Part shown: positions 1 to 64,000 of the stretch, in pieces | How the letters are laid out: each line of letters starts with the position of its first letter | Numbering within the stretch: position 1 is the stretch's first letter | NCBI RefSeq assembly: GCF_006365315.1 | Contig: NZ_CP040968.1 | Location: 310,001 to 374,000 of the forward strand | Direction: 5' to 3' | From: Candidatus Methylopumilus universalis | GTDB taxonomy: Bacteria; Pseudomonadota; Gammaproteobacteria; Burkholderiales; Methylophilaceae | DNA length: 64,000 nucleotides | Position numbers and translations under genes: made by a program | Notes under the pieces: model-generated | The model's input: only the letters and a program-made list of their open reading frames with translations | What the model was told of the DNA's origin: nothing | Databases searched by the model: none

Positions 1-1633
1 TGCAGTAAGTTGGTTAGCATCATTAATTCTATCTTGCCCATTGTATTGATTTTCAGAAAATAGTGTTTGCATATTTAAGTCTGAAAGGCCTGTATCAAAG
101 TTGGGTAATGCAGCTTGGTCTTTATAGGGTATGTAGACATAAAATAATCTTGGCTCAAGAGTATTGGTAAAATTTTGGTTAAGAAGATTTACCGTCCTAT
201 CAAAATACATGCCGCTATCTAAAGAAACTATTGGAGTATAAATATCTTTATTATCAATACTTGAGTTATTTAAATTATAAGATCTTACATTGGCGGATAA
301 TTTTGGCTTGATATAGCCATATGTTTTTGTAAAGGGGACTGTAATGCTTGGGGTGATGCTTAAGCGACTCCCTGTAGCTTTTGTGTTGGAATCATAAGTA
401 AATTTTTCATCTCTATCAAAATAAGCCCATTGAGATTTAAAGTCTAGAATATAGCTGTCAAAATCTTTTCTCCCTGAAAGATCAAGTTGAGGCAGTCTTT
501 GGTAAGGGGAATTAGAAGCATTTGTTAAAGTTTGATATTTTTCAGTAAGAGCATTGAATTTCCAAGTATCGCCCGCATAGCTGATATTGGCTCTTTGAGG
601 TAAGTTAACAACACTCGTTACCTGAATCATCGTTGCCATATCAGAAAAATAAGCGTCATCAGAAACTTTCTGGTAATTGTAAGAAGCTGACCAGCCATTA
701 TTAAATTTGTGTTGATGTTCAAGCCTTACTAAGTATCTATTATCTTTGCCGCTCTCTTCGTCATGCTTCATAAATTGAATTTGATTTTTACCAGAATAAT
801 TTTCCTCCATATAGCGGAATTCGCCATCAGCTTGGGGACCTCTTTTGCCGAAATATCTTGCGGTCAGAGTAGCGTCCATATTAGGGGAGATATTAAAGTA
901 ATAAGGGATTTGGAAATCAAAACCACTTTTTGTTGTGGTTCCAAAAGTTGAGGCTAAAAACCCAGATTTTCTATTTTTATTTAAAGAAAAATTGATATAG
1001 GGCGTGTATAGAACAGGAAGCCCTTTAAATTCAACAACAGCATTAGAGGCATTTACACGGTCTGTTTTAGTATTAACTTCCATATTACTAGATTTTAAAT
1101 ACCAGTCATCTGAATCAGCTTCGCAGGTTGTAATCCTACCTGCTTGCAAGCGTTTCTTGTTTTCACCTTCAAAAAAGATTGCTTTGGCATCACCCCGAAA
1201 GTTATATGATCTCTTCGTAATAACAACACCATTTTTAATGACAGATTTTTCTTGCTTGTCTCCACGCTTAAAATTAAATGAAGCATCATCCATTTGCCCA
1301 GTTTCATCACTTAATTTAAGGCTGAGTTTCGAGCCACTTAGAGACATGCTTTCTAAATCAATATTTGTATTGCCTGTTGTAATGAGTTTTTCTGAAATTT
1401 CATCATATTCAATCACCTCGGCTTTAATCGTTTTATTACCTTTTTTGAGAATGGCATTCCCTTTAGCCTTCATCTTTCTATCAAGAAGAGTTTCAAAGCT
1501 ATCACCTTCAATTTCAATTGAACTTGGAGAGATTTCTGTTGATTGCTTTTGCGTCGCTAAATCTTCAGCTGACGATAACTGAGGAAGAAGAAAAAACACT
1601 AGCCATAGCGGTGAGATTGTTTTTCTAAACATG
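1..1633 (-). CDS. lptD: LPS-assembly outer-membrane protein LptD, 3' end outside window, apparent frameshift at start
   Basis: LptD is the outer-membrane beta-barrel that inserts lipopolysaccharide into the outer leaflet together with LptE. The minus-strand frame is open from base 1 up to about 1673 and reads as a signal peptide, an OstA-type periplasmic domain with the family cysteine in ITTCEADSDDWYL (about residue 170), and the start of the barrel (LPVLYTPYINFSLN onward). About 540 residues are present; the C-terminal barrel lies outside the window. The best start, ATG at 1633 giving MFRKTISPLW..., is one base out of frame with the rest because the A run (1620-1625) has six As where five would be in frame. 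The only other upstream in-frame start is GTG at 1599, which gives a poor signal peptide without basic residues. Identity is confident; the exact N-terminus is not. Confidence 0.88.
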
Positions 1634-1824
1634 GAATTTTGCTGAAGGAGCAAGTAGGGGTGCTATAGTTTTAATTTTGAATATTTCATAAACGTTAAAA
1701 TCTCATATTTTAGATATTTTATCAACTTAAATTTATTAATAATCAGGTAGTTATATAACTTACTTCATTAAGCTAATTGCTTAAAACGTACAATTTTTTT
1801 AAAAATTTATAGGTATTTTTTATT

Positions 1825-2805
1825 GTGACTCGTGAAATTCAGATTGCTACGTGGTTAAATAATACACTTAAAAATCAAGAGTATACGATAAATCCTGCTT
1901 CTTCAGATGCTAGTTTTCGTCGTTATTTCCGTATTGTTGCAAATAGTCAGTCTTATATCTTAATGGATGCTCCTCCTGATAAAGAAAATTCAAAGCCCTT
2001 TGTTGATATAGCAAATATTCTTTTTAAGGCAGGACTCAATGTGCCTAAGATCCATGAGACTGACTTAGGAAAAGGGTTTTTGTTGTTGTCAGATTTAGGC
2101 AATAACACTTACCTTGAAGTGCTTAATCATGAAAATGCATCATCGCTATATAAAGATGCTTACCTAGCACTTATTAAAATACAAAAAAATGCTGATACTT
2201 CATCGCTTAAGCTCTATGAGGATTCATTATTGATGCAAGAGCTGCAATTATTCCCTGATTGGTATCTAAAATTCCATAAATCTTATGAAATGAATGATAC
2301 GGAAAAAAATATCCTTAACTTAACTTTTGACTTACTCATCAAGAATATTCGGTCCCATGCAGAAGTTTTTGTGCATAGAGATTTTCATTCGAGAAACTTG
2401 ATGTTTTGTGATGGAGAGCAGGGCGAAAATCCAGGCATTTTAGATTTTCAAGATGCAGTGAAGGGATCTATTGTTTACGATCTCGTTTCTCTATTTAAAG
2501 ACGCTTATATTGTTTGGGAAGAAGAACAGATTATAGATTGGCTAATTCGATACTGGGAATCAGCAAAGAAAAATGGGCTTAAAGTTCAGGAGGATTTCGC
2601 AGAATTTTATAGAGATTTTGAGTGGATGGGTGTTCAAAGGCATTTAAAAGTATTAGGTATTTTTGCTCGCTTAAATTACAGAGACCATAAAGCAAATTAT
2701 TTAAACGATTTGCCAGCCGTTGAAAATTATCTTCGAAGAGCCTGTGAGCGCTATAGGGAATTGCGCCCTCTATTAAACATGATTAACAAATTAAGCTTGA
2801 TATAA
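1825..2805 (+). CDS. amgK: N-acetylmuramate/N-acetylglucosamine anomeric kinase AmgK
   Basis: AmgK phosphorylates the anomeric hydroxyl of MurNAc (and GlcNAc) recovered from peptidoglycan turnover, the first step of a salvage route that bypasses de novo UDP-MurNAc synthesis. The 326-residue protein has the aminoglycoside-phosphotransferase kinase fold: N-terminal ATP-binding lobe, catalytic loop VHRDFHSRNLM (H184, R185, D186, N191) and metal-binding DFQ at D207. The start is GTG. It is divergent from lptD and followed after 4 bases by murU, the lptD/amgK/murU arrangement known from Pseudomonas, which supports the specific assignment over a generic phosphotransferase. Only a weak promoter candidate is visible upstream (TTGCTT at 1777, TAAAAA at 1800, spacing 17). 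Confidence 0.85.
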   Translation: MTREIQIATWLNNTLKNQEYTINPASSDASFRRYFRIVANSQSYILMDAPPDKENSKPFVDIANILFKAGLNVPKIHETDLGKGFLLLSDLGNNTYLEVLNHENASSLYKDAYLALIKIQKNADTSSLKLYEDSLLMQELQLFPDWYLKFHKSYEMNDTEKNILNLTFDLLIKNIRSHAEVFVHRDFHSRNLMFCDGEQGENPGILDFQDAVKGSIVYDLVSLFKDAYIVWEEEQIIDWLIRYWESAKKNGLKVQEDFAEFYRDFEWMGVQRHLKVLGIFARLNYRDHKANYLNDLPAVENYLRRACERYRELRPLLNMINKLSLI

Positions 2806-2809
2806 CTTT

Positions 2810-3493
2810 ATGAAAGCTATGATTCTAGCAGCGGGCAAGGGCGAAAGAATGCGCCCTTTGACTGATCAAATACCAAAGCCATTATTAGAAGTAGCTGGTA
2901 AGCCATTAATAGTTTGGCATATAGAAAAATTAGCTAAGGCTCATTTTAAAGAAGTGGTCATTAATCATGCATATTTAGGCGAAATGATTGAAGCATATCT
3001 TGGCAATGGTTCAAAATGGGGCCTTAAGATTCAATATTCCAGAGAAGGTAGCCCATTAGAAACAGCAGGGGGTATAAAAAAAGCGCTAACGTTTTTGGGC
3101 GATGAGCCATTTTTAGTGGTTAATGCAGACATATTTACTGACCTAGATTACATTACATTAAAAAATATGAACTTAGATAATTTTAAAGGTCACTTAGTAA
3201 TGGTTAAAAATCCACCGCATCACATGAAAGGGGATTTTGTTTTAAAACATAACAAGATTGAACTAGAGGGGAATGATAAATTAACTTTCTCTGGCTTAGC
3301 AATTTATCGACCAGAAATTTTTGAAGAAATTAATATGGATCCTGTTGCAAAGTTAGCACCTATACTCAAGAAATTAATTGATGCAGGATGTGTTTGTGGT
3401 CAAGAGTATCGTGGGCTTTGGTTTGATATAGGCACACCAAAGAGACTGGAAGAAATTAATTTCTTTTTAAAAAATAACAATTTCAAAAGCTAA
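2810..3493 (+). CDS. murU: N-acetylmuramate-1-phosphate uridylyltransferase MurU
   Basis: MurU converts MurNAc-1-phosphate and UTP to UDP-MurNAc, completing the recycling route begun by AmgK. The 227-residue protein is a compact sugar-nucleotidyltransferase: the N-terminal LAAGKGERMRPLT loop (residues 6-18) followed by PKPLLEVAGKP binds the nucleotide, and NADIF near residue 100 supplies a metal-binding aspartate. There is no left-handed beta-helix acyltransferase domain of the GlmU kind, which fits MurU length. It follows amgK by 4 bases and precedes pepP by 7, so the three are probably co-transcribed. By sequence alone it could be another NDP-sugar pyrophosphorylase; the neighbour decides the call. 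Confidence 0.83.
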   Translation: MKAMILAAGKGERMRPLTDQIPKPLLEVAGKPLIVWHIEKLAKAHFKEVVINHAYLGEMIEAYLGNGSKWGLKIQYSREGSPLETAGGIKKALTFLGDEPFLVVNADIFTDLDYITLKNMNLDNFKGHLVMVKNPPHHMKGDFVLKHNKIELEGNDKLTFSGLAIYRPEIFEEINMDPVAKLAPILKKLIDAGCVCGQEYRGLWFDIGTPKRLEEINFFLKNNNFKS

Positions 3494-3500
3494 ATTAAAT

Positions 3501-4811
3501 ATGAACAATAGAGATTATCAAGAATTTAAAAAAAGGAGAGATGCTCTAGCCAATAAAATTGGTGATGGCATAGCTATCATTTTTAATGCTAATGAAGCAA
3601 TTAGAAATCGAGACAGTCATTACCCTTACCGATCTGATAGCTATTTTCATTATTTCTCAGGATTTAATGAGCCACAATCTGTACTTCTTATTTTGGGCGG
3701 TAAATCTCCAAAAACGATTCTATTTTGTCGCAACAAGAACGTTGATATGGAAATCTGGAATGGTTTTATATACGGACCTAAAGAAGCGAAAGAACTTTTT
3801 CTATTTGACGAAGCTTACGATATTAAATTGCTAGATGAGATTGTTTTAAAAGAAATTCCAGGACATCAAAAAATATATCATCGAATAGGTCAAGATATTC
3901 TGATTGATCAAAAAATTAATGATTGGATAAAACAATTAAGAGACAAAGGTAGAGCTGGAGTTCGGGCGCCTCATGAAATTGAGGATATTAGCCATATTGC
4001 AGATGAAATGCGACTTATAAAAAGTGATTTTGAAATTGACATGATGCGACGTTCAGCAAAGATTGCATCTTTAGCTCACAATCGAGCAATGAAATTTGTA
4101 AAGCCTCGTATGTATGAATATGAACTTGAGGCTGAAATTATGCATGAGTTTATGTCTCAAGGAATTCGTTCGCCAGCATACCAATCCATTATTGCCGCTG
4201 GGGGAAATGCATGCACATTGCATTATATTAATAACAACTCTGAGATTAAAGATGGCGATCTCATCTTAATAGACGCAGGGTGCGAGTTAGAAGGTTATGC
4301 ATCCGATATAACAAGAACATTTCCTGCAAATGGAAAATATACAAAAATACAAACAGATTTCTATCAAATGGTATTAGATGCTCAAAGCGCTGCCTTAGAA
4401 AAAATATCCCCGAAACATCATTGGAATGAGCCTCATGAGGCAGCTTTATCAGTTTTAATTGATGGTTTTAGAGATTTTGGTTTATGCCAAGGAAGCCGCG
4501 AAGAAATTTATGAAACAGGCTCCTATAAAGAATTCTACATGCATAGAACAGGGCACTGGCTGGGTCTTGATGTTCATGATGCGGGAGAATATAAAAATGT
4601 TTCAAAGGAATGGAAGCAGCTTAAACCAGGCATGACTTTAACAGTGGAACCAGGATGCTATATTAGACCGTCTTCAAAAGTACCTAAAGAGTTTTGGAAT
4701 ATTGGCATTAGAATTGAAGACGACGTCTTGGTTACGCAAGATGGGCATGAGGTGCTTACCAAAGACAGTCCAAAAAAAATAGAATCCATTGAAGCATTAA
4801 TGGCAAAATGA
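3501..4811 (+). CDS. pepP: Xaa-Pro aminopeptidase P
   Basis: Cytoplasmic metallopeptidase that removes an N-terminal residue preceding proline. The 436-residue product has the N-terminal aminopeptidase-P domain (about 1-135) and a C-terminal pita-bread M24 domain whose five dinuclear-metal ligands are all visible: D258 and D269 (IDAGCELEGYASDITRTF), H352 (HRTGHWLGLDVHD), E383 (TVEPGCYI) and E406 (IRIEDDV). Length matches the family. Its stop overlaps the ubiH start (ATGA), the same pepP-ubiH-ubiI order as in E. coli and many beta/gammaproteobacteria, so transcription and translation are likely coupled. Confidence 0.95.
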   Translation: MNNRDYQEFKKRRDALANKIGDGIAIIFNANEAIRNRDSHYPYRSDSYFHYFSGFNEPQSVLLILGGKSPKTILFCRNKNVDMEIWNGFIYGPKEAKELFLFDEAYDIKLLDEIVLKEIPGHQKIYHRIGQDILIDQKINDWIKQLRDKGRAGVRAPHEIEDISHIADEMRLIKSDFEIDMMRRSAKIASLAHNRAMKFVKPRMYEYELEAEIMHEFMSQGIRSPAYQSIIAAGGNACTLHYINNNSEIKDGDLILIDAGCELEGYASDITRTFPANGKYTKIQTDFYQMVLDAQSAALEKISPKHHWNEPHEAALSVLIDGFRDFGLCQGSREEIYETGSYKEFYMHRTGHWLGLDVHDAGEYKNVSKEWKQLKPGMTLTVEPGCYIRPSSKVPKEFWNIGIRIEDDVLVTQDGHEVLTKDSPKKIESIEALMAK

Positions 4812-5968
4812 AAAAGTCAGAATACCTCATTGTGGGGGCTGGTCCAGTCGGACTAATTTTATCTTTATTACTAGCAAAGCAAAATAAAGCTTCACATCTT
4901 TTAGAGGCAAGGAAAAAAAATGACGCACATTCAGACAAACGAGCACTAGCTCTTTCATATGGAACGAAACTGATTCTTGAAAATCTTGGAATATGGAGAT
5001 TGCTAGAAAAAAAAATTACTTCTATTCAAAGCATTCACACAAGTCAAAAAAATAGCTTTGGACGCACACTGCTATCCTCAGATGAATATAATTTACCTGC
5101 ATTAGGTTATGTTGTCTCTTATGGCGACTTATCAAAAGCTCTAGAAGATGAAATTAGTAAATCCTCATTAATAAAAGTGAGTTACGAATTTAAAGTTTCA
5201 GCTATCGAAAATAAAAAAGATAAATCTATTTTATATAGCCTGACTAAAAATTTACCTCTCGAAGCGCCACTTTTAATATTGGCTGATGGTGGAAAAAATA
5301 CGATCGATTTAATTGAAAACCTCAAAAGAAAAGAAACTAGTTATAACCATACTGCACTAGTTACGAAAGTAATTTCAGAAATCCCACCTAACAATGTGGC
5401 TTATGAAAGATTTACTTCTATGGGACCCATTGCACTTTTACCAAATGGACTAGAAGAATTTTCATTAGTTTGGACAGGTAAAGATAAAGACATTCAAGCG
5501 CTGGCTAAAAATAAAAAAAATATTTTCTTAGAAAAATTGCATGAGCACTTTGGAGATAGAGTTGGAAGATTTCTTGATTGCAAGGAATTTATTACTTTCC
5601 CATTGAAAAAAATTGTTCTTGAAGACTTTCCGAAATCCAACATAGTGGTTATCGGTAATTCCGCACAAACAATGCATCCAGTTGCTGGGCAGGGCTTTAA
5701 TACTGGCATCAGAGATGCTTATGCATTATCAAAATTAATGAATGAAACAGAGTTGGCTCATATAGGCTCCGAACCATTTGTTAATCAATATTATTCTTCT
5801 AGAAAGCTAGAGACAAAAAAGACACTTTTCTTTACGGATTCTTTGGTAAGCATTTTTTCAAATGATTTAGTTGGATTATCAATAACAAGAGGATTTAGTT
5901 TATCCCTTTTAGATAACTTTAAGCCTATTAAAAAATTCTTAGTCAACAAAATGAGTTTTGGTAGATGA
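4808..5968 (+). CDS. ubiH: UbiH-type FAD-dependent ubiquinone biosynthesis hydroxylase
   Basis: Flavoprotein monooxygenase of the UbiH/UbiF/VisC family that hydroxylates the ring of the ubiquinone precursor. The 386-residue protein begins with the FAD dinucleotide fold GAGPVG (residues 10-15), has the middle ADGG motif, and the second FAD-binding motif IGNSAQTMHPVAGQGFN with G283/N284 in the position of the usual GD. It overlaps pepP by 4 bases at the start and the next hydroxylase by 4 bases at the end. The position directly after pepP supports UbiH, but the ring position cannot be read from sequence. Confidence 0.85.
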   Translation: MKKSEYLIVGAGPVGLILSLLLAKQNKASHLLEARKKNDAHSDKRALALSYGTKLILENLGIWRLLEKKITSIQSIHTSQKNSFGRTLLSSDEYNLPALGYVVSYGDLSKALEDEISKSSLIKVSYEFKVSAIENKKDKSILYSLTKNLPLEAPLLILADGGKNTIDLIENLKRKETSYNHTALVTKVISEIPPNNVAYERFTSMGPIALLPNGLEEFSLVWTGKDKDIQALAKNKKNIFLEKLHEHFGDRVGRFLDCKEFITFPLKKIVLEDFPKSNIVVIGNSAQTMHPVAGQGFNTGIRDAYALSKLMNETELAHIGSEPFVNQYYSSRKLETKKTLFFTDSLVSIFSNDLVGLSITRGFSLSLLDNFKPIKKFLVNKMSFGR

Positions 5969-7131
5969 TTCAAGAGTCGAGTGATGTATTAATTTTAGGC
6001 TCAGGTATTGTGGGCATGGCTGCTTTAATTGCTATTGATAAATATGATATCAAGGCAACTCTATTATCAGAAACAAAAACCATCCATAAAAAAGATTTTG
6101 ATCCTAGATTTTATGCAATTACCCCAGGCGTTAAAACATGGCTGGAAAAAAATGGCGTATGGGATTTTTTGCCTAAGAAAGAAGTATCATCGGTGCGATC
6201 TATCATTGTTTATTCAGACAGGGAAAATTCATCTTTAAAATTTAATGCCGATGATGTAGGCATGAATGAGCTTGCATTTATTGTGAGCCATGTCGACATC
6301 GAAAAAGCATTTATTCACCGAATAAGCAAAATAGATTATAAGGAAATTAAAACAAACAAAGTTGAATCCTTAAGTGCCGGATTAGAAGATGTAAATCTTA
6401 TTTATGCGAATGGTAATAAATGCCAATTTAAATTAGCTATTGGCGCTGATGGTTCGAATTCTTGGGTACGCAGTCAGTCATCTATAGATTTTAAGAATAA
6501 AGATTTTGATCAGACAGCAATGATATTTAATGTTAAAACATCAAAAGCACATCAAGGGTGCGCTTATCAAAAATTTACGCATCACGGTATATTGGCATTG
6601 CTGCCCTTGCTTACCAATGAATTTTCTGTTGTCTTTTCTTTAAATAATGAGATGCTTAAAGAATATAAGAACTTAATTGATGCTAAATTCATTCAAATAC
6701 TCAAAAATGAAATAGGTGAAATTTTCGGAGATATTACTTTAATAACAAAGCGCCAATACTTTCCTTTAAATATGAAGATTAATAAATCATTAATTTCAGA
6801 TCGCATTCTACTTGTTGGAGACGCAGCTCACCAGATCCATCCACTTGCAGGCCAGGGTTTAAATTTGGGCTTAAGAGATGCAATAGAAATTGATAATTTG
6901 TTAAGTTCAAATAAAAAATATCATCATGATCTTGGATTAAAATCTTTTCTTAAAAAATATAACCGTAATAGAAAGACTGATATATTATCCTTAAGCTATT
7001 TGACGGATAAATTAAGCTCTCTCTTCACTGCTAAAAATGATTTTTTAGATTTTGTGATTAATTTTGGCCTCAATAAAATTAATCAAAATCAGTTAATTAA
7101 AAAAATTCTTATAGAAAAAGCAATTCATTAA
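5965..7131 (+). CDS. ubiI: Second UbiH/UbiI/UbiF-family ubiquinone hydroxylase
   Basis: Second FAD-dependent monooxygenase of the ubiquinone hydroxylase family, 388 residues. Visible motifs are GSGIVG (residues 12-17), GADGSNSWVR in the middle, and VGDAAHQIHPLAGQGLNLG with G285-D286. It starts inside the ubiH stop (ATGA) and ends directly against the dsbC ATG. In E. coli the corresponding gene is ubiI, which hydroxylates ring position C5, but betaproteobacteria use varied hydroxylase sets (UbiF, UbiL, UbiM, Coq7), so the ring position and symbol are tentative. Divergence from its neighbour shows this is not a recent duplicate. Confidence 0.75.
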   Translation: MIQESSDVLILGSGIVGMAALIAIDKYDIKATLLSETKTIHKKDFDPRFYAITPGVKTWLEKNGVWDFLPKKEVSSVRSIIVYSDRENSSLKFNADDVGMNELAFIVSHVDIEKAFIHRISKIDYKEIKTNKVESLSAGLEDVNLIYANGNKCQFKLAIGADGSNSWVRSQSSIDFKNKDFDQTAMIFNVKTSKAHQGCAYQKFTHHGILALLPLLTNEFSVVFSLNNEMLKEYKNLIDAKFIQILKNEIGEIFGDITLITKRQYFPLNMKINKSLISDRILLVGDAAHQIHPLAGQGLNLGLRDAIEIDNLLSSNKKYHHDLGLKSFLKKYNRNRKTDILSLSYLTDKLSSLFTAKNDFLDFVINFGLNKINQNQLIKKILIEKAIH

Positions 7132-7851
7132 ATGATAACTTTAAAAAAAATTACTGCACTTCTTTTATTATTCCCTTCTTTCTATTCCATGGCAGATGAA
7201 GTCAATTTAAAAAAGATGATTGAAGCTTCTTACCCAAAATACAAGGTTGAGAGTATCAAGAAAACTTCATACAGTGGTCTCTATGAAGTCTTTATGGGCG
7301 GTCAAATTATTTATACAGATGAAAAATTTTCATTTCTTATCGCAGAAGGCCGAATTGTTGATCCAAAAACAAAGAAGGATTTAACAGGAGAGCGTCTTGA
7401 GGATTTAACTAAAATTGATTTTTCATCGCTCCCTCTTTCCTCAGCGATTAAAACTATCAAAGGTGATGGCTCGAGGAAGCTAGTTGTATTTTCAGATGTC
7501 GATTGCCCTTTTTGCAAAAGGCTTGAGCAGAATGAATTTACACATATAAATAATATTACGATTTATACATTTCTTTTTCCTATTGAAAAATTGCATCCTG
7601 ATGCTAAGAATAAATCACGACTTATTTGGTGCGCTAAAGATCGCTCAAAAGCTTGGCTTGATTGGTCGCTTAATGAGTCACTTCCTTCAGGTAAGCCGAA
7701 TTGTGAAGCACCGACAGAGCAAGTGCTTGAATTGGGATCAAAATTAGGTATCACATCTACACCGACCCTCATTTTTTCTGATGGTAAGCGAATGCTAGGT
7801 GCTCAACCCTATAAAGAGATAGAAAAAGTATTAAACAACGTTAAATTATAA
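7132..7851 (+). CDS. dsbC: Thiol:disulfide interchange protein DsbC
   Basis: Periplasmic disulfide isomerase. The 239-residue precursor has a signal peptide (basic KK at 5-6, hydrophobic core, cleavage after A21), a short dimerisation region, then a thioredoxin-fold domain with redox pair C125-P-F-C128 in place of the E. coli CGYC, cis-proline P211 in TSTPTL, and a second cysteine pair (C167, C191) like the structural disulfide of DsbC. The ATG follows the stop of the preceding ubiquinone hydroxylase without a gap, so it belongs to the same transcript. DsbG is the main alternative; length and the second disulfide favour DsbC. Confidence 0.88.
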   Translation: MITLKKITALLLLFPSFYSMADEVNLKKMIEASYPKYKVESIKKTSYSGLYEVFMGGQIIYTDEKFSFLIAEGRIVDPKTKKDLTGERLEDLTKIDFSSLPLSSAIKTIKGDGSRKLVVFSDVDCPFCKRLEQNEFTHINNITIYTFLFPIEKLHPDAKNKSRLIWCAKDRSKAWLDWSLNESLPSGKPNCEAPTEQVLELGSKLGITSTPTLIFSDGKRMLGAQPYKEIEKVLNNVKL

Positions 7852-7873
7852 GGTTTTTTAGGCAACAAATAGC

Positions 7874-7902
7874 TTGACATTTATGACTAAACAACGTAAA
7901 AA
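7874..7902 (+). promoter_or_regulatory. Probable sigma-70 promoter of the cold-shock gene
   Basis: A perfect -35 box TTGACA (7874-7879) is followed after 17 bases by TAAAAA (7897-7902), matching four of six -10 positions. Transcription from about 7909 would give a leader of roughly 115 bases before the csp ATG, consistent with the long structured leaders of cold-shock mRNAs. The call is from sequence match only. Confidence 0.5.
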
Positions 7903-8024
7903 AGCTCCCAGGTGTTTGGTTTCGAGTTTTATTTAGCTAGCTTTAATTTATATTTAAGTAGTGCTTTAGTTCTTGATTCAAACTTTTGGGGGGCCTCCCT
8001 TGTTTAAAGTTAAGGATTTATGAA

Positions 8025-8228
8025 ATGGCAACAGGTACAGTAAAGTGGTTTAATGATTCAAAAGGTTTTGGTTTTATTACTCCTGATGATGGTGGTGATG
8101 ATTTATTTGCTCACTTCTCAGCAATCGTAGATACAGGATATAAAAGTCTTAAAGAAGGTCAAAGAGTAACTTTTGACGTTACAGACGGACCAAAAGGCAA
8201 GCAAGCTTCAAATATAAATAAAGCCTAG
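8025..8228 (+). CDS. Cold-shock-domain protein (CspA family)
   Basis: Small single-stranded nucleic-acid-binding protein that melts RNA structure. The 67-residue product is one cold-shock domain with both RNA-binding motifs: RNP1-like KGFGFI (residues 13-18) and RNP2-like DLFAHFSAI. The ATG at 8025 is preferred over the upstream in-frame GTG/ATG-type extension from 7986 because it gives the canonical [10 protein letters not shown] start and has AAGGA at 8012-8016, 8 bases upstream. The extension would add 13 unrelated residues. A perfect terminator follows. Which paralogue (CspA, CspC, CspD) cannot be decided. Confidence 0.93.
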
Positions 8229-8245
8229 TTTCAAATTGAATAAAT

Positions 8246-8271
8246 AAGCCCGCGTAAGCGGGCTTTTTTTT
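8246..8271 (+). terminator. Rho-independent terminator after csp
   Basis: An 8-bp stem (8246-8253 with 8258-8265, core GCCCGC/GCGGGC) with a GTAA loop is followed by a run of Ts on the plus strand. It sits between the convergent csp and icd genes and overlaps the icd stop by two bases, so it may also slow leftward transcription, although the minus-strand T run is poor. Confidence 0.85.
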
Positions 8272-9508
8272 ACATATAACTTATGATGGCATCAGCAAAG
8301 CTATCGGTAGATAGCGCGTCAACATTATTTAATTGTGATGAAAAATCTTGAGTAACTTTTTGAGCTACCAATGTTTTTCTAAATGCTGATAAAAGGATGC
8401 TAGCAGCCTCCGGCCATCCCATATGCCTTAACATCATTTCAGCCGAAAGAATCAGAGAGCTGGGATTGGCAATTTTTTTACCCGCAATGTTTGGGGCGGT
8501 GCCATGGGTAGCTTCAAAAATAACAGTCGAATCTGATAAATTAGCACCTGGCGCAATGCCAATGCCTCCCACTTGGGCTGCTAATGCGTCCGAAATATAG
8601 TCCCCGTTAAGATTAAGTGTAGCTACAACATCATATTCGTTAGGGTGCAGTAAAATTTCTTGCAAAAAGGCATCAGCAATGCAATCTTTGATGATGAGGC
8701 CGTTATTACATTTAAAACCAGACTTTCCTTCAATAGCTTTAGCACCAAACTCATCTCGTGCTAATTCATATCCCCATTCTTTAAATCCACCTTCAGTAAA
8801 TTTCATGATGTTGCCTTTATGTACGAGCGTGACCGATTTCTTTTTATGCTCAATAGCATATTCAATAGCTTTTTTTATTAGCCTTTGGCTTCCTTCTTTA
8901 GACACAGGTTTAATTCCTATCGCAGTTGATTCAGGGAAGCGTATTTTATTTTTAAAGCCCAACTCCGAAATCAATTGAATAATTTTCTTTGATTCCTCAG
9001 AGTAGGCCTGCCATTCAATCCCTGCGTAAATATCTTCTGTATTTTCTCTAAAAATAACCATATTAGTTTTTTCAGGATTTTTTAAGGGGCTTGGCACGCC
9101 ATCAAAGTATTCAATGGGCCTTAAGCAAACATAAAGATCAAGCCCTTGTCTTAATGCTACATTAAGTGATCTGATGCCACCACTTACGGGCGTCGTGAGG
9201 GGGCCTTTAATAGATACAACATACTCCTTCATAGCATCAAGAGTTTCTTGAGGCAGCCATGTATCTTTATCGTATGTTTTTGTAGCTTTTTCTCCAGCAT
9301 AAATTTCCATCCAAGCAATTTCTTTTTGACCGTTATAAGCTTTTAAAACGGCTTGATTGACGACTTTAAGCATTGCCGGTGTAATGTCGACACCGATGCC
9401 ATCGCCTTCAATAAATGGGATAATGGGACGATCTGGAACATTCAAAGTTGAATTTGAGTTAACAGTAATTTTTGATGCATTTTTTGGAAGATTAATTTTG
9501 TTAAGCAT
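8270..9508 (-). CDS. icd: NADP-dependent isocitrate dehydrogenase
   Basis: TCA-cycle enzyme that oxidatively decarboxylates isocitrate to 2-oxoglutarate. The 412-residue protein has the family signatures [14 protein letters not shown] near residue 33, the substrate loop with [24 protein letters not shown], the metal/substrate segment [16 protein letters not shown], and [14 protein letters not shown] near the C-terminus. Length agrees with bacterial homodimeric Icd (about 416). It is divergent from rluE with only 20 bases between the start codons, so promoters must overlap or lie in the flanking genes. Confidence 0.95.
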
Positions 9509-9528
9509 TCATACTCACTTTTATTTTA

Positions 9529-10065
9529 ATGAAAATATTATTTAACAAGCCTTATGGCGTGGTTTGTCAGTTTAGCAAGCATGACAACCATAAAACTTTA
9601 AAAGATTTTATTCCAATACCTAATGTTTATCCTGCTGGAAGGCTTGACACAGATAGTGAAGGTTTAATTATTCTAACTGATGATGGGATATTTCAACATC
9701 AAATTAGTGATCCAAAATACAAAATGCAAAAAAATTATTGGGTTCAGGTTGAGGGTGCTCCGAAAGATAGTGATTTGGAGGAATTAAGGAAAGGCATTGA
9801 TTTGGGAGATTTTAAAACATTGCCAGCAGAGGTAAAAATGATAAATGAACCCGCAATATTATGGGAAAGAATACCGCCAATTAGAGAGAGAAAAATGATT
9901 CCCACAACTTGGCTAGAAATTAAAATATCTGAAGGTAAAAATCGTCAAGTGAGAAGAATGACCGGAAAAATTGGATACCCCACCCTAAGATTAATTCGTT
10001 TTGCGATTGGGGCTTATAAATTAGATGAATTAGATCCTGGTACCTATAAAATTATCCATGAATAA
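9529..10065 (+). CDS. rluE: 23S rRNA pseudouridine synthase, RluE type
   Basis: Isomerises a uridine in 23S rRNA (U2457 in E. coli for RluE). The 178-residue protein is a single catalytic domain of the RsuA/RluB/E/F family with no N-terminal S4 domain: it opens directly with ILFNKPYGVV, contains the catalytic-aspartate motif AGRLDTDSEGL (residues 36-46), and ends with the RQVRRM segment. The short length without S4 is the reason for choosing RluE over RluB, RluF or RsuA. Its ATG has no clear ribosome-binding site and lies 20 bases from the divergent icd start. Confidence 0.85.
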   Translation: MKILFNKPYGVVCQFSKHDNHKTLKDFIPIPNVYPAGRLDTDSEGLIILTDDGIFQHQISDPKYKMQKNYWVQVEGAPKDSDLEELRKGIDLGDFKTLPAEVKMINEPAILWERIPPIRERKMIPTTWLEIKISEGKNRQVRRMTGKIGYPTLRLIRFAIGAYKLDELDPGTYKIIHE

Positions 10066-10138
10066 AAAATTAATTTTAATTCAGCCTTTAAGGGCTGCGG
10101 ATTAAAGGATTGCTATCCCATTAATAAGTAGCCGATTA

Positions 10139-10147
10139 TGATAAAAT
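10139..10147 (+). promoter_or_regulatory. Extended -10 promoter candidate for aroC
   Basis: TGATAAAAT fits the extended -10 form (TGn before a hexamer matching five of six TATAAT positions). A start near 10154 would leave about 20 bases of leader before the aroC ATG at 10175. No good -35 box is present at the usual spacing, which extended -10 promoters tolerate. Upstream, CAGCC/GGCTG (10082-10097) forms a short hairpin without a T run. Confidence 0.4.
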
Positions 10148-10174
10148 TTAACTACATTTATAAGAAGCATATCT

Positions 10175-11260
10175 ATGTCAGGTAACACTCTAGGTACATT
10201 ATTTACACTCACTTCTTTTGGTGAATCCCATGGTGCCGCTATAGGCGGTATTGTAGATGGCTGTCCACCAGGATTAGATTTGTCGGAAGAAGATTTGCAA
10301 ATAGACTTGGATCGAAGAAAACCTGGTACCTCAAAGCATGTGACTCAGCGCAACGAAGAAGATAAGGTTGAGATTTTATCTGGTGTATTTGAAGGCAAAA
10401 CTACAGGCGCACCTATAGGCTTTATTATTAGAAATACAGATCAACGTAGTCAAGATTACTCAAAAATTAAAGATGTATTTCGCCCCGGACACGCAGATTA
10501 TACTTATGCTCATAAATATGGCCTAAGAGACTATAGAGGCGGAGGAAGATCAAGCGCTAGGGAGACGGCAGTAAGGGTTGCTGCTGGTGCCATAGCTAAA
10601 AAATGGCTTCTTAAAAAATATGGGATAAAAATTCGTGCTTATTTAAGCCAAATGGGGACTGTTAATATTCCATTTAAAAATTGGGAGGATGTAAATCAAA
10701 ATCCATTTTTTTGTCCTAATCTTGATCAAGTACCTGAGTTGGAAAAATATTTAGATAGCATTCGTGCCGATAGAGATTCTGTAGGCGCAAAAATTACTGC
10801 AGTTGCTGAGAATTTGCCTGTGGGCTTGGGTGAGCCAGTTTTTGGGAGATTAGACGCTGAAATTGCTTATGCAATGATGAGTATAAATGCTGTAAAAGGC
10901 GTTGATATTGGCGAAGGCTTCGGCTCGGTCATTCAAAAAGGAAGTGAGCATGGTGATGAACTAACACCACAAGGCTTTTTAACAAATAATGCAGGTGGTA
11001 TTTTAGGGGGTATTTCCACTGGGCAGCCTATTATTGCTCATGTCGCTTTTAAGCCAACTTCAAGCATTCCTCAAGATCGAAAATCAATCAACACAAAAGG
11101 TGAAGCCGTTCTTATGCAAACAACAGGCCGTCACGATCCTTGTGTTGCCATTAGAGCAACACCTATCGTTGAAGCTATGTTGGCTTTGGTTATTATCGAT
11201 CAAGCATTAAGGCATCGAGCTCAAAACGCCGATGTAATTCCACATACACCTAAAATTTAG
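10175..11260 (+). CDS. aroC: Chorismate synthase
   Basis: Last step of the shikimate pathway: removes phosphate from EPSP to make chorismate, using reduced FMN. The 361-residue protein carries the three family signatures: [18 protein letters not shown] near the N-terminus, [19 protein letters not shown] around residues 126-144, and [17 protein letters not shown] near 313. Length is typical. The TAG stop shares its last G with the GTG start of the following MFS gene. Confidence 0.97.
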
Positions 11261-12429
11261 TGAGTTCTAGTCACAATCTTCATTGGCGTTTATCACGCTT
11301 TTATTTTTTTTATTATTTCTTCGTAGGTTCTTTCGTCCCTTACTGGGGAATTTATTTACAATCAGAAAATTTTTCACCCTCTAGCATTGGCATTCTTCTC
11401 TCTTTGTTCCAAATCAGCCGCATCGTTGCTCCTAATTTTTGGGGTTGGCTAGCTGACCATACAGGCCATCGAGTTAAATGGATAAAGCTCACATCATTTT
11501 TAGGCCTCATAGGGTTTATCGGTGTTTTTTGGGCTAAGGGATTCTTTTGGATCTTTTTAGTAATGTCAGCATTAAGTTTATTTACGAGCTCAACATTGCC
11601 ACTTGCCGAATCTTTAACTCTTGCACATTTAGCAACTACAGATGGCCATTACAGCAGAATAAGACTATGGGGATCAATCGGATTTATTGTAGCGTCCTTA
11701 TTCTTAGGATATTTAATAGATCTTCAAGGCATTAATATTTTATTGTGGGTTTTATTGATAGCTCAAGCCATTATATTTTTCTTATCAAATACTATTCCTG
11801 AAACTCAAGAGATTCATCATAAAAAAAACCATGTACCTATTTGGAAGATTATCAAAACACCATCTGTAGTGGCACTTTTAATCGGATGCACTCTAATGGT
11901 TTCAGCGCATGGAGTGCTTTATAATTTTTATTCAATTTACCTAAAGGAACATGGATATAGCAGTGCTACCATAGGATGGCTTTGGGCAGTTGGTGTCATT
12001 TGTGAAATTTTGATTTTTATGTTGATGCCAAAAATTTTACGCCGCTATTCACTTAAAACAATTTTACTGATGAGTTTATTCTTAGGTGTGATTCGATTTA
12101 TTCTAATCGGAGCCTCTCCTGATCACCTATATTTATTATTCATTGCACAAATGTTTCATGCTGCAACTTTTGGAAGTTTTCATGCGGCATCAATAGAAGT
12201 TATCGCTTACTTTTTTAAAGGACGAAATCAGACAAGGGGACAGGCAATTTACAATAGCGTAGCTTATGGCATTGGTGGAACCGTTGGAGGATTAGGAGGT
12301 GGTTATTTAATACAATATCTTGGCGGTCAGATTGGATTTATGATTGCCGCTATATCACCACTGATTGGATTTATAGTGATTTGGTTTGGATTAAAACTAG
12401 AAATTAAAGGCAATAAAATATTTGGATAG
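11260..12429 (+). CDS. MFS transporter, MFS_1-like / HcaT-type family
   Basis: Inner-membrane transporter of the major facilitator superfamily, 389 residues with about twelve hydrophobic segments. The MFS loop motif between TM2 and TM3 appears as NFWGWLADHTGHRVKW (about residues 59-74), and the N-terminal FYFFYYFFVGSFVPYWGIYL is typical of the LacY/HcaT-like (PF12832) branch. The start is GTG sharing a base with the aroC stop, indicating translational coupling. Substrate is unknown: the family includes phenylpropionate, nucleoside and sugar carriers, and the neighbours do not discriminate. It is convergent with folE2 across a 16-base gap. Confidence 0.8.
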   Translation: MSSSHNLHWRLSRFYFFYYFFVGSFVPYWGIYLQSENFSPSSIGILLSLFQISRIVAPNFWGWLADHTGHRVKWIKLTSFLGLIGFIGVFWAKGFFWIFLVMSALSLFTSSTLPLAESLTLAHLATTDGHYSRIRLWGSIGFIVASLFLGYLIDLQGINILLWVLLIAQAIIFFLSNTIPETQEIHHKKNHVPIWKIIKTPSVVALLIGCTLMVSAHGVLYNFYSIYLKEHGYSSATIGWLWAVGVICEILIFMLMPKILRRYSLKTILLMSLFLGVIRFILIGASPDHLYLLFIAQMFHAATFGSFHAASIEVIAYFFKGRNQTRGQAIYNSVAYGIGGTVGGLGGGYLIQYLGGQIGFMIAAISPLIGFIVIWFGLKLEIKGNKIFG

Positions 12430-12445
12430 GTTGATTTAGCTGGGA

Positions 12446-13237
12446 TTACCCTTCAATCAATGCGTAAGCTGAATGATTATGAATAGATTCAAAGTTTTCA
12501 GATTCCACAATGAAGTGATCAACTCTTTTTTCTAGTTTTAATTGAGCCGCTACATCTCTTACCATATCTTCTACAAATTTAGGATTGTCGTAAGCTTTTT
12601 CAGTTACATATTTTTCATCTGGTCTTTTTAGCAGACCATAAAGCTCGGATGATGCCTGTTTTTCAATAAGCTCAATTAAATCTTCTACCCAAATAAATTT
12701 GTTAATTTCAGCCGTAACCGTAACATGGGATCTTTGATTATGCGCACCATAATCTGAAATTTTCTTTGAGCAAGGACAAAGGCTTGTCACTGGAACAACG
12801 ACTTTGATTGTATTTTTGAATTTTCCATCAACAATTTTCCCAATAAAACTTACCTCATAATCTAAAAGACTTTTGACCCCAGAAACAGGAGCAGTTTTAT
12901 TAATGAAATATGGAAATGTCATTTCGACATCGCATGATTTAGACTCAAGTCGCTTAATCATTTCTCTTAAGATATTTTCAAAAGACTCAACAGAGATTTC
13001 TCGCTCATTCATGTTTAAGATCTCGACAAATCTAGACATGTGCGTGCCTTTAAAATTGTGCGGCAAATATACATACATATTGAATGTTGCAATAGTATGT
13101 TGAGCGCCACCCGTTTTATCTTTTACCAGTACAGGATGTTTTATAGATTTAATGCCAACTTTGTCAATATCCAAACTCCTTAAATCAGGGGAGTTTTGAA
13201 CGTCTTCAATAGGGCAGATGTGGTCGCTTGTAGTCAT
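12446..13237 (-). CDS. folE2: GTP cyclohydrolase FolE2 (type IB)
   Basis: Converts GTP to 7,8-dihydroneopterin triphosphate, the entry to folate and, in methylotrophs, possibly methanopterin cofactors. The 263-residue protein belongs to the COG1469 type, unrelated in sequence to classical FolE: the active-site segment [20 protein letters not shown] contains C154, C156 and H171. FolE2 tolerates metals other than zinc and is often found where zinc is scarce. It lies downstream of dxs with a 35-base gap, probably in the same leftward transcript. No second folE is visible in this window. Confidence 0.93.
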
Positions 13238-13272
13238 AATAAAGAATTAAATAGTAATACTTGAGTGTAACA

Positions 13273-15111
13273 CTAGGTTAATTTTTTCTCAATTGATTTA
13301 ATAATAGATGCTGCATCTAAACCATATTTTTTACGTAACTGTTCCTGACTCCCTTGTTCGACAAACTTATCAGGTATGCCAATGCGAAGCGATTGACATT
13401 TTAAATCATATTCACTGATGACTTCTAAAACAGCTGAACCAGCGCCACCAGATGTTGTATTTTCTTCCAAGGTTACAAGAAGTTTATGTGATGAGCCCAA
13501 ATCTCTAATTAATTTAATATCGAGTGGTTTAATAAATCTCATATTCACGACAGTAGCATTAATTTTGTCTCCAGCTTTTAAAGCTTCCTCTAACATATTA
13601 CCAAAAGCCAATAATGCAATCGTGCGACCTTTTCTTATAACTTCAGCTTTACCAATAGGGATAGTTGTCATTTTAGATTTAATAGCAGATCCTGGACCTG
13701 GACCTCTTGGATAACGAACCACTGAAATACCTTTGAATTTAAATCCGGTAAAAAGCATTTGCCGACATTCATTTTCATTGCTTGGCGCCATAATAAGAAT
13801 GTTCGGAATACACCTTAGGAACGATAAATCGAAACTTCCTGAATGTGTCGGGCCATCTTGCCCTACAATGCCAGCCCTATCTATTGCAAAAAGCATTGGA
13901 ATGTTTTGCAATGCAACATCATGTATTAATTGATCATAAGCTCTTTGAAGAAAGGTTGAGTAAATAGCAATTACAGGTTTGTAATTTTCACAGGCAAGCC
14001 CAGCCGCAAAAGTTATTGCATGTTGTTCTGCAATGCCTACATCAAAAAAACGATCAGGAAATTTTTCCGAAAATTTATTTAGACCAGATCCATCTAACAT
14101 AGCCGGGGTAATAGCACATAGCTTTTTATCAATCATAGCCATGTCAACAATCCAATCCCCGAAGACATCGGTATAAGTAACCTTTTTCATTTTTAATGGC
14201 TGAGCGCCGTCACTCAAGCTGAATTGACCTACACCATGAAATTTATTGGGATCAGTCTCTGCAGGCTCATAACCAAATCCTTTTTGCGTTGCCACATGAA
14301 GGAGCTGCGGCCCTTGAAGTGCCTTAAGATTATTTAGGGTATCAACCAGTGCGTTAAGATCGTGACCATCAATAGGGCCAATATAGTTAAACCCAAACTC
14401 CTCAAATAAAGTACCTGGAATTACCATACCTTTCACATGTTCTTCAGCACGCTTTGCAAATTCAAGCATAGGAGGGATGGCTGATAAAACTACCTTACTC
14501 GAACGTTTAATACTTCCATAAAGATTGCCTGACATGAGCTTTGCTAGATAGTTATTAAGCGCACCTACGTTTTTAGAAATTGACATATCATTATCGTTTA
14601 AAATAACCAAGATATTATTTTTTGAGTCGCCAGCATTATTAAGACCTTCAAAAGCCATGCCAGCAGTCATGGCGCCATCCCCAATAATTGCAATTGCTTT
14701 GTGATCTAAATTTTTCTTTTTAAGAGCTTCGGCCATGCCTAAAGCAGCTGAAATTGAAGTGCTTGAGTGCCCAGTCCCAAAAATATCATAATCACTTTCT
14801 GATATTTTTGGGAAACCTGAAATTCCATCCAAAGCTCTTAAAGAGCCCATTTTCTTTTTTCTGCCAGTCAGAATTTTATGGGGGTAAGTTTGATGCCCAA
14901 CATCCCATATAAATTTATCTTGAGGACAATCAAAAACATAATGGAGCGCTACAGTAAGTTCAATAACACCTAGATTTGATGAAAGATGACCACCTGTTTT
15001 TAAAACGCTTTCAATAATAAAGCTTCTTACCTCATCACATAATGTAACAAGCTCGCTGCGACTGAGTTTTTTTAAATCTTTTGGCGAATTAATTTTATCA
15101 AGGAGATTCAT
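13273..15111 (-). CDS. dxs: 1-deoxy-D-xylulose-5-phosphate synthase
   Basis: First enzyme of the MEP isoprenoid pathway; condenses pyruvate and glyceraldehyde-3-phosphate using thiamine diphosphate. The 612-residue protein shows VGHQTYPHKILTGR near residue 70, the ThDP motif GDGAMTAGMAFEGLNNAG (about 143-160), the transketolase-type central domain with VGIAEQHAITFAAGLA, and DRAGIVGQDGPTHSGSFD. Length is family-typical. Its ATG is 2 bases after the ispA stop, so it is translated with ispA; both feed isoprenoid synthesis. Confidence 0.97.
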   Translation of the reverse strand: MNLLDKINSPKDLKKLSRSELVTLCDEVRSFIIESVLKTGGHLSSNLGVIELTVALHYVFDCPQDKFIWDVGHQTYPHKILTGRKKKMGSLRALDGISGFPKISESDYDIFGTGHSSTSISAALGMAEALKKKNLDHKAIAIIGDGAMTAGMAFEGLNNAGDSKNNILVILNDNDMSISKNVGALNNYLAKLMSGNLYGSIKRSSKVVLSAIPPMLEFAKRAEEHVKGMVIPGTLFEEFGFNYIGPIDGHDLNALVDTLNNLKALQGPQLLHVATQKGFGYEPAETDPNKFHGVGQFSLSDGAQPLKMKKVTYTDVFGDWIVDMAMIDKKLCAITPAMLDGSGLNKFSEKFPDRFFDVGIAEQHAITFAAGLACENYKPVIAIYSTFLQRAYDQLIHDVALQNIPMLFAIDRAGIVGQDGPTHSGSFDLSFLRCIPNILIMAPSNENECRQMLFTGFKFKGISVVRYPRGPGPGSAIKSKMTTIPIGKAEVIRKGRTIALLAFGNMLEEALKAGDKINATVVNMRFIKPLDIKLIRDLGSSHKLLVTLEENTTSGGAGSAVLEVISEYDLKCQSLRIGIPDKFVEQGSQEQLRKKYGLDAASIIKSIEKKLT

Positions 15112-15112
15112 G

Positions 15113-16000
15113 TCAGTGTGATCGTGTCATTATTAATTCAGCCATACTAGACAAATAATATGCCTTATCACCAAAAGGCTTAATTGCCGTTAAAGCTTCT
15201 TCATAATATTTAGCGGCTAATTTTTTTGATTTAGAAATACCTAATAAAGATAAAAAAGTAGCTTTATTATCTTTTTCATCCTTACCAGGTGTTTTACCTA
15301 AAGACTCTTGGCTTGCCTCTTTATCAAGAATATCATCTTTAATTTGAAACATAAGGCCAATTGATTTTGAATAAGTATCTATTATATCTAGCGTATTTTT
15401 ATCATAATTATTAGAAGCTAGCACTGTCATCAAACATGCGCTATTAATCAGAGCGCCAGTTTTAAATTGATGCATGATTTTAAGCTCATCCAATGAGATT
15501 TTTTTGTTGGTATTATTAATATCTAAAGCCTGGCCTTTTGCCATACCTTCAATACCAATAGCATTAGAGAGTGTGTGAATAATCTTTAACTGATTTTCAG
15601 GTTTAATCTGAAGAGACGGTGAAGATAGAAGAGAAAAAGCAATTGACTGCAACGAGTCTCCAACCAGAAGGGCGGTGCTTTCGCTAAACTTTTTATGGCA
15701 AGACAATTTTCCTCTTCTCAAATCGTCGTTATCCATGCAAGGCATATCATCATGAACTAAAGAGTAAGCATGTATGAATTCTACAGCGCATATAATTTTT
15801 TCAATTGCATTCGGCGGTACTTCAACAATTTCAGCGATCGCAAGTATAAGTAATGAACGCATTCTTTTTCCGCCGTTTAGAACGCTATATTTTATTGCTT
15901 CATTTAAATGAGTTTCATCGCTAGTTTGAGGCAAGTTTTTTACAAGCAAAGATTCAACAAATGCTTGTTTCTTAGAAAGCCAATCATGAAAATTACTCAT
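15113..16000 (-). CDS. ispA: Farnesyl diphosphate synthase (polyprenyl synthetase)
   Basis: Makes C15 (and C10) prenyl diphosphates from IPP and DMAPP for ubiquinone and undecaprenyl lipids. The 295-residue protein has NGGKRMRSLL, the first aspartate-rich motif LVHDDMPCMDNDDLRRG (FARM, about residues 82-99), GDSLQSIAF, and the second motif QIKDDILD (SARM). The small residues before the first DD motif fit a short-chain synthase. It overlaps xseB by 8 bases at its start and abuts dxs. Confidence 0.93.
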   Translation of the reverse strand: MSNFHDWLSKKQAFVESLLVKNLPQTSDETHLNEAIKYSVLNGGKRMRSLLILAIAEIVEVPPNAIEKIICAVEFIHAYSLVHDDMPCMDNDDLRRGKLSCHKKFSESTALLVGDSLQSIAFSLLSSPSLQIKPENQLKIIHTLSNAIGIEGMAKGQALDINNTNKKISLDELKIMHQFKTGALINSACLMTVLASNNYDKNTLDIIDTYSKSIGLMFQIKDDILDKEASQESLGKTPGKDEKDNKATFLSLLGISKSKKLAAKYYEEALTAIKPFGDKAYYLSSMAELIMTRSH

Positions 16001-16211
16001 TAGTAGGCTTGAATTTTTCGAGAGTATTTTCTGCAGAAAGTACCAAAACTTTTTGCTCGATTTCTTTTAGGGAGTCTTGGCATGATTTAAGAAGAAGCAT
16101 GCCTTTTTCATAAGATTTGATCGAGTCTTCAAGCGCCATATCGCCTTGTTCCATTTTTGACACGATAGACTCAAGCTCTTTAAGATTTACTTCGAGTGAA
16201 TTTTTATTCAT
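15993..16211 (-). CDS. xseB: Exodeoxyribonuclease VII small subunit
   Basis: Small subunit that assembles on XseA to form the single-strand exonuclease VII. The 72-residue protein is almost entirely helical, with the family pattern LKELESIVSKMEQGDMALEDSIKSYEKGM (residues 11-39) and a second helix rich in Lys/Glu. It heads the xseB-ispA-dxs order common in proteobacteria and overlaps ispA by 8 bases. XseA is not in the window. Confidence 0.92.
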   Translation of the reverse strand: MNKNSLEVNLKELESIVSKMEQGDMALEDSIKSYEKGMLLLKSCQDSLKEIEQKVLVLSAENTLEKFKPTNE

Positions 16212-16222
16212 AAAAATTATCT

Positions 16223-16870
16223 TTATTTGAATGTTTGGTTGAAGAAAGTTGATAAGTCATCGATTTCTTTTTCACATACCTCATGGCCCATAGGGTATTT
16301 TTCAAAGTTCGTAGAATTAAACCTTGCTATTAGTTTTTTAAATGAGCGGTCGGCAATTTGTATATCTATAACATTATCATATAGGCCATGAGCCATAAAG
16401 ATTGGTGTCTTAATTAAATCATCTTTTATAGATGATATAAGCTTGTCTTTTAAAGGAAGGTAGCCTGACAAGGCCACAATACCACCTAATTTTTTATGGT
16501 ATTTTAATCCTAAGTAAAAACTCATTACAGCCCCTTGAGAAAAGCCTCCAATAACAATTTTTTCTGAAGGGATACCCAGGGAAATTTGCTCTTCAATCAA
16601 CTTTTGAATGATTAAACTTGATTTTTGCATCCCCAATTCATCTTCATCTTTTTCCAAAGATAGATCATACAAATCATACCAAGCCCTCATTTCAAAACCT
16701 TGGTTGATCGAGACTGGCTGATAAGGGGCATGAGGCAGGATAAATCGAATTTTATTGAACTGCGATCTTTCGAAGATAGCTTTGAAATCAAATCCATCAG
16801 CCCCTAGACCATGAAGAAATATGACTGAGCCTATGGGTGATTCAATAGAGTCAATAATAATGTGTGTCAT
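16223..16870 (-). CDS. Alpha/beta-hydrolase carboxylesterase (phospholipase/carboxylesterase family)
   Basis: Cytoplasmic serine hydrolase of 215 residues in the family that includes Pseudomonas carboxylesterase EstB and acyl-protein thioesterases. The oxyanion-loop motif HGLGADGFDF is near residue 20, the nucleophile elbow GFSQGAVMSF carries the serine near residue 110, HGLYDNVID holds the aspartate and MGHEVCEKEID the catalytic histidine. It lies 11 bases upstream of xseB in the same direction, so it may lead that transcript. The natural ester substrate cannot be inferred. Confidence 0.85.
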   Translation of the reverse strand: MTHIIIDSIESPIGSVIFLHGLGADGFDFKAIFERSQFNKIRFILPHAPYQPVSINQGFEMRAWYDLYDLSLEKDEDELGMQKSSLIIQKLIEEQISLGIPSEKIVIGGFSQGAVMSFYLGLKYHKKLGGIVALSGYLPLKDKLISSIKDDLIKTPIFMAHGLYDNVIDIQIADRSFKKLIARFNSTNFEKYPMGHEVCEKEIDDLSTFFNQTFK

Positions 16871-16874
16871 AAAT

Positions 16875-16904
16875 AAAAAAAGCAGAATTAAATTCTGCTT
16901 TTTT
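16875..16904 (-). terminator. Rho-independent terminator after the MxaD-like gene
   Basis: An 8-bp stem AGCAGAAT/ATTCTGCT (16881-16888 with 16892-16899, TAA loop) is flanked by A and T runs on both sides, so read leftward it ends in a T run. It lies 15 bases beyond the stop of the MxaD-like gene and just before the esterase start, separating the two transcripts. Confidence 0.85.
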
Positions 16905-16918
16905 ATGCGTAAGTTATT

Positions 16919-17440
16919 TTATTTCGTTTCAGCTAATTTCTTAAGTGCCGGAAGTCCTGAATCATACATTTCAGTCACAGCTTTAATTGCTGTCTCATCA
17001 TCTTGACCAGGTGGAATTGGTGGATTGAGTTTGTAAACTCTATAAAAACGTCCTACCCATGTTACAGAAGATTCATTAGGGCCAGAACCCTTTGCTACAA
17101 CAATAAATGAGTTATAGTCTGCCACAGGGACTGCGCCTTCTAAGATTTCATATTTTAACTTCATAGCCTCTTCATCGACACCTTTAAGCCTCTCAACGAC
17201 CTTACCACCAGATTTTAGTGTAAGCGTTCTCAGGGTATCCTCACCTTTTTTTTCTACTTTGCTATCAGTTACAAGTGGTTGCCATTTTTGAAAATTACCA
17301 AAATCTTTAATGATTGCCCAGACCTTATCAGGCGACGCATTAATTTTGATCGATTTTTCAACTTTCTGGGGCGATGGACCATGAGCAAATACATTAATTG
17401 ATACGAATAAAAGGAAAAAGCCAATAATAATTTTTTTCAT
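16919..17440 (-). CDS. MxaD-like SRPBCC-domain periplasmic protein
   Basis: Exported 173-residue protein: signal peptide MKKIIIGFFLLFVSINVFA, then one START/polyketide-cyclase-like (SRPBCC) domain recognisable from SIKINASPDKVWAIIKDFG, WQPLV, LKSGGKVVERL and TWVGRF. In methylotrophs the homologue MxaD is a periplasmic accessory proposed to help electron transfer between methanol dehydrogenase and its cytochrome. The gene upstream encodes a YVTN-propeller lipoprotein of the kind found near PQQ-dependent dehydrogenases, which fits that role. No dehydrogenase gene is in the window, so function here is inference. Confidence 0.75.
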   Translation of the reverse strand: MKKIIIGFFLLFVSINVFAHGPSPQKVEKSIKINASPDKVWAIIKDFGNFQKWQPLVTDSKVEKKGEDTLRTLTLKSGGKVVERLKGVDEEAMKLKYEILEGAVPVADYNSFIVVAKGSGPNESSVTWVGRFYRVYKLNPPIPPGQDDETAIKAVTEMYDSGLPALKKLAETK

Positions 17441-17476
17441 TTGAATAGAGCCTTTTGGTGTTTAGTAAACTGGATA

Positions 17477-17482
17477 ATTATA
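17477..17482 (-). promoter_or_regulatory. -10 box candidate upstream of the MxaD-like gene
   Basis: The minus strand reads a perfect TATAAT here, about 37 bases upstream of the MxaD-like start. The -35 region at the normal spacing (TAATGT, 17500-17505) is poor. A short dyad GTTTA-G-TAAAC (17460-17470) follows close to the expected start site. An independent promoter inside the 62-base gap after the propeller gene is plausible but weakly supported. Confidence 0.35.
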
Positions 17483-17502
17483 AATTGTTTTTATATATTA
17501 CA

Positions 17503-18444
17503 TTAGTCAATTTTGATAAATTGACCAAAAGATCGACTTTGCTTCCCAGTTTTAATTTCATAGAGATATTCATGTTTAGCCAAGTCAATGATCGAAATAG
17601 AGTCACTTCTCCAATTTGAAGTGACTAATATATTATCTCTTTCATCAATATCAATACCTTCAGGATTTCCACCTACTTTGATTTTTTTAATTTCTTTTTT
17701 CATCTTAAGATCAATAACACTTACATTGTCATCTTGAGTGTTTGTAACAAATGCAAATTGGTTTCTTGTATCAGATACAACCCCATAAGGGTGATCTCCA
17801 ACTTTAATAGTTTCTGTAGCGAATGATTGGGTATTCGCGATAGATATTGAGTCATCTAAAACATTAACAACAAAAAGTAAGTTTTTGCTTAAGAAGAGGC
17901 CGTAAGGATGATTGCCTACCTTAATTTTCTTAACGAGATTCAAGTCAAATTGGTTATATATTTCGACAGTATTCTCATCGCGATTAGAAATAAAAAGATA
18001 TTTACCCTCAGCGTCACATATCATGCCAGATGGAGATTTGCCAACCGCTATTTTTTTAATAATTGTTAAAGATTTTGTTTCGATTATAAGAATTTCACTA
18101 TTAAACCAATCACTCACATAGATGAAGTCTTCATTGGTTGACTTGGTAATTCCTACTGGTGTTCCGCCAATCTTTATTGTTTTAATAATACGATTATGTT
18201 GAAGATCTAAAACATTTACAGAGGCATCATTTGAGTTTGTAATAAATGCATAGGATTTTTTTAGAGAAATAGCAATTCCGACAGGCCCTTTGCCTACTGA
18301 AATTTCTTGAATGACTTTTTTTTCTTTTAAATTAACAATGCTTACGGTATCAGAGCCTTGATTGGTTATGTAAGCAATAGGTGTGCTTGAGCAAGCACAA
18401 AGTAATAAATATAGAGCGAGTGAAATAAGTTTTTTAAAATTCAT
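17503..18444 (-). CDS. YVTN beta-propeller lipoprotein
   Basis: Predicted lipoprotein of 313 residues. The signal ends in LLLCAC, a plausible lipobox with C18 as the lipidated cysteine. The rest is seven consecutive blades of about 42 residues, each following the pattern VSIVNLKEKKVIQEISVGKG-P-G, i.e. a YVTN/PQQ-associated seven-bladed propeller. Related proteins occur beside PQQ-dependent alcohol dehydrogenases, and the next gene is MxaD-like, so a periplasmic scaffold or redox-accessory role is possible. No catalytic residues are recognisable. It is divergent from rppH across 95 bases. Confidence 0.75.
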   Translation of the reverse strand: MNFKKLISLALYLLLCACSSTPIAYITNQGSDTVSIVNLKEKKVIQEISVGKGPVGIAISLKKSYAFITNSNDASVNVLDLQHNRIIKTIKIGGTPVGITKSTNEDFIYVSDWFNSEILIIETKSLTIIKKIAVGKSPSGMICDAEGKYLFISNRDENTVEIYNQFDLNLVKKIKVGNHPYGLFLSKNLLFVVNVLDDSISIANTQSFATETIKVGDHPYGVVSDTRNQFAFVTNTQDDNVSVIDLKMKKEIKKIKVGGNPEGIDIDERDNILVTSNWRSDSISIIDLAKHEYLYEIKTGKQSRSFGQFIKID

Positions 18445-18539
18445 AATTTAATTTTTTTCATAATAGATTCTAGCTTTAATTCTTGCTTTTATTTAAACTA
18501 AATCTATGAAAAAATTAAAGAAATACTTAGGGTGGCTTT

Positions 18540-19013
18540 ATGATTGATAAAGATGGTTATCGGCCAAATGTTGGTATTGTCATTTGCAATGCCGAGAATC
18601 AGGTTTTTTGGGCTAAACGAACACAAGAGCATGCATGGCAATTCCCTCAAGGCGGCATTCAAAAAGGCGAGGCACCAGAAGAGGCTATGTATAGAGAGCT
18701 GATGGAGGAGGTTGGGTTAAAACCACATCATGTAGAAATACTTGGCCGTACAAAGGACTGGTTAAAATATGAAGTGCCTTCTCAATGGCTTCGGAGAGAT
18801 TTTAGAGGTGTTTACAAAGGCCAAAAACAAATATGGTATCTCTTACGAATGAAGGGGCAAGATACCGATATCTTTTTAAGAAACACTAAGAAGCCTGAGT
18901 TTGATGCATGGCGCTGGCATGATTACTGGCTGCCTCTTGATGAGGTGATTGAATTTAAGAGAGATGTTTATAGGCTTGCTTTGAACGAACTTCGATTGTT
19001 TATAGATAATTAG
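18540..19013 (+). CDS. rppH: RNA pyrophosphohydrolase RppH (Nudix)
   Basis: Removes pyrophosphate from the 5' triphosphate end of mRNAs, starting RNase E-dependent decay. The 157-residue protein begins with the family-typical [15 protein letters not shown] and holds the Nudix box between G39 and L61 (GX5EX7REUXEEXGU, with REL-MEEVG). WQFPQGG and the [18 protein letters not shown]-terminal segment match RppH rather than other Nudix hydrolases. A 13-codon ATG reading frame (18506-18547) overlaps the start; it is probably incidental. Convergent with psd, one base apart. Confidence 0.93.
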
Positions 19014-19014
19014 T

Positions 19015-19659
19015 CTATTTTTTTAATTCAGCAATAATTGTTTCACCATTAAAAACTTTGTCGCCCAAAGTAACTTTTATCTTTGAATTGATAGGTAAAT
19101 ACAAGTCAACACGTGAACCAAATCTTATAAAGCCATACCTTTCACCGACTTCTAATGCATCACCTTTATTTGCGTAGCATAAAATTCTTCTAGCAATTAA
19201 CCCTGCAATTTGAACGCAAGTAATATCAAAACCTTCTTTTGTTTTTAAGTGAAGCGCGCATCTTTCGTTTTCCAAAGAAGCTTTTGATAGAGCTGCATTT
19301 AAAAATTTTCCAGGAAAATACCATTTATTCATAATAATTGATTTGATCGGGCTTTTATTAGAGTGCACATTAAAGACATTCATAAAGACACTTACTTTAA
19401 TTGCGCGTCTATTAAGATAATCGTCTTTACATTTTTCAATCACAATTACTTTGCCATCAGCTGCTGATACCACCATATTTTTTTTAGAGGGCGTGCTTCT
19501 TTTGGGATCTCTAAAAAATTGCAAAATAAATAAAGAGATTACCCAAAGAGGAATTGACCACAAAGCACATAGATTAAATACAAAAGCTGATATGACAATA
19601 GATGCTATTAGAAATGGCCAGCCTTCTTTTGCTATGATTGGGTAAGCTCTTTTTGCCAT
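19015..19659 (-). CDS. psd: Phosphatidylserine decarboxylase proenzyme
   Basis: Membrane-associated enzyme making phosphatidylethanolamine; it cleaves itself to form a pyruvoyl group. The short (PSD-A-like) form of 214 residues has two hydrophobic segments near the N-terminus (PFLIASIVISAFVFNL and LWSIPLWVISLFILQFF), FRDPKR, DGKV, FMNVFNVHSNKSP, and the self-cleavage site GFIRFGSRVDL where Gly-Ser yields the pyruvoyl. The ATG at 19659 is chosen because the longer frame would need a TTG inside ilvC; it sits 4 bases after the ilvC TAG, so it is probably read from the ilv transcript. Confidence 0.88.
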   Translation of the reverse strand: MAKRAYPIIAKEGWPFLIASIVISAFVFNLCALWSIPLWVISLFILQFFRDPKRSTPSKKNMVVSAADGKVIVIEKCKDDYLNRRAIKVSVFMNVFNVHSNKSPIKSIIMNKWYFPGKFLNAALSKASLENERCALHLKTKEGFDITCVQIAGLIARRILCYANKGDALEVGERYGFIRFGSRVDLYLPINSKIKVTLGDKVFNGETIIAELKK

Positions 19660-19663
19660 GGAG

Positions 19664-20689
<1,026 letters not shown>

Positions 20690-20700
20690 TCAGTTTTAAT

Positions 20701-21192
20701 TTATACTTTTAAAATTCTATCACCGCGTCCAATTCCTGACGCACCAGTTCTGACTGTTTCTAAAATAGCAGCTTTATCAATGCTTTCAATATAAGCGTCT
20801 AATTTGCTAGATGATCCTGTTATCTCAATAGTAAATGAGCTGTCAGAAACATCGATAATTCGGCCTCGGAAAATATCACACATTCTTTGCATCTCATCCC
20901 GATACTGAGCATTTGCTTTAACTTTAACTATCATTAGTTCCCGCTCAATAAATTTGCCATCATTTAAATCTAATACTTTTACAACATCAATTAATTTATT
21001 AAGTTGTTTAATGATTTGTTCAATAATTTCATCTGAACCAGAAGTCACAATCGTCATTCTTGAGAGCGTTGCATCTTCGGTAGGTGCAACAGTCAAAGAT
21101 TCAATGTTGTAACCCCTCGCAGAGAATAACCCTGAAACTCTGGATAAAGCACCAGATTCATTTTCCATTAAAAGAGAAATAATATGTCTCAT
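20701..21192 (-). CDS. ilvH: Acetolactate synthase small (regulatory) subunit
   Basis: Regulatory partner of IlvI; binds valine through its ACT domain to give feedback inhibition and raises catalytic activity. The 163-residue protein starts with the ACT domain (HIISLLMENESGALSRVSGLFSARG, residues 3-27, split here only for description) with the glycine-rich GALSRV effector loop, followed by the C-terminal ALS_ss_C region ending in GASGIGRGDRIL. Its ATG directly follows the ilvI stop. Confidence 0.96.
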   Translation of the reverse strand: MRHIISLLMENESGALSRVSGLFSARGYNIESLTVAPTEDATLSRMTIVTSGSDEIIEQIIKQLNKLIDVVKVLDLNDGKFIERELMIVKVKANAQYRDEMQRMCDIFRGRIIDVSDSSFTIEITGSSSKLDAYIESIDKAAILETVRTGASGIGRGDRILKV

Positions 21193-22911
21193 TTATAGAT
21201 CCTCAGCTGTAATCATTTCTGACAAGCCTTTTCCATTAGGAATCATTGGAAATACATTTTCTTTTTGATCTGTAATAAAGTCCATAAAGACCAAGCGCTC
21301 TTTTAGTTTGCTGCTAAAAGCTTCTTTGAGAGCTGGTTCCACATCACTTGGTTTTTCGATTTTCATTCCAACATGGCCATAAGCTTCGGCTAATTTTACA
21401 AAATCAGGCAATGCTTCCATATAGGATTCTGCGTAGCGATTACCATAAAAAAATTCTTGCCACTGCCTTACCATTCCCATGTATCGATTATTAAGATTAA
21501 TAATCTTGATAGGTAAATGAAATTGTTTGCATGTAGATAGCTCTTGAATACACATTTGTATAGAAGCTTCACCGGTAACACAAGCAACCTGAGCATCAGG
21601 ATGAGCTAATTGAGCACCCATCGCATAAGGTAATCCAACTCCCATGGTTCCAAGTCCACCAGAATTAATCCATCTTCTAGGTTTATCAAATGGATAGTAT
21701 TGCGCTGCCCACATTTGATGTTGACCTACATCAGAAGTAATAAAGGCATCGCCTTTTGTGACCTGATGAAGGGTTTGAATAACAAATTGAGGCTTAATGA
21801 GTTTTTTGTCATTTTTAAAATTTAGGCAATTCAACGATCTCCATTGGTCAATTTCTTTAAACCAATGCTTAAGAGATGTATTTTGTTTTATTTTTTCTTT
21901 AGATAAAAGATCATTAAGTTCGGTAAGAACTGAAATGACATCGCCTACGATAGGTATATCAATCTTCACTCTTTTAGAGATGGATGATGGATCTATGTCG
22001 ATATGAATGATTGTTTTTGGTTTGGATAAAAAATGCTCCGGATTACCAATCACTCTGTCGTCGAAACGAGCGCCAACAGCCAACAATACATCACATTCTT
22101 GCATAGCCATATTCGCTTCATAGGTGCCATGCATACCTAACATACCTAGAAATTGCTTATCACTTGCTGGAAAGCCACCCAAGCCCATAAGCGTGCTTGT
22201 TATAGGAGCTCCAATAGTACGAACAAATTTAGTTAATTGTGAAGAGGCATCACCCAATACAACGCCACCACCTGAGTAGATCATTGGTTTTTTTGCACTT
22301 AAAAGAAGTGACAATGCTTTTTTGATTTGGCCGCTATGTCCCTTAATAATAGGGTTATAAGATCTTAAATGAACTGATTTAGGGTAGTTAAACTCATATT
22401 TTTCGGCTGTGATGTCTTTTGGGATATCAACCAAAACAGGACCAGGCCTTCCGCTCGATGCAACATAAAAAGCTTTTTTCATTGTAGATGCAATGTCTTT
22501 AATATCTTTAACTAAGAAATTGTGTTTTACACATGGACGAGTAATACCTACCGTGTCACATTCCTGAAAGGCGTCTTGCCCAATAGCGTAAGTTGGAACT
22601 TGACCGCTAATAATCACCATAGGAATGGAGTCCATATAGGCTGTAGCAATACCTGTCACAGCATTGGTAGCTCCTGGGCCTGAAGTTACAAGAGCGACGC
22701 CAACTTTTCCAGTAGATCTTGAGTATGCATCAGCCGCATGAACGGCTGCTTGTTCATGACGAACTAGGACATGCTTAAATTTATTTTGCTGAAAAACAGC
22801 ATCATAAATATTAAGGACAGCGCCACCAGGATAACCAAAGACGAATTTGACTTTTTCCTCGTGAAGGCATCGAATAACAATTTCTGCTCCAGAAATGTGA
22901 TTTGAGTTCAT
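21193..22911 (-). CDS. ilvI: Acetolactate synthase large (catalytic) subunit
   Basis: Thiamine-diphosphate enzyme condensing two pyruvates, or pyruvate and 2-oxobutyrate, at the start of branched-chain amino-acid synthesis. The 572-residue protein has the N-terminal activating glutamate in VRHEQAAVHAADAYSR (E53 region), the FAD-associated middle domain, and the C-terminal ThDP motif with GEASIQMCIQELSTC through NLNNRYMGMVRQWQ. Upstream 73 bases hold a dyad ACGCTT-t-AAGCGT (22960-22972), but I see no leader peptide or attenuator. Confidence 0.97.
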   Translation of the reverse strand: MNSNHISGAEIVIRCLHEEKVKFVFGYPGGAVLNIYDAVFQQNKFKHVLVRHEQAAVHAADAYSRSTGKVGVALVTSGPGATNAVTGIATAYMDSIPMVIISGQVPTYAIGQDAFQECDTVGITRPCVKHNFLVKDIKDIASTMKKAFYVASSGRPGPVLVDIPKDITAEKYEFNYPKSVHLRSYNPIIKGHSGQIKKALSLLLSAKKPMIYSGGGVVLGDASSQLTKFVRTIGAPITSTLMGLGGFPASDKQFLGMLGMHGTYEANMAMQECDVLLAVGARFDDRVIGNPEHFLSKPKTIIHIDIDPSSISKRVKIDIPIVGDVISVLTELNDLLSKEKIKQNTSLKHWFKEIDQWRSLNCLNFKNDKKLIKPQFVIQTLHQVTKGDAFITSDVGQHQMWAAQYYPFDKPRRWINSGGLGTMGVGLPYAMGAQLAHPDAQVACVTGEASIQMCIQELSTCKQFHLPIKIINLNNRYMGMVRQWQEFFYGNRYAESYMEALPDFVKLAEAYGHVGMKIEKPSDVEPALKEAFSSKLKERLVFMDFITDQKENVFPMIPNGKGLSEMITAEDL

Positions 22912-22984
22912 AGAATTATTGATTGTAATTAATGAGATAGCTATAAACCCTCAACCTTAACGCTTTAAGCGTATTTGGTCAAGT

Positions 22985-23851
22985 TTAGAGACTTTTAAAA
23001 GTCTCAATTTTCATAGATAAATCAATTGCTTTGATATTTTTTGTGAGTGAGCCTAGAGAGATTCTATTTACGCCCGTGAGTGCAATTTTTTTAACATTTT
23101 TTAGCGTAATGTTTCCTGACGCCTCAAGAATCGCTCTTTTTTTATTAATAAGTACAGCTTTATTAAGATTTTTAATATTAAAGTTATCTAACAATATATT
23201 TTTAAAGCCTAGTTCAAGAAATTTTTTCAGTTGATCAAGATTTTCAACTTCAATTTGAATATCTTTATTTTTGGCATGTTTCAGGGCGAGGGGAAGTAAA
23301 TTATCTATTTTTTTAGTGGATTTAATATGGTTTTCTTTGATAAGTATTTGATCATAAAGTCCAATACGCTGATTATTGCCGCCCCCGATCGTGACAGCAT
23401 ATTTTTGTGCAATTCTTAACCCCGGGATTGTTTTGCGTGTATCAAAGATTTTTGCATCAGTGTTTGAAATAGCTTTGACATATTGCTGTGTAATCGTTGA
23501 TGTAGCAGATAGAGTTTGTAAGAAATTAAGCGCTACCCTTTCTCCAGTGAGAATCGGTCTTGCTCTTCCGTAAATCTCACAAAGCCTTTGATTTTTTTTT
23601 ATAATTTCACCTTCTTTAACAAGCCACTTTATTTTGATTTTTGGGTCTAGCATCAAGAAGGTAGAGTTAAACCAAGGAATGCCAGAAATGATGGCTGACT
23701 CTTTAGATTTAACATAAGCCATTGCAAACGATTTTGCTTCGATAAGTTGGGCCGATAAATCAATATTGGCTATATCTTCCTGGAGCGCCGTTTTGATATT
23801 TTTTCGAATGGCTTCAATCAAAGTTTTCTTATTTATTTTTGATCTTTGCAT
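22985..23851 (-). CDS. nadC: Nicotinate-nucleotide pyrophosphorylase (carboxylating)
   Basis: Quinolinate phosphoribosyltransferase of de novo NAD synthesis. The 288-residue protein has the expected order: N-terminal open-face domain, RPILTGERVALNFLQTLSATST (with R and E of the PRPP/quinolinate site), DTRKTIPGLR, KYAVTIGGGNNQRIGLYD, the IKENHI lysine, and ASGNITLKN / GVNRISLGSLT at the C-terminus. ATG at 23851 is preferred to the TTG at 23869 used by the longer frame. NadE, the last step of the pathway, is encoded at 39920-41515. Confidence 0.93.
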   Translation of the reverse strand: MQRSKINKKTLIEAIRKNIKTALQEDIANIDLSAQLIEAKSFAMAYVKSKESAIISGIPWFNSTFLMLDPKIKIKWLVKEGEIIKKNQRLCEIYGRARPILTGERVALNFLQTLSATSTITQQYVKAISNTDAKIFDTRKTIPGLRIAQKYAVTIGGGNNQRIGLYDQILIKENHIKSTKKIDNLLPLALKHAKNKDIQIEVENLDQLKKFLELGFKNILLDNFNIKNLNKAVLINKKRAILEASGNITLKNVKKIALTGVNRISLGSLTKNIKAIDLSMKIETFKSL

Positions 23852-23905
23852 AATGTAGAAGCTTATCAAATTATAATAAATTTAGTTTTTTTAATTGAGA
23901 GAAAA

Positions 23906-24517
23906 ATGAAGCTTTTTTATTCAAACAATAGCCCGTACGCTAGAAAAATAAGAATTTTAATTGATGAGAAAAAAGTTGCAGTGACTTTAGAGAAGGTGGT
24001 ACTTGCTAATAAAAATTGCACTATTCACGAATACAATCCTTTAGCTAAAGTGCCTACATTAGTGATAAACGATATATCAATTTTTGATTCACCAGTGATA
24101 GCTGAATATGTGGACCATAAGAGTGGCCCGCTTTATTTAATACCTAGTGATTTTGATAAAAAAATATTACTAAAAAGATGGGAAGCTATAGCTGATGGAT
24201 TATGCGATGCAGCAGTTGCAATTATGTTGGAAAAAAGAAGGCCGGCCTCTCAACAGAATCCTGATGTTTTTGAAAAGCAAATGAAAAAGATTAGGCTAAG
24301 CCTTAAATGGCTTAATCGAGAGATGGAAGGCAAACAATATTACCTAGAGGATACATTTTCATATGCTGATATAGCAGTCGGAAGTGCTTTGGGATACGTT
24401 CAATTAAGATATCCTGAAATTGACTTTAAGAATGAATATCTAAATCTATATGACTTGCACGAATTGCTTATGCAGCGACCATCTTTTCAGACAACGGTTC
24501 CTGAGCCTTATCTATAG
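23906..24517 (+). CDS. Glutathione S-transferase family protein (YibF-like)
   Basis: 203-residue GST-fold protein: N-terminal thioredoxin-like domain beginning [18 protein letters not shown] with the cis-proline segment KVPTLVI, an N-domain acidic motif DSPVIAEYV, and an all-helical C-terminal domain. The SPYARKIR start resembles E. coli YibF more than SspA. ATG at 23906 follows GAGAGAAA and a TATAAT at 23872-23877; the longer frame starting at 23846 runs into the nadC start and is rejected. The last 50 bases overlap the convergent mnmA coding region. The substrate is unknown. Confidence 0.8.
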
Positions 24518-25595
24518 CACTTTCAATAATAGCTCCGCCTAAACATACATTGCTCTCATAAACTACCACAGATTGACCCGGGGTAATGGCCCATTGTTTT
24601 TGCCCAAAAAATATTTCAACTGAATCATCTTTTATCATATCAATTTCACAGGGGGCATCAGGTTGGCGGTATCTTGTTTTAGCACCATACACCCAATGTT
24701 TTTCTGGTAACGCCCCATCTATCCAGTGAGCTTTCTTCGCAACTAATCCATCTTTAAATAACAGGGGATGGGTATGCCCTTGAGCAACAATAAGTACATT
24801 TTCTTTAATATTTTTTTCAACTACAAACCAAGGCTCACCATTGCTTGTTTTGGAGCCGCCGATGCCAAGCCCCTGTCTTTGGCCAAGAGTATAAAACATA
24901 AGGCCTATATGCTCTCCCAAAGTCTTTCCGTGTTCATCTTTAATGGGGCCTGGAGAATTCTCTATGTATTTATTCAAAAATTCTGTAAAGGGTCTTTCGC
25001 CAATAAAACATATACCCGTCGAGTCTTTTTTATCGCTGTTATGTAAGCCTTCTTTTTTAGCAATCTCCCTTACATCTTTTTTAAGAAGATTACCTAAAGG
25101 AAATAAAGACTTTGAGAGTTGATGTTGATTAAGGCGATACAAGAAATAACTTTGATCTTTTGTTGAATCGTCTGCTTTAAGAAGCCTATAAAGGCCATCT
25201 GCTTCTTTTATTTGTGCGTAATGACCAGTCGCAATCTTGTCGGCCCCCATTGAAATTGCATGATTTAAAAAAGCATTAAATTTAATTTCAGAATTACATA
25301 AAATATCTGGATTCGGAGTTCTGCCACTTTTAATTTCATTAATAAATTCAGAAAATACCTTTTCCTTATATTCTTTGCTGAAGTTTACTACTTCAATATC
25401 AATGCCAATTTTATCGGCAACAGATACTGCATCCAAAAGATCTTGTTTGCTTGAGCAATACTCATCATCATCGTCATCTTCCCAATTTTTCATGAAGAGA
25501 CCAACGACTTTATAACCTTGGTTTTTTAAGAGTAAAGCAGCTACAGAAGAGTCAACGCCGCCTGATAAACCTACAATGACTTTACTTTTTTGCAT
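24468..25595 (-). CDS. mnmA: tRNA-specific 2-thiouridylase MnmA
   Basis: Thiolates U34 of Lys, Glu and Gln tRNAs using sulfur relayed from TusE. The 375-residue protein has the PP-loop [12 protein letters not shown] (residues 9-20), the catalytic cysteine pair C100 ([12 protein letters not shown]) and C196 ([13 protein letters not shown]), and the C-terminal CLGGAIIES segment. About 17 residues follow that usual end point and are encoded in the overlap with the GST gene. It lies 4 bases downstream of proC in the same leftward transcript. Confidence 0.95.
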
Positions 25596-25599
25596 TTAA

Positions 25600-26403
25600 T
25601 TAATTAAACTCTAAGCCAATTTTTTTTGATTTTTCATAAGCAGCACGAGTAGCCTTTAAAAGCATTTCATTTAATTTATATGATTCAAGTTGCTTCAAGC
25701 CTTCTTCTGTTGTGCCACCTTTTGAAGCGACAGATAAAATGAGATTTTGAAGGTCATTTAATTGATCCAAAGCCAAATGAGATGAGCCGAGCAAAGTTTT
25801 GCCACATAATTTTTCAGCCTCATTTCTTGATAAGCCTAATTCAATCGCTGATTCAATAAATGCATTGAGAAAATAGAATATATAAGCCGGCCCACTTCCT
25901 GAGATTGCTGTAACAGCATCCATTTTAGATTCATCATCTAACCAAATAAACTCTCCAATGGCGCTCACAATTTCTTCGACCGCTAATTTGGTTTTTGTAT
26001 CCAAAACTTCTTTGGTAAAAAGAGCCGTTACACCAAGCTGAATTTGAGCGCACACATTAGGCATAGACCTCACAATATTTTTATGACCGCGTGCCCACTT
26101 CCCAATGGATTCGATTTGAATACCTGCTGCAATAGATAAAATAAGTTGTTCGGAAATTTCAGTGGAAATTGATTTAAGAAGAGATTCAGCTTGTTGGGGC
26201 TTAACGGCAAGTACAATAATTTCATCTTTATCAATTTTTTTAAATTCCGCCATTGAAGAAACTTTGAATTTATTCTCAATGACTAATCTTTTTTTACTAT
26301 CAGATTCAATCACACGAATAAGCGCAGGACTATAATTTTTATTTAATAAGCCGCCAATTATAGCTGCAGCCATGTTTCCACCACCTAAAAAACAAATATT
26401 CAA
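25600..26403 (-). CDS. proC: Pyrroline-5-carboxylate reductase
   Basis: Last step of proline synthesis, NAD(P)H-dependent. The 267-residue protein opens with the Rossmann motif FLGGGNMAAAIIGGL (residues 5-19), has IVLAVKPQQ, RSMPN, and the dimerisation/active-site region AISGSGPAYIFYFLNAFIES followed by VASKGGTTEEGL. Length is typical. Its start overlaps the upstream PLP-binding protein gene by 4 bases, a pairing (yggS-proC) seen across many proteobacteria. Confidence 0.96.
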   Translation of the reverse strand: MNICFLGGGNMAAAIIGGLLNKNYSPALIRVIESDSKKRLVIENKFKVSSMAEFKKIDKDEIIVLAVKPQQAESLLKSISTEISEQLILSIAAGIQIESIGKWARGHKNIVRSMPNVCAQIQLGVTALFTKEVLDTKTKLAVEEIVSAIGEFIWLDDESKMDAVTAISGSGPAYIFYFLNAFIESAIELGLSRNEAEKLCGKTLLGSSHLALDQLNDLQNLILSVASKGGTTEEGLKQLESYKLNEMLLKATRAAYEKSKKIGLEFN

Positions 26404-27116
26404 TTATCGTCCCCTTGAGTTTTCATTGCTCGCGCCCCAAAAATAGCGGTACCTACTCTAACAAGATTTGAACCATGCTCAATCGCTGGTTTGAAGTCAT
26501 TTGACATTCCCATAGACAATGTATCAACAGTATCAATTTGATTTTTTAATTTGGAATAAAGCATATACATGGATTTAAATTCATTAATGACTTGTTCGCT
26601 ACTTTCTGTATTGGTAGGTATAGACATAATACCTCTTAGTTTAAGTTTAGGAAGTTCTTTGAGTGCGCTAACAAGATCCATTAAATGTGATTGTGCATCA
26701 TTCATCCCGATGCCGCTCTTAGTATCTTCGCCACTTGAATTAATTTGAATGCAGATATTTAAAGGGGGAGCATTTGAAGGTCGAAAATCATTAAGAAGTT
26801 TCATGACTTTTATTCTATCTACGCTATGCACCCAATCGAAGTTTTCTGCGATAAGTCTACATTTATTACTTTGAATGGGCCCTAAAAAATGCCACTGAAT
26901 TGCAAACTCTTCTAAATGTAATTTTTTATTAAGCGCTTCTTGAAGATAGTTTTCTCCAAAATTTATGATTCCGGCATTAAAGGCTTCAATAATTTTATCA
27001 AAAGAATGACCCTTGCTTACGGCAACCAGAGTAACTTTCTCAGGAAAATTACTAATAACAGAAGCCTCTAGAATGCTTTCATTGATTCGAGCAATGTTTG
27101 AAGAAATTGTAGGCAT
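26400..27116 (-). CDS. PLP homeostasis protein, YggS/PROSC family
   Basis: Non-enzymatic pyridoxal-phosphate-binding protein (PLPBP) that buffers PLP. The 238-residue protein folds as an alanine-racemase-type barrel: the PLP lysine is K35 in LVAVSKGHSF, then GENYLQEA, WHFLGPIQSNK, the phosphate-binding SMGMSNDFKPAIEHGSNLVRVG region and the GARA end. It is translationally coupled to proC (4-base overlap). A strong terminator upstream separates it from the H1-like gene, so it should have its own promoter, which I could not locate. Confidence 0.92.
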   Translation of the reverse strand: MPTISSNIARINESILEASVISNFPEKVTLVAVSKGHSFDKIIEAFNAGIINFGENYLQEALNKKLHLEEFAIQWHFLGPIQSNKCRLIAENFDWVHSVDRIKVMKLLNDFRPSNAPPLNICIQINSSGEDTKSGIGMNDAQSHLMDLVSALKELPKLKLRGIMSIPTNTESSEQVINEFKSMYMLYSKLKNQIDTVDTLSMGMSNDFKPAIEHGSNLVRVGTAIFGARAMKTQGDDN

Positions 27117-27123
27117 TATTTAA

Positions 27124-27159
27124 ATAAAAAAACCAAGCAAAAAAGAAGTTTGCTTGGTT
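27124..27159 (-). terminator. Second Rho-independent terminator after the H1-like gene
   Basis: Read leftward, an 11-bp stem (27149-27159 with 27131-27141, core CCAAGCAAA/TTTGCTTGG) with a 7-base loop is followed by a run of seven Ts. It lies 60 bases downstream of the H1-like stop and just before the PLP-binding protein gene. Confidence 0.85.
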
Positions 27160-27195
27160 TTAGTTTGTTTAGCAACAAAGAACTTGCTAATAAAA

Positions 27196-27214
27196 ACGGG
27201 ACCTAAAGTCCCGT
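27196..27214 (-). terminator. First Rho-independent terminator after the H1-like gene
   Basis: A 7-bp stem ACGGGAC/GTCCCGT with a five-base loop lies 5 bases after the H1-like stop codon; read leftward it is followed by TTTTA. With the hairpin at 27124-27159 it makes a tandem terminator, consistent with a strongly expressed gene. Confidence 0.75.
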
Positions 27215-27219
27215 AATAT

Positions 27220-27564
27220 TTATTTCTTAGCTGCTGGTTTTCTCTTAGCTGCTGGTTTTCTCTTAGCTGCTGGTTTTCTCTTAGCTGCTGGTTTTCTCTT
27301 AGCTGCTGGTTTTTTCTTAGCTGCTGGTTTTCTAGCTGCTGGTTTTTTCTTAGCTGCTGGTTTTTTCTTAGCTGCTGGTTTTTTCTTAGCTGCTGGTTTT
27401 TTCTTAGCTGCTGGTTTTTTCTTAGCTGCTGGTTTTTTCTTAGCTGCTGGTTTTTTCTTAGCGCTAACTGATGTTGAAGGTTTAGAAATTGTTGCTGGAA
27501 GTGTGCTATTAGTTTCTGCTGGTTTTGAAGAACCAAAAATTGCTGAAATTAATTTTTTGATCAT
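27220..27564 (-). CDS. Histone H1-like lysine/alanine repeat protein
   Basis: 114-residue, extremely basic protein. Residues 1-35 (MIKKLISAIFGSSKPAETNS and a Ser/Thr/Pro-rich stretch) are non-repetitive; residues 36-114 are tandem KKKPAA (7 copies), one five-residue RKPAA, one KKKPAA, four KRKPAA and a final KK. Such AAKKP tails resemble bacterial histone H1-like proteins and the C-terminal tails of some HU or AlgP proteins, which bind and compact DNA. There is no globular DNA-binding domain. It has a good ribosome-binding site (GGAG, 9 bases before ATG), its own promoter and two terminators. The family function is inference. Confidence 0.8.
   Translation of the reverse strand: MIKKLISAIFGSSKPAETNSTLPATISKPSTSVSAKKKPAAKKKPAAKKKPAAKKKPAAKKKPAAKKKPAAKKKPAARKPAAKKKPAAKRKPAAKRKPAAKRKPAAKRKPAAKK
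27223..27459 (-). repeat. 18-bp coding tandem repeat inside the H1-like gene
   Basis: Thirteen consecutive units, twelve of 18 bp and one of 15 bp, encode the KKKPAA/KRKPAA array. The codons are almost identical from unit to unit (only AAA versus AGA at the second lysine position differs by block), so the array has recently expanded or been homogenised and should vary in copy number among relatives. Confidence 0.95.
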
Positions 27565-27618
27565 TTAAAAATACTCCAAAGAATAAAAAAAATTTTTTTT
27601 ACTGCAAATGCAAGTGTA

Positions 27619-27647
27619 AATATGGACTTCTTTTTAAACCTAGTCAA
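27619..27647 (-). promoter_or_regulatory. Sigma-70 promoter of the H1-like gene
   Basis: On the minus strand TTGACT (27642-27647) is followed after 17 bases by CATATT (27619-27624), matching five of six -35 and four of six -10 positions. A start near 27612 gives a leader of about 48 bases that includes an A8T8 block (27585-27600). Confidence 0.55.
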
Positions 27648-27675
27648 GTTTTTATTGCAATTATTTTCATATTAC

Positions 27676-27689
27676 TTTTCGCGCGAAAA
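27676..27689. promoter_or_regulatory. 14-bp perfect palindrome, operator-like
   Basis: TTTTCGCGCGAAAA is a perfect palindrome with a CGCGCG core in an otherwise A/T-rich gap between the pyrC' stop and the H1-like promoter (29 bases upstream of its -35 box). Read leftward it is not followed by a T run, so it is a poor terminator; a protein-binding site is possible. Confidence 0.4.
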
Positions 27690-27718
27690 TTAGTTTTTTT
27701 ATTTAATTTTTTAAATTT

Positions 27719-28996
27719 CTAAGTGCCAATAAAGACAATATTACCGTTAAAAAAAGTACTCGATACTTTTCCAGTAAAATTTTGGTTCAAAAATGGTGTA
27801 TTTTTACCTTCACTAATTAAAGTTTTTGAATTTATTTCCCATGAATGTTCGGGGTTAAATATACAAATATCTGCATCCGAATTAACCGAGAGACTTCCCT
27901 TATTAATTTCCAAAATGCTTGAAGGCTGATTCGTTATTTTATTGATTAGCAAGCCTAAGTCTATTTTGTAATCCTCGGATAGCTTGTATACAAGAGGCAT
28001 CAGAAGCTCTACGCTTGATGCACCATATTCAGACTCGGCGAAAGGTTTTAACTTATTATCTTCATTTACTGGTGAATGGTCTGAACATATTGCATCAATT
28101 GTGCCGTCAATAATTGAATCAATAATCTTCATTCGATCAGATTCTTTTCTTAAAGGAGGCTTTAAAAAACAGTTAGTGTTAAAAAAGCCAATATCATTGT
28201 CTGTAAGAAAAATTTGATGGATAGAAACGTCACAAGTTACATTGACACCATTTTTTTTAGCTATTTTTATTAAATTTAATCCATCAGCAGTTGATATTTT
28301 ATTCAAATGAATCTTCGTTTTGGTTAAATGAGCTATTTCCAGTATTTTATTAATAGCAGTAGTTTCACTTATGCTTTGAATACCTTTTAATCCAAGTCGA
28401 GTTGAGATTTCACCGGCATTTATAATGCCTTTTTCTGATAAATAAGCATCCTCTGCTCTTAAAAATGCTTTTAAATTGAATGTGGAGAGATATTGAAATG
28501 ATCTATATAAAACTTCAGTGTCTTGTATTGGCTTTTCTGCTTGAGAAAAACCAATACACCCAGATTCGTATAAATCGTTTATTTCGGTTAATAATTTCCC
28601 ATTCAATTTTTGAGTGATAGCTCCAAGAGGATATACATTACCTAATTTAAGTGCCTCTGATTTATTCTTTAGCATTTTCACAAGGCCTGGCTCATCTAGA
28701 ATCGGCGTTGTGTCTGGAGGACAAACCATGCCAGTGACTCCACCAGCATTTGCAGCTTTCATTTCACTTTCTAATGTTGACTTATATTGGTTGCCTGGCT
28801 CTCTTAAATTTAATTGAAGGTCAATAATGCCTGGTATAACTATTTTTTTTGAGGCGTCAATTATCTGCTTTGCTTTTTTTGAGTCTAAATTTTTATTTAG
28901 CTCCGTAATTTTTCCATCTACGACCAATATATCTAATATGTCATCTATATTATTTTTTGGGTCAATCACTCGACCATTTTTGATTAGAATACTCAT
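27719..28996 (-). CDS. pyrC': Dihydroorotase-like protein PyrC', probably non-catalytic
   Basis: 425-residue protein of the class I dihydroorotase family (amidohydrolase fold). Active enzymes carry a DxHxHxR metal motif; here the position reads [10 protein letters not shown], so both histidines are replaced, and later ligand segments are altered too ([27 protein letters not shown]). It overlaps pyrB by 4 bases. In Pseudomonas the equivalent pyrBC' pair encodes an inactive dihydroorotase homologue required to assemble aspartate transcarbamoylase, and that structural role is the best reading here. A working dihydroorotase must be encoded elsewhere. Confidence 0.88.
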
Positions 28997-29946
28997 GAAT
29001 GTTGTCCAGCTAAAATTGCCATCACAGCCATTCTTACAGCTATACCAAAAGTCACTTGGGGAAGGATGACAGATTGCTCACTGTCAGCTACTACTGAATC
29101 AATTTCAACTCCTCTATTCATTGGACCCGGATGCATAACTATTGCATCTTTTTTCGCCAAATCTAATCGCGCTTGATTTAATCCATAAGTTTTGAAGTAT
29201 TCTTCTTGGGAAGGCAACATGATTCCATCCATTCTTTCATTTTGAATCCTTAGCATCATAATCACATCTACATCTTTAAGTCCTTTGTCGATATCGTAAA
29301 AAACATGTACCCCTAGCTTTTCAATTTCATCGGGAAGTAATGTTTTGGGAGCAATCACTCTGACTTCAGGAACGCCCAGTATATTTAATGCGTGAATATT
29401 AGATCGTGCAACTCTAGAATTTAGAATATCTCCGACGATAGCCACTTTTAGCTTATTAAAGTTTGTTTTGTATTTTCTTATAGTAAAAGCATCAAGAAGA
29501 CCTTGGGTGGGGTGGGAGTGATTTCCGTCACCTGCATTGATAATGTGAATATTTGGCTTTACATGAGATGCGATAAAATGAACTGCGCCTGATGATGAAT
29601 GCCTTACAACAAAAATATCTGCATTCATAGCAATCAAATTATTGATTGTATCTAAAACAGTTTCACCCTTAGATTGAGACGAGGTAGCAACATTTAGGTT
29701 AATGACATCAGCAGAGAGTCTTTTGGCGGCAATCTCGAAAGTAGTTCTAGTTCTTGTGCTATTTTCAAAGAAAACATTACATACTGTTTTGCCTCTTAAA
29801 ATAGGAACTTTTTTAACATCTCTCTCGCCTATTTTTAAGAATGATTCCGCTGTATCCAAGATTTGGATAATTTTATCTTTTGACAAACCTTCAATAGATA
29901 AAAGATGATTTAAATTGCCTTTATTATTTAGCTGGGGATTAAACAT
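28993..29946 (-). CDS. pyrB: Aspartate carbamoyltransferase catalytic subunit
   Basis: Forms carbamoyl-aspartate, the committed step of pyrimidine synthesis. The 317-residue protein shows the carbamoyl-phosphate site [19 protein letters not shown] (residues about 54-72), HPTQGLLDA, and [13 protein letters not shown] near the end. It is wedged between pyrR (8-base overlap) and pyrC' (4-base overlap), and is the type that complexes with a PyrC' protein rather than PyrI. Confidence 0.96.
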
Positions 29947-30439
29947 GAGATTCCTTTAGCTGAAAGGCAAATTTTTTATTCTCATCCAATATAAGCTCTA
30001 AATGTTGATCTTTATTGAGGCTAATTTTTTCGATACAAATCTGCGGAGCAATAGGAAGCTCTTGCTCATTTCTGTCAATTAAAACAGCTAGTGTAATTTT
30101 GTCAGGTCTTCCATAATCAAAAATTTCATTCATGGCAGCTCTTACAGTTCTTCCTGAAGAAAACACATCATCAATAAGAATAATATGCTTGCCATTAATT
30201 TCCGTATCAATTTTTGAAGGCTTGTTTTTTATTTTTAAGCCGCGACTGGAAAAATCATCCCTATAGAAAGATGTATCAATTGAGCCTGTTGCGACGGTAT
30301 TTCTTAAGCCAGGTAAAATTTTTTGAAGAATAAGTTCCCCGCCGCGCTGCACACCAATAAGAACAGTGTTGTCATCAATCACTTCATTGATTTTATTTTT
30401 TAGGCTTTCTATAAGATTTTCTGCGTTAGGTAGATTCAT
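29939..30439 (-). CDS. pyrR: PyrR: pyrimidine operon regulator / uracil phosphoribosyltransferase
   Basis: 166-residue phosphoribosyltransferase-fold protein. The PRPP loop is [16 protein letters not shown] (about residues 85-100), preceded by GVQRGG and followed by [11 protein letters not shown]. In Bacillus it attenuates pyr mRNA on binding UMP; in Pseudomonas it influences pyrB expression. No attenuator-like structure is visible here because ruvX ends only 8 bases upstream, so an RNA-based role on this transcript is not supported. Confidence 0.92.
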
Positions 30440-30447
30440 TTTTTAAC

Positions 30448-30900
30448 TTAAATTTGATCAAGATAAGATTGTAAAATAATTTTGGCAGCTATCTGGTCAA
30501 TTAATAGTTTCTTTTTCTTTACATCAATTTTTTTATCTTTAAGCTCATGACTAGCTTCTATTGAAGTATAGCGTTCATCAATAAGATGAGTGGGGAGTGA
30601 GTATTTTTCCTCTAGTTGCTTAGCGAATTTTTTAGATAGATTAGTGACTTTATGTTCAGACCCGTCTACATTAAATGGAACCCCAACAACAATAGACACA
30701 GGCATCCATTCTTCCATAATTTTTTGAATAGCTTCGAATTTTTGATTATTCGTTGCAGATTCGATTGTTATTAAAGCCTGAGCTGTCTTGGATACATTGT
30801 TTCCAATCGCAACCCCTATGCGCCGTTGTCCAAAATCAAATCCTATGATATTCCCTTCTCTTTGCTTACTAATCACTTGATGATTTTCAATATTTAACAT
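30448..30900 (-). CDS. ruvX: Putative pre-16S rRNA nuclease RuvX/YqgF
   Basis: RNase H-fold protein implicated in 16S rRNA 5'-end maturation. The 150-residue product has GFDFGQRRIGVAIGN (first catalytic aspartate, about residues 21-35), VGVPFNVDGSE, and HLIDERYTSIEA with further acidic residues. It leads the leftward ruvX-pyrR-pyrB-pyrC' set. Upstream are a 7-bp dyad AGCTTAA/TTAAGCT (30914-30935) and the ribBA terminator. Confidence 0.92.
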   Translation of the reverse strand: MLNIENHQVISKQREGNIIGFDFGQRRIGVAIGNNVSKTAQALITIESATNNQKFEAIQKIMEEWMPVSIVVGVPFNVDGSEHKVTNLSKKFAKQLEEKYSLPTHLIDERYTSIEASHELKDKKIDVKKKKLLIDQIAAKIILQSYLDQI

Positions 30901-30952
30901 GGTAATTTGGTCGAGCTTAATTCTAAATTTAAGCTAACAAGGGAAGTTTTTT

Positions 30953-30982
30953 TCGAAAAAAAAACTGACATGAAGTCAGTTT
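30953..30982 (-). terminator. Rho-independent terminator after ribBA
   Basis: Read leftward, the stem AAACTGAC/GTCAGTTT (30962-30969 with 30975-30982, five-base loop) runs into TTTTTTTTTCG. It lies 76 bases past the ribBA stop and ends that transcript before ruvX. Confidence 0.85.
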
Positions 30983-31058
30983 GACAGTGTGCTTTAAAAT
31001 TATTTTTTCTATAATTTTTCAATGTCGCCATTCTAGCATAATTTATTAATGACACATA

Positions 31059-32141
31059 TTAATTTTCTAAATAACCTGTAATTTCAAGTCCAAAGCCAAT
31101 CATGCTTGGCATCTTTCTTGGAGCGGAAAGTAGCTTCATTTTTCTAACTCCTAAATCTACCAGTATTTGAGACCCAATCCCATAATTTCTTAAATCATTA
31201 TGACTCTTAAGTGGCAGGGTGTTTTCTGTTTTTAAAATATTTAGAAGATCATTGGTGTTTGTATTGTGGTTTATAAAGACCAATACACCGCCATCCTCAC
31301 TTATTTTTTTGATAGCCTTCAAAGCATTCCATGAGTGTTTTTTGTCTTCTATATCTAAAAGATCTATCACCGATAAAGGTTCATGCACTCTTACAATAGT
31401 TTCTTTATCTTTTTGAATTTCGCCCTTAACAAGTGCGATATGAATTTCTTCTAAGATTTTGTCTTTATATAAAATTAATTTCATTTCGCCATAAGGCGTT
31501 AAGATGTTTTTTTCGATTAATTTTTCGATTAATTTTTCATTTTTTCTTCGGTATTCGATGAGATCTGCAATTGTTCCAATTTTAATATTATGCTGCTCTG
31601 AAAATTTAATTAAATCTGGAAGTCTTGCCATATTTCCATCTTCATTAAGAATCTCACATATCACTGATGCTGATTCAAGGCCTGCAAGATGAGCAAGATC
31701 ACATCCAGCTTCAGTATGGCCAGCCCTAACAAGCACGCCACCTTTTTTAGATATTAATGGGAATATGTGGCCGGGTCTTACAATACTTTTTGAAGTGGCA
31801 TTTTTATGAATTGCAGCTTTAATTGTAGTGGCTCTGTCATTTGCTGAAATTCCAGTAGTGACACCTTCAGCAGCTTCAATAGATACCGTAAAGTTAGTCC
31901 CTAAACGAGTTTCGTTTTCTTGAACCATAAGGGGCAATTCGAGCATTTTGCATTTCTCTTCTGTCAGCGTGAGACAAATAAGGCCGCGTCCGAATTTAGA
32001 CATAAAATTAATATGATCTGAATTAGCAAATTCAGCTGCAAGAACGAGATCACCTTCATTTTCTCTATTTTCCTCATCTACAAGGATAACCATTTTGCCT
32101 TGTTTTATATCTTCAATAATTTCAACTATAGGACGGATCAT
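31059..32141 (-). CDS. ribBA: 3,4-dihydroxy-2-butanone-4-phosphate synthase fused to a degenerate GTP cyclohydrolase II domain
   Basis: The N-terminal half (about 1-205) is RibB, forming the four-carbon unit of riboflavin from ribulose-5-phosphate: VDEENRENEGDLVLAAEF, the HTEAGCDLA segment and the RPGHIFPL region are intact. The C-terminal half aligns in length with GTP cyclohydrolase II but lacks the zinc site: where active enzymes have three cysteines in CxxGDxxxSxxCDC, this reads VRVHEPLSVIDLLDIEDKKH with none. It is therefore the RibBX-type arrangement and a separate ribA is expected. It follows ribE by 7 bases. Confidence 0.9.
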   Translation of the reverse strand: MIRPIVEIIEDIKQGKMVILVDEENRENEGDLVLAAEFANSDHINFMSKFGRGLICLTLTEEKCKMLELPLMVQENETRLGTNFTVSIEAAEGVTTGISANDRATTIKAAIHKNATSKSIVRPGHIFPLISKKGGVLVRAGHTEAGCDLAHLAGLESASVICEILNEDGNMARLPDLIKFSEQHNIKIGTIADLIEYRRKNEKLIEKLIEKNILTPYGEMKLILYKDKILEEIHIALVKGEIQKDKETIVRVHEPLSVIDLLDIEDKKHSWNALKAIKKISEDGGVLVFINHNTNTNDLLNILKTENTLPLKSHNDLRNYGIGSQILVDLGVRKMKLLSAPRKMPSMIGFGLEITGYLEN

Positions 32142-32148
32142 CTATTCT

Positions 32149-32736
32149 TTATTTTCTTTTGAGGATGTTTTCAAGGTATCTGGCAATCAAATCTACTTCA
32201 ATATTAACTTCACTTCCCTTGGTTAGATTTCCTAAATTAGTTTCCTTAAGGGTAAATGGAATGATGTTTACTTTAAAAGTATCATTTTTAATTGAGTTTA
32301 CTGTAAGGCTTACGCCATTTATTGCAACAGATCCCTTTTCAGCAATAAATTTTAGTAGTTTTTTAGGGGGCTTGATTTCTAAAATCCAACATTGGCTATT
32401 AGTTTTAATGCTATTGATTTTTGCTATACCATCAATATGACCTGTAACAAAATGGCCGCCTACTTTTCCATTATATAAAACGGCACTCTCTAAATTTACT
32501 AGAGATTTTTCAGTGAAAGATATAGTTCTTTTTAATGTTTCTTCGGATACATGAAATATAAATTGATTATTTTGTTTTTTCTGAATGGTAAGGCATACCC
32601 CATTGATAGATATACTATCGCCCAAGTTGCTTGTCCCCATTTTATTAGCTTTATAGGCCACAGTAATGCGAGCATCTTTTTTTAAAGATTCAATTTTTTT
32701 TATTGAGCCAATGGATTGAATTATGCCTGTAAACAT
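32149..32736 (-). CDS. ribE: Riboflavin synthase alpha chain
   Basis: Dismutates two lumazine molecules into riboflavin. The 195-residue protein is two tandem lumazine-binding barrels: the first begins MFTGIIQSIG and contains ISINGVCLTI, the second repeats as VGGHFVTGHIDG and VAINGVSLTVN. Length is normal. It leads ribE-ribBA; the gap to the divergent lolC is under 50 bases, so both promoters are compressed there. The E. coli name for this enzyme is ribC. Confidence 0.95.
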   Translation of the reverse strand: MFTGIIQSIGSIKKIESLKKDARITVAYKANKMGTSNLGDSISINGVCLTIQKKQNNQFIFHVSEETLKRTISFTEKSLVNLESAVLYNGKVGGHFVTGHIDGIAKINSIKTNSQCWILEIKPPKKLLKFIAEKGSVAINGVSLTVNSIKNDTFKVNIIPFTLKETNLGNLTKGSEVNIEVDLIARYLENILKRK

Positions 32737-32785
32737 AAGGTGATTTTATCAGATTAGAATGTATAACCCTGATAAAATAAAGCAA

Positions 32786-34054
32786 ATGTCTTTACTTAAC
32801 AAATACCTGCCTTTTGAAGTTTGGATTGCTTATAGATATATAAAGTTTAAGCAAAAAAATAGCTTCATATCTTTTATTTCAATGACAAGCATGGTTGGAA
32901 TAGCTCTTGGAGTTTCAGCGCTCATCATTATTCTATCTGTTATGAATGGTTTTCAGGATGAACTTCGCACACGAATCCTTGGGGTGGCTTCTCATATTGA
33001 AATTACAAGCTCAAATAATACATTGACACATTGGGAAGACTTAACAAAAAAACTTCATGAATCTCCGGAGGTAATAGGGTCGGCGCCTTATGTAGATGGT
33101 CAGGGTATGTTGGTTAGTGAATTCGGAAGTCAGGGGATTATGCTAAGAGGTATTTCATCAGAACTTGAGGGCAATGTTGATGACCTGGAAAAGAAAGTTA
33201 AGGTTGGTAAATTATCTGATTTAAAACCTAATACATTTAATTTGATTTTGGGCATAGACACTGCAAAGCAACTAGGTATTGTGGTTGGAGATAAAGTTAA
33301 TATTTTAATTCCGCAAGGCTCATATACGCCTGCAGGCACATTTCCTAGAATGCGACAATTTAATGTTTCAGGTATTTTTGAAATTGGAATGTATGAATAT
33401 GATTCCGGCATGGCGCTAATGAATCTGGAGGACGCCCAGAAATTCCTTCAAATGAACGATGCTGTTTCTGGGGTTAGGGTAAAGATTCTTGATCTTTTTT
33501 TAGCGCCTTTAGTCGCAAAAAAATTATCGGACGGCTTGTCGGAATCGGGTGTTTTTTATGTCAGTGATTGGACAAAAAAGCATGCCAATTTTTTTGCGGC
33601 TGTTCAAATGGAAAAAAGAGTGATGTTTATCATTCTTATGTTGATCATCGCGGTTGCAGCATTTAATATCGTTTCTACTTTAGTGATGGCGGTGACTGAT
33701 AAAAGATCAGATATTGCAATTCTTAAAACATACGGCGCGAAACCCAAAAGCATTCTATATATATTTATTATTCAAGGTTCTTTAATTGGCATAATCGGAA
33801 CTATCAGCGGGGTATTTTTAGGGACTGTTGTTGCGTTAAACATTCATTCAATCGTGCCTTTTATTGAGCATTTATTCAACGTTCAGTTTTTATCAAAAGA
33901 TATTTATTATATTTCTGAAGTACCTTCCAAGCTTTTGTTAAGCGATATAACTGTTATAGCCTTTATCTCGATTTTGTTATCGATTATTGCCACAATTTAT
34001 CCAAGCATAAGAGCTTCTAACACTTCACCTGCTGAGGCGTTAAAGCATGATTAA
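32786..34054 (+). CDS. lolC: Lipoprotein-releasing ABC transporter permease LolC/LolE
   Basis: Inner-membrane subunit of the Lol system that extracts lipoproteins and hands them to LolA. The 422-residue protein has one N-terminal TM (with FISFISMTSMVGIALGVSAL and MNGFQDELR), a large periplasmic MacB-like domain, and three C-terminal TMs with AAFNIVSTLVMAVTDKRSDI, the FtsX signature. ATG at 32786 is preferred to the ATG at 32759 because family members start just before the first TM; the earlier one adds nine residues. No separate lolE is present next to it, so the complex may be a LolF-type homodimer with LolD. Confidence 0.9.
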   Translation: MSLLNKYLPFEVWIAYRYIKFKQKNSFISFISMTSMVGIALGVSALIIILSVMNGFQDELRTRILGVASHIEITSSNNTLTHWEDLTKKLHESPEVIGSAPYVDGQGMLVSEFGSQGIMLRGISSELEGNVDDLEKKVKVGKLSDLKPNTFNLILGIDTAKQLGIVVGDKVNILIPQGSYTPAGTFPRMRQFNVSGIFEIGMYEYDSGMALMNLEDAQKFLQMNDAVSGVRVKILDLFLAPLVAKKLSDGLSESGVFYVSDWTKKHANFFAAVQMEKRVMFIILMLIIAVAAFNIVSTLVMAVTDKRSDIAILKTYGAKPKSILYIFIIQGSLIGIIGTISGVFLGTVVALNIHSIVPFIEHLFNVQFLSKDIYYISEVPSKLLLSDITVIAFISILLSIIATIYPSIRASNTSPAEALKHD

Positions 34055-34724
34055 AAAATTACTTATTGCTTGTAAGGATTTATCTAAGACATTTCCTGGT
34101 TTAGATGAAGCAATTATTAACAAGCTAAATCTTAATATCAGCGAGGGAGACCATACAGCGATTATTGGTGTCTCGGGGTCTGGTAAAAGTACACTTCTTC
34201 ATCTTATGGCTGGACTTGAAAAGCCCTCATCTGGACAAGTAAAAATTTTAGATCAAGATATCTCATGCTTAAGTCAAGATGAATTAGGAGTTTTGAGAAA
34301 TACACATTTAGGCTTCGTGTATCAGTTTCATCATTTGCTCAGCGATTTCAATGCTATAGAAAATGTTGCAATTCCGTTGCTAATTAGAAGGCATACATAC
34401 AAACAGGCTTTTAAGGAAGCTGAGACCCTATTAAAAAAAATAGGCTTAGGTAAAAGGCTCACTCATAAGCCATCCGAATTATCTGGGGGCGAAAGGCAGA
34501 GAGTGGCAATCGCGAGGTCTTTAATCACTAAGCCAAAGTGTATTCTTGCAGATGAGCCCACAGGAAATTTAGATGGTAAAACAGCACATTTTGTATTTGA
34601 TTTATTGCTTGATTTAGCCAAAGAGAATCAATCAACTCTAGTCTTGGTAACTCATGATAATCAGCTAGCATCAAAATTAAAGTTTCAATATAAATTAAAT
34701 CAAGGAAAACTTAAAAAGACGTAA
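34047..34724 (+). CDS. lolD: Lipoprotein-releasing ABC transporter ATPase LolD
   Basis: ATPase subunit powering lipoprotein release. The 225-residue protein has Walker A GVSGSGKST (residues 41-49), the Q-loop FVYQFHHLL with the LolD-specific QFHHLL, signature LSGGERQRVAIARSL from residue 145 and Walker B ending in D169-E170 (ADEPTGNLD). It overlaps lolC by 8 bases. Its TAA stop is the first part of a 34-bp tandem duplication. Confidence 0.96.
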   Translation: MIKKLLIACKDLSKTFPGLDEAIINKLNLNISEGDHTAIIGVSGSGKSTLLHLMAGLEKPSSGQVKILDQDISCLSQDELGVLRNTHLGFVYQFHHLLSDFNAIENVAIPLLIRRHTYKQAFKEAETLLKKIGLGKRLTHKPSELSGGERQRVAIARSLITKPKCILADEPTGNLDGKTAHFVFDLLLDLAKENQSTLVLVTHDNQLASKLKFQYKLNQGKLKKT

Positions 34725-34791
34725 GTTTATTTAAGCAATTAACCGAATATTAAGATAAGTTGATTTAAGCAATTAACCGAATATTAAGATA
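34722..34791 (+). repeat. 34-bp tandem duplication between lolD and exbB
   Basis: Two adjacent copies with period 34 (34722-34756 and 34757-34791) differ at one position (T at 34728, G at 34762). The first copy begins on the lolD stop codon. A -10-like TAGAAT (34790-34795) arises only at the end of the second copy, 30 bases before the exbB ATG. Confidence 0.93.
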
Positions 34792-34825
34792 GAATAATAC
34801 CCATCAAATACTTGGAGAGTTAGTT

Positions 34826-35428
34826 ATGTGGGAAATTATTTTAGCCGCTGGATGGCCGATTTGGCCACTCATATTCGCATCAATTATCGCTTTGGCAATT
34901 ATTGGCGAGCGATTTTGGTCTTTAAGGCATGAAATTGTTGCCCCAAGCGATCTTCTCCCAGAAGTTCAAAAGTTATTAAATCAAGGCGCAATTAAAAAAG
35001 ATGTGATTGCAAAAATCAAAGAACACTCTCTCTTGGGTGAAATTTTTGCAAGTGCTCTTATTAATTCAAATACATCTGCAGCTCATATTAAAGAAGCGAT
35101 AGAAGAGTCAGGCAGAGGAGTTAACTACAAGCTTGAAAAGTACTTACCAACACTTGGAACGATCGCAGCAGTCGCACCTCTTTTAGGGCTGCTAGGTACG
35201 GTGATAGGTATGGTCGATCTTTTTAGTTCATTTACAAACAGCGGCCATGATGTGGCAGTATTTGCGAGAGGTATTTCAGTAGCTCTCTATAACACAGCAG
35301 CAGGTATTGTTGTGGCGGTTCCCGCTATGATTTTTTATCGATTTTTTAGATCCAAAGTAGATGATTTAATTTTTGACATGGAGCAACAAGCGCTTAAGTT
35401 GATTGAATCTATGGGCGTTCGTAAATAA
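34826..35428 (+). CDS. exbB: MotA/TolQ/ExbB proton channel family protein
   Basis: Inner-membrane channel subunit that couples the proton gradient to TonB- or Tol-type work. The 200-residue protein has an N-terminal TM (WPIWPLIFASIIALAIIGERF), a cytoplasmic helical region, and a C-terminal pair of TMs with the conserved LGTIAAVAPLLGLLGTVIGM (about residues 110-129) and GISVALYNTAAGIVVAVPA. GGAGAG lies 6 bases before the ATG. With exbD it sits in front of msbA, a position seen in several proteobacteria, where the partner (TonB or other) is uncertain. Confidence 0.88.
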   Translation: MWEIILAAGWPIWPLIFASIIALAIIGERFWSLRHEIVAPSDLLPEVQKLLNQGAIKKDVIAKIKEHSLLGEIFASALINSNTSAAHIKEAIEESGRGVNYKLEKYLPTLGTIAAVAPLLGLLGTVIGMVDLFSSFTNSGHDVAVFARGISVALYNTAAGIVVAVPAMIFYRFFRSKVDDLIFDMEQQALKLIESMGVRK

Positions 35429-35444
35429 ATAATTAGGATTGCAT

Positions 35445-35858
35445 ATGAATTTTCAGCGAGGAAAAAAACACGAAGAGATGGAATTGAACTTGGTTCCTTT
35501 GATCGACGTTTTATTAGTTATTATTATTTTCCTTGTCGTAAGTACAACCTTTTCTAGATTTAGTGAATTAAAAATTAATCTTCCTACTGCTGAAGCCAAT
35601 AGCCCTGATAAGAAACCTAATGTTATTAATGTGTCTATTACAGCGGAAGGTCTCTACGCTATAAATGATAATCCTTTGCCAAATAAGAGCCTTGAATCTA
35701 TTGTTGCGGCTTTAAAAAATTCAGCAAAAGGTGAAAAAGAAATACCGGTGATTATTAATGCAGACGCGAAATGTGAGCACCAATCCGTTATTAATGTTAT
35801 GGAAGCCTCAAGACAGGCCGGGTTAACTCATATTACCTTCTCAACAAAAGTTAACTAA
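35445..35858 (+). CDS. exbD: ExbD/TolR family biopolymer transport protein
   Basis: Partner of the preceding channel protein. 137 residues: short cytoplasmic N-terminus, one TM containing the essential aspartate in LNLVPLIDVLLVIIIFLVV (D22 or so), and a periplasmic domain ending in FSTKVN. ATG at 35445 is chosen because AGGA at 35435-35438 gives six-base spacing; the longer frame begins with TTG at 35439. Follows exbB by 16 bases. Confidence 0.9.
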   Translation: MNFQRGKKHEEMELNLVPLIDVLLVIIIFLVVSTTFSRFSELKINLPTAEANSPDKKPNVINVSITAEGLYAINDNPLPNKSLESIVAALKNSAKGEKEIPVIINADAKCEHQSVINVMEASRQAGLTHITFSTKVN

Positions 35859-35889
35859 ATTTTAAAAAGGTTTAGCTTTTCTTGGCCTA

Positions 35890-37644
35890 ATGGCAAATAT
35901 TATTGAAACTGTGCCCCATACAAAACCGCTTGACATAAAAGGTCTTTATAAAAGACTTTTCAAGTATTCATGGAAATATAAATACGTCTTATTTATTAGT
36001 GTCATTGCGCTAATTGTTCTTTCTTTAACTAATACAGCATTCCTGGTCATTATTAAAAAAATAACTGATCAGGGGTTTGTTAATCATAGTGAGCATAGAA
36101 GTCTATCTCTAGCCCTGATGTTATTGGGCGTTATGTTTACAAGAGCCATTTCTGGGCTCGTCTCGAGCTATTCCATGGACTGGGTTTCATCAAAGGTAGT
36201 TGAGAGTCTTCGTTGTGATGCTTTTAAACGTGTTATGCATTTCCCCATCAGCTACTTTGACAAAAATTCTTCAAGTTTCATTGTTTCAAAAATTACATAC
36301 GACGCGGAGCAGCTGTCTAATGTTGCTACTAAGATTACTTTAACGCTTATTAAGGATGGATTAACAATCATTGGCATTATTGCTTATATGCTTTATTTAG
36401 ATTGGCAATTAACACTAGTTTTTTCATTATTAGCACCGTTAATGGCTATATATCTAAGCGCTATGTCCCCTAGATTAAGATTAGCTGGGAAAACAGTTCA
36501 AGAAACCATGGGAAGAATGACCATGGCTTCAGATGAAGCCATTTCAGGACAAAGAATTGTAAAGATTTTTGGATCAAGTCAATATGAAATTTTAAGGTTT
36601 TCAAAAATCGCAGCGAAGATAAGACAAATGAATACAAAGCTTTCAAGACTGTACTCACTTAATTCATTTACTGTCGAATTGTTAGCAGCTATCGCTCTAT
36701 CATCAATTGTTTTTTATTCGTTTGGAAAATTTACTGCTGGTGAGTTTGCAGCTTTTTTTGGTGCTTTATTAATGCTTATAGCCCCCATTAAAAATTTAAC
36801 AGCAGTTAATGATAGGAATCAAGTTGGCCTATCAGCCGCTCAAAGTGTTTTTGGTTTGATTGATCAGGATCTTGAGCTAGATTCAGGTGTAAAAAATATT
36901 AAAAGAGCCAAAGGTAATATTAATTTTAATGATGTATCTTTTAAGTATGAAAACACAAAGCAAAATGTCCTTAAAAATATTAATTTAAATATAAAAGCGG
37001 GTGAAAAAATAGCGCTTGTCGGTAAATCTGGAGGAGGCAAAACTACATTAGTTAATTTAATACCAAAATTTTATAATATTGATAAGGGTAAAATATTATT
37101 AGATGGTATTGATATTAGAGAACTAAAGCTTCAAAGCCTTAGAAATCAATTTTCTTTGGTTAGCCAAGACACAATTTTATTTAATGATACTGTTTTTAAT
37201 AATATTGCCTATGGAAATCTTAATAAAAAAGTATCCAGAGATGATGTTAAAAAAGCTGCTATAGCTGCTAATGCGTGGGAATTTATTGATTCACTTCCAA
37301 ATAAGCTGGACAATGAAATTGGTGATAGAGGCGTTAGGCTGTCTGGTGGTCAGAGACAAAGAATTGCTATTGCTAGAGCAATTTTAAAAAATGCTCCAAT
37401 ATTACTTTTGGATGAAGCAACTTCAGCATTAGATTCCCACTCAGAAAAATATGTTCAAGCAGCGTTAGATAACTTAATGAAAAACAAAACAACTATTGTA
37501 ATTGCCCATAGATTGTCTACGGTTCTTAATGCAGATCGAATCGTGGTTATTGAAAAATCTGAAATCATAGATTCTGGAAGTCATCGTGAACTTATGAAGC
37601 GCTGCAAACATTATTCAAGCCTATATAAAAAAGGCCTTGAATAA
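35890..37644 (+). CDS. msbA: Lipid A export ATP-binding/permease protein MsbA
   Basis: Homodimeric ABC exporter flipping lipid A-core across the inner membrane. The 584-residue protein has an N-terminal six-TM domain (about 1-325) and a C-terminal ATPase with Walker A GKSGGGKTT (378-386), Q-loop LVSQDTILFND, signature LSGGQRQRIAIARAI from L484, and Walker B LLLDEATSALD (D508, E509). Length equals E. coli MsbA. The following lpxK overlaps its stop, the conserved msbA-lpxK pair, which makes MsbA more likely than a drug exporter. Confidence 0.94.
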   Translation: MANIIETVPHTKPLDIKGLYKRLFKYSWKYKYVLFISVIALIVLSLTNTAFLVIIKKITDQGFVNHSEHRSLSLALMLLGVMFTRAISGLVSSYSMDWVSSKVVESLRCDAFKRVMHFPISYFDKNSSSFIVSKITYDAEQLSNVATKITLTLIKDGLTIIGIIAYMLYLDWQLTLVFSLLAPLMAIYLSAMSPRLRLAGKTVQETMGRMTMASDEAISGQRIVKIFGSSQYEILRFSKIAAKIRQMNTKLSRLYSLNSFTVELLAAIALSSIVFYSFGKFTAGEFAAFFGALLMLIAPIKNLTAVNDRNQVGLSAAQSVFGLIDQDLELDSGVKNIKRAKGNINFNDVSFKYENTKQNVLKNINLNIKAGEKIALVGKSGGGKTTLVNLIPKFYNIDKGKILLDGIDIRELKLQSLRNQFSLVSQDTILFNDTVFNNIAYGNLNKKVSRDDVKKAAIAANAWEFIDSLPNKLDNEIGDRGVRLSGGQRQRIAIARAILKNAPILLLDEATSALDSHSEKYVQAALDNLMKNKTTIVIAHRLSTVLNADRIVVIEKSEIIDSGSHRELMKRCKHYSSLYKKGLE

Positions 37645-38641
37645 AGCTTTGAGAATAATTGAGTCATTTTCTAGATTGCATTACTCAAAAAGTTTATTTC
37701 CTTTATTTCTGCTTCCTCTATCAGTAATATTCTTTCTGATATCACTTATTAGAAAGTATCTTTACAAATATAATTTTCTAAAGTCTTTTAAGTTGAGAAT
37801 CCCTGTCATTGTTGTTGGAAATATAACCTCAGGTGGAACTGGGAAAACACCTCTAGTTATTCACCTTGCAAATACATTAAAGAAAAATGGATACCATCCT
37901 GGAATTATAAGTAGAGGATATGGGGCCAAAGGAAATGGCATAAGTGAAGTCAATCAAAAAAGCAATGTGGAGAATGTCGGCGATGAGCCGATATTGATTC
38001 AGAAACATACTCGCCTACCAGTTTTTATCTCAAAAGATAGAGTATTGGCAGCGCAAGCACTTCTTAAAAAATACAAAAAAATAGATGTCATTTTGTCTGA
38101 TGATGGATTGCAACATTATCGTTTAAAACGCGATATAGAAATTATAGTCATAGACGGGGCTAGAGGATTTGGAAATGGATATCTTTTACCAGCGGGGCCA
38201 TTAAGGGAGTCAAAGCGAAAATTAAAGGCCGTAGATGCTATCGTTTGTAATGGAAAAAAAGTGATAGATGACAGTTACCTGATGAAATATAAGAGTGACT
38301 CCCTAATTAATCTAAAAACTAAGAAAAAAATTCCACTAAATAAGCTGCGCTTAAATAACCTTCATGCAATAGCTGGCATTGGAAACCCAGATCGATTTTT
38401 TAATTACCTTAAGGTATCAGGCATGGTATTTGGTAGCTCTTCCTATCAAGATCATTATCGATTCACAAAAAAAGATTTTAAAGTTATGAATGATAAGAAT
38501 ATTATAATGACTGAAAAGGACGCTGTTAAATGCGAAAAGTTTGCTAGGGATAATTTTTGGTATTTGCCAGTTGTTGTTGAAATTGACTCAAAGTTTACTG
38601 ATTTTATTTTAAATAAAATGAAAAATATAATCCATGGATAA
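37637..38641 (+). CDS. lpxK: Tetraacyldisaccharide 4'-kinase
   Basis: Phosphorylates the 4' position of the lipid A disaccharide. The 334-residue protein has one N-terminal membrane anchor ([19 protein letters not shown]), a Walker A SGGTGKTP (65-72), and [14 protein letters not shown] with the catalytic acidic pair. No ATG is available near the start: TTG at 37637 overlaps the msbA stop by 8 bases and TTG at 37649 is an alternative. The gene ends overlapping the Trm112-like gene, again by 8 bases. Confidence 0.92.
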
Positions 38642-38812
38642 AAATCTATTAAAAATTTTAGTTTGTCCGGTTACTAAGGGGCCATTAATTTATAAAAAAG
38701 AACAGAATGAGCTTATTTCGAAGTCGGCTAAACTTGCCTACCCGATTAAAGACGGTATTCCAATTTTACTGGAGAGCGAAGCGAGAGTGATAAAAAGCGA
38801 TGAAAATTATTC

Positions 38813-38816
<4 letters not shown>
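38634..38816 (+). CDS. ycaR: Trm112/YcaR family small protein
   Basis: 60-residue protein of the Trm112 family: [18 protein letters not shown] start and the [17 protein letters not shown] segment are diagnostic. In eukaryotes Trm112 activates methyltransferases; the bacterial role is less clear. It has only one of the two N-terminal cysteines (C11; the second CxxC position is T), so zinc binding by that pair is unlikely. It is overlapped by lpxK (8 bases) and kdsB (4 bases), the conserved lpxK-ycaR-kdsB order. Confidence 0.9.
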
Positions 38817-39897
<1,081 letters not shown>

Positions 39898-39919
39898 CTA
39901 ATTTCCTTCTTCAAATGCA

Positions 39920-41515
39920 TTAATGTTTAAAGGTTACGGGGTATCTTCTGTCTTTGCCAAAAGCCCTATGAGTAATTTTAGGTCCTATGGGGCTTTGGGC
40001 TCTTTTAAATTCATTATTGTTAATTAACTTTACAACGCGATTCACATTTTTACTAGTAAAACCTTTTTTGACAATCGACGCTATATCTAAATCTTTTTCA
40101 ATATAAAGCTCAATTATCTTATCAAGAATTTCATATTTAGGGAGGCTATTCTGATCAAGCTGATTAGGACTTAATTCAGCTGTAGGTGGTCTTTTGATTA
40201 TTTCATTAGGAATGATGGTTGATATTGAATTTCTATAATGTGCTAATTTATAAACCCATGTTTTTGGCACGTCTTTAAGAAGTGCAAAGCCTCCAACCAT
40301 ATCTCCATAAAGAGTTGTATACCCTACAGCAGTTTCACTTTTATTACTTGTTGATATTACAAGGCCATTAAATTTATTAGATAAAGCCATTAATAAAACA
40401 CCCCTGATACGAGCTTGTAAATTCTCTTCAGTCGTGTCAAAAGGCTTATTTTTAAAATCACTAGATAATGTTTTTTTAAAAAGTTTAAAAATAGGTTGAA
40501 TATTTATTTCTTTGTAATTGACACCTGTATTTTTAATCATTTTGCGAGATTCAATAATACTTATTTTAGAAGTGAATTCTGAAGGCATCATGACGGCAGT
40601 AATATTTTTTTTGTCAAATACGTCATTTGCCAAAGCCAAAACCAGAGCAGAATCTATACCACCAGATAAACCTATAAACAGGCTTGTAAAATTATTCTTA
40701 ACTACATAATCTCTAAGCGCTAATTTAAGTGCCTCATATAAATGTGATTCTTTGTTATAAGGAGACTCATCAAAATTATTCTTAATATTTATTTTTGATG
40801 AAACATCAATAATCGCTGTTTCTTCTTTAAAAAATGATAACTGGTGGATAAGCTTTGCATGTTTGCTAACAACAAAAGAGCCGCCATCAAATATGAGCTC
40901 ATCTTGACCTCCAATTGCATTGACGTAGATCACAGTAGATTTTGTTTCTTTAGCTAACTTGGAAATAATTTTTACTCGAGTTTCATATTTTTCCATTTCA
41001 TAAGGGGATGCATTAATTACAATAATGGCATCCACCGATTTTTTCTTAAGTAATTGGCTTGGGGGAGCTTTCCAAGCATCTTCGCAAATAAGAAGACCGA
41101 TCTTTAAACCTTTATGAACAAAAATAAACTCTTTTTTACCAGGTTCAAAATATCTATTTTCGTCAAATACCCCATAATTAGGAAGAATTTTTTTAAAATA
41201 GGTGCCTTGAATTTTTCCATTAAAAAGTAATGATGCCGCATTGTATATTTTGCTGCCTTTTTTTAATGGGTGCCCAACAATTACTTTAATAGAAGGCACG
41301 GCTTGCGCAATTTTACTCAATGCTTTTGAACATGCTTTAAGAAAATCTTCTCTTAAGACAAGGTCTTCAGGTGGGTAGCCACAGATTGAGAGTTCAGGTG
41401 TAATAAGCAATTCAGCCCCTTTTTTAGAAGCCTCTTTAGCTCTTTTGATAATAGCAATGCTATTGTTTTCAATATCACCAACAAATGAATTTATTTGCGC
41501 TAGTGCTATTTTCAT
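39920..41515 (-). CDS. nadE: Glutamine-dependent NAD+ synthetase
   Basis: Final step of NAD synthesis, amidating deamido-NAD with ammonia released from glutamine. The 531-residue protein has an N-terminal nitrilase-type glutaminase with the Glu-Lys-Cys triad (E41 in TPELS, K108 or K109 before LPNYGVFDE, C144 in LICEDAW) and a C-terminal synthetase domain with PP-loop GLSGGIDSALVLALA. ATG at 41515 gives the family start MKIALAQINSFVGD; the longer frame reads 25 unrelated residues back into the ankyrin gene. It lies 4 bases after that gene. Confidence 0.94.
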   Translation of the reverse strand: MKIALAQINSFVGDIENNSIAIIKRAKEASKKGAELLITPELSICGYPPEDLVLREDFLKACSKALSKIAQAVPSIKVIVGHPLKKGSKIYNAASLLFNGKIQGTYFKKILPNYGVFDENRYFEPGKKEFIFVHKGLKIGLLICEDAWKAPPSQLLKKKSVDAIIVINASPYEMEKYETRVKIISKLAKETKSTVIYVNAIGGQDELIFDGGSFVVSKHAKLIHQLSFFKEETAIIDVSSKINIKNNFDESPYNKESHLYEALKLALRDYVVKNNFTSLFIGLSGGIDSALVLALANDVFDKKNITAVMMPSEFTSKISIIESRKMIKNTGVNYKEINIQPIFKLFKKTLSSDFKNKPFDTTEENLQARIRGVLLMALSNKFNGLVISTSNKSETAVGYTTLYGDMVGGFALLKDVPKTWVYKLAHYRNSISTIIPNEIIKRPPTAELSPNQLDQNSLPKYEILDKIIELYIEKDLDIASIVKKGFTSKNVNRVVKLINNNEFKRAQSPIGPKITHRAFGKDRRYPVTFKH

Positions 41516-41519
41516 AGTT

Positions 41520-42467
41520 TTAGTAGCTGCCACCCGCATTTTTAATAATGTCAACAATCTCTGTATTTTTTGCTTTGAGTGCGTATACAAGAGCTGTTAA
41601 TCCATAACGATCTTTTGCTTTTAAATTAACTTTTGATTCAATAAAAAGCTGAATCATTTCCTTGGATTTATTTGCTACAGCATAATGAATTATTGGTGTG
41701 CCATCAGAATCTTTGTGGTCAATATTGGCACCATTTGCTATAAGAAGTTTTGAAACTGCTAAATGATTTTTTTTCGTAGCCCAAGTTAGAGCTGTCCAAT
41801 TGAACTGATCTTCATAATCAATTTTTATGCCACGCTTTATGAAAAGACTTACTGCATCTGCATTACCTTCTCTTGCAGCATACATAAGAGGACTGCATTT
41901 ATATTTATCTACGATATTTGGATCAGCGCCCTGGTCAAGAAGTATTTGAATGGTTTTAATATCACCGTTTTTTGCGGCATACATTAAAACAGTTTGCCCA
42001 GCATCGTTAGTGTTGTTAGGATCAATACCATGTTTTATTAATAGATCTACGATGTTATGAAATCCTGATATCGCAGCTAGTCCATAAGCACTCCAGCCGT
42101 CATTGTCTCTTATTTTTGGATCTGCCCCATTATCTAAAAGTAATTGCGCTGATCGAGTGTAATTTTTCTTTGCAGCAAACATTAGCGCCGTCCAGCCGTT
42201 ACTTTCAATCGCATTCACTGAGGCACCTTTTTTAATTAAGAGCGCTACAACCTTATCCATATCTTTTCTTGCTGCATACATAAGCGCTGTGACGCCATCT
42301 TCATCTTTAGTATTTGGATTTCCACCACTTTCCAAAATAGCGCTTACTGTTTCAAGATCGCCTTTTGCTGCTGCTGTTAAAAGATAATTTACTGATTCTT
42401 CTGCATTTGCTATTAAGGCAAAAAATGAAGTGATTAGAAAAAAGGTAAGAAGAGTTTTTTTATACAA
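41520..42467 (-). CDS. Exported ankyrin-repeat protein
   Basis: 315-residue protein with a signal peptide (MYKKTLLTFFLITSFFALIA, cleavage after NA) followed by about nine ankyrin repeats of 33 residues, each with the form DGVTALMYAARKDMDKVVALL. Nothing else is attached, so it is a pure repeat scaffold, probably periplasmic. The start codon is TTG, 3 bases after the sucD stop, with no competing ATG that would preserve the signal peptide. Partner and function are unknown; a second exported ankyrin protein is encoded at 47122-47610. Confidence 0.82.
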   Translation of the reverse strand: MYKKTLLTFFLITSFFALIANAEESVNYLLTAAAKGDLETVSAILESGGNPNTKDEDGVTALMYAARKDMDKVVALLIKKGASVNAIESNGWTALMFAAKKNYTRSAQLLLDNGADPKIRDNDGWSAYGLAAISGFHNIVDLLIKHGIDPNNTNDAGQTVLMYAAKNGDIKTIQILLDQGADPNIVDKYKCSPLMYAAREGNADAVSLFIKRGIKIDYEDQFNWTALTWATKKNHLAVSKLLIANGANIDHKDSDGTPIIHYAVANKSKEMIQLFIESKVNLKAKDRYGLTALVYALKAKNTEIVDIIKNAGGSY

Positions 42468-42470
42468 TTT

Positions 42471-43343
42471 TTATTTTTTTAACAATGCTTGCATAGTAAG
42501 TCCCATGTCTGCGGGGGATTTAGACATACTCACACCGGCTTTTTCTAGCGCCTTAATTTTATCTATTGCAAGGCCAGAGCCTTGAGAAATGATAGCACCT
42601 GCATGACCCATTCTTTTCCCTTCAGGGGCTGTAATGCCAGCAATATAGCCTGCTATAGGTTTTTTTATATGTTGTTTAATATATTCAGCAGCCACTTCTT
42701 CGTCTGAGCCACCAATTTCACCAACTAATATAACGCCCTTTGTATTTTTATCTTCTTCAAACATTTGCAGACATTCAATAAAATTCAGTCCTTTGATGGG
42801 ATCGCCACCAATACCAACACATGTGCTTTGGCCTAGCCCAAGCATTGTTGTTTGTTGAACAGCTTCATAGGTTAAAGTGCCGGATTTTGAAATAATTCCA
42901 ATCGATCCGGGTAAGTGAATGCTTCCTGGCATAATGCCAATCTTACATTCGCCAGGTGTAATAACACCGGGACAATTAGGTCCAATCAGTTTGGATTGGT
43001 TAGCTCGAATAGCAGCCTTCACATTAATCATATCTTGAATTGGAATACCTTCAGTAATACATACGATAATTTCAATACCTTCTTCAGAAGCTTCGATAAT
43101 TGAATCTGCAGCAAAGGCAGGGGGAACGTAAATGACCGATGCATTGGCTCCAGTTGTTTTAATAGCATCTCTTACTGTATTAAATACAGGTAAATTAAGA
43201 TGCAACGATCCACCTTTACCAGGGGTAACCCCGCCCATTAATTTTGTGCCATAAGCTAACGCTTGTTCTGAGTGAAAGGTACCTTGCTTACCAGTGAAGC
43301 CTTGGCAAATAAGCCTGGTAGATTTATTAATAAGAATAGACAT
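42471..43343 (-). CDS. sucD: Succinyl-CoA synthetase alpha subunit
   Basis: TCA-cycle ligase subunit that binds CoA and is phosphorylated on histidine. The 290-residue protein has [17 protein letters not shown] near the N-terminus, [28 protein letters not shown], and the phospho-histidine motif GHAGAIIS near residue 246. Only one base separates it from sucC upstream. Confidence 0.97.
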
Positions 43344-43344
43344 T

Positions 43345-44508
43345 TTATTTTTTGATGAGACTAGTTGCGATCGTTGCCGCTTCAGTAAGTGTATTTGCAG
43401 CCTTAATATTTAAGCCACTTGTTTGTAAAAGTTTTTTGCCTAAATCAACGTTAGTGCCTTCTAATCTTACGACAATAGGAATTTTGATACCAACCTCTTT
43501 GATTGCAGCGATAATACCTTCAGCGATAATGTCGCATCGCATAATGCCGCCAAAAATATTCACCAAGACAACTTGTACATTTTTATCGTCAAGAATAATT
43601 TTAAAAGCTTTAGCAACTGTTTCTGCAGTTGCTCCACCACCCACATCTAAAAAGTTTGCAGGTTCGCCTCCGCAGAGTTTGATGAGATCCATCGTAGCCA
43701 TTGCAAGACCTGCACCATTGACCATGCAACCAATATTGCCATTAAGTGCAATGTAATTAAGCCCAGCAGCAAAAGCTTCAGCTTCTTTAGAATCGTTTTG
43801 TGACCAATCACGGAGCTCAGCTAATGTTTTTTGTTTGTAAAGAGCATTGTCATCGACATTTATTTTGCAATCGAGGGCAATAATTTTTTTATGTGAATCG
43901 ATAACAAGCGGATTAATTTCTAATAAAGCTAGATTATTTTCAATAAAACTTTTAAAAGCACTTCTAGCAAACTTAACGAAATCATTAATCATTTCATTAG
44001 GTAAGCCTAATGCAAAGGCAATATTTCTAGACTGATAGTCCATAAGGCCATTAATTGGATTGCATGTTTCTTTAATAATTTTTTCAGGGTTATTTTTAGA
44101 TATTTCTTCAATTTCCATGCCGCCTGCAGAAGATGCAATAACGACAATTTTTTCTGACTGCCTATCAACCAATATAGAAAAATATAACTCTTTTTCTATG
44201 TCACATGACTCTTCTATAAGAAGGGTATCAACAGGCTGGCCATCTGGTTTGTTTTGATAAGTAACGAGTTTTTTGTGAAGAAGAGAATTTACAACCTCAG
44301 CTGCTTCTTTTTTAGAAGTTACAATCTTAACGCCACCTGCTTTACCTCTGCCACCCGCATGAATCTGGGCTTTGATAACATAAGCAGAAGAGTCAAGCTG
44401 AGTTATCGATTGATGCAATTCATCTGGGGACTTAATTGCAATGCCTTTTGGCACGGAAATGCCGTATTTTGCAATTAATTGTTTGGCCTGATATTCGTGG
44501 AGATTCAT
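43345..44508 (-). CDS. sucC: Succinyl-CoA synthetase beta subunit
   Basis: Nucleotide-binding subunit of succinyl-CoA synthetase. The 387-residue protein is an ATP-grasp enzyme beginning [16 protein letters not shown], with [23 protein letters not shown] and the C-terminal [14 protein letters not shown]. It leads the leftward sucC-sucD-ankyrin-nadE-glnB series. The upstream 123-base gap is shared with divergent serB; no convincing promoter was found. Confidence 0.97.
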
Positions 44509-44631
44509 GTTAAAAAGGGGCTAAATAAACATTATTTTCTACGAATTTAGATAAACATGCCAGTTAAGAATTATATTTTAATAGCAATGTTAGAATTATT
44601 CTTTTGTAGGCTTATATCATTTATACATACC

Positions 44632-45477
44632 ATGAAATTATTAGTCCAGTCTTCATATAGTCTCCAAACTCATTTAGCAGAAATCTCTGGAATTTTAGGC
44701 CAAGTGACAACTTCTCCTTACACGCTTATCAATGATACTGCTGCTATATATGAGATTGAAGCCGACTTACCAGATGATTTAAAAAATAAGCTTCATCTAA
44801 AGCATGTAGATTTTGCAGTTTTAGACAATTACAGAGCTTTAAGTGAATTTAGCCTATGTGTGATGGATATGGATTCAACACTTATCTCGATTGAATGTAT
44901 TGATGAGATTGCAGATTTGTGCGGTAAAAAACAAGATGTAGCCTTAATTACTAAAAGTGCCATGATGGGTGAAATTGATTTTTCACAAAGCCTAATCAAG
45001 CGCGTTTCTTTGCTGCAAGGACTTGGAGAGGAGATGCTCTTCAAAGTCATAGAAGAAAGATTAAAGTTGAATGAAGGCACCCAGGCATGGATTGAAGCTT
45101 GTCGCAGAAATAATGTGACCACAGTTCTTGTATCAGGCGGCTTTGATTATTTTGCAGATTATGTGAAGAATAAGTTAGGGATTGATATTGCTATATCTAA
45201 TCAACTTGAAATTAAAGACAAGAGGCTGACTGGTAAAGTGCTAGGCCGAATTGTCGATGATGAATTAAAGGCTAAAACTGTAAGAGATTTTCAAGCAAAA
45301 CTTAGTATTGATAAATCAAATACAATCGTCATTGGAGATGGGGCAAATGATTTAAAGATGTTAGCTGAGGCTCAATATAGTATTGCGTATCACGCCAAGC
45401 CTATTGTGCAAGAAAAAGCGCGATTTAAATTAAACCACTCAGATTTTAAAGGTGTATTAAATCTTTTTAAGGTTTAA
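44632..45477 (+). CDS. serB: Phosphoserine phosphatase
   Basis: Last step of serine synthesis. The 281-residue protein has an N-terminal ACT-like region (about 1-70) and a HAD phosphatase domain with the nucleophile pair D79/D81 in VMDMDSTLIS, SGGFDYFADY (motif II) and GDGANDLKML (motif III). ATG at 44632 is chosen because it begins at the usual family start (MKLLVQ); the frame extends to 44557 with 25 extra residues. In serine-cycle-free methylotrophs this feeds ordinary serine and glycine supply. Shares a TTAA stop with the convergent ferritin-like gene. Confidence 0.93.
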   Translation: MKLLVQSSYSLQTHLAEISGILGQVTTSPYTLINDTAAIYEIEADLPDDLKNKLHLKHVDFAVLDNYRALSEFSLCVMDMDSTLISIECIDEIADLCGKKQDVALITKSAMMGEIDFSQSLIKRVSLLQGLGEEMLFKVIEERLKLNEGTQAWIEACRRNNVTTVLVSGGFDYFADYVKNKLGIDIAISNQLEIKDKRLTGKVLGRIVDDELKAKTVRDFQAKLSIDKSNTIVIGDGANDLKMLAEAQYSIAYHAKPIVQEKARFKLNHSDFKGVLNLFKV

Positions 45478-46253
45478 ATAAGCTCTTCTTTTAAGAAGCC
45501 AGCTCTATAACGCGCTTCTTTATTTAATTTTTGGTAATTTAATTTAATATCATAAGCTCCCAGCAATTTTTTATATGTCTCATGTGGGTCTAGTTTTTGA
45601 GATTCACATGCCCAACGATACCAAATATTTCCGATAGATACATGATGAATTTCTTCTTCATAAATGATTTGCAGAATAGCTGCAATGTCGTCGTCTTTTT
45701 GCTGCTTAAATTTTTCTATAATTGGGGGCGTCACATCCAGACCTCTTGCTTCCATTGTTTTTGGAATGAGCGCTAATCGATGAATTAAATCATGGCTTGT
45801 TCTATCAGCCATTTCCCATAGACTGTTGTGCGCATTGAAGCTACCGTAACTTAAGCCAAATTTTTTTAGATAGTTATTAAGGAGACTGAAGTGTACATGT
45901 TCTTCATAAGCAATTTGAAGCCAGTCACTATAGAATTGATTTGGAAGATTTTTAAAGCGCCAAATGATATCAAGCGCTAAATTAATCGCACTAAATTCAA
46001 TATGAGCTAATGCATGAATGAATATTAATTTCCCTTGCTCTGTAGAAGTTGATCTTTTTTCAACAAGTTTTGGTGGAACAATTTGAGGTTTTGATGGTGC
46101 GCCCGGTAAATGATAGACATTTTGAATGTCAGCTTTTGAATCAATCGTCAGCTGATCGGACTTAAAAGATTCGTATATAACATTTACTTGATTTAATTTT
46201 TCATTTAAATCATTTATAGCAAGAGCCTTTAGGCAATTAGCTCTCAACTCCAT
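45474..46253 (-). CDS. DUF455 ferritin-like protein
   Basis: 259-residue protein of the DUF455 family. A four-helix ferritin-like core is indicated by two di-iron-type half-sites: E in HALAHIEFSAINLAL with YEEHVHFSLL (about residue 130), and E in YEEEIHHVSIG (about residue 195). The enzymatic or storage role of the family is not established. It is the last gene of a leftward series after purL, 10 bases downstream of the propeller gene. Confidence 0.8.
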   Translation of the reverse strand: MELRANCLKALAINDLNEKLNQVNVIYESFKSDQLTIDSKADIQNVYHLPGAPSKPQIVPPKLVEKRSTSTEQGKLIFIHALAHIEFSAINLALDIIWRFKNLPNQFYSDWLQIAYEEHVHFSLLNNYLKKFGLSYGSFNAHNSLWEMADRTSHDLIHRLALIPKTMEARGLDVTPPIIEKFKQQKDDDIAAILQIIYEEEIHHVSIGNIWYRWACESQKLDPHETYKKLLGAYDIKLNYQKLNKEARYRAGFLKEELI

Positions 46254-46263
46254 AGCTGAATGA

Positions 46264-47097
46264 TTAGTGAATTGGAACGAGGGTTACGGAACCAGTTTTC
46301 ATGTCTGGAGTGATAATTGATCTTTTATCATAGGATAGCGCTATATCAGCAGCAGCCGTAAAGCCTTCTTTAAATAAGGTGACTTTGTTACGTTGTAATT
46401 TAAAAATCTTTCCATTTTTCCAATCACTAACAAAGAAACTATCCCCGGATTTAATTAAACCATCTCCGCCACCAAACCCTTCAGCAATTTTCAAGATAGA
46501 TTTTGTATTCAAGTTGATTTTATATAAAATGCCACTTGCAAAATCTACTTCGAATAGATCGTTTTTAACAACTAAAAGCCCATTAGGGGCTAAAATTTCA
46601 GGGGTATTTTCATTCAGGATTAAAGTAATTTTTTTATCCTGAGTAATTTTAAAAATGGCACCACCTGCTGAGAGGTTTCCGCTATCACTCACATATAAAT
46701 TGCCAGCTTCGTCTGAAGTAATATCATTTAAAAAGATAGGTGTTTGTGGAAATGCCATAGTACTTCCAAACACCATCCATTTACCATTGGACTCAACTTT
46801 TAAAACCCTATTTTTGTCTGTCACATACAAAGACGTTCCGATAAACGTTAAGCCTTTAGGGTCGTCCATGCCGCTTGCAAATGTTGAAAGTTTTCCGTCA
46901 ATTGAAATACGTGTAATTTTTCCGTCACCATCTTTATTGAATTCACCGATTTCAGATACGTAAATATCTCCCTTAGCATCTTGAACCACTGACTCAGGGC
47001 TTGTAAATCCTGAGATTAGATTTAGTGATTCATGCGCTTTTGAGGGGGTAGAAATAAGTGTTAATAATAAAATTAAAAATACACGCAAATTTTCCAT
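46264..47097 (-). CDS. Exported NHL/SMP-30-like beta-propeller protein
   Basis: 277-residue protein with a signal peptide (ending SKAHES) and a six-bladed propeller of the SMP-30/NHL kind: repeated motifs such as GDIYVSEIGEFN, GNLYVSDSGN and GDSFFVSDWKNGKIFKL. The family includes gluconolactonases and non-enzymatic scaffolds; the strongly conserved gluconolactonase metal ligands are not clear here, so I make no enzymatic call. It lies between an exported ankyrin gene and a ferritin-like gene. Confidence 0.72.
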   Translation of the reverse strand: MENLRVFLILLLTLISTPSKAHESLNLISGFTSPESVVQDAKGDIYVSEIGEFNKDGDGKITRISIDGKLSTFASGMDDPKGLTFIGTSLYVTDKNRVLKVESNGKWMVFGSTMAFPQTPIFLNDITSDEAGNLYVSDSGNLSAGGAIFKITQDKKITLILNENTPEILAPNGLLVVKNDLFEVDFASGILYKINLNTKSILKIAEGFGGGDGLIKSGDSFFVSDWKNGKIFKLQRNKVTLFKEGFTAAADIALSYDKRSIITPDMKTGSVTLVPIH

Positions 47098-47121
47098 AGT
47101 TTAATTAAGAAGCCTTAATGA

Positions 47122-47610
47122 TTAAATACATTTATCTTCGCAGCCTTCTTCACTTACACCTAGAGAAAGAAGTAACTCGACCATTTTTTTATCGCCTTTT
47201 TCTTGTTTTACTACGCGGATAATAGACACGCCACCCTTCATTTTTTTATTAATATCAGCGCCCTTGGATGCAAGGTATTTAACAATTTCAGTTCTGCCAT
47301 CAAAAGCAGCATGGTGAAATGCATTCATTTTTGTAAGAGGATGCGTGTAATTAATATCAGCGCCATGTTCTGCTAAATATTTAAGCACTTGAAATTGACC
47401 TTTAGCAGCGGCCATAAGAAGGGGACTCCATGCAAAATAAGTTGCATTGACATCTACTTTTTTTACTTCAACATATTTTTTAACGATAGGCAGTTTGCCT
47501 TCATTTACAGCACCTGAAAATTCGATTTCTTCTGCATCTGTTAATGCAAAAAGTTGCATTGAGAAGGTGAGTAAAATTAATGTCAGTGTTGTTTTTAAAA
47601 ATTTATTCAT
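47122..47610 (-). CDS. Exported ankyrin-repeat protein (short)
   Basis: 162-residue precursor: signal peptide MNKFLKTTLTLILLTFSMQLFA, then three to four ankyrin repeats (SPLLMAAAKGQFQVLKYLAE, NAFHHAAFDGRTEIVKYLAS) and a short C-terminus with two cysteines (EGCEDKC) that could form a disulfide in the periplasm. ATG at 47610 is preferred to the ATG at 47628, which abuts the purL stop and would place charged residues before the signal; AAAGAG precedes the chosen start. Unrelated in length to the nine-repeat protein near nadE. Confidence 0.78.
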   Translation of the reverse strand: MNKFLKTTLTLILLTFSMQLFALTDAEEIEFSGAVNEGKLPIVKKYVEVKKVDVNATYFAWSPLLMAAAKGQFQVLKYLAEHGADINYTHPLTKMNAFHHAAFDGRTEIVKYLASKGADINKKMKGGVSIIRVVKQEKGDKKMVELLLSLGVSEEGCEDKCI

Positions 47611-47628
47611 ATTAAGTGACTCTTTCAT

Positions 47629-50600
47629 TTAGTTAAAAAATTGATAAGCATTTGCAAACATTTTATACCATGGCGCTAATTCATCCCATGCTTCAGGATG
47701 CCAAGAATTTTGTACCGCCCTATAAACTCTCTCTGGATGAGGCATCATAATTGAAAAACGTCCATTTTCAGAAGTAAATCCAGTAATTCCCTCAGGAGAG
47801 CCATTTGGATTCATAGGGTAGACAGAAGTTCCCTTATGGTAGTTATCAACATAGCGAAGTGTTGCAAGTTGATGATTTAAAACATCATTCATTTGAGTCT
47901 GGCTTTGATATTCTGTATAACCTTCACCATGGGCTACTGCAATAGGAAGGATGGCGCCATCCATTCCACTAAAAAATAAAGAATTAGACTTAAGAATTTC
48001 AACTGATACAAATCTTGCTTCAAATTGTTCAGATCTGTTTTTTACAAAGTGTGGCCACAATGCAGAGCCTGGAATAATTTCTTTAAGGTTGCTCATCATT
48101 TGACAGCCATTGCATATACCAAGTGCGATCGTATCAGGCCTCGAGAAAAATGCCGCAAAAGCGTCACGTGTTTTTGAATTAAATAGAATGGATTTAGCCC
48201 AGCCTTCACCTGCGCCTAATACATCGCCATATGAAAAGCCACCGCATGCAACTAGCGCTGAAAAATCAGTTAATGATTTTTGGCCTTGAATAATGTCTGA
48301 CATATGAACATCATGCGCTTCAAATCCTGCGGCAGAGAATGCAGCTGCCATTTCAACATGACCATTTACGCCTTGCTCTCTTAGGATGGCAATTTTAGGC
48401 TTCATCTTTTTAATTGCAAAAGACTGTGGAATTTCAAAATCAAATTTTGGGATAATACCTGGATCAAGGTCATCTGAAATTTGTGAAAACTCTTCCAGGG
48501 CAGACTCTGGATTATCCCTCATAGTTTGCATCTTGAAGGATGTTTCACTCCAAGCACTTTGCAAGTTTGATCTCGTCTCTTTAAATACAGTTTCATTCTG
48601 ATGTTGAATATGAATTGTTTGATTTTGACTGATAGATCCAATGAGGAAAGCATTGTGTTTTAGGGTCTCATTAATTTTTTTGAGTGTATTGGAAATATGC
48701 TCTTTTTGAACTTGTATGACAGCACCCAATTCTTCGTTAAATAAAATGGCTTTAATATCATTGCCGCAATTAGTTAAATCAATATCTAGACCACAGCGCC
48801 CTGCAAAAGCCATTTCAGTTAACGTTGCAAAAAGACCGCCATCAGATCGATCATGATAAGCCTCAATCACGTTTTCATTTTTAAGTGTTTGAATCACATC
48901 AAAGAATGCTTTAAGTGTTTTCGCATCATCAAGCGTAGGAGGGATATCACCTACTTCATTGAACACTAAATTAAATGTGGAAGCCCCTAATCTATTTTTG
49001 CCTAAACCTAAATCGATGTAGATAAGACCGCTATCCTTAAGGCTTCTATTAAGTGTTGGCGTTAATGTTTTTCTAGCATCAAAGACGGGTGCAAAAGCAC
49101 TTACAATAAGAGACACAGGAGAGACCACCATTTTTTCTTTTGTGCCATCTAACCAGGCTGTTTTCATAGACATGGAATCTTTACCGACTGGAATACTGAT
49201 ACCTAAGTCAGGACATAGGCGCATGCCGATTTCTTCAACGGCATCAAATAAGGCAGCGTCTTCCCCATCATGACCTGCTGACGCCATCCAATTGGCTGAT
49301 AATTTAATATCTTCCAAATGACGAATCGAGGCTGCAGATAAATTGGTAATAGCTTCGCCTAAGGCCATACGAACAGAAGCTTTTGCATCGATCATCGCAA
49401 TAGGTGTTTTTTCGCCAATAGCAAAAGCCTCACCGAGTAAACTATCAAATGATGATAACGTGACGGCAACATCAGCAACTGGCACTTGCCAAGGACCTAC
49501 AAGCTGATCTCTTGCAATCAATCCTGTCACTGAACGATCGCCAATATGAATTAGGAACATTTTATTTGCTACAGCTGGGTATCTCAGAACACGATAAGCC
49601 GCATCTTTGATGTCAATATTTTCTGTGGTAAACCTTTTAAGAGCCTTTTCTTTTCGTTTCACATTGCGCGTCATCTTAGGTGGCTTGCCTAAGAGAGTAG
49701 ATAAATCCATATGGACCGCATCTTTTTTTAGAAGACTATCTTCGACGATGAGTTGTTTATCTTTTTTTGCAACACCTACAATCGCGAAGGGGCATCTTTC
49801 TCTCTCACAAAGCGACTTAAACAAATCAAGATCTTTTTCTATAATAGCCAGTACATAGCGCTCTTGGGCTTCATTACACCAGAGCTCACGTGGTGACATA
49901 CTGGGCTCTTCATTATTAATTGAACGTAATTGAAATGTTGCCCCCACGCCGCCATCATTGACTAATTCAGGGAATGCATTTGATAAACCACCAGCACCTA
50001 CATCATGAATGCTTAAGATGGGATTGTCTTTGCCTAATTGCCAGCATCGATCAATCACTTCTTGCGCTCTTCTTTGTAATTCGGGATTGCCTCGTTGCAC
50101 AGAATCAAAGTCTAGATTTTCTGCATTAAATCCAGTCCCCATACTTGAGGCTGCACCACCACCTAATCCAATAAGCATTGCCGGACCACCTAATTGAATG
50201 AGAAGAGCGCCTGGAGGAATTGCGTGTTTTTTCGTATGGATATCGTTAATACTTCCAATGCCGCCTGCTAACATAATGGGCTTATGAAAACCTTTTATTT
50301 CATTATCATGCTTAATTTCTAATGTTCTAAAGTAACCTGCAATATTAGGCCTGCCGAATTCATTATTATAAGAAGCGCCACCAATCGGACCATCAATCAT
50401 AATTTGAAGTGCTGATGATATGCGGGAAGGCGCACCATAGATATCTTTTTCCCAGGGCTGAATAAATTCAGGAATATGTAAATTAGAAACTGAAAATCCT
50501 GTAAGACCTGCTTTAGGTTTTGAACCTCTTCCTGTTGCGCCCTCATCTCGAATCTCACCCCCTGCACCAGTCGCAGCTCCCGAGAAAGGAGAAATGGCTG

Positions 50601-51516
50601 TTGGATGATTATGTGTTTCCACTTTCATAATAAAGTGAGTTAATTCTTTATGATCTTCATAAACACCATTTTGATTTGGATAAAATCGATTAATCTCAGC
50701 ACCTTCTACGATAGAAGAGTTATCCGAGTAAGCCACAATCGTATTACCTGGATGTAACTGATGTGTATTTTTAATCATGCCAAAAAGTGATTTAGATTCT
50801 GCCTTACCATCTATAACCCAATCAGCATTAAATATTTTATGACGGCAGTGCTCAGAATTTGCTTGAGCAAACATCATGAGTTCAGCATCTGTAGGATTTC
50901 TTTTGATGGAGATAAAGTAATTAAATAAATAATCGATTTCATCTTCAGATAACGCAAGCCCGAGATTTTTATTAAAATCATTTAAGACTTGTTTGCCGCC
51001 TTCAAGTATCTCTGCGAACTGAATGGTCTTGGGCGGAAGATGAGAAAAAAGAGATTGAGCTTCATCAAGATCAAAAATAGAAATTTCTGTCATACGATCA
51101 TGCAGTAATAAAGAAAGCCCTTTCTTTTCATCTTGCGATAATAAAGATTCATCTTTTAACACTACATAAACGGCGATGGCTCTTTCGATACGTTTGATAT
51201 CATGAAGACCGCAATGGTTTGCAATGTCAGTTGCCCTCGAAGCCCATGGTGATATCGTACCTGGACGTGGAATCGTGATAATGGAATTATTTTTATACTT
51301 TAATGGATGAGCCTTGGGACCATAATGCAGAATTTTTTCTAAGATGACTTTTTCTGAGTCTGTAATTTTTTTTTCGCACCAAACAATATGAATGTATTCA
51401 GAATGAATATCTTTGATTTGGCCATTAACTTTTTGAAGCCTTCCAAGAAGCTTTTCTTTTCTAAACTTTGAATAAGCTGGACCGCCAGCGATATGAACAA
51501 TTTCTTGGCTTTGCAT
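47629..51516 (-). CDS. purL: Phosphoribosylformylglycinamidine synthase
   Basis: Fourth step of purine synthesis, the large single-chain form (1295 residues) of beta/gammaproteobacteria. Order: N-terminal PurS-like domain, linker, tandem PurM-like synthase domains (MKVETHNHPTAISPFSGAATG, GLGGGAASSM, SGGLFATL-like HDRSDGGLFA), and a C-terminal class I glutaminase with the nucleophile in ALGICNGCQMMS and the PHPERVYR histidine/glutamate. It heads a leftward series with three small genes. The upstream frame ends against the feoB terminal region with an 84-base gap. Confidence 0.97.
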   Translation of the reverse strand: MQSQEIVHIAGGPAYSKFRKEKLLGRLQKVNGQIKDIHSEYIHIVWCEKKITDSEKVILEKILHYGPKAHPLKYKNNSIITIPRPGTISPWASRATDIANHCGLHDIKRIERAIAVYVVLKDESLLSQDEKKGLSLLLHDRMTEISIFDLDEAQSLFSHLPPKTIQFAEILEGGKQVLNDFNKNLGLALSEDEIDYLFNYFISIKRNPTDAELMMFAQANSEHCRHKIFNADWVIDGKAESKSLFGMIKNTHQLHPGNTIVAYSDNSSIVEGAEINRFYPNQNGVYEDHKELTHFIMKVETHNHPTAISPFSGAATGAGGEIRDEGATGRGSKPKAGLTGFSVSNLHIPEFIQPWEKDIYGAPSRISSALQIMIDGPIGGASYNNEFGRPNIAGYFRTLEIKHDNEIKGFHKPIMLAGGIGSINDIHTKKHAIPPGALLIQLGGPAMLIGLGGGAASSMGTGFNAENLDFDSVQRGNPELQRRAQEVIDRCWQLGKDNPILSIHDVGAGGLSNAFPELVNDGGVGATFQLRSINNEEPSMSPRELWCNEAQERYVLAIIEKDLDLFKSLCERERCPFAIVGVAKKDKQLIVEDSLLKKDAVHMDLSTLLGKPPKMTRNVKRKEKALKRFTTENIDIKDAAYRVLRYPAVANKMFLIHIGDRSVTGLIARDQLVGPWQVPVADVAVTLSSFDSLLGEAFAIGEKTPIAMIDAKASVRMALGEAITNLSAASIRHLEDIKLSANWMASAGHDGEDAALFDAVEEIGMRLCPDLGISIPVGKDSMSMKTAWLDGTKEKMVVSPVSLIVSAFAPVFDARKTLTPTLNRSLKDSGLIYIDLGLGKNRLGASTFNLVFNEVGDIPPTLDDAKTLKAFFDVIQTLKNENVIEAYHDRSDGGLFATLTEMAFAGRCGLDIDLTNCGNDIKAILFNEELGAVIQVQKEHISNTLKKINETLKHNAFLIGSISQNQTIHIQHQNETVFKETRSNLQSAWSETSFKMQTMRDNPESALEEFSQISDDLDPGIIPKFDFEIPQSFAIKKMKPKIAILREQGVNGHVEMAAAFSAAGFEAHDVHMSDIIQGQKSLTDFSALVACGGFSYGDVLGAGEGWAKSILFNSKTRDAFAAFFSRPDTIALGICNGCQMMSNLKEIIPGSALWPHFVKNRSEQFEARFVSVEILKSNSLFFSGMDGAILPIAVAHGEGYTEYQSQTQMNDVLNHQLATLRYVDNYHKGTSVYPMNPNGSPEGITGFTSENGRFSIMMPHPERVYRAVQNSWHPEAWDELAPWYKMFANAYQFFN

Positions 51517-51554
51517 GATTTGGGTAGTGTTTAAGACGTTACTTTAAGCTTATG

Positions 51555-51563
51555 ATTTTAACA
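51555..51563 (-). promoter_or_regulatory. Extended -10 promoter candidate for purL
   Basis: The minus strand reads TGTTAAAAT, an extended -10 element (TGn plus five of six -10 matches), about 39 bases upstream of the purL ATG. No clear -35 box is present. No PurR-type operator was recognised. Confidence 0.4.
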
Positions 51564-51600
51564 GAAGCTATTTTTTTAAACCTTGTTAATTTTTACTAAA

Positions 51601-53391
51601 TTAACTAGAAAAATAGAGCGAGGTTTGATAGAAAATAAAGCTAAAAACCCAGGCCAGAAGAAGAGCCCAGAAAACAGAATAAATCACAAATGAAAGACTT
51701 TTAGATTCATTTCTAAGCGTAGCAATTGTTGAAAGACAGGGTGTATAAATAAGGGTAAAAATCATAAAACTAATCGCCTGTATTTGGCTTACATTACTGT
51801 AAAGGTGATGGGCTAGTGCAGATCCTTCTACGCCATAAATCACAGCTAATGCGCCAATCACAATCTCTTTAGCGATAAAGCCAAAAATTAAAGCAATCAC
51901 TAATTGTTCGTTGATGCCAATGGGGTGAAAAATAGGGGACAACCATTTGCCTAGTTGGCCTGAATAAGTAAGCTCGCTGGCGATAGGGACATCCATTGGA
52001 AAGTGGGTTAATGCCCATACAAGAAGAACGCCAATAATAATAAATTTGGTAGCGCGCGTCAGAAAATGCTTAATCTCAAGAACGCTTCTTTTGATAATCT
52101 GATTCATCGTAGGAAAGCGGTAGGGAGGTAATTCAATGATGATAGGCTCTTTATTTTTAAACTGATGTTTAAAGATGAGGGCTGAAATAAAGATCGTAAA
52201 AAAGCTTAATAAATAAAGACCAAAAAGAACCAGTGGCCCGTATTTAGCACTAAAAAGAGCCGTGATAATAAATAAAAATACTTGAAGTCTCGCTGAGCAG
52301 AGTGAGAATGGAATTACAAACATCGTTAAAAGACGCAGTTCTTTTGTGCGCATAATTTTAGTACCCATGAGCGCCGGCACATTGCAACCAAAGCCCATAA
52401 GCATCATGACAAAACCTCTTCCATCTAAACCTATTTTTTCCATCAATGTATCCATCAAAAATGCAGCTCTAGAAAAATAACCGCTATCTTCTACGACGCT
52501 CATAATAAGGAAGAAGAGAACAATGATTGGTACAAAAGCAGCCACCGTGGTCACGCCTAGATAGAGACCATCTAAAAGCAGGCTTTGGAAAATGCCATGA
52601 TGATCTGTGAATAACGGTTCAAGATAATCCACCCTAAAAAAATCAAAGAATTGCGTCATTAAATCTTGAATGGGTTTGCCGAGAGTAAAAATAAACTGAA
52701 AAATTGAAAATACAATAATAAAGAAGATAGGTAAGCCCCAATAAGGATCTAGAAAAAGCCTATCTAATTTTTTGGTATTTTTGTCGTTGAGTTTGATAGG
52801 GTACTTAACAGTTAATTTAATTAATGTCTGAATCGTTTTTTCATTCGATATTTGATCAGATGCATTTAGTGGCTTAATTTTTTTAATCGGAGTAGTGACT
52901 TTTTGATTTATGACTTTAGTGCATGCTTTTAAAAGCTCAGCTATACCTTCGCCATATTTGGCGCTTGTTTTAATGGCGGGCGTTTTAAGTTTTTTTTCTA
53001 ATAACAAAGCATCAATAGTGATACCCATTTTCTTTGCTTCGTCATGCATATTAAGGGCGAGCACGCAGGGTATGTTAAGTTTTTGAAGTTGCAGCAGCAA
53101 AGAAAGCTGTCGTTCAATTTGAGCGCTACATAAAACAACAATGGCTAAATCAATCTTGTTCTGATTGATAAAGCTTTGCACAATTTTCTCATCTTCAGAT
53201 AGGCCTTGAAGATCATAAATACCTGGAAGATCAACTAATTCTGCGATGTGGCCACCTAAGAATGTTTTAACCGCATGAAGATCAACAGTGATACCAGGCC
53301 AATTACCGACGCGCGCAGATGAGCCGCTTAAGCGATTAAAAAGTGTCGACTTCCCAGTATTGGGCATGCCTAAAAAAGCGATACGTTTCAT
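51601..53391 (-). CDS. feoB: Ferrous iron transport protein B, short form
   Basis: Inner-membrane Fe(II) transporter. The 596-residue protein has an N-terminal G domain with G1 GMPNTGKST (8-16), G2 NWPGITVD, G3 DLPGIYDL and G4 LNMHD, then the membrane part with two Gate segments (FLFIITALFSAKYGPLVLF and FGFIAKEIVIGALAVIYG) including the invariant cysteines MGFGCNVPALMGT and IPFSLCSARLQVFLF. It is about 170 residues shorter than E. coli FeoB but close to epsilonproteobacterial forms. It overlaps feoA by 4 bases; no feoC is present. Confidence 0.94.
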   Translation of the reverse strand: MKRIAFLGMPNTGKSTLFNRLSGSSARVGNWPGITVDLHAVKTFLGGHIAELVDLPGIYDLQGLSEDEKIVQSFINQNKIDLAIVVLCSAQIERQLSLLLQLQKLNIPCVLALNMHDEAKKMGITIDALLLEKKLKTPAIKTSAKYGEGIAELLKACTKVINQKVTTPIKKIKPLNASDQISNEKTIQTLIKLTVKYPIKLNDKNTKKLDRLFLDPYWGLPIFFIIVFSIFQFIFTLGKPIQDLMTQFFDFFRVDYLEPLFTDHHGIFQSLLLDGLYLGVTTVAAFVPIIVLFFLIMSVVEDSGYFSRAAFLMDTLMEKIGLDGRGFVMMLMGFGCNVPALMGTKIMRTKELRLLTMFVIPFSLCSARLQVFLFIITALFSAKYGPLVLFGLYLLSFFTIFISALIFKHQFKNKEPIIIELPPYRFPTMNQIIKRSVLEIKHFLTRATKFIIIGVLLVWALTHFPMDVPIASELTYSGQLGKWLSPIFHPIGINEQLVIALIFGFIAKEIVIGALAVIYGVEGSALAHHLYSNVSQIQAISFMIFTLIYTPCLSTIATLRNESKSLSFVIYSVFWALLLAWVFSFIFYQTSLYFSS

Positions 53392-53621
53392 GCTGCAGCT
53401 GAAGTAATATTAATGAGCGAAGCTTCGTGCTCTCTAATCATGAGTTCGGTTGTATCAATCATGATATGAAAAGGACCTTTAAATTGAGCTTTTCTTAGAA
53501 CAGTTATTTTTTTCCCACGGCGAAGCCCCATGGCATTTAGCCTTTGAATAAGCAGGCGGTCCATATTGAGTTTATGGATAATGCCACTTTGACCTTCTGC
53601 TAGCTCTAATAAGGTAGTCAT
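53388..53621 (-). CDS. feoA: Ferrous iron transport protein A
   Basis: Small SH3-fold cytoplasmic partner of FeoB. The 77-residue protein shows the family pattern LLELAEGQSGIIHKL, RLNAMGLRRGKKITVLRKA and GPFHIMIDTTELMIRE. A Fur box and a perfect -10 element lie immediately upstream, and the 4-base overlap with feoB implies coupled translation. Confidence 0.93.
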   Translation of the reverse strand: MTTLLELAEGQSGIIHKLNMDRLLIQRLNAMGLRRGKKITVLRKAQFKGPFHIMIDTTELMIREHEASLINITSAAA

Positions 53622-53633
53622 AGATATCTAAAT

Positions 53634-53652
53634 GATAATGATTCTTATTATT
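53634..53652 (-). promoter_or_regulatory. Fur box of the feoAB promoter
   Basis: The plus strand GATAATGATTCTTATTATT matches 15 of 19 positions of the classical Fur consensus. It covers the expected start site and overlaps the minus-strand -10 box TATAAT (53650-53655) of feoA, so Fur with iron would block RNA polymerase. The box ends 12 bases before the feoA ATG. Confidence 0.8.
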
Positions 53653-53660
53653 ATATACAA

Positions 53661-53684
53661 AAAAGCCTGCATAGCGCAGGCTTT
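53661..53684 (-). terminator. Rho-independent terminator after ppiC
   Basis: Read leftward, stem AAAGCCTGC/GCAGGCTTT (53676-53684 with 53662-53670, five-base loop) ends in a T run, 24 bases past the ppiC stop. The -10 box of feoA begins only 6 bases beyond it, so the terminator occupies the place of the feoA -35 region. Confidence 0.88.
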
Positions 53685-53708
53685 GTGTGGTTTCTGAGGA
53701 CAGCTTCT

Positions 53709-54503
53709 TTATTTGCGATTATCTACAATCTTGGCTTTTGCTTTGAGATCTAATACAAGCTTATCAAGTTGTTTTTGTTGAAGCGTTTTAGCTAAACCCT
53801 CTTTCACTTTATCAAATTCAGGCGCTTGAAGTGTTCTTGTATCTTCCAATTTGATCACATGCCAACCAAATTGCGTTTGTACAGGCGTTGTTGTGAAGTT
53901 ACCTTTTTTAAGAGAAGTGAGTGCTTCAGCAAATGGTTTAACCATGGAGTTAGCAGGGAACCAACCTAAGTCACCGCTTTTATCTTTTGAACCCGGGTCT
54001 TTTGATTTTTCTTTAGCAATCTTACTAAAGTTGCCACCTTTATTGAGTTCAGCAATCACGTCTTTAGCTTCTTGTTCGTTTGCTAAAAGAATATGTTTTG
54101 CATTGAACTCCTGAGTTCCTAAATCTTTCTTGTATTGCTCATATGCATTTTTAATATCAGATTCTGAAATAGGATTTTTTTGAACATAACCTTGTAAGAA
54201 TGTGTTGTATAACATTTCTTTACGAGCTAACTCTTCTTTTAAAAGATAAGTTGCATCTTTATTTAATCCAGTTCTTTCCGCTTCTTGGTTGATAAGTTCC
54301 ATTGCAATCATACGATTCACAATCATGTTGTTAAGATTGTCATCCATTTTTTGACCGCGACTTGCGAGATCTTTTACTACAAAATCATATAGATTTTTTT
54401 TAATAGGTTTTCCATTGACTGTAATATTTAAATCAGCTGCTAGAGCCAAACTTCCAATCTGGATAAGTAAAACAAAAACGAAGGTTTTGATAAAAGAAAA
54501 CAT
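53709..54503 (-). CDS. Periplasmic parvulin-type peptidyl-prolyl isomerase
   Basis: 264-residue exported protein: signal peptide ending SLALA, an N-terminal SurA-like helical chaperone region (about 25-130) and one parvulin domain with NAKHILL, KDPGSKDKSGDLGWF and TQFGWHVIKLED. PpiC/PrsA-like; it has one parvulin domain where SurA has two. A good AAGGAG precedes the ATG. It ends the yciB-yciI-bolA-ppiC series typical of betaproteobacteria. Confidence 0.9.
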   Translation of the reverse strand: MFSFIKTFVFVLLIQIGSLALAADLNITVNGKPIKKNLYDFVVKDLASRGQKMDDNLNNMIVNRMIAMELINQEAERTGLNKDATYLLKEELARKEMLYNTFLQGYVQKNPISESDIKNAYEQYKKDLGTQEFNAKHILLANEQEAKDVIAELNKGGNFSKIAKEKSKDPGSKDKSGDLGWFPANSMVKPFAEALTSLKKGNFTTTPVQTQFGWHVIKLEDTRTLQAPEFDKVKEGLAKTLQQKQLDKLVLDLKAKAKIVDNRK

Positions 54504-54539
54504 AAAGCTCCTTGGTTATTAATATTGAAAAGTGATTCC

Positions 54540-54788
54540 TTAAGGCAAATCAGCTTTGATACTTAATGCATGAATTTTTTCAGGAATTAAATCTTTAAGC
54601 GCATCGTATACGAGGCGATGCCTCATTATGGTTGATTTTCCTAAAAAATGCGAACTAGTAATTTCCAGATCGAAATGACCCCCACCTGTATTACCTGTAT
54701 GACCTTTATGAAGGTCGCTTAAATCTTTAAGGCTTATATGGGAAGGCTCTAAAAATGCTAGCCTTTGTTTAATAATGTCTTGAATCAT
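54540..54788 (-). CDS. bolA: BolA family protein
   Basis: 82-residue KH-like-fold protein related to BolA/IbaG, implicated in iron-sulfur trafficking with monothiol glutaredoxins and in stress morphology. Visible family features are GGHFDLEITSSHFLGKSTIMRHRLVYDAL, with the conserved His in the MRHRLVY segment. It lies between yciI and ppiC in the same leftward transcript, 6 bases from yciI. Confidence 0.9.
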   Translation of the reverse strand: MIQDIIKQRLAFLEPSHISLKDLSDLHKGHTGNTGGGHFDLEITSSHFLGKSTIMRHRLVYDALKDLIPEKIHALSIKADLP

Positions 54789-54794
54789 AAATAT

Positions 54795-55094
54795 TTAAGG
54801 AAGTGTTTTTCTAAAAGGTTTTACTTCAACAGAAGCATATACACCTGAAATGTAAAAAGGATCTTCATGCGCCCAGAGGATAGCTTCATCGAGCGAAGAA
54901 AATTCAGCGACAATCAGACTGCCTGTAAAACCATCCAAGCCCGGGTCGATTGAGTCAATAGCAGGTAAGGGTCCTGCGAGAACCAGTTTACCTTGATCTT
55001 GCAATACTTTAATCCGCGCTAAATGCGCGGGCCGATGAGCCAATCTTTTGTCGAGACTGTTTTGATGGTCTTTGGCGATGATGGCGTAAAACAT
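54795..55094 (-). CDS. yciI: YciI family protein
   Basis: 99-residue ferredoxin-like-fold protein of the YciI/YCII family with the proposed active-site pair: histidine in RPAHLARIKVL and aspartate in LPAIDS. The WAHEDPFYISGVY segment near the C-terminus is family-typical. Biochemical role unknown; related domains act in chlorocatechol breakdown. Its ATG is 1 base after the yciB stop. Confidence 0.9.
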   Translation of the reverse strand: MFYAIIAKDHQNSLDKRLAHRPAHLARIKVLQDQGKLVLAGPLPAIDSIDPGLDGFTGSLIVAEFSSLDEAILWAHEDPFYISGVYASVEVKPFRKTLP

Positions 55095-55095
55095 A

Positions 55096-55623
55096 TTATT
55101 TATGATTTGCTCTCGATGCTAAGATCCCAATCAAGACGGCATAGCACATGATTAATCCTGTGATACCAAATAATTTAAAGTTAACCCACGTACTTTCTGA
55201 AAAATTAAAAGCTATATAAAGATTGAGCGCGCCTAACACACCAAAAAATACAGCTGAAGTTATGCTGATTTGGTCCCAACCTTTTTCAGTCAATTGGATT
55301 TGTTTTCCCATAAGATTTTTAACAAGGTTTTTTTTCTTAAAAAATTGAAAAAATAAAAGTGCGCCTGATAATAGCCAATACAAAATACTAGGTTTCCATT
55401 TAATGAAATTTGCATCATGAAGCCATAAAGTAGTGCCACCTAAAATACTGATCAATACTGCATTAAATATAAGTAACTTGTCGACTCTCTTATGAACGAG
55501 CTTGCTATAAATCACTTGAAAGATCGTGGCGCCAATAACGACTAATGTTGCGGTATAAATGTTTGAAAATTTATAAGCAATAAAAAAAAGGATGACGGGA
55601 AATAGATCGAATAGAAATTTCAT
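55096..55623 (-). CDS. yciB: Inner-membrane septation protein A (YciB/IspZ)
   Basis: 175-residue integral membrane protein with five predicted TM segments and the family start MKFLFDLFPVILFFIAYKF. KWKPSILYWLLSGALLF and GKQIQLTEKGWDQISI match YciB, needed for normal cell envelope and septum synthesis in enteric bacteria. Heads the leftward series; divergent from the PHP gene across 87 bases. Confidence 0.92.
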   Translation of the reverse strand: MKFLFDLFPVILFFIAYKFSNIYTATLVVIGATIFQVIYSKLVHKRVDKLLIFNAVLISILGGTTLWLHDANFIKWKPSILYWLLSGALLFFQFFKKKNLVKNLMGKQIQLTEKGWDQISITSAVFFGVLGALNLYIAFNFSESTWVNFKLFGITGLIMCYAVLIGILASRANHK

Positions 55624-55710
55624 TTGTAAAATTACCCCAAGCTTTCGTTAATTATCTTTGGTAAAGACTATCTGATACTATGGTAGTTCATATTGAAGTA
55701 CTAAATATCC

Positions 55711-56556
55711 ATGATTGATCTTCACTCACATTCTACTATATCTGATGGTTTGTTAACTCCAAGCGGACTAGTTCAGCATGCACACTCTAAAGGTATTAAA
55801 GTGCTTGCCTTAACTGACCATGACGATGTTGAAGGTTTGAAAGAGGCTGCATCGGAAGCAAATTTATTAGGCATGCATTTAGTGCATGGCGTTGAAATTT
55901 CAGTGACTTGGAAAAGAAACACAATTCATATCGTTGGATTAAATGTGGACTCTCAAAATAAAATACTATTACAAGGACTTTCTTCCATTAGAGAAGGGCG
56001 TTTTGAGAGAGCCAAACAAATGGCACATTCACTTGATCAAATAGGAATCAAAGGGAGTTTGGAGGGCGCATTAAAATACGCAAAATCAGGCATTTTAGGC
56101 CGTACGCATTTTGCAAGATTTTTAGTAGAAACAGGGCATGCTAAAGATGTCAAAACCGTATTCAAAAATTATCTCGTGAAAGGCAGGCCGGGTTTCATCG
56201 AGCACACCTGGACGAGCTTAGAAAATGCGCTTTTATGGATTCATGAAAGTGGTGGCATTGCAGCTATTGCGCATCCTGCAAGATATGATCTAGGTAAAAA
56301 TAATCTTTTGGCGTTTTTAAATGAATTTAAAGAGCTGGGTGGTCAAGGCATTGAGGTCATTTCAGGAAGTCATACAACTGAAGATTCTTTAAAATTTGCA
56401 AGAATTGCAGAAGAGTTTGAATTCCTAGCATCCACAGGTTCTGACTATCATGGACCAGGCATTTCTTACAGGGAGATGGGGTCTTTACCAAAGATACCCG
56501 AAACATGCATTCCGATATGGAAAAGTTGGAATGAAGTCAATGCCTTACTGAACTAA
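55711..56556 (+). CDS. PHP-domain phosphoesterase (RNase AM/YciV family)
   Basis: 281-residue PHP-fold metal-dependent phosphoesterase. The N-terminal metal motif DLHSHSTISDG (H5, H7), ALTDHDDVEG, the GVEIS glutamate, IAHPARYD and the C-terminal GSDYHGPG form the trinuclear site. E. coli YciV (RNase AM) is a 5'-3' exonuclease maturing ribosomal RNA and also acting on 3',5'-nucleoside bisphosphates. It leads a rightward series with the M50 protease, trpS, scpAB and rluB, although 68 bases separate it from the next gene. A yciO/sua5 gene found between them in many relatives is absent. Confidence 0.87.
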   Translation: MIDLHSHSTISDGLLTPSGLVQHAHSKGIKVLALTDHDDVEGLKEAASEANLLGMHLVHGVEISVTWKRNTIHIVGLNVDSQNKILLQGLSSIREGRFERAKQMAHSLDQIGIKGSLEGALKYAKSGILGRTHFARFLVETGHAKDVKTVFKNYLVKGRPGFIEHTWTSLENALLWIHESGGIAAIAHPARYDLGKNNLLAFLNEFKELGGQGIEVISGSHTTEDSLKFARIAEEFEFLASTGSDYHGPGISYREMGSLPKIPETCIPIWKSWNEVNALLN

Positions 56557-56605
56557 TTTTTTTCTTAAAAACACATATTTCTTGAATGAATATAAGAATA
56601 TTCAA

Positions 56606-56622
56606 ATAGAATGACATTCTAT
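56606..56622. promoter_or_regulatory. 17-bp inverted repeat just before the M50 protease start
   Basis: ATAGAATG-A-CATTCTAT is a perfect dyad with 8-base arms, ending 2 bases before the ATG at 56625. A further dyad, TTGAAT (56582-56587) with ATTCAA (56600-56605), lies directly upstream. No ribosome-binding site is visible in between. The elements could be an operator or an RNA hairpin limiting translation. Confidence 0.5.
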
Positions 56623-56624
56623 AT

Positions 56625-57263
56625 ATGGAATTAACCGCTATACAAAAAGTTACTGTTTACGCACTCCCCATCATCTTTGCAATTACGGTTCATGAGGCAG
56701 CGCACGGCTATGTTGCGAAGCATTTTGGTGATTTAACCGCCTACAAGCAAAATAGAATCAGTCTTAATCCATTAAGGCATATTGACCCCATTGGTACCAT
56801 TGTTCTCCCAGCCTTAACTGTATTGTTAGGGGGCGTTTTATTTGGATGGGCTAAGCCTGTGCCAGTGAATTTTATGAATTTACGCCATCCAAAAAAAGAT
56901 ATGCTTTGGGTAGCGGCTGCAGGCCCTTTTTCAAATTTAATTATGGCGATCTTCTGGGCGATTTTATTTGGTCGAAGCGCTTACTTTCCGGAGTCGATGT
57001 CTTTGTTTGTTCAGCAGATGGGTATTGCGGGTATTAGTATTAATTTATCCTTAATGGTATTAAATTTAATTCCACTCCCACCTCTTGATGGAGGAAGAAT
57101 TGCTGTGAGTTTATTGCCTAATCATTTGGCATATAAGTATGCGCAAGTTGAGCGATATGGCTTTTTAATATTAATTATTTTATTAATGACTCATATGCTT
57201 GATTTATTTATTTTTCCACTCATCCAAATTAGTCAAAGTCTAATTTTATGGATATTTGCTTAG
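56625..57263 (+). CDS. Site-2-protease-like M50 family membrane metallopeptidase
   Basis: 212-residue integral membrane protein with the zinc motif HEAAH (H23, E24, H27) in the first TM and the third ligand D155 in NLIPLPPLDGGR. It is the minimal, PDZ-free form, unlike RseP. The hydrophobic profile gives about five or six TMs. The gene is conserved next to trpS and scpAB in many proteobacteria but its substrate is unknown. Confidence 0.87.
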   Translation: MELTAIQKVTVYALPIIFAITVHEAAHGYVAKHFGDLTAYKQNRISLNPLRHIDPIGTIVLPALTVLLGGVLFGWAKPVPVNFMNLRHPKKDMLWVAAAGPFSNLIMAIFWAILFGRSAYFPESMSLFVQQMGIAGISINLSLMVLNLIPLPPLDGGRIAVSLLPNHLAYKYAQVERYGFLILIILLMTHMLDLFIFPLIQISQSLILWIFA

Positions 57264-57280
57264 GAGCTCAGGGATAGGTT

Positions 57281-58480
57281 ATGGCTATTGAACGCGTTAT
57301 ATCTGGCATGCGACCTACAGGCAATCTTCATTTGGGCCACTACAATGGAGTATTGAAAAATTGGATCAATCTGCAACATGAGTTTGAATGCTTATTCTTT
57401 GTAGCAGATTGGCATGCACTCACGACACATTATGATTCCCCCGAAATTATTGAAGAGAATGTTTGGGAGATGGTTGTGGATTGGCTCGCAGCAGGCGTAG
57501 ACCCAGCGACGGCAACTATTTTTATTCAATCTAAAGTGCCTGAGCATGCCGAACTTCATACTTTACTTTCTATGATTACACCCCTAGGTTGGCTGGAGAG
57601 GGTGCCAACTTACAAAGATCAGCAGGAAAAATTATCATCTAAAGATTTGTCGACCTATGGATTTTTAGGTTATCCATTACTGCAAAGTGCAGACATTTTA
57701 ATTTATAAAGCAACGCAAGTGCCTGTCGGTGAAGATCAAATTCCTCACATCGAATTTACGCGCGAAATTGCGCGACGCTTTAATCACCTCTATGGCAAAG
57801 AAACGGGTTTTGTTGAAAAGGCTGAGGAAGCAATTAAAAAATTAGGCTCTAAAAAAAGTAGTCTCTATATGGAGATGAAAACAGCGTATCAAGAAAATGG
57901 TGACGAAGAAGCGCTGGACTCGGCTCAAGTGTTAATTGAAGAGCATCAGGGTTTAAGTTTAGGAGATAAAGAAAGGTTGTTAGGCTTTTTAGAGGGTGGC
58001 GGCAAAATGATTTTAGTTGAGCCTGAGTATAAATTAGCGCCTGCATCTAAGATGATTGGTTTAGACGGTCAAAAAATGTCTAAATCATATAACAACACTA
58101 TTGCCTTAAGAGAGCCACCCGAATCTGTTGAGAAAAAAATTAAAACGATGCCAACTGATCCTGCTCGTATCAGAAGAAATGATCCGGGGAATCCAAATCA
58201 CTGTCCTGTATGGCAGTTACATCAAGTGTATTCAAGTGATGAAGTCAAAGCTTGGGTTGAAACAGGATGTAAAGAAGCTAAAATAGGATGTATCGAATGC
58301 AAACAGCCTGTGATTGATGCGGTTAATAAAGAACTAAAACCTATCCAAGAAAGAGCATTTCATTATATTGAAGATCCTGATCTTGTGAAAAATATCGTAG
58401 CCGAGGGCTGTGAAAAAGCAAGAAAACTAGCGAGAGAAACCATGCGTGAAGTAAGAGAAGCGATGGGATTAAGTTACTAA
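57281..58480 (+). CDS. trpS: Tryptophanyl-tRNA synthetase, long form
   Basis: Class I synthetase. The 399-residue protein has the HIGH-like HLGHYNG (17-23), the GEDQIPHIEFTREIARRFN tryptophan/AMP pocket and KMSKS at 265-269. It is about 65 residues longer than the E. coli enzyme owing to an insertion between the Rossmann core and KMSKS (about 185-250, IKKLGSKKSSLYMEMKTAYQ region) and a C-terminal part with three cysteines in GCKEAKIGCIECKQ. Long TrpS forms are known in betaproteobacteria. The stop overlaps scpA by one base. Confidence 0.94.
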   Translation: MAIERVISGMRPTGNLHLGHYNGVLKNWINLQHEFECLFFVADWHALTTHYDSPEIIEENVWEMVVDWLAAGVDPATATIFIQSKVPEHAELHTLLSMITPLGWLERVPTYKDQQEKLSSKDLSTYGFLGYPLLQSADILIYKATQVPVGEDQIPHIEFTREIARRFNHLYGKETGFVEKAEEAIKKLGSKKSSLYMEMKTAYQENGDEEALDSAQVLIEEHQGLSLGDKERLLGFLEGGGKMILVEPEYKLAPASKMIGLDGQKMSKSYNNTIALREPPESVEKKIKTMPTDPARIRRNDPGNPNHCPVWQLHQVYSSDEVKAWVETGCKEAKIGCIECKQPVIDAVNKELKPIQERAFHYIEDPDLVKNIVAEGCEKARKLARETMREVREAMGLSY

Positions 58481-59271
58481 TGAATCAAGAAGCACAAATA
58501 GCCACGATTGGAAAAATTCATGGAGAGAATATTGAGGTCTTACCTCAAGATCTCTATATTCCACCCGACGCACTAGAAATTTATTTGGAAGCATTTGAAG
58601 GGCCGCTCGATCTTCTTCTATATCTTATTAGAAAACATAACTTAGATATTCTCGACATACCTATGGCTGATTTGACAATTCAGTACATGGATTATGTAGA
58701 GAAAATGAAAGAAATTAAACTTGAGTTAGCTGCAGATTACTTACTTATGTCAGCAGTTTTGATTGAAATTAAATCAAGAATGTTATTACCTAAGAAAATA
58801 GCTGAGGTTGATTCAGAACAAGATCCTCGCGCAGAACTTGTTCGAAGGCTTATGGAGTATGAGCTCATTAAAATAGCCTCTGAAAAACTCACTCAAATGC
58901 CGCAAGTAGGCGTTGATCTTTATGTAGCCAATGCGTATTTTGAAAAAATTACAGAAATTACCTATCCTGATGTATCAATTGATGAGATATTTTCAGCATG
59001 GAAAAATATCTTAAATCGTGCAAAACATTTTGAGGCGCATAAAGTTGCTCGAAATGAACTCTCGGTGAGAGAGCACATGACAATGATTTTAAGAAAACTT
59101 CAACAAGAAGAATTTGTAGAGTTTTCGTCATTATTTAATGTGGCTGAAGATAGAGTTCAAAAATTGGTTGTATGTTTCTTAGCTATATTAGAATTAGCAA
59201 GAGAGCGACTTATAAAAATTACCCAGCAAGAAAGCTTTTCTCCTATTTATATTAAACTACAGATCAACTAA
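58480..59271 (+). CDS. scpA: Segregation and condensation protein A
   Basis: Kleisin subunit that bridges the SMC heads in chromosome condensation. The 263-residue protein has the N-terminal LEAFEGPLDLLLYLIRKHNLDI (residues about 35-56), YLLMSAVLIEIKSRMLLP, and a C-terminal winged helix (VEFSSLFN... VVCFLAILELARERLI). ATG overlaps the trpS TAA (TAATG). The first 30 residues are a non-conserved extension common in betaproteobacteria. Smc is not in the window. Confidence 0.94.
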   Translation: MNQEAQIATIGKIHGENIEVLPQDLYIPPDALEIYLEAFEGPLDLLLYLIRKHNLDILDIPMADLTIQYMDYVEKMKEIKLELAADYLLMSAVLIEIKSRMLLPKKIAEVDSEQDPRAELVRRLMEYELIKIASEKLTQMPQVGVDLYVANAYFEKITEITYPDVSIDEIFSAWKNILNRAKHFEAHKVARNELSVREHMTMILRKLQQEEFVEFSSLFNVAEDRVQKLVVCFLAILELARERLIKITQQESFSPIYIKLQIN

Positions 59272-59274
59272 GCT

Positions 59275-59826
59275 ATGACAGACTTAAATAACATATCAAA
59301 AATTAAACAAATACTAGAGGTAGCATTGCTAACAAGTGCCAATCCTTTATCTTTAGATGATTTGCAAAAGCTATTTTCAGAAAAAATTGAGCGATCTACA
59401 TTAAGAATGTTACTAGATGAGCTCAAAACAGAATGGCAAGATCGCACTATGGAATTGGTTCTTGTAGCTTCGGGCTATCGCTTTAAAGCAAGAGATGAAT
59501 ACTCAAGTTACTTAATGAGATTAAGTCCAGAAAAAGTAGCTAAATATAGCCGCGCCGTTATGGAAGTGCTAGCGATTGTAGCTTATAGGCAGCCAGTGAC
59601 ACGAGGCGAGATAGAGGAAATTAGAGGTGTTGCACTTAATCCCAATGCTATTAGACAGCTTCAAGAAAGAGATTGGATTGATGTAATTGGTCAAAAAGAG
59701 GTTCCGGGCAGACCTTCGTTATATGCAACAACAAAACATTTTTTAAATGACTTTAATTTAAGATCTTTATCTGAGCTTCCTGATATTGAAAGCTTCCTCC
59801 AAAATGAAATTCCTTTGAATGTCTAA
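59275..59826 (+). CDS. scpB: Segregation and condensation protein B
   Basis: Dimeric winged-helix partner of ScpA in the SMC complex. The 183-residue protein has two winged-helix domains; diagnostic segments are LEVALLTSANPLSLDDL, LVASGYRFKARDEY, the conserved AVMEVLAIVAYRQPVTRGEIEEIRG (about 105-129) and the VPGRPSLYATT region. It follows scpA by 3 bases. A 22-bp inverted repeat starts 1 base after its stop. Confidence 0.95.
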   Translation: MTDLNNISKIKQILEVALLTSANPLSLDDLQKLFSEKIERSTLRMLLDELKTEWQDRTMELVLVASGYRFKARDEYSSYLMRLSPEKVAKYSRAVMEVLAIVAYRQPVTRGEIEEIRGVALNPNAIRQLQERDWIDVIGQKEVPGRPSLYATTKHFLNDFNLRSLSELPDIESFLQNEIPLNV

Positions 59827-59827
59827 T

Positions 59828-59849
59828 TTTAAGTCATTGATGACTTAAA
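59828..59849. promoter_or_regulatory. 22-bp inverted repeat between scpB and rluB
   Basis: Arms TTTAAGTCAT and ATGACTTAAA are perfectly complementary around a TG centre. The repeat begins one base after the scpB stop and ends 7 bases before the rluB ATG, so as RNA it would cover the rluB ribosome-binding region. No T run follows, so it is not a standard terminator. Confidence 0.55.
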
Positions 59850-59856
59850 TCACTTT

Positions 59857-60831
59857 ATGCGTTCACAAGATCAAGACACAGCTAAAGAAAGAAAGACCAC
59901 TAGCCCATCTAAAACACAGCGCTTACATAAACTCCTTGCTCAATCTGGGATTGGCTCCAGGCGAGAAATGGAAAAATATATTGAAGCGGGTCGTGTACAT
60001 GTGAATGATAGCCCAGCAATATTAGGTCAATTAATTCATGAGCACGATGTGATCAAGATTGATGGAAAGACAATTCATCTTTTCTTTGATTTAAAATTTC
60101 CTAAAATTCTTATTTATCACAAACCTGAAGGTGAAATTGTTTCAGTAAGTGATCCGCAAAAAAGAACTACAGTATTTTCAAAGTTACCTAGAATTAAAAA
60201 CGAAAAATGGATTTCCATAGGGCGTCTTGATATCAATACTTCGGGACTGCTTATGTTTACAACCTCAGGCGATCTTGCTAATCGACTTATGCACCCTAAA
60301 TTTGAAATTGAACGCGAATATGCCGTTCGTATCTTCGGTGAATTAACTGAAGAGCAAATGTCAAAATTAAAATCCGGAGTTAAGTTAGAAGACGGCCTAG
60401 CAAAGTTCGATGAAATTCGTTATCAAGGTGGGGAGGGTGCTAATCGATGGTACCAAGTCATCCTTATGGAAGGTAGAAATCGAGAAGTTAGACGTTTATT
60501 CGAACATTTCAATCTACCAGTAAGTCGTCTTATTCGAACCAGGTTTGGCTCTGTATCACTTCCCTCGCGCGTTAAACGAGGCATGATGTTGGAGCTTGAA
60601 GTAAAGGAAGTTGAGAATATTTTAAAATGGCTCGACATGCCTTTTTCTGTGGTGAGCCGCAATGAAAGTCTCATTAAGGTTAAGGCGCGCAAAAAGCATG
60701 CACACCCATCACCTTATGCACCTAAAGTTAAGCTTGACCGAAAAGCAATACTAGACAAAAAAATTAAAAAAATTGGAAAAAAACCAGTCAAGAGAAGAAT
60801 CAGAAGTGATTTGGATATTAAAAAAATCTAA
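59857..60831 (+). CDS. rluB: 23S rRNA pseudouridine synthase RluB
   Basis: Converts U2605 of 23S rRNA to pseudouridine. The 324-residue protein has an N-terminal S4 RNA-binding domain (RLHKLLAQSGIGSRREMEKYI region, 22-75), the catalytic domain with aspartate in SIGRLDINTSGLL, and GRNREVRRLFEHF, followed by a basic, disordered Lys/Arg tail of about 50 residues. The S4 domain and length separate it from RluE. Convergent with prmB, sharing CTAA as both stops. Confidence 0.92.
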   Translation: MRSQDQDTAKERKTTSPSKTQRLHKLLAQSGIGSRREMEKYIEAGRVHVNDSPAILGQLIHEHDVIKIDGKTIHLFFDLKFPKILIYHKPEGEIVSVSDPQKRTTVFSKLPRIKNEKWISIGRLDINTSGLLMFTTSGDLANRLMHPKFEIEREYAVRIFGELTEEQMSKLKSGVKLEDGLAKFDEIRYQGGEGANRWYQVILMEGRNREVRRLFEHFNLPVSRLIRTRFGSVSLPSRVKRGMMLELEVKEVENILKWLDMPFSVVSRNESLIKVKARKKHAHPSPYAPKVKLDRKAILDKKIKKIGKKPVKRRIRSDLDIKKI

Positions 60832-61727
60832 TTAGATAGCTGAGATTTTTGCAGCATAAACACAAAATCATTACCTAAAGAAACATCTAGCCACTGAAAT
60901 TGAAGTCCTGGAAATTTATCTAATAAAGCTTCTTTGTTGTGACCAATTTCAACAATAAGCATACCGCCGTCGTTAAGATATTGCTTTGCTTCATAAATAA
61001 TTCTAATTGTATGGTCTAAACCTTCATCTCCACTTCCAAGAGCCATGCTTGGTTCTTTTAAAAATTCCATAGGAAAGTTGTTCACTGAAGCTTGATTGAC
61101 GTAAGGAGGATTCGAAATAATGAGGTCGTATTTCTTTCCTTTTAATCCATCAAATAAGTCGGATCGAATTAATTCAATGCGATCATCCAATCCATACTGA
61201 TCAACATTGATTTGCGCAACTTGCAATGCTTTTTCAGAAAGATCAACAAGATCAATTGTCGCGTTTTGGAAGCTGTGTGCCATCATGATACCTAAGCAGC
61301 CACTTCCAGTGCATAAATCAAGTGCACTATAAATAGTTTCGGGATCATCAATCCATGGATAAAGATTTTCGCTTAATGATTCTGCAATTAAAGATCTAGG
61401 AATGATGACGCGCTCATCAACATAAAATTTATAATCTCTTAACCATGCTTCATTAAGCAGGTAAGCTGTTGGCACTTTATCGTTAATTCTTTTTTCAATT
61501 AAAAATAATAAATCTTTTTTTTCTTTGCTCGTTATATGAGCATCTAAAAAATTTTCTATTGTGTCGTGGGGTAAATGGAGAAAGCCAAAAATAAGCCAGA
61601 CGGCTTCGTCATATGCATTTGAGGTGCCATGGCCGAAAAATATATCGGAGCTCTCAAATTGACTTACCGCGTATCTTAACCAATCGCGTATTGAGAAAAG
61701 CTCTTTAAATAGTTGCGTTTGGCTCAA
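60828..61727 (-). CDS. prmB: Ribosomal protein L3 glutamine methyltransferase PrmB
   Basis: SAM-dependent N5-glutamine methyltransferase acting on ribosomal protein L3. The 299-residue protein has an N-terminal helical domain (about 1-90), [16 protein letters not shown], motif [15 protein letters not shown], and the NPPYV catalytic motif. The IPRSLIAE segment matches PrmB better than the release-factor enzyme PrmC. It overlaps dapE by 4 bases. Confidence 0.92.
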
Positions 61728-62851
61728 GTGAGAATCTTGTGAAGCGTAAGCTTGTAAATATTTTTAAGTGGTTCAATATCTTTCATATCAATACATTCGT
61801 TGATTTTATGAATCGTAGCATTGAGCGGACCAAACTCAACGACTTGATCACTAACATTCGCGATAAAGCGACCATCTGAAGTGCCACCTGTTGTTGATAG
61901 TTCAGGCGTAATACCAACAGTTTCCTTAATAGCATCCGATAAAATTTCTACAAGCTTCCCTTTTTTTGTTAAATAAGGATTGCCTGAATACTCCCAATCA
62001 ATCACGTAATCAAGTTTATGCTTATCTAAAATTGCGTGCGCTCTTTCTTTTAAATTCTCTGCGGTACTTGCTGTTGAGTATCTAAAATTAAAAAGAATAT
62101 CTACTTCGCCAGGCACAACATTTGTAGCGCCTGTTCCGCCTTTGATATTAGAAATTTGCCATGATGTTTTAGGAAAATATTCATTACCTTCATCCCAAGA
62201 CATATTCACTAAATCTGTAATAGCAGGTGCAACCATATGAATAGGATTTTTTACTAAATGGGGATAGGCAATATGGCCTTGTATACCTTTTACGGTAAGT
62301 TTTGCTGAAAGCGATCCTCTTCGGCCATTTTTAATCATGTCACCGAATTTAAGATGTGAAGTCGGTTCTCCCACTAAACAGAAATCAATTCTTTCATTTC
62401 TTTCCTTGAGAAGTTCAACTACTTTAACTGTGCCATCGACTGCAACACCTTCCTCATCAGAAGTAATGATTAACCCAATTGAACCTTTAAAACCCTTAGT
62501 TTCTTTTAAAAATTCTTCGATAGAAACAATAAAAGCTGCAATAGATGTTTTCATATCCGCAGCACCTCGACCATAAAGCTTGTCATCTTTGATTGTAGGT
62601 TCAAAGGGCGGTGATATCCATTGGTCAACGGGGCCGCTAGGTACAACATCTGTATGCCCTGCAAAAACAAAGAAAGGTGCTTCAGTGCCTTTGCGCGCGT
62701 ATAAGTTGTCTACATCACCTGATTTAATTTTCTCGCATTTGAAACCTAAAGGCTCCAAGAGGCTGATCAGCAAATCTTGGCAGCCAGCATCATCTGGCGT
62801 ATTAGATTTTCTAGCAATTAAATTTTTAGTAAGCTCTAAGGTTCTGGTCAT
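61724..62851 (-). CDS. dapE: Succinyl-diaminopimelate desuccinylase
   Basis: Lysine/diaminopimelate pathway hydrolase with a dinuclear zinc centre. The 375-residue protein has [12 protein letters not shown] (first His ligand and catalytic Asp), [25 protein letters not shown] (catalytic Glu pair) and the dimerisation lid, with a final His in [12 protein letters not shown] at 62851 is chosen as it gives [16 protein letters not shown] and lies 1 base after the arsC-like stop; the longer frame adds 15 residues read from that gene. DapD of the same pathway is just upstream. Confidence 0.94.
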
Positions 62852-62852
62852 T

Positions 62853-63215
62853 TTATTTTTTAAATAATTGTTTAAATACCGCTTCATCAAATCCAAGCGA
62901 TACTACTTTCTTATCGATGGCTACCAAAGGTCTTTTCATTACCGTTGGTTTTTCTATAATTAATTGAACGGCAGTTTCTTGTTTGTCAGCGAGTTTTTTC
63001 TCTCGGTCTGTAAGATTTCTCCAAGTCATGCCAGATTTATTAATAAGCATATCCCAAGTTAAATGACTTGGTAACTTTTTAAACCATGAAGTCAAAGTGG
63101 CCTCATTTAACGCATCTTTTTTGAGATCGTAAAAGTCATATTTAATTTGATGACTATCAAACCAAGTTAGTGCTTTTTTGACGGTGCTGCAATTTTTAAT
63201 ACCATACACCATCAT
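62853..63215 (-). CDS. ArsC/Spx family protein (YffB-like)
   Basis: 120-residue thioredoxin-fold protein with the N-terminal [17 protein letters not shown] (single redox cysteine C9), a [14 protein letters not shown] middle and the KPTVMKRPL cis-proline loop. This matches the YffB-like branch, often found next to dapE/dapD, and not a proven arsenate reductase, which needs the Arg triad. Two adjacent ATGs (63215, 63212) are equally possible. It is read with dapD upstream (gap 3) and dapE downstream. Confidence 0.86.
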
Positions 63216-63218
63216 GAT

Positions 63219-64000
63219 TTAAATACCTCTAAGTAACTCGTTAATACCTACCTTGCCAAGCGTTTTTTCATCTACCTTTTTTACAATCACTGCACAATAA
63301 AGACTATAAGAGCCATCTTTTGAAGGGAGGTTTCCTGAGACTACAACAGAGCCTTTAGGAATGCGACCGTATGTCACTTCGCCTGTTTCGCGATCATAGA
63401 TCTTAGTTGATTGGCCAATATAAACACCCATAGAAATAACCGCATTATCTTCAACCACAACACCTTCGACCACTTCTGATCGGGCGCCAATAAAACAATT
63501 ATCGCCAATTATAGTTGGACCTGCTTGAATGGGCTCTAATACTCCACCAATACCAACTCCGCCTGAGAGGTGAACGTTTTTCCCAATTTGCGCACATGAT
63601 CCAACGGTGGCCCATGTATCAACCATCGTACCTTCATCTACATAAGCACCGATATTGACATAAGAAGGCATAAGCACAACATTTTTACCAATAAACGAAC
63701 CGCGTCTTGCAATGGCGTTAGGCACAACACGATAGCCACCTGCTTTAAAATCTTCATCTGTGAAGTTCGCAAATTTTGAATGTACTTTATCAAAGTAATT
63801 TGTATAACCACTTTTCATAACTTCGTTATCGTAGAGTCTAAAAGAGAGAAGCACCGCTTTTTTAATCCATTGATGCGTTTCCCATTCTTGGGAGTCTTTA
63901 ATGCGTGTTGCAACGCGAAGCGATCCATTATTTAGGTTGTTGAGGACTTCATCCACAGCATCTTTAATTTCTTTTGGCGCATTTTTTGGATTGATTTCAG
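63219..64000 (-). CDS. dapD: Tetrahydrodipicolinate N-succinyltransferase, 5' end outside window
   Basis: Lysine/diaminopimelate pathway succinyltransferase, a left-handed beta-helix trimer. About 260 residues are present; the frame remains open to the window edge ([18 protein letters not shown] precedes residue 1 of the shorter GTG-started frame), so only the first few residues are missing. Hexapeptide repeats are visible from [21 protein letters not shown] through [20 protein letters not shown], with the C-terminal [11 protein letters not shown]. It leads the dapD-arsC-dapE-prmB set. Confidence 0.95.

Follow-up and report, generated by a model that had tools for sequence, protein, structure and literature searches.

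Background

H1-like proteins of variable length are already known in bacteria, with AlgP (PMC9239181) and with Hc2 and BpH1 (PMC2848022) as the examples described in the parts of these papers drawn on here. AlgP from Pseudomonas aeruginosa carries KPAA repeats whose number is described as a rearrangement hot spot between clinical isolates, and KPAA-repeat peptides were reported to bind DNA in vitro (PMC9239181). Hc2 from Chlamydia and BpH1 from Bordetella are Lys-rich H1-like repeat proteins whose length varies within species, and the flanking regions of the Hc2 length variants are reported to be intact (PMC2848022). PhaF from Pseudomonas putida is described as an amphipathic helix joined to a DNA-wrapping, largely disordered C-terminal domain (PMC3574117). 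TubY, encoded on a Bacillus cereus plasmid, possesses an amphipathic tail with a lysine cluster that binds lipid as well as, non-specifically, DNA and that needed oligomerisation to reach the membrane in the cell (PMC7762940).

The gene considered here lies in a window of 64,000 nucleotides (the whole stretch of DNA analysed, positions 310,001 to 374,000 of contig NZ_CP040968.1) from Candidatus Methylopumilus universalis, whose genome is a single contig of 1,275,319 bases. Its 114-aa product resembles PhaF in combining an N-terminal amphipathic helix with a putatively disordered tail, whereas the helix of PhaF is long, binds PHA and is accompanied by a leucine zipper (PMC3574117) and that of the present protein is a predicted one of about 11 residues with no zipper seen; in addition, no PHA synthase was found in the 16 genus genomes searched. 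The KPAA-repeat tail, predicted to be disordered and variable in repeat number, recalls that of AlgP, but where AlgP possesses a 124-aa putative helical N-terminal domain the present protein has just 34 residues ahead of its repeats and a single predicted helix (residues 2–10), and AlgP serves polyphosphate granules (PMC9239181), while polyphosphate kinase (PF02503) was not found in 14 of the 17 carriers in a second genus. Lys-rich repeats and within-species length variation, here 13 versus 11 units in one conspecific pair, are shared with Hc2 and BpH1 as far as these are described in PMC2848022; in contrast, the present protein shows no HC2 (PF07382) match, mainly six-residue units and an amphipathic N-terminus. 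The likeness to TubY is confined to a basic amphipathic segment, compared by description and not by sequence, as TubY is a tetrameric MerR-type DNA-binding protein (PMC7762940). In the Methylopumilus and Methylophilaceae literature searched, mainly titles and abstract openings, the short helix-plus-tail form common to two streamlined genera was not found described, and no work linking Methylopumilus with histone was found.

The gene and its repeat array

The 114-aa protein comprises 39 Lys, 5 Arg, 16 Pro and 30 Ala with one acidic residue, giving a computed pI of about 12. The first 34 codons are non-repetitive, and the array forms the 3' two thirds of the ORF (Table 1). Its 13 head-to-tail units, twelve of 18 bp and one of 15 bp, are read on the coding (minus) strand from 27462 to 27232 as seven GCTAAGAAAAAACCAGCA, one GCTAGAAAACCAGCA (the 15-bp unit), one GCTAAGAAAAAACCAGCA and four GCTAAGAGAAAACCAGCA, and after the last GCTAAGAGAAAACCAGCA unit the array is ended by GCTAAGAAATAA and the stop codon. 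Tandem Repeats Finder returned the region as a single array at 27223–27462 (period 18, 13.5 copies, 96% matches) with a score of 431 versus 133 for the second-best array in the window, so the array is far beyond chance. Units of the same type are identical in DNA in the window genome, and the copies therefore most likely arose by duplication. The short unit equals, letter for letter, the KRK unit minus an AAG codon, which makes its derivation from a KRK unit likelier than from a KKK unit. Other frames are open across the array because 18 is a multiple of 3; the NQQLRK frame (27120–27536, minus strand) and the LAAGFL-type frames in relatives were taken as by-products.

Table 1. Features of the helix-plus-tail gene and its surroundings in the window
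Feature	Position	Strand	Conservation or support
Promoter-like TTGACT-17-CATATT	27619–27647	-	Hexamers and spacing unchanged in 8 aligned genus genomes
Gene for 114-aa protein	27220–27564	-	Whole or partial in 14/16 genus genomes
Codons 1–11, MIKKLISAIFG, predicted amphipathic helix	27532–27564	-	AlphaFold2; hydrophobic moment; similar start in 17 second-genus genomes
Codons 12–34, Ser/Thr/Pro-rich linker	27463–27531	-	Kept within the genus; second-genus linker shorter and dissimilar
Array of 13 units: 7 KKKPAA, 1 RKPAA (15 bp), 1 KKKPAA, 4 KRKPAA	27232–27462	-	
Terminator-like hairpin 1, after the stop codon	27196–27214	-	17/19 columns invariant in 8 genomes
Middle hairpin TTAGCAAGTTCTTTGTTGCTAA, between the two terminators	27169–27190	-	29/33 columns invariant in 8 genomes
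Terminator-like hairpin 2, CCAAGC...GCTTGG with T run	27129–27161	-	32/35 columns invariant in 8 genomes

Length variation within the genus

The two genus genomes in which the gene was not found are G004 (54% complete) and G012, whose contig ends beside yggS. Six further genomes were left out of the unit counts: G006, G007, G008 and G013 hold only a contig-end piece, the gene of G009 is split across two contig ends, and that of G011 contains a run of N. The nine complete arrays, from eight genomes, consist of 13, 11, 13, 11, 14, 11, 11, 8 and 8 units, all in frame with units of 18 or 15 bp. The incomplete genome G014 contributes two different gene copies of 8 units each on separate contigs (L011 and L018), which represent either a strain mixture or a duplication.

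The closest comparison is offered by the conspecific genome G015, with 11 units and 101 aa versus 13 units and 114 aa in the window genome. The flanks of the two genes agree at 996/1000 and 995/1000 bases, the first 105 coding bases are identical, and all 204 of 204 aligned array bases are identical beside a gap of 39 bases, leaving 40 tail Lys plus Arg residues in the window genome versus 33 in G015. With flanks near-identical but unit numbers different, gain or loss of whole units in the array appears, in this one conspecific pair, to outpace substitution in the surrounding sequence. Sets of near-clonal isolates have been reported for the genus, with 22 clonal 'Ca. M. universalis' genomes mentioned in PMC10872708.

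The order of the units is blockier than random in the window genome (4 runs, P = 0.0096 by shuffling). Blockiness by shuffling was significant in three of the nine complete arrays, those of the window genome, G015 and G003, and was not found above shuffles in the other six, with that of G002 being near-alternating.

The first-pass annotation had read the window array as homogenised units in blocks, attributed these to recent expansion and a 3-base deletion, and supposed that length and charge may vary between strains. Its units and block order are borne out by Tandem Repeats Finder and by unit reading, and both length and charge do differ among close relatives, with 8–14 units in the complete genus arrays and identical copy number not seen. 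The deletion holds in so far as the short unit lacks one AAG codon, with the KRK type as its likelier source, and the block expansion fits the window genome without being general.

The conserved N-terminus

In contrast to the drifting tail, the first 35 codons gave a mean dN of 0.019 and a mean dS of 0.151 (ratio about 0.13; 45 pairs among ten genus sequences), and their variant codons were 12 synonymous versus 5 non-synonymous, a pattern that points to purifying selection on the N-terminal codons. The segment MIKKLISAIFG has a hydrophobic moment of 0.629 (shuffle probability about 0.02), which is reached by 2 of 60 other window ORFs (at least 120 aa, putative starts) with a mean of 0.31. Six helix variants from two genera have moments of 0.62–0.67 with a shuffle probability of 0.01–0.02 per sequence, so the moment is suggestive. 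AlphaFold2 predicted a helix at residues 2–10 (mean pLDDT 80 for residues 1–10) and coil for the rest, with a pTM of 0.14.

The helix follows the pattern M-[IL]-x-K-[LF]-hydrophobic-x-A-hydrophobic-hydrophobic-G. An alignment of 19 proteins, from which 7 of the 17 second-genus carriers were excluded, shows no variation at M1, K4, A8 and G11. Among those excluded is G043, whose start MLEKLMEYFLE departs from the pattern, with A8 and G11 broken.

A gene of the same build in a second genus

Inspection of the sequence in front of yggS revealed a similarly built gene in 17 genomes of another genus (g2), encoding MLEKLINALLGK... and then repeats of the KKPAA, KKKPAA or KKKPVA type; the copy in G038 is cut at a contig end. 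The g2 genomes are 0.7–1.4 Mb in size and the complete ones about 1.3 Mb, and judged by this size the genus would correspond to the marine OM43 lineage as presented in the parts of PMC10872708 and PMC6794327 drawn on here. yggS lies directly downstream of the gene in 16 of the 17 carriers (five of the 16 by tblastn). Among 13 g2 genomes with a yggS match, the gene is present in 11, and in the other two (G030 and G046) the sequence ends 140–240 bases upstream of yggS.

Searched with the whole protein, 187 family genomes gave matches in 61, and beyond the genus these lay mostly in the tail. A profile of the genus N-termini, run against the 187 family genomes at E up to 0.01, gave three weak matches outside the genus (E 0.005–0.009) and missed the second-genus proteins. 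What connects the two sets of genes is thus their place, helix pattern, tail type and terminator stem rather than a sequence search, and from these features we infer common descent. Since the g2 gene shares a like helix, a Lys/Pro/Ala tail, the neighbouring yggS and the terminator stem, build and composition seem to persist while the tail sequence turns over. A profile made from both genera and searched against 399 genomes of the order was matched at its first model positions in six genomes only, all from the two genera; four genomes from other families matched from model position at least 9, mainly in the tail.

Elsewhere in the family, 39 yggS loci were examined out of 97 other-genus genomes with a yggS match, and by the pattern used none of the 39 contained a helix-plus-tail gene. 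A presumably pilT-like gene lies near yggS in 33 of these 39 loci, which makes it the usual neighbour in the larger-genomed relatives examined.

Three further loci were observed. A protein starting with MKKLFSFIFGIFSSKPAAK... in G097 (genus g16, L132:1998–2300) consists of a short helix and a Lys/Pro/Ala tail in an unrelated place, possibly through convergence or relocation, and was excluded from the carrier counts. In G058 (L118), a 143-aa ORF between pyrC and yggS may represent an ancestor of the gene. In a single-contig genome of 1.36 Mb (L144, G001:C1:350500–353500), yggS is split over different frames and the adjoining helix-plus-tail gene is intact.

Transcription signals and 3' hairpins

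The promoter-like stretch upstream of the gene has 25 of 29 columns invariant versus 26 of 51 for the intergenic DNA that directly follows pyrC (8 genomes); a promoter scan alone was not above chance, with 3 sites versus 4.2 in shuffles. The terminator scan yielded 5 sites versus 1.1 expected, namely the two hairpins on both strands and one site inside the array, and the stem of terminator 2, as CCAAGC or CCAGGC ... GCTTGG, is present in all 16 g2 3' regions read. With a conserved promoter-like stretch at one end and terminator hairpins at the other, the gene gives the impression of a separate, strongly terminated transcription unit.

The middle hairpin was found in 12 of 16 genus genomes, in a single copy each (11 exact and one with one mismatch), versus 0 in the control, and a form with one inserted base in G009 brings the total to 13 of 16. 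In the 16 g2 3' regions read it was not apparent. This hairpin could be part of a 3'-derived small RNA. The only two Rfam candidates for the 3' region, Qrr (29 of 50 bits, E 0.0074) and the trpB motif (30.6 of 59, E 0.071), were weak and fell below their gathering scores; both were rejected as likenesses that any string of hairpins may show by chance.

Proposed function and alternatives

These features suggest a two-part protein in which a membrane- or partner-binding helix is joined to a disordered, nucleic-acid-binding polycation, forming a minimal tether or condenser; we put this reading forward tentatively, at somewhat below an even chance. The N-terminal amphipathic helix would anchor the protein at the cytoplasmic membrane, on its inner side, or at a partner, and the disordered KKKPAA-type tail, with about +40 charges, would bind nucleic acid non-specifically, most likely chromosomal DNA, so that the protein might condense or tether the nucleoid. 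The tail DNA would gain or lose whole units via slippage or unequal recombination and be homogenised in the process, while selection would keep the reading frame, the charge and the helix without any fixed length. A helix region fixed in the genus, the same build and place in g2, and a composition that stays while units turn over and length drifts are probably what selection on the helix and on total positive charge would produce.

The binding of the helix to a membrane or partner, the binding of the tail to nucleic acid and the tethering are deduced from likeness to described systems. Nucleic acid appears to be the likeliest ligand of the tail because KPAA peptides bind DNA in vitro (PMC9239181) and PhaF joins a helix to a DNA-wrapping domain (PMC3574117), and the likeliest ligand of the helix would be membrane lipid or a partner protein. 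A helix of 11 residues may be too weak alone for the membrane, because the TubY tail needed oligomerisation to get there (PMC7762940) and no oligomerisation segment was seen in the 114-aa protein; the helix could bind a protein instead.

Should the helix anchor the tail, the protein would be a very small nucleoid tether, and a single short protein would suffice to make the holding of the chromosome in tiny cells testable; should it be no more than an H1-like tail, the known length-variable H1-like proteins of bacteria would gain a lineage. Little that a cell can do without is expected to survive in streamlined genomes of about 1.3 Mb, yet in two related lineages a gene of this build has been kept in the same place, with its own terminator, a conserved promoter-like region in the genus and a tail of changing length. 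The most specific version of the two-part reading, that streamlined pelagic Methylophilaceae possess a membrane-to-DNA (or polysome) tether beside yggS, made of an 11-residue helix and a self-homogenising tail whose length is freely tuned between strains, is unlikely.

The best-surviving alternative is a soluble H1-like nucleoid protein whose tail alone binds or condenses DNA, with the helix aiding folding, stability or dimerisation. The composition of the protein and the bacterial precedents with variable Lys-rich repeats (Hc2, BpH1 and AlgP) speak for it, but it leaves the amphipathic 11-mer recurring in both genera unexplained. Ordinary nucleoid proteins are not lacking, as the window genome encodes three HU/IHF-type genes (PF00216), and the 114-aa protein matched no Pfam family at E up to 1, HC2 included. 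The search of NCBIfam likewise gave no meaningful match (one at E 0.95, with 8.2 bits versus a cut-off of 770). We regard this alternative as possible and on the whole doubtful. The H1-like label of the first-pass annotation fits the tail composition and finds no counterpart in Pfam; it takes no account of the N-terminal amphipathic helix, a conserved element that is superfluous for a plain H1 tail, or of the similarly built gene at the corresponding place in a second genus.

Alternatively, the tail might neutralise rRNA or mRNA instead of DNA, making the protein an RNA or ribosome binder. Lys/Pro/Ala stretches occur in the family on ribosomal protein L21 (L142), a DksA-like protein (L002) and topoisomerase I (L076, a tail match), and a search of solved structures, in which no relative was found, gave 60S ribosomal protein L4 as its sole and weak match (E 0.097). 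Such tails are non-specific, however, so the company they keep says little, and nothing places the 114-aa protein at ribosomes; this explanation is improbable.

A granule tether like AlgP (polyphosphate) or PhaF (PHA) would agree with the tail composition of those proteins and, for polyphosphate, with matches to polyphosphate kinase (PF02503) in 10 of 16 genus genomes, including 8 of 9 high-quality ones. Against it, PHA synthase (PF07167, PhaC_N) was matched in 0 of 16 genus genomes by a search whose control was positive in 1 of 14 known genomes (Caulobacter), and a PHA role is unlikely. PF02503, the only kinase model searched, had no match in the genus genome G006, which is 97% complete, and was matched in only 3 of the 17 g2 carriers. 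Of the remaining 14, nine appear in the list as having no match and five do not appear among the matches; some of them are incomplete, and G016, G023, G027 and G029 are single-contig genomes of 96–99% completeness. A polyphosphate role is thus possible in the genus and not general, and as an account of the gene the granule tether is very improbable.

The view that the coding potential is incidental and that the conserved unit is a 3' RNA element (two terminators and the middle hairpin) or repeat DNA is hardly credible, for although conservation of the hairpins is close to that of the gene start (Table 1; 40/43 columns invariant from the ATG in 8 genomes), the N-terminal codons bear signs of purifying selection, the nine complete arrays keep frame, and the protein build recurs in g2 where the middle hairpin is not apparent.

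Lys/Pro/Ala-rich tails on other proteins

Similar stretches were noticed on several other proteins, and Lys/Pro/Ala tails look like an add-on within the family. In the window genome itself, at about 61 kb and hence beyond the window, a DksA-like protein (L002:967–1731) carries a Lys/Pro-rich N-terminal extension. DksA_N was matched with 106.8 bits at residues 139–209, together with a zinc finger, and residues 3–109 of the extension scored 38.5 bits with HC2, just under the cut-off of 40. TatA-like proteins of another family genus, g18 (L078, L079, L080 and L086; Pfam confirmed for L078), possess long C-terminal KKPAA/KKPAV tails and appear to be another membrane protein joined to an H1-like tail. 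Ribosomal protein L21 in G055 (L142:749–1219) has a Lys/Pro/Ala-rich tail, and a topoisomerase I ORF in G033 (L076) matches the tail of the window protein. Within the window, a 324-aa protein at 59857–60831, presumably pseudouridine-synthase-like, has a lysine-rich C-terminal end, which with 14 K/R in 30 residues is the most basic stretch of that length in the 60 other window proteins compared.
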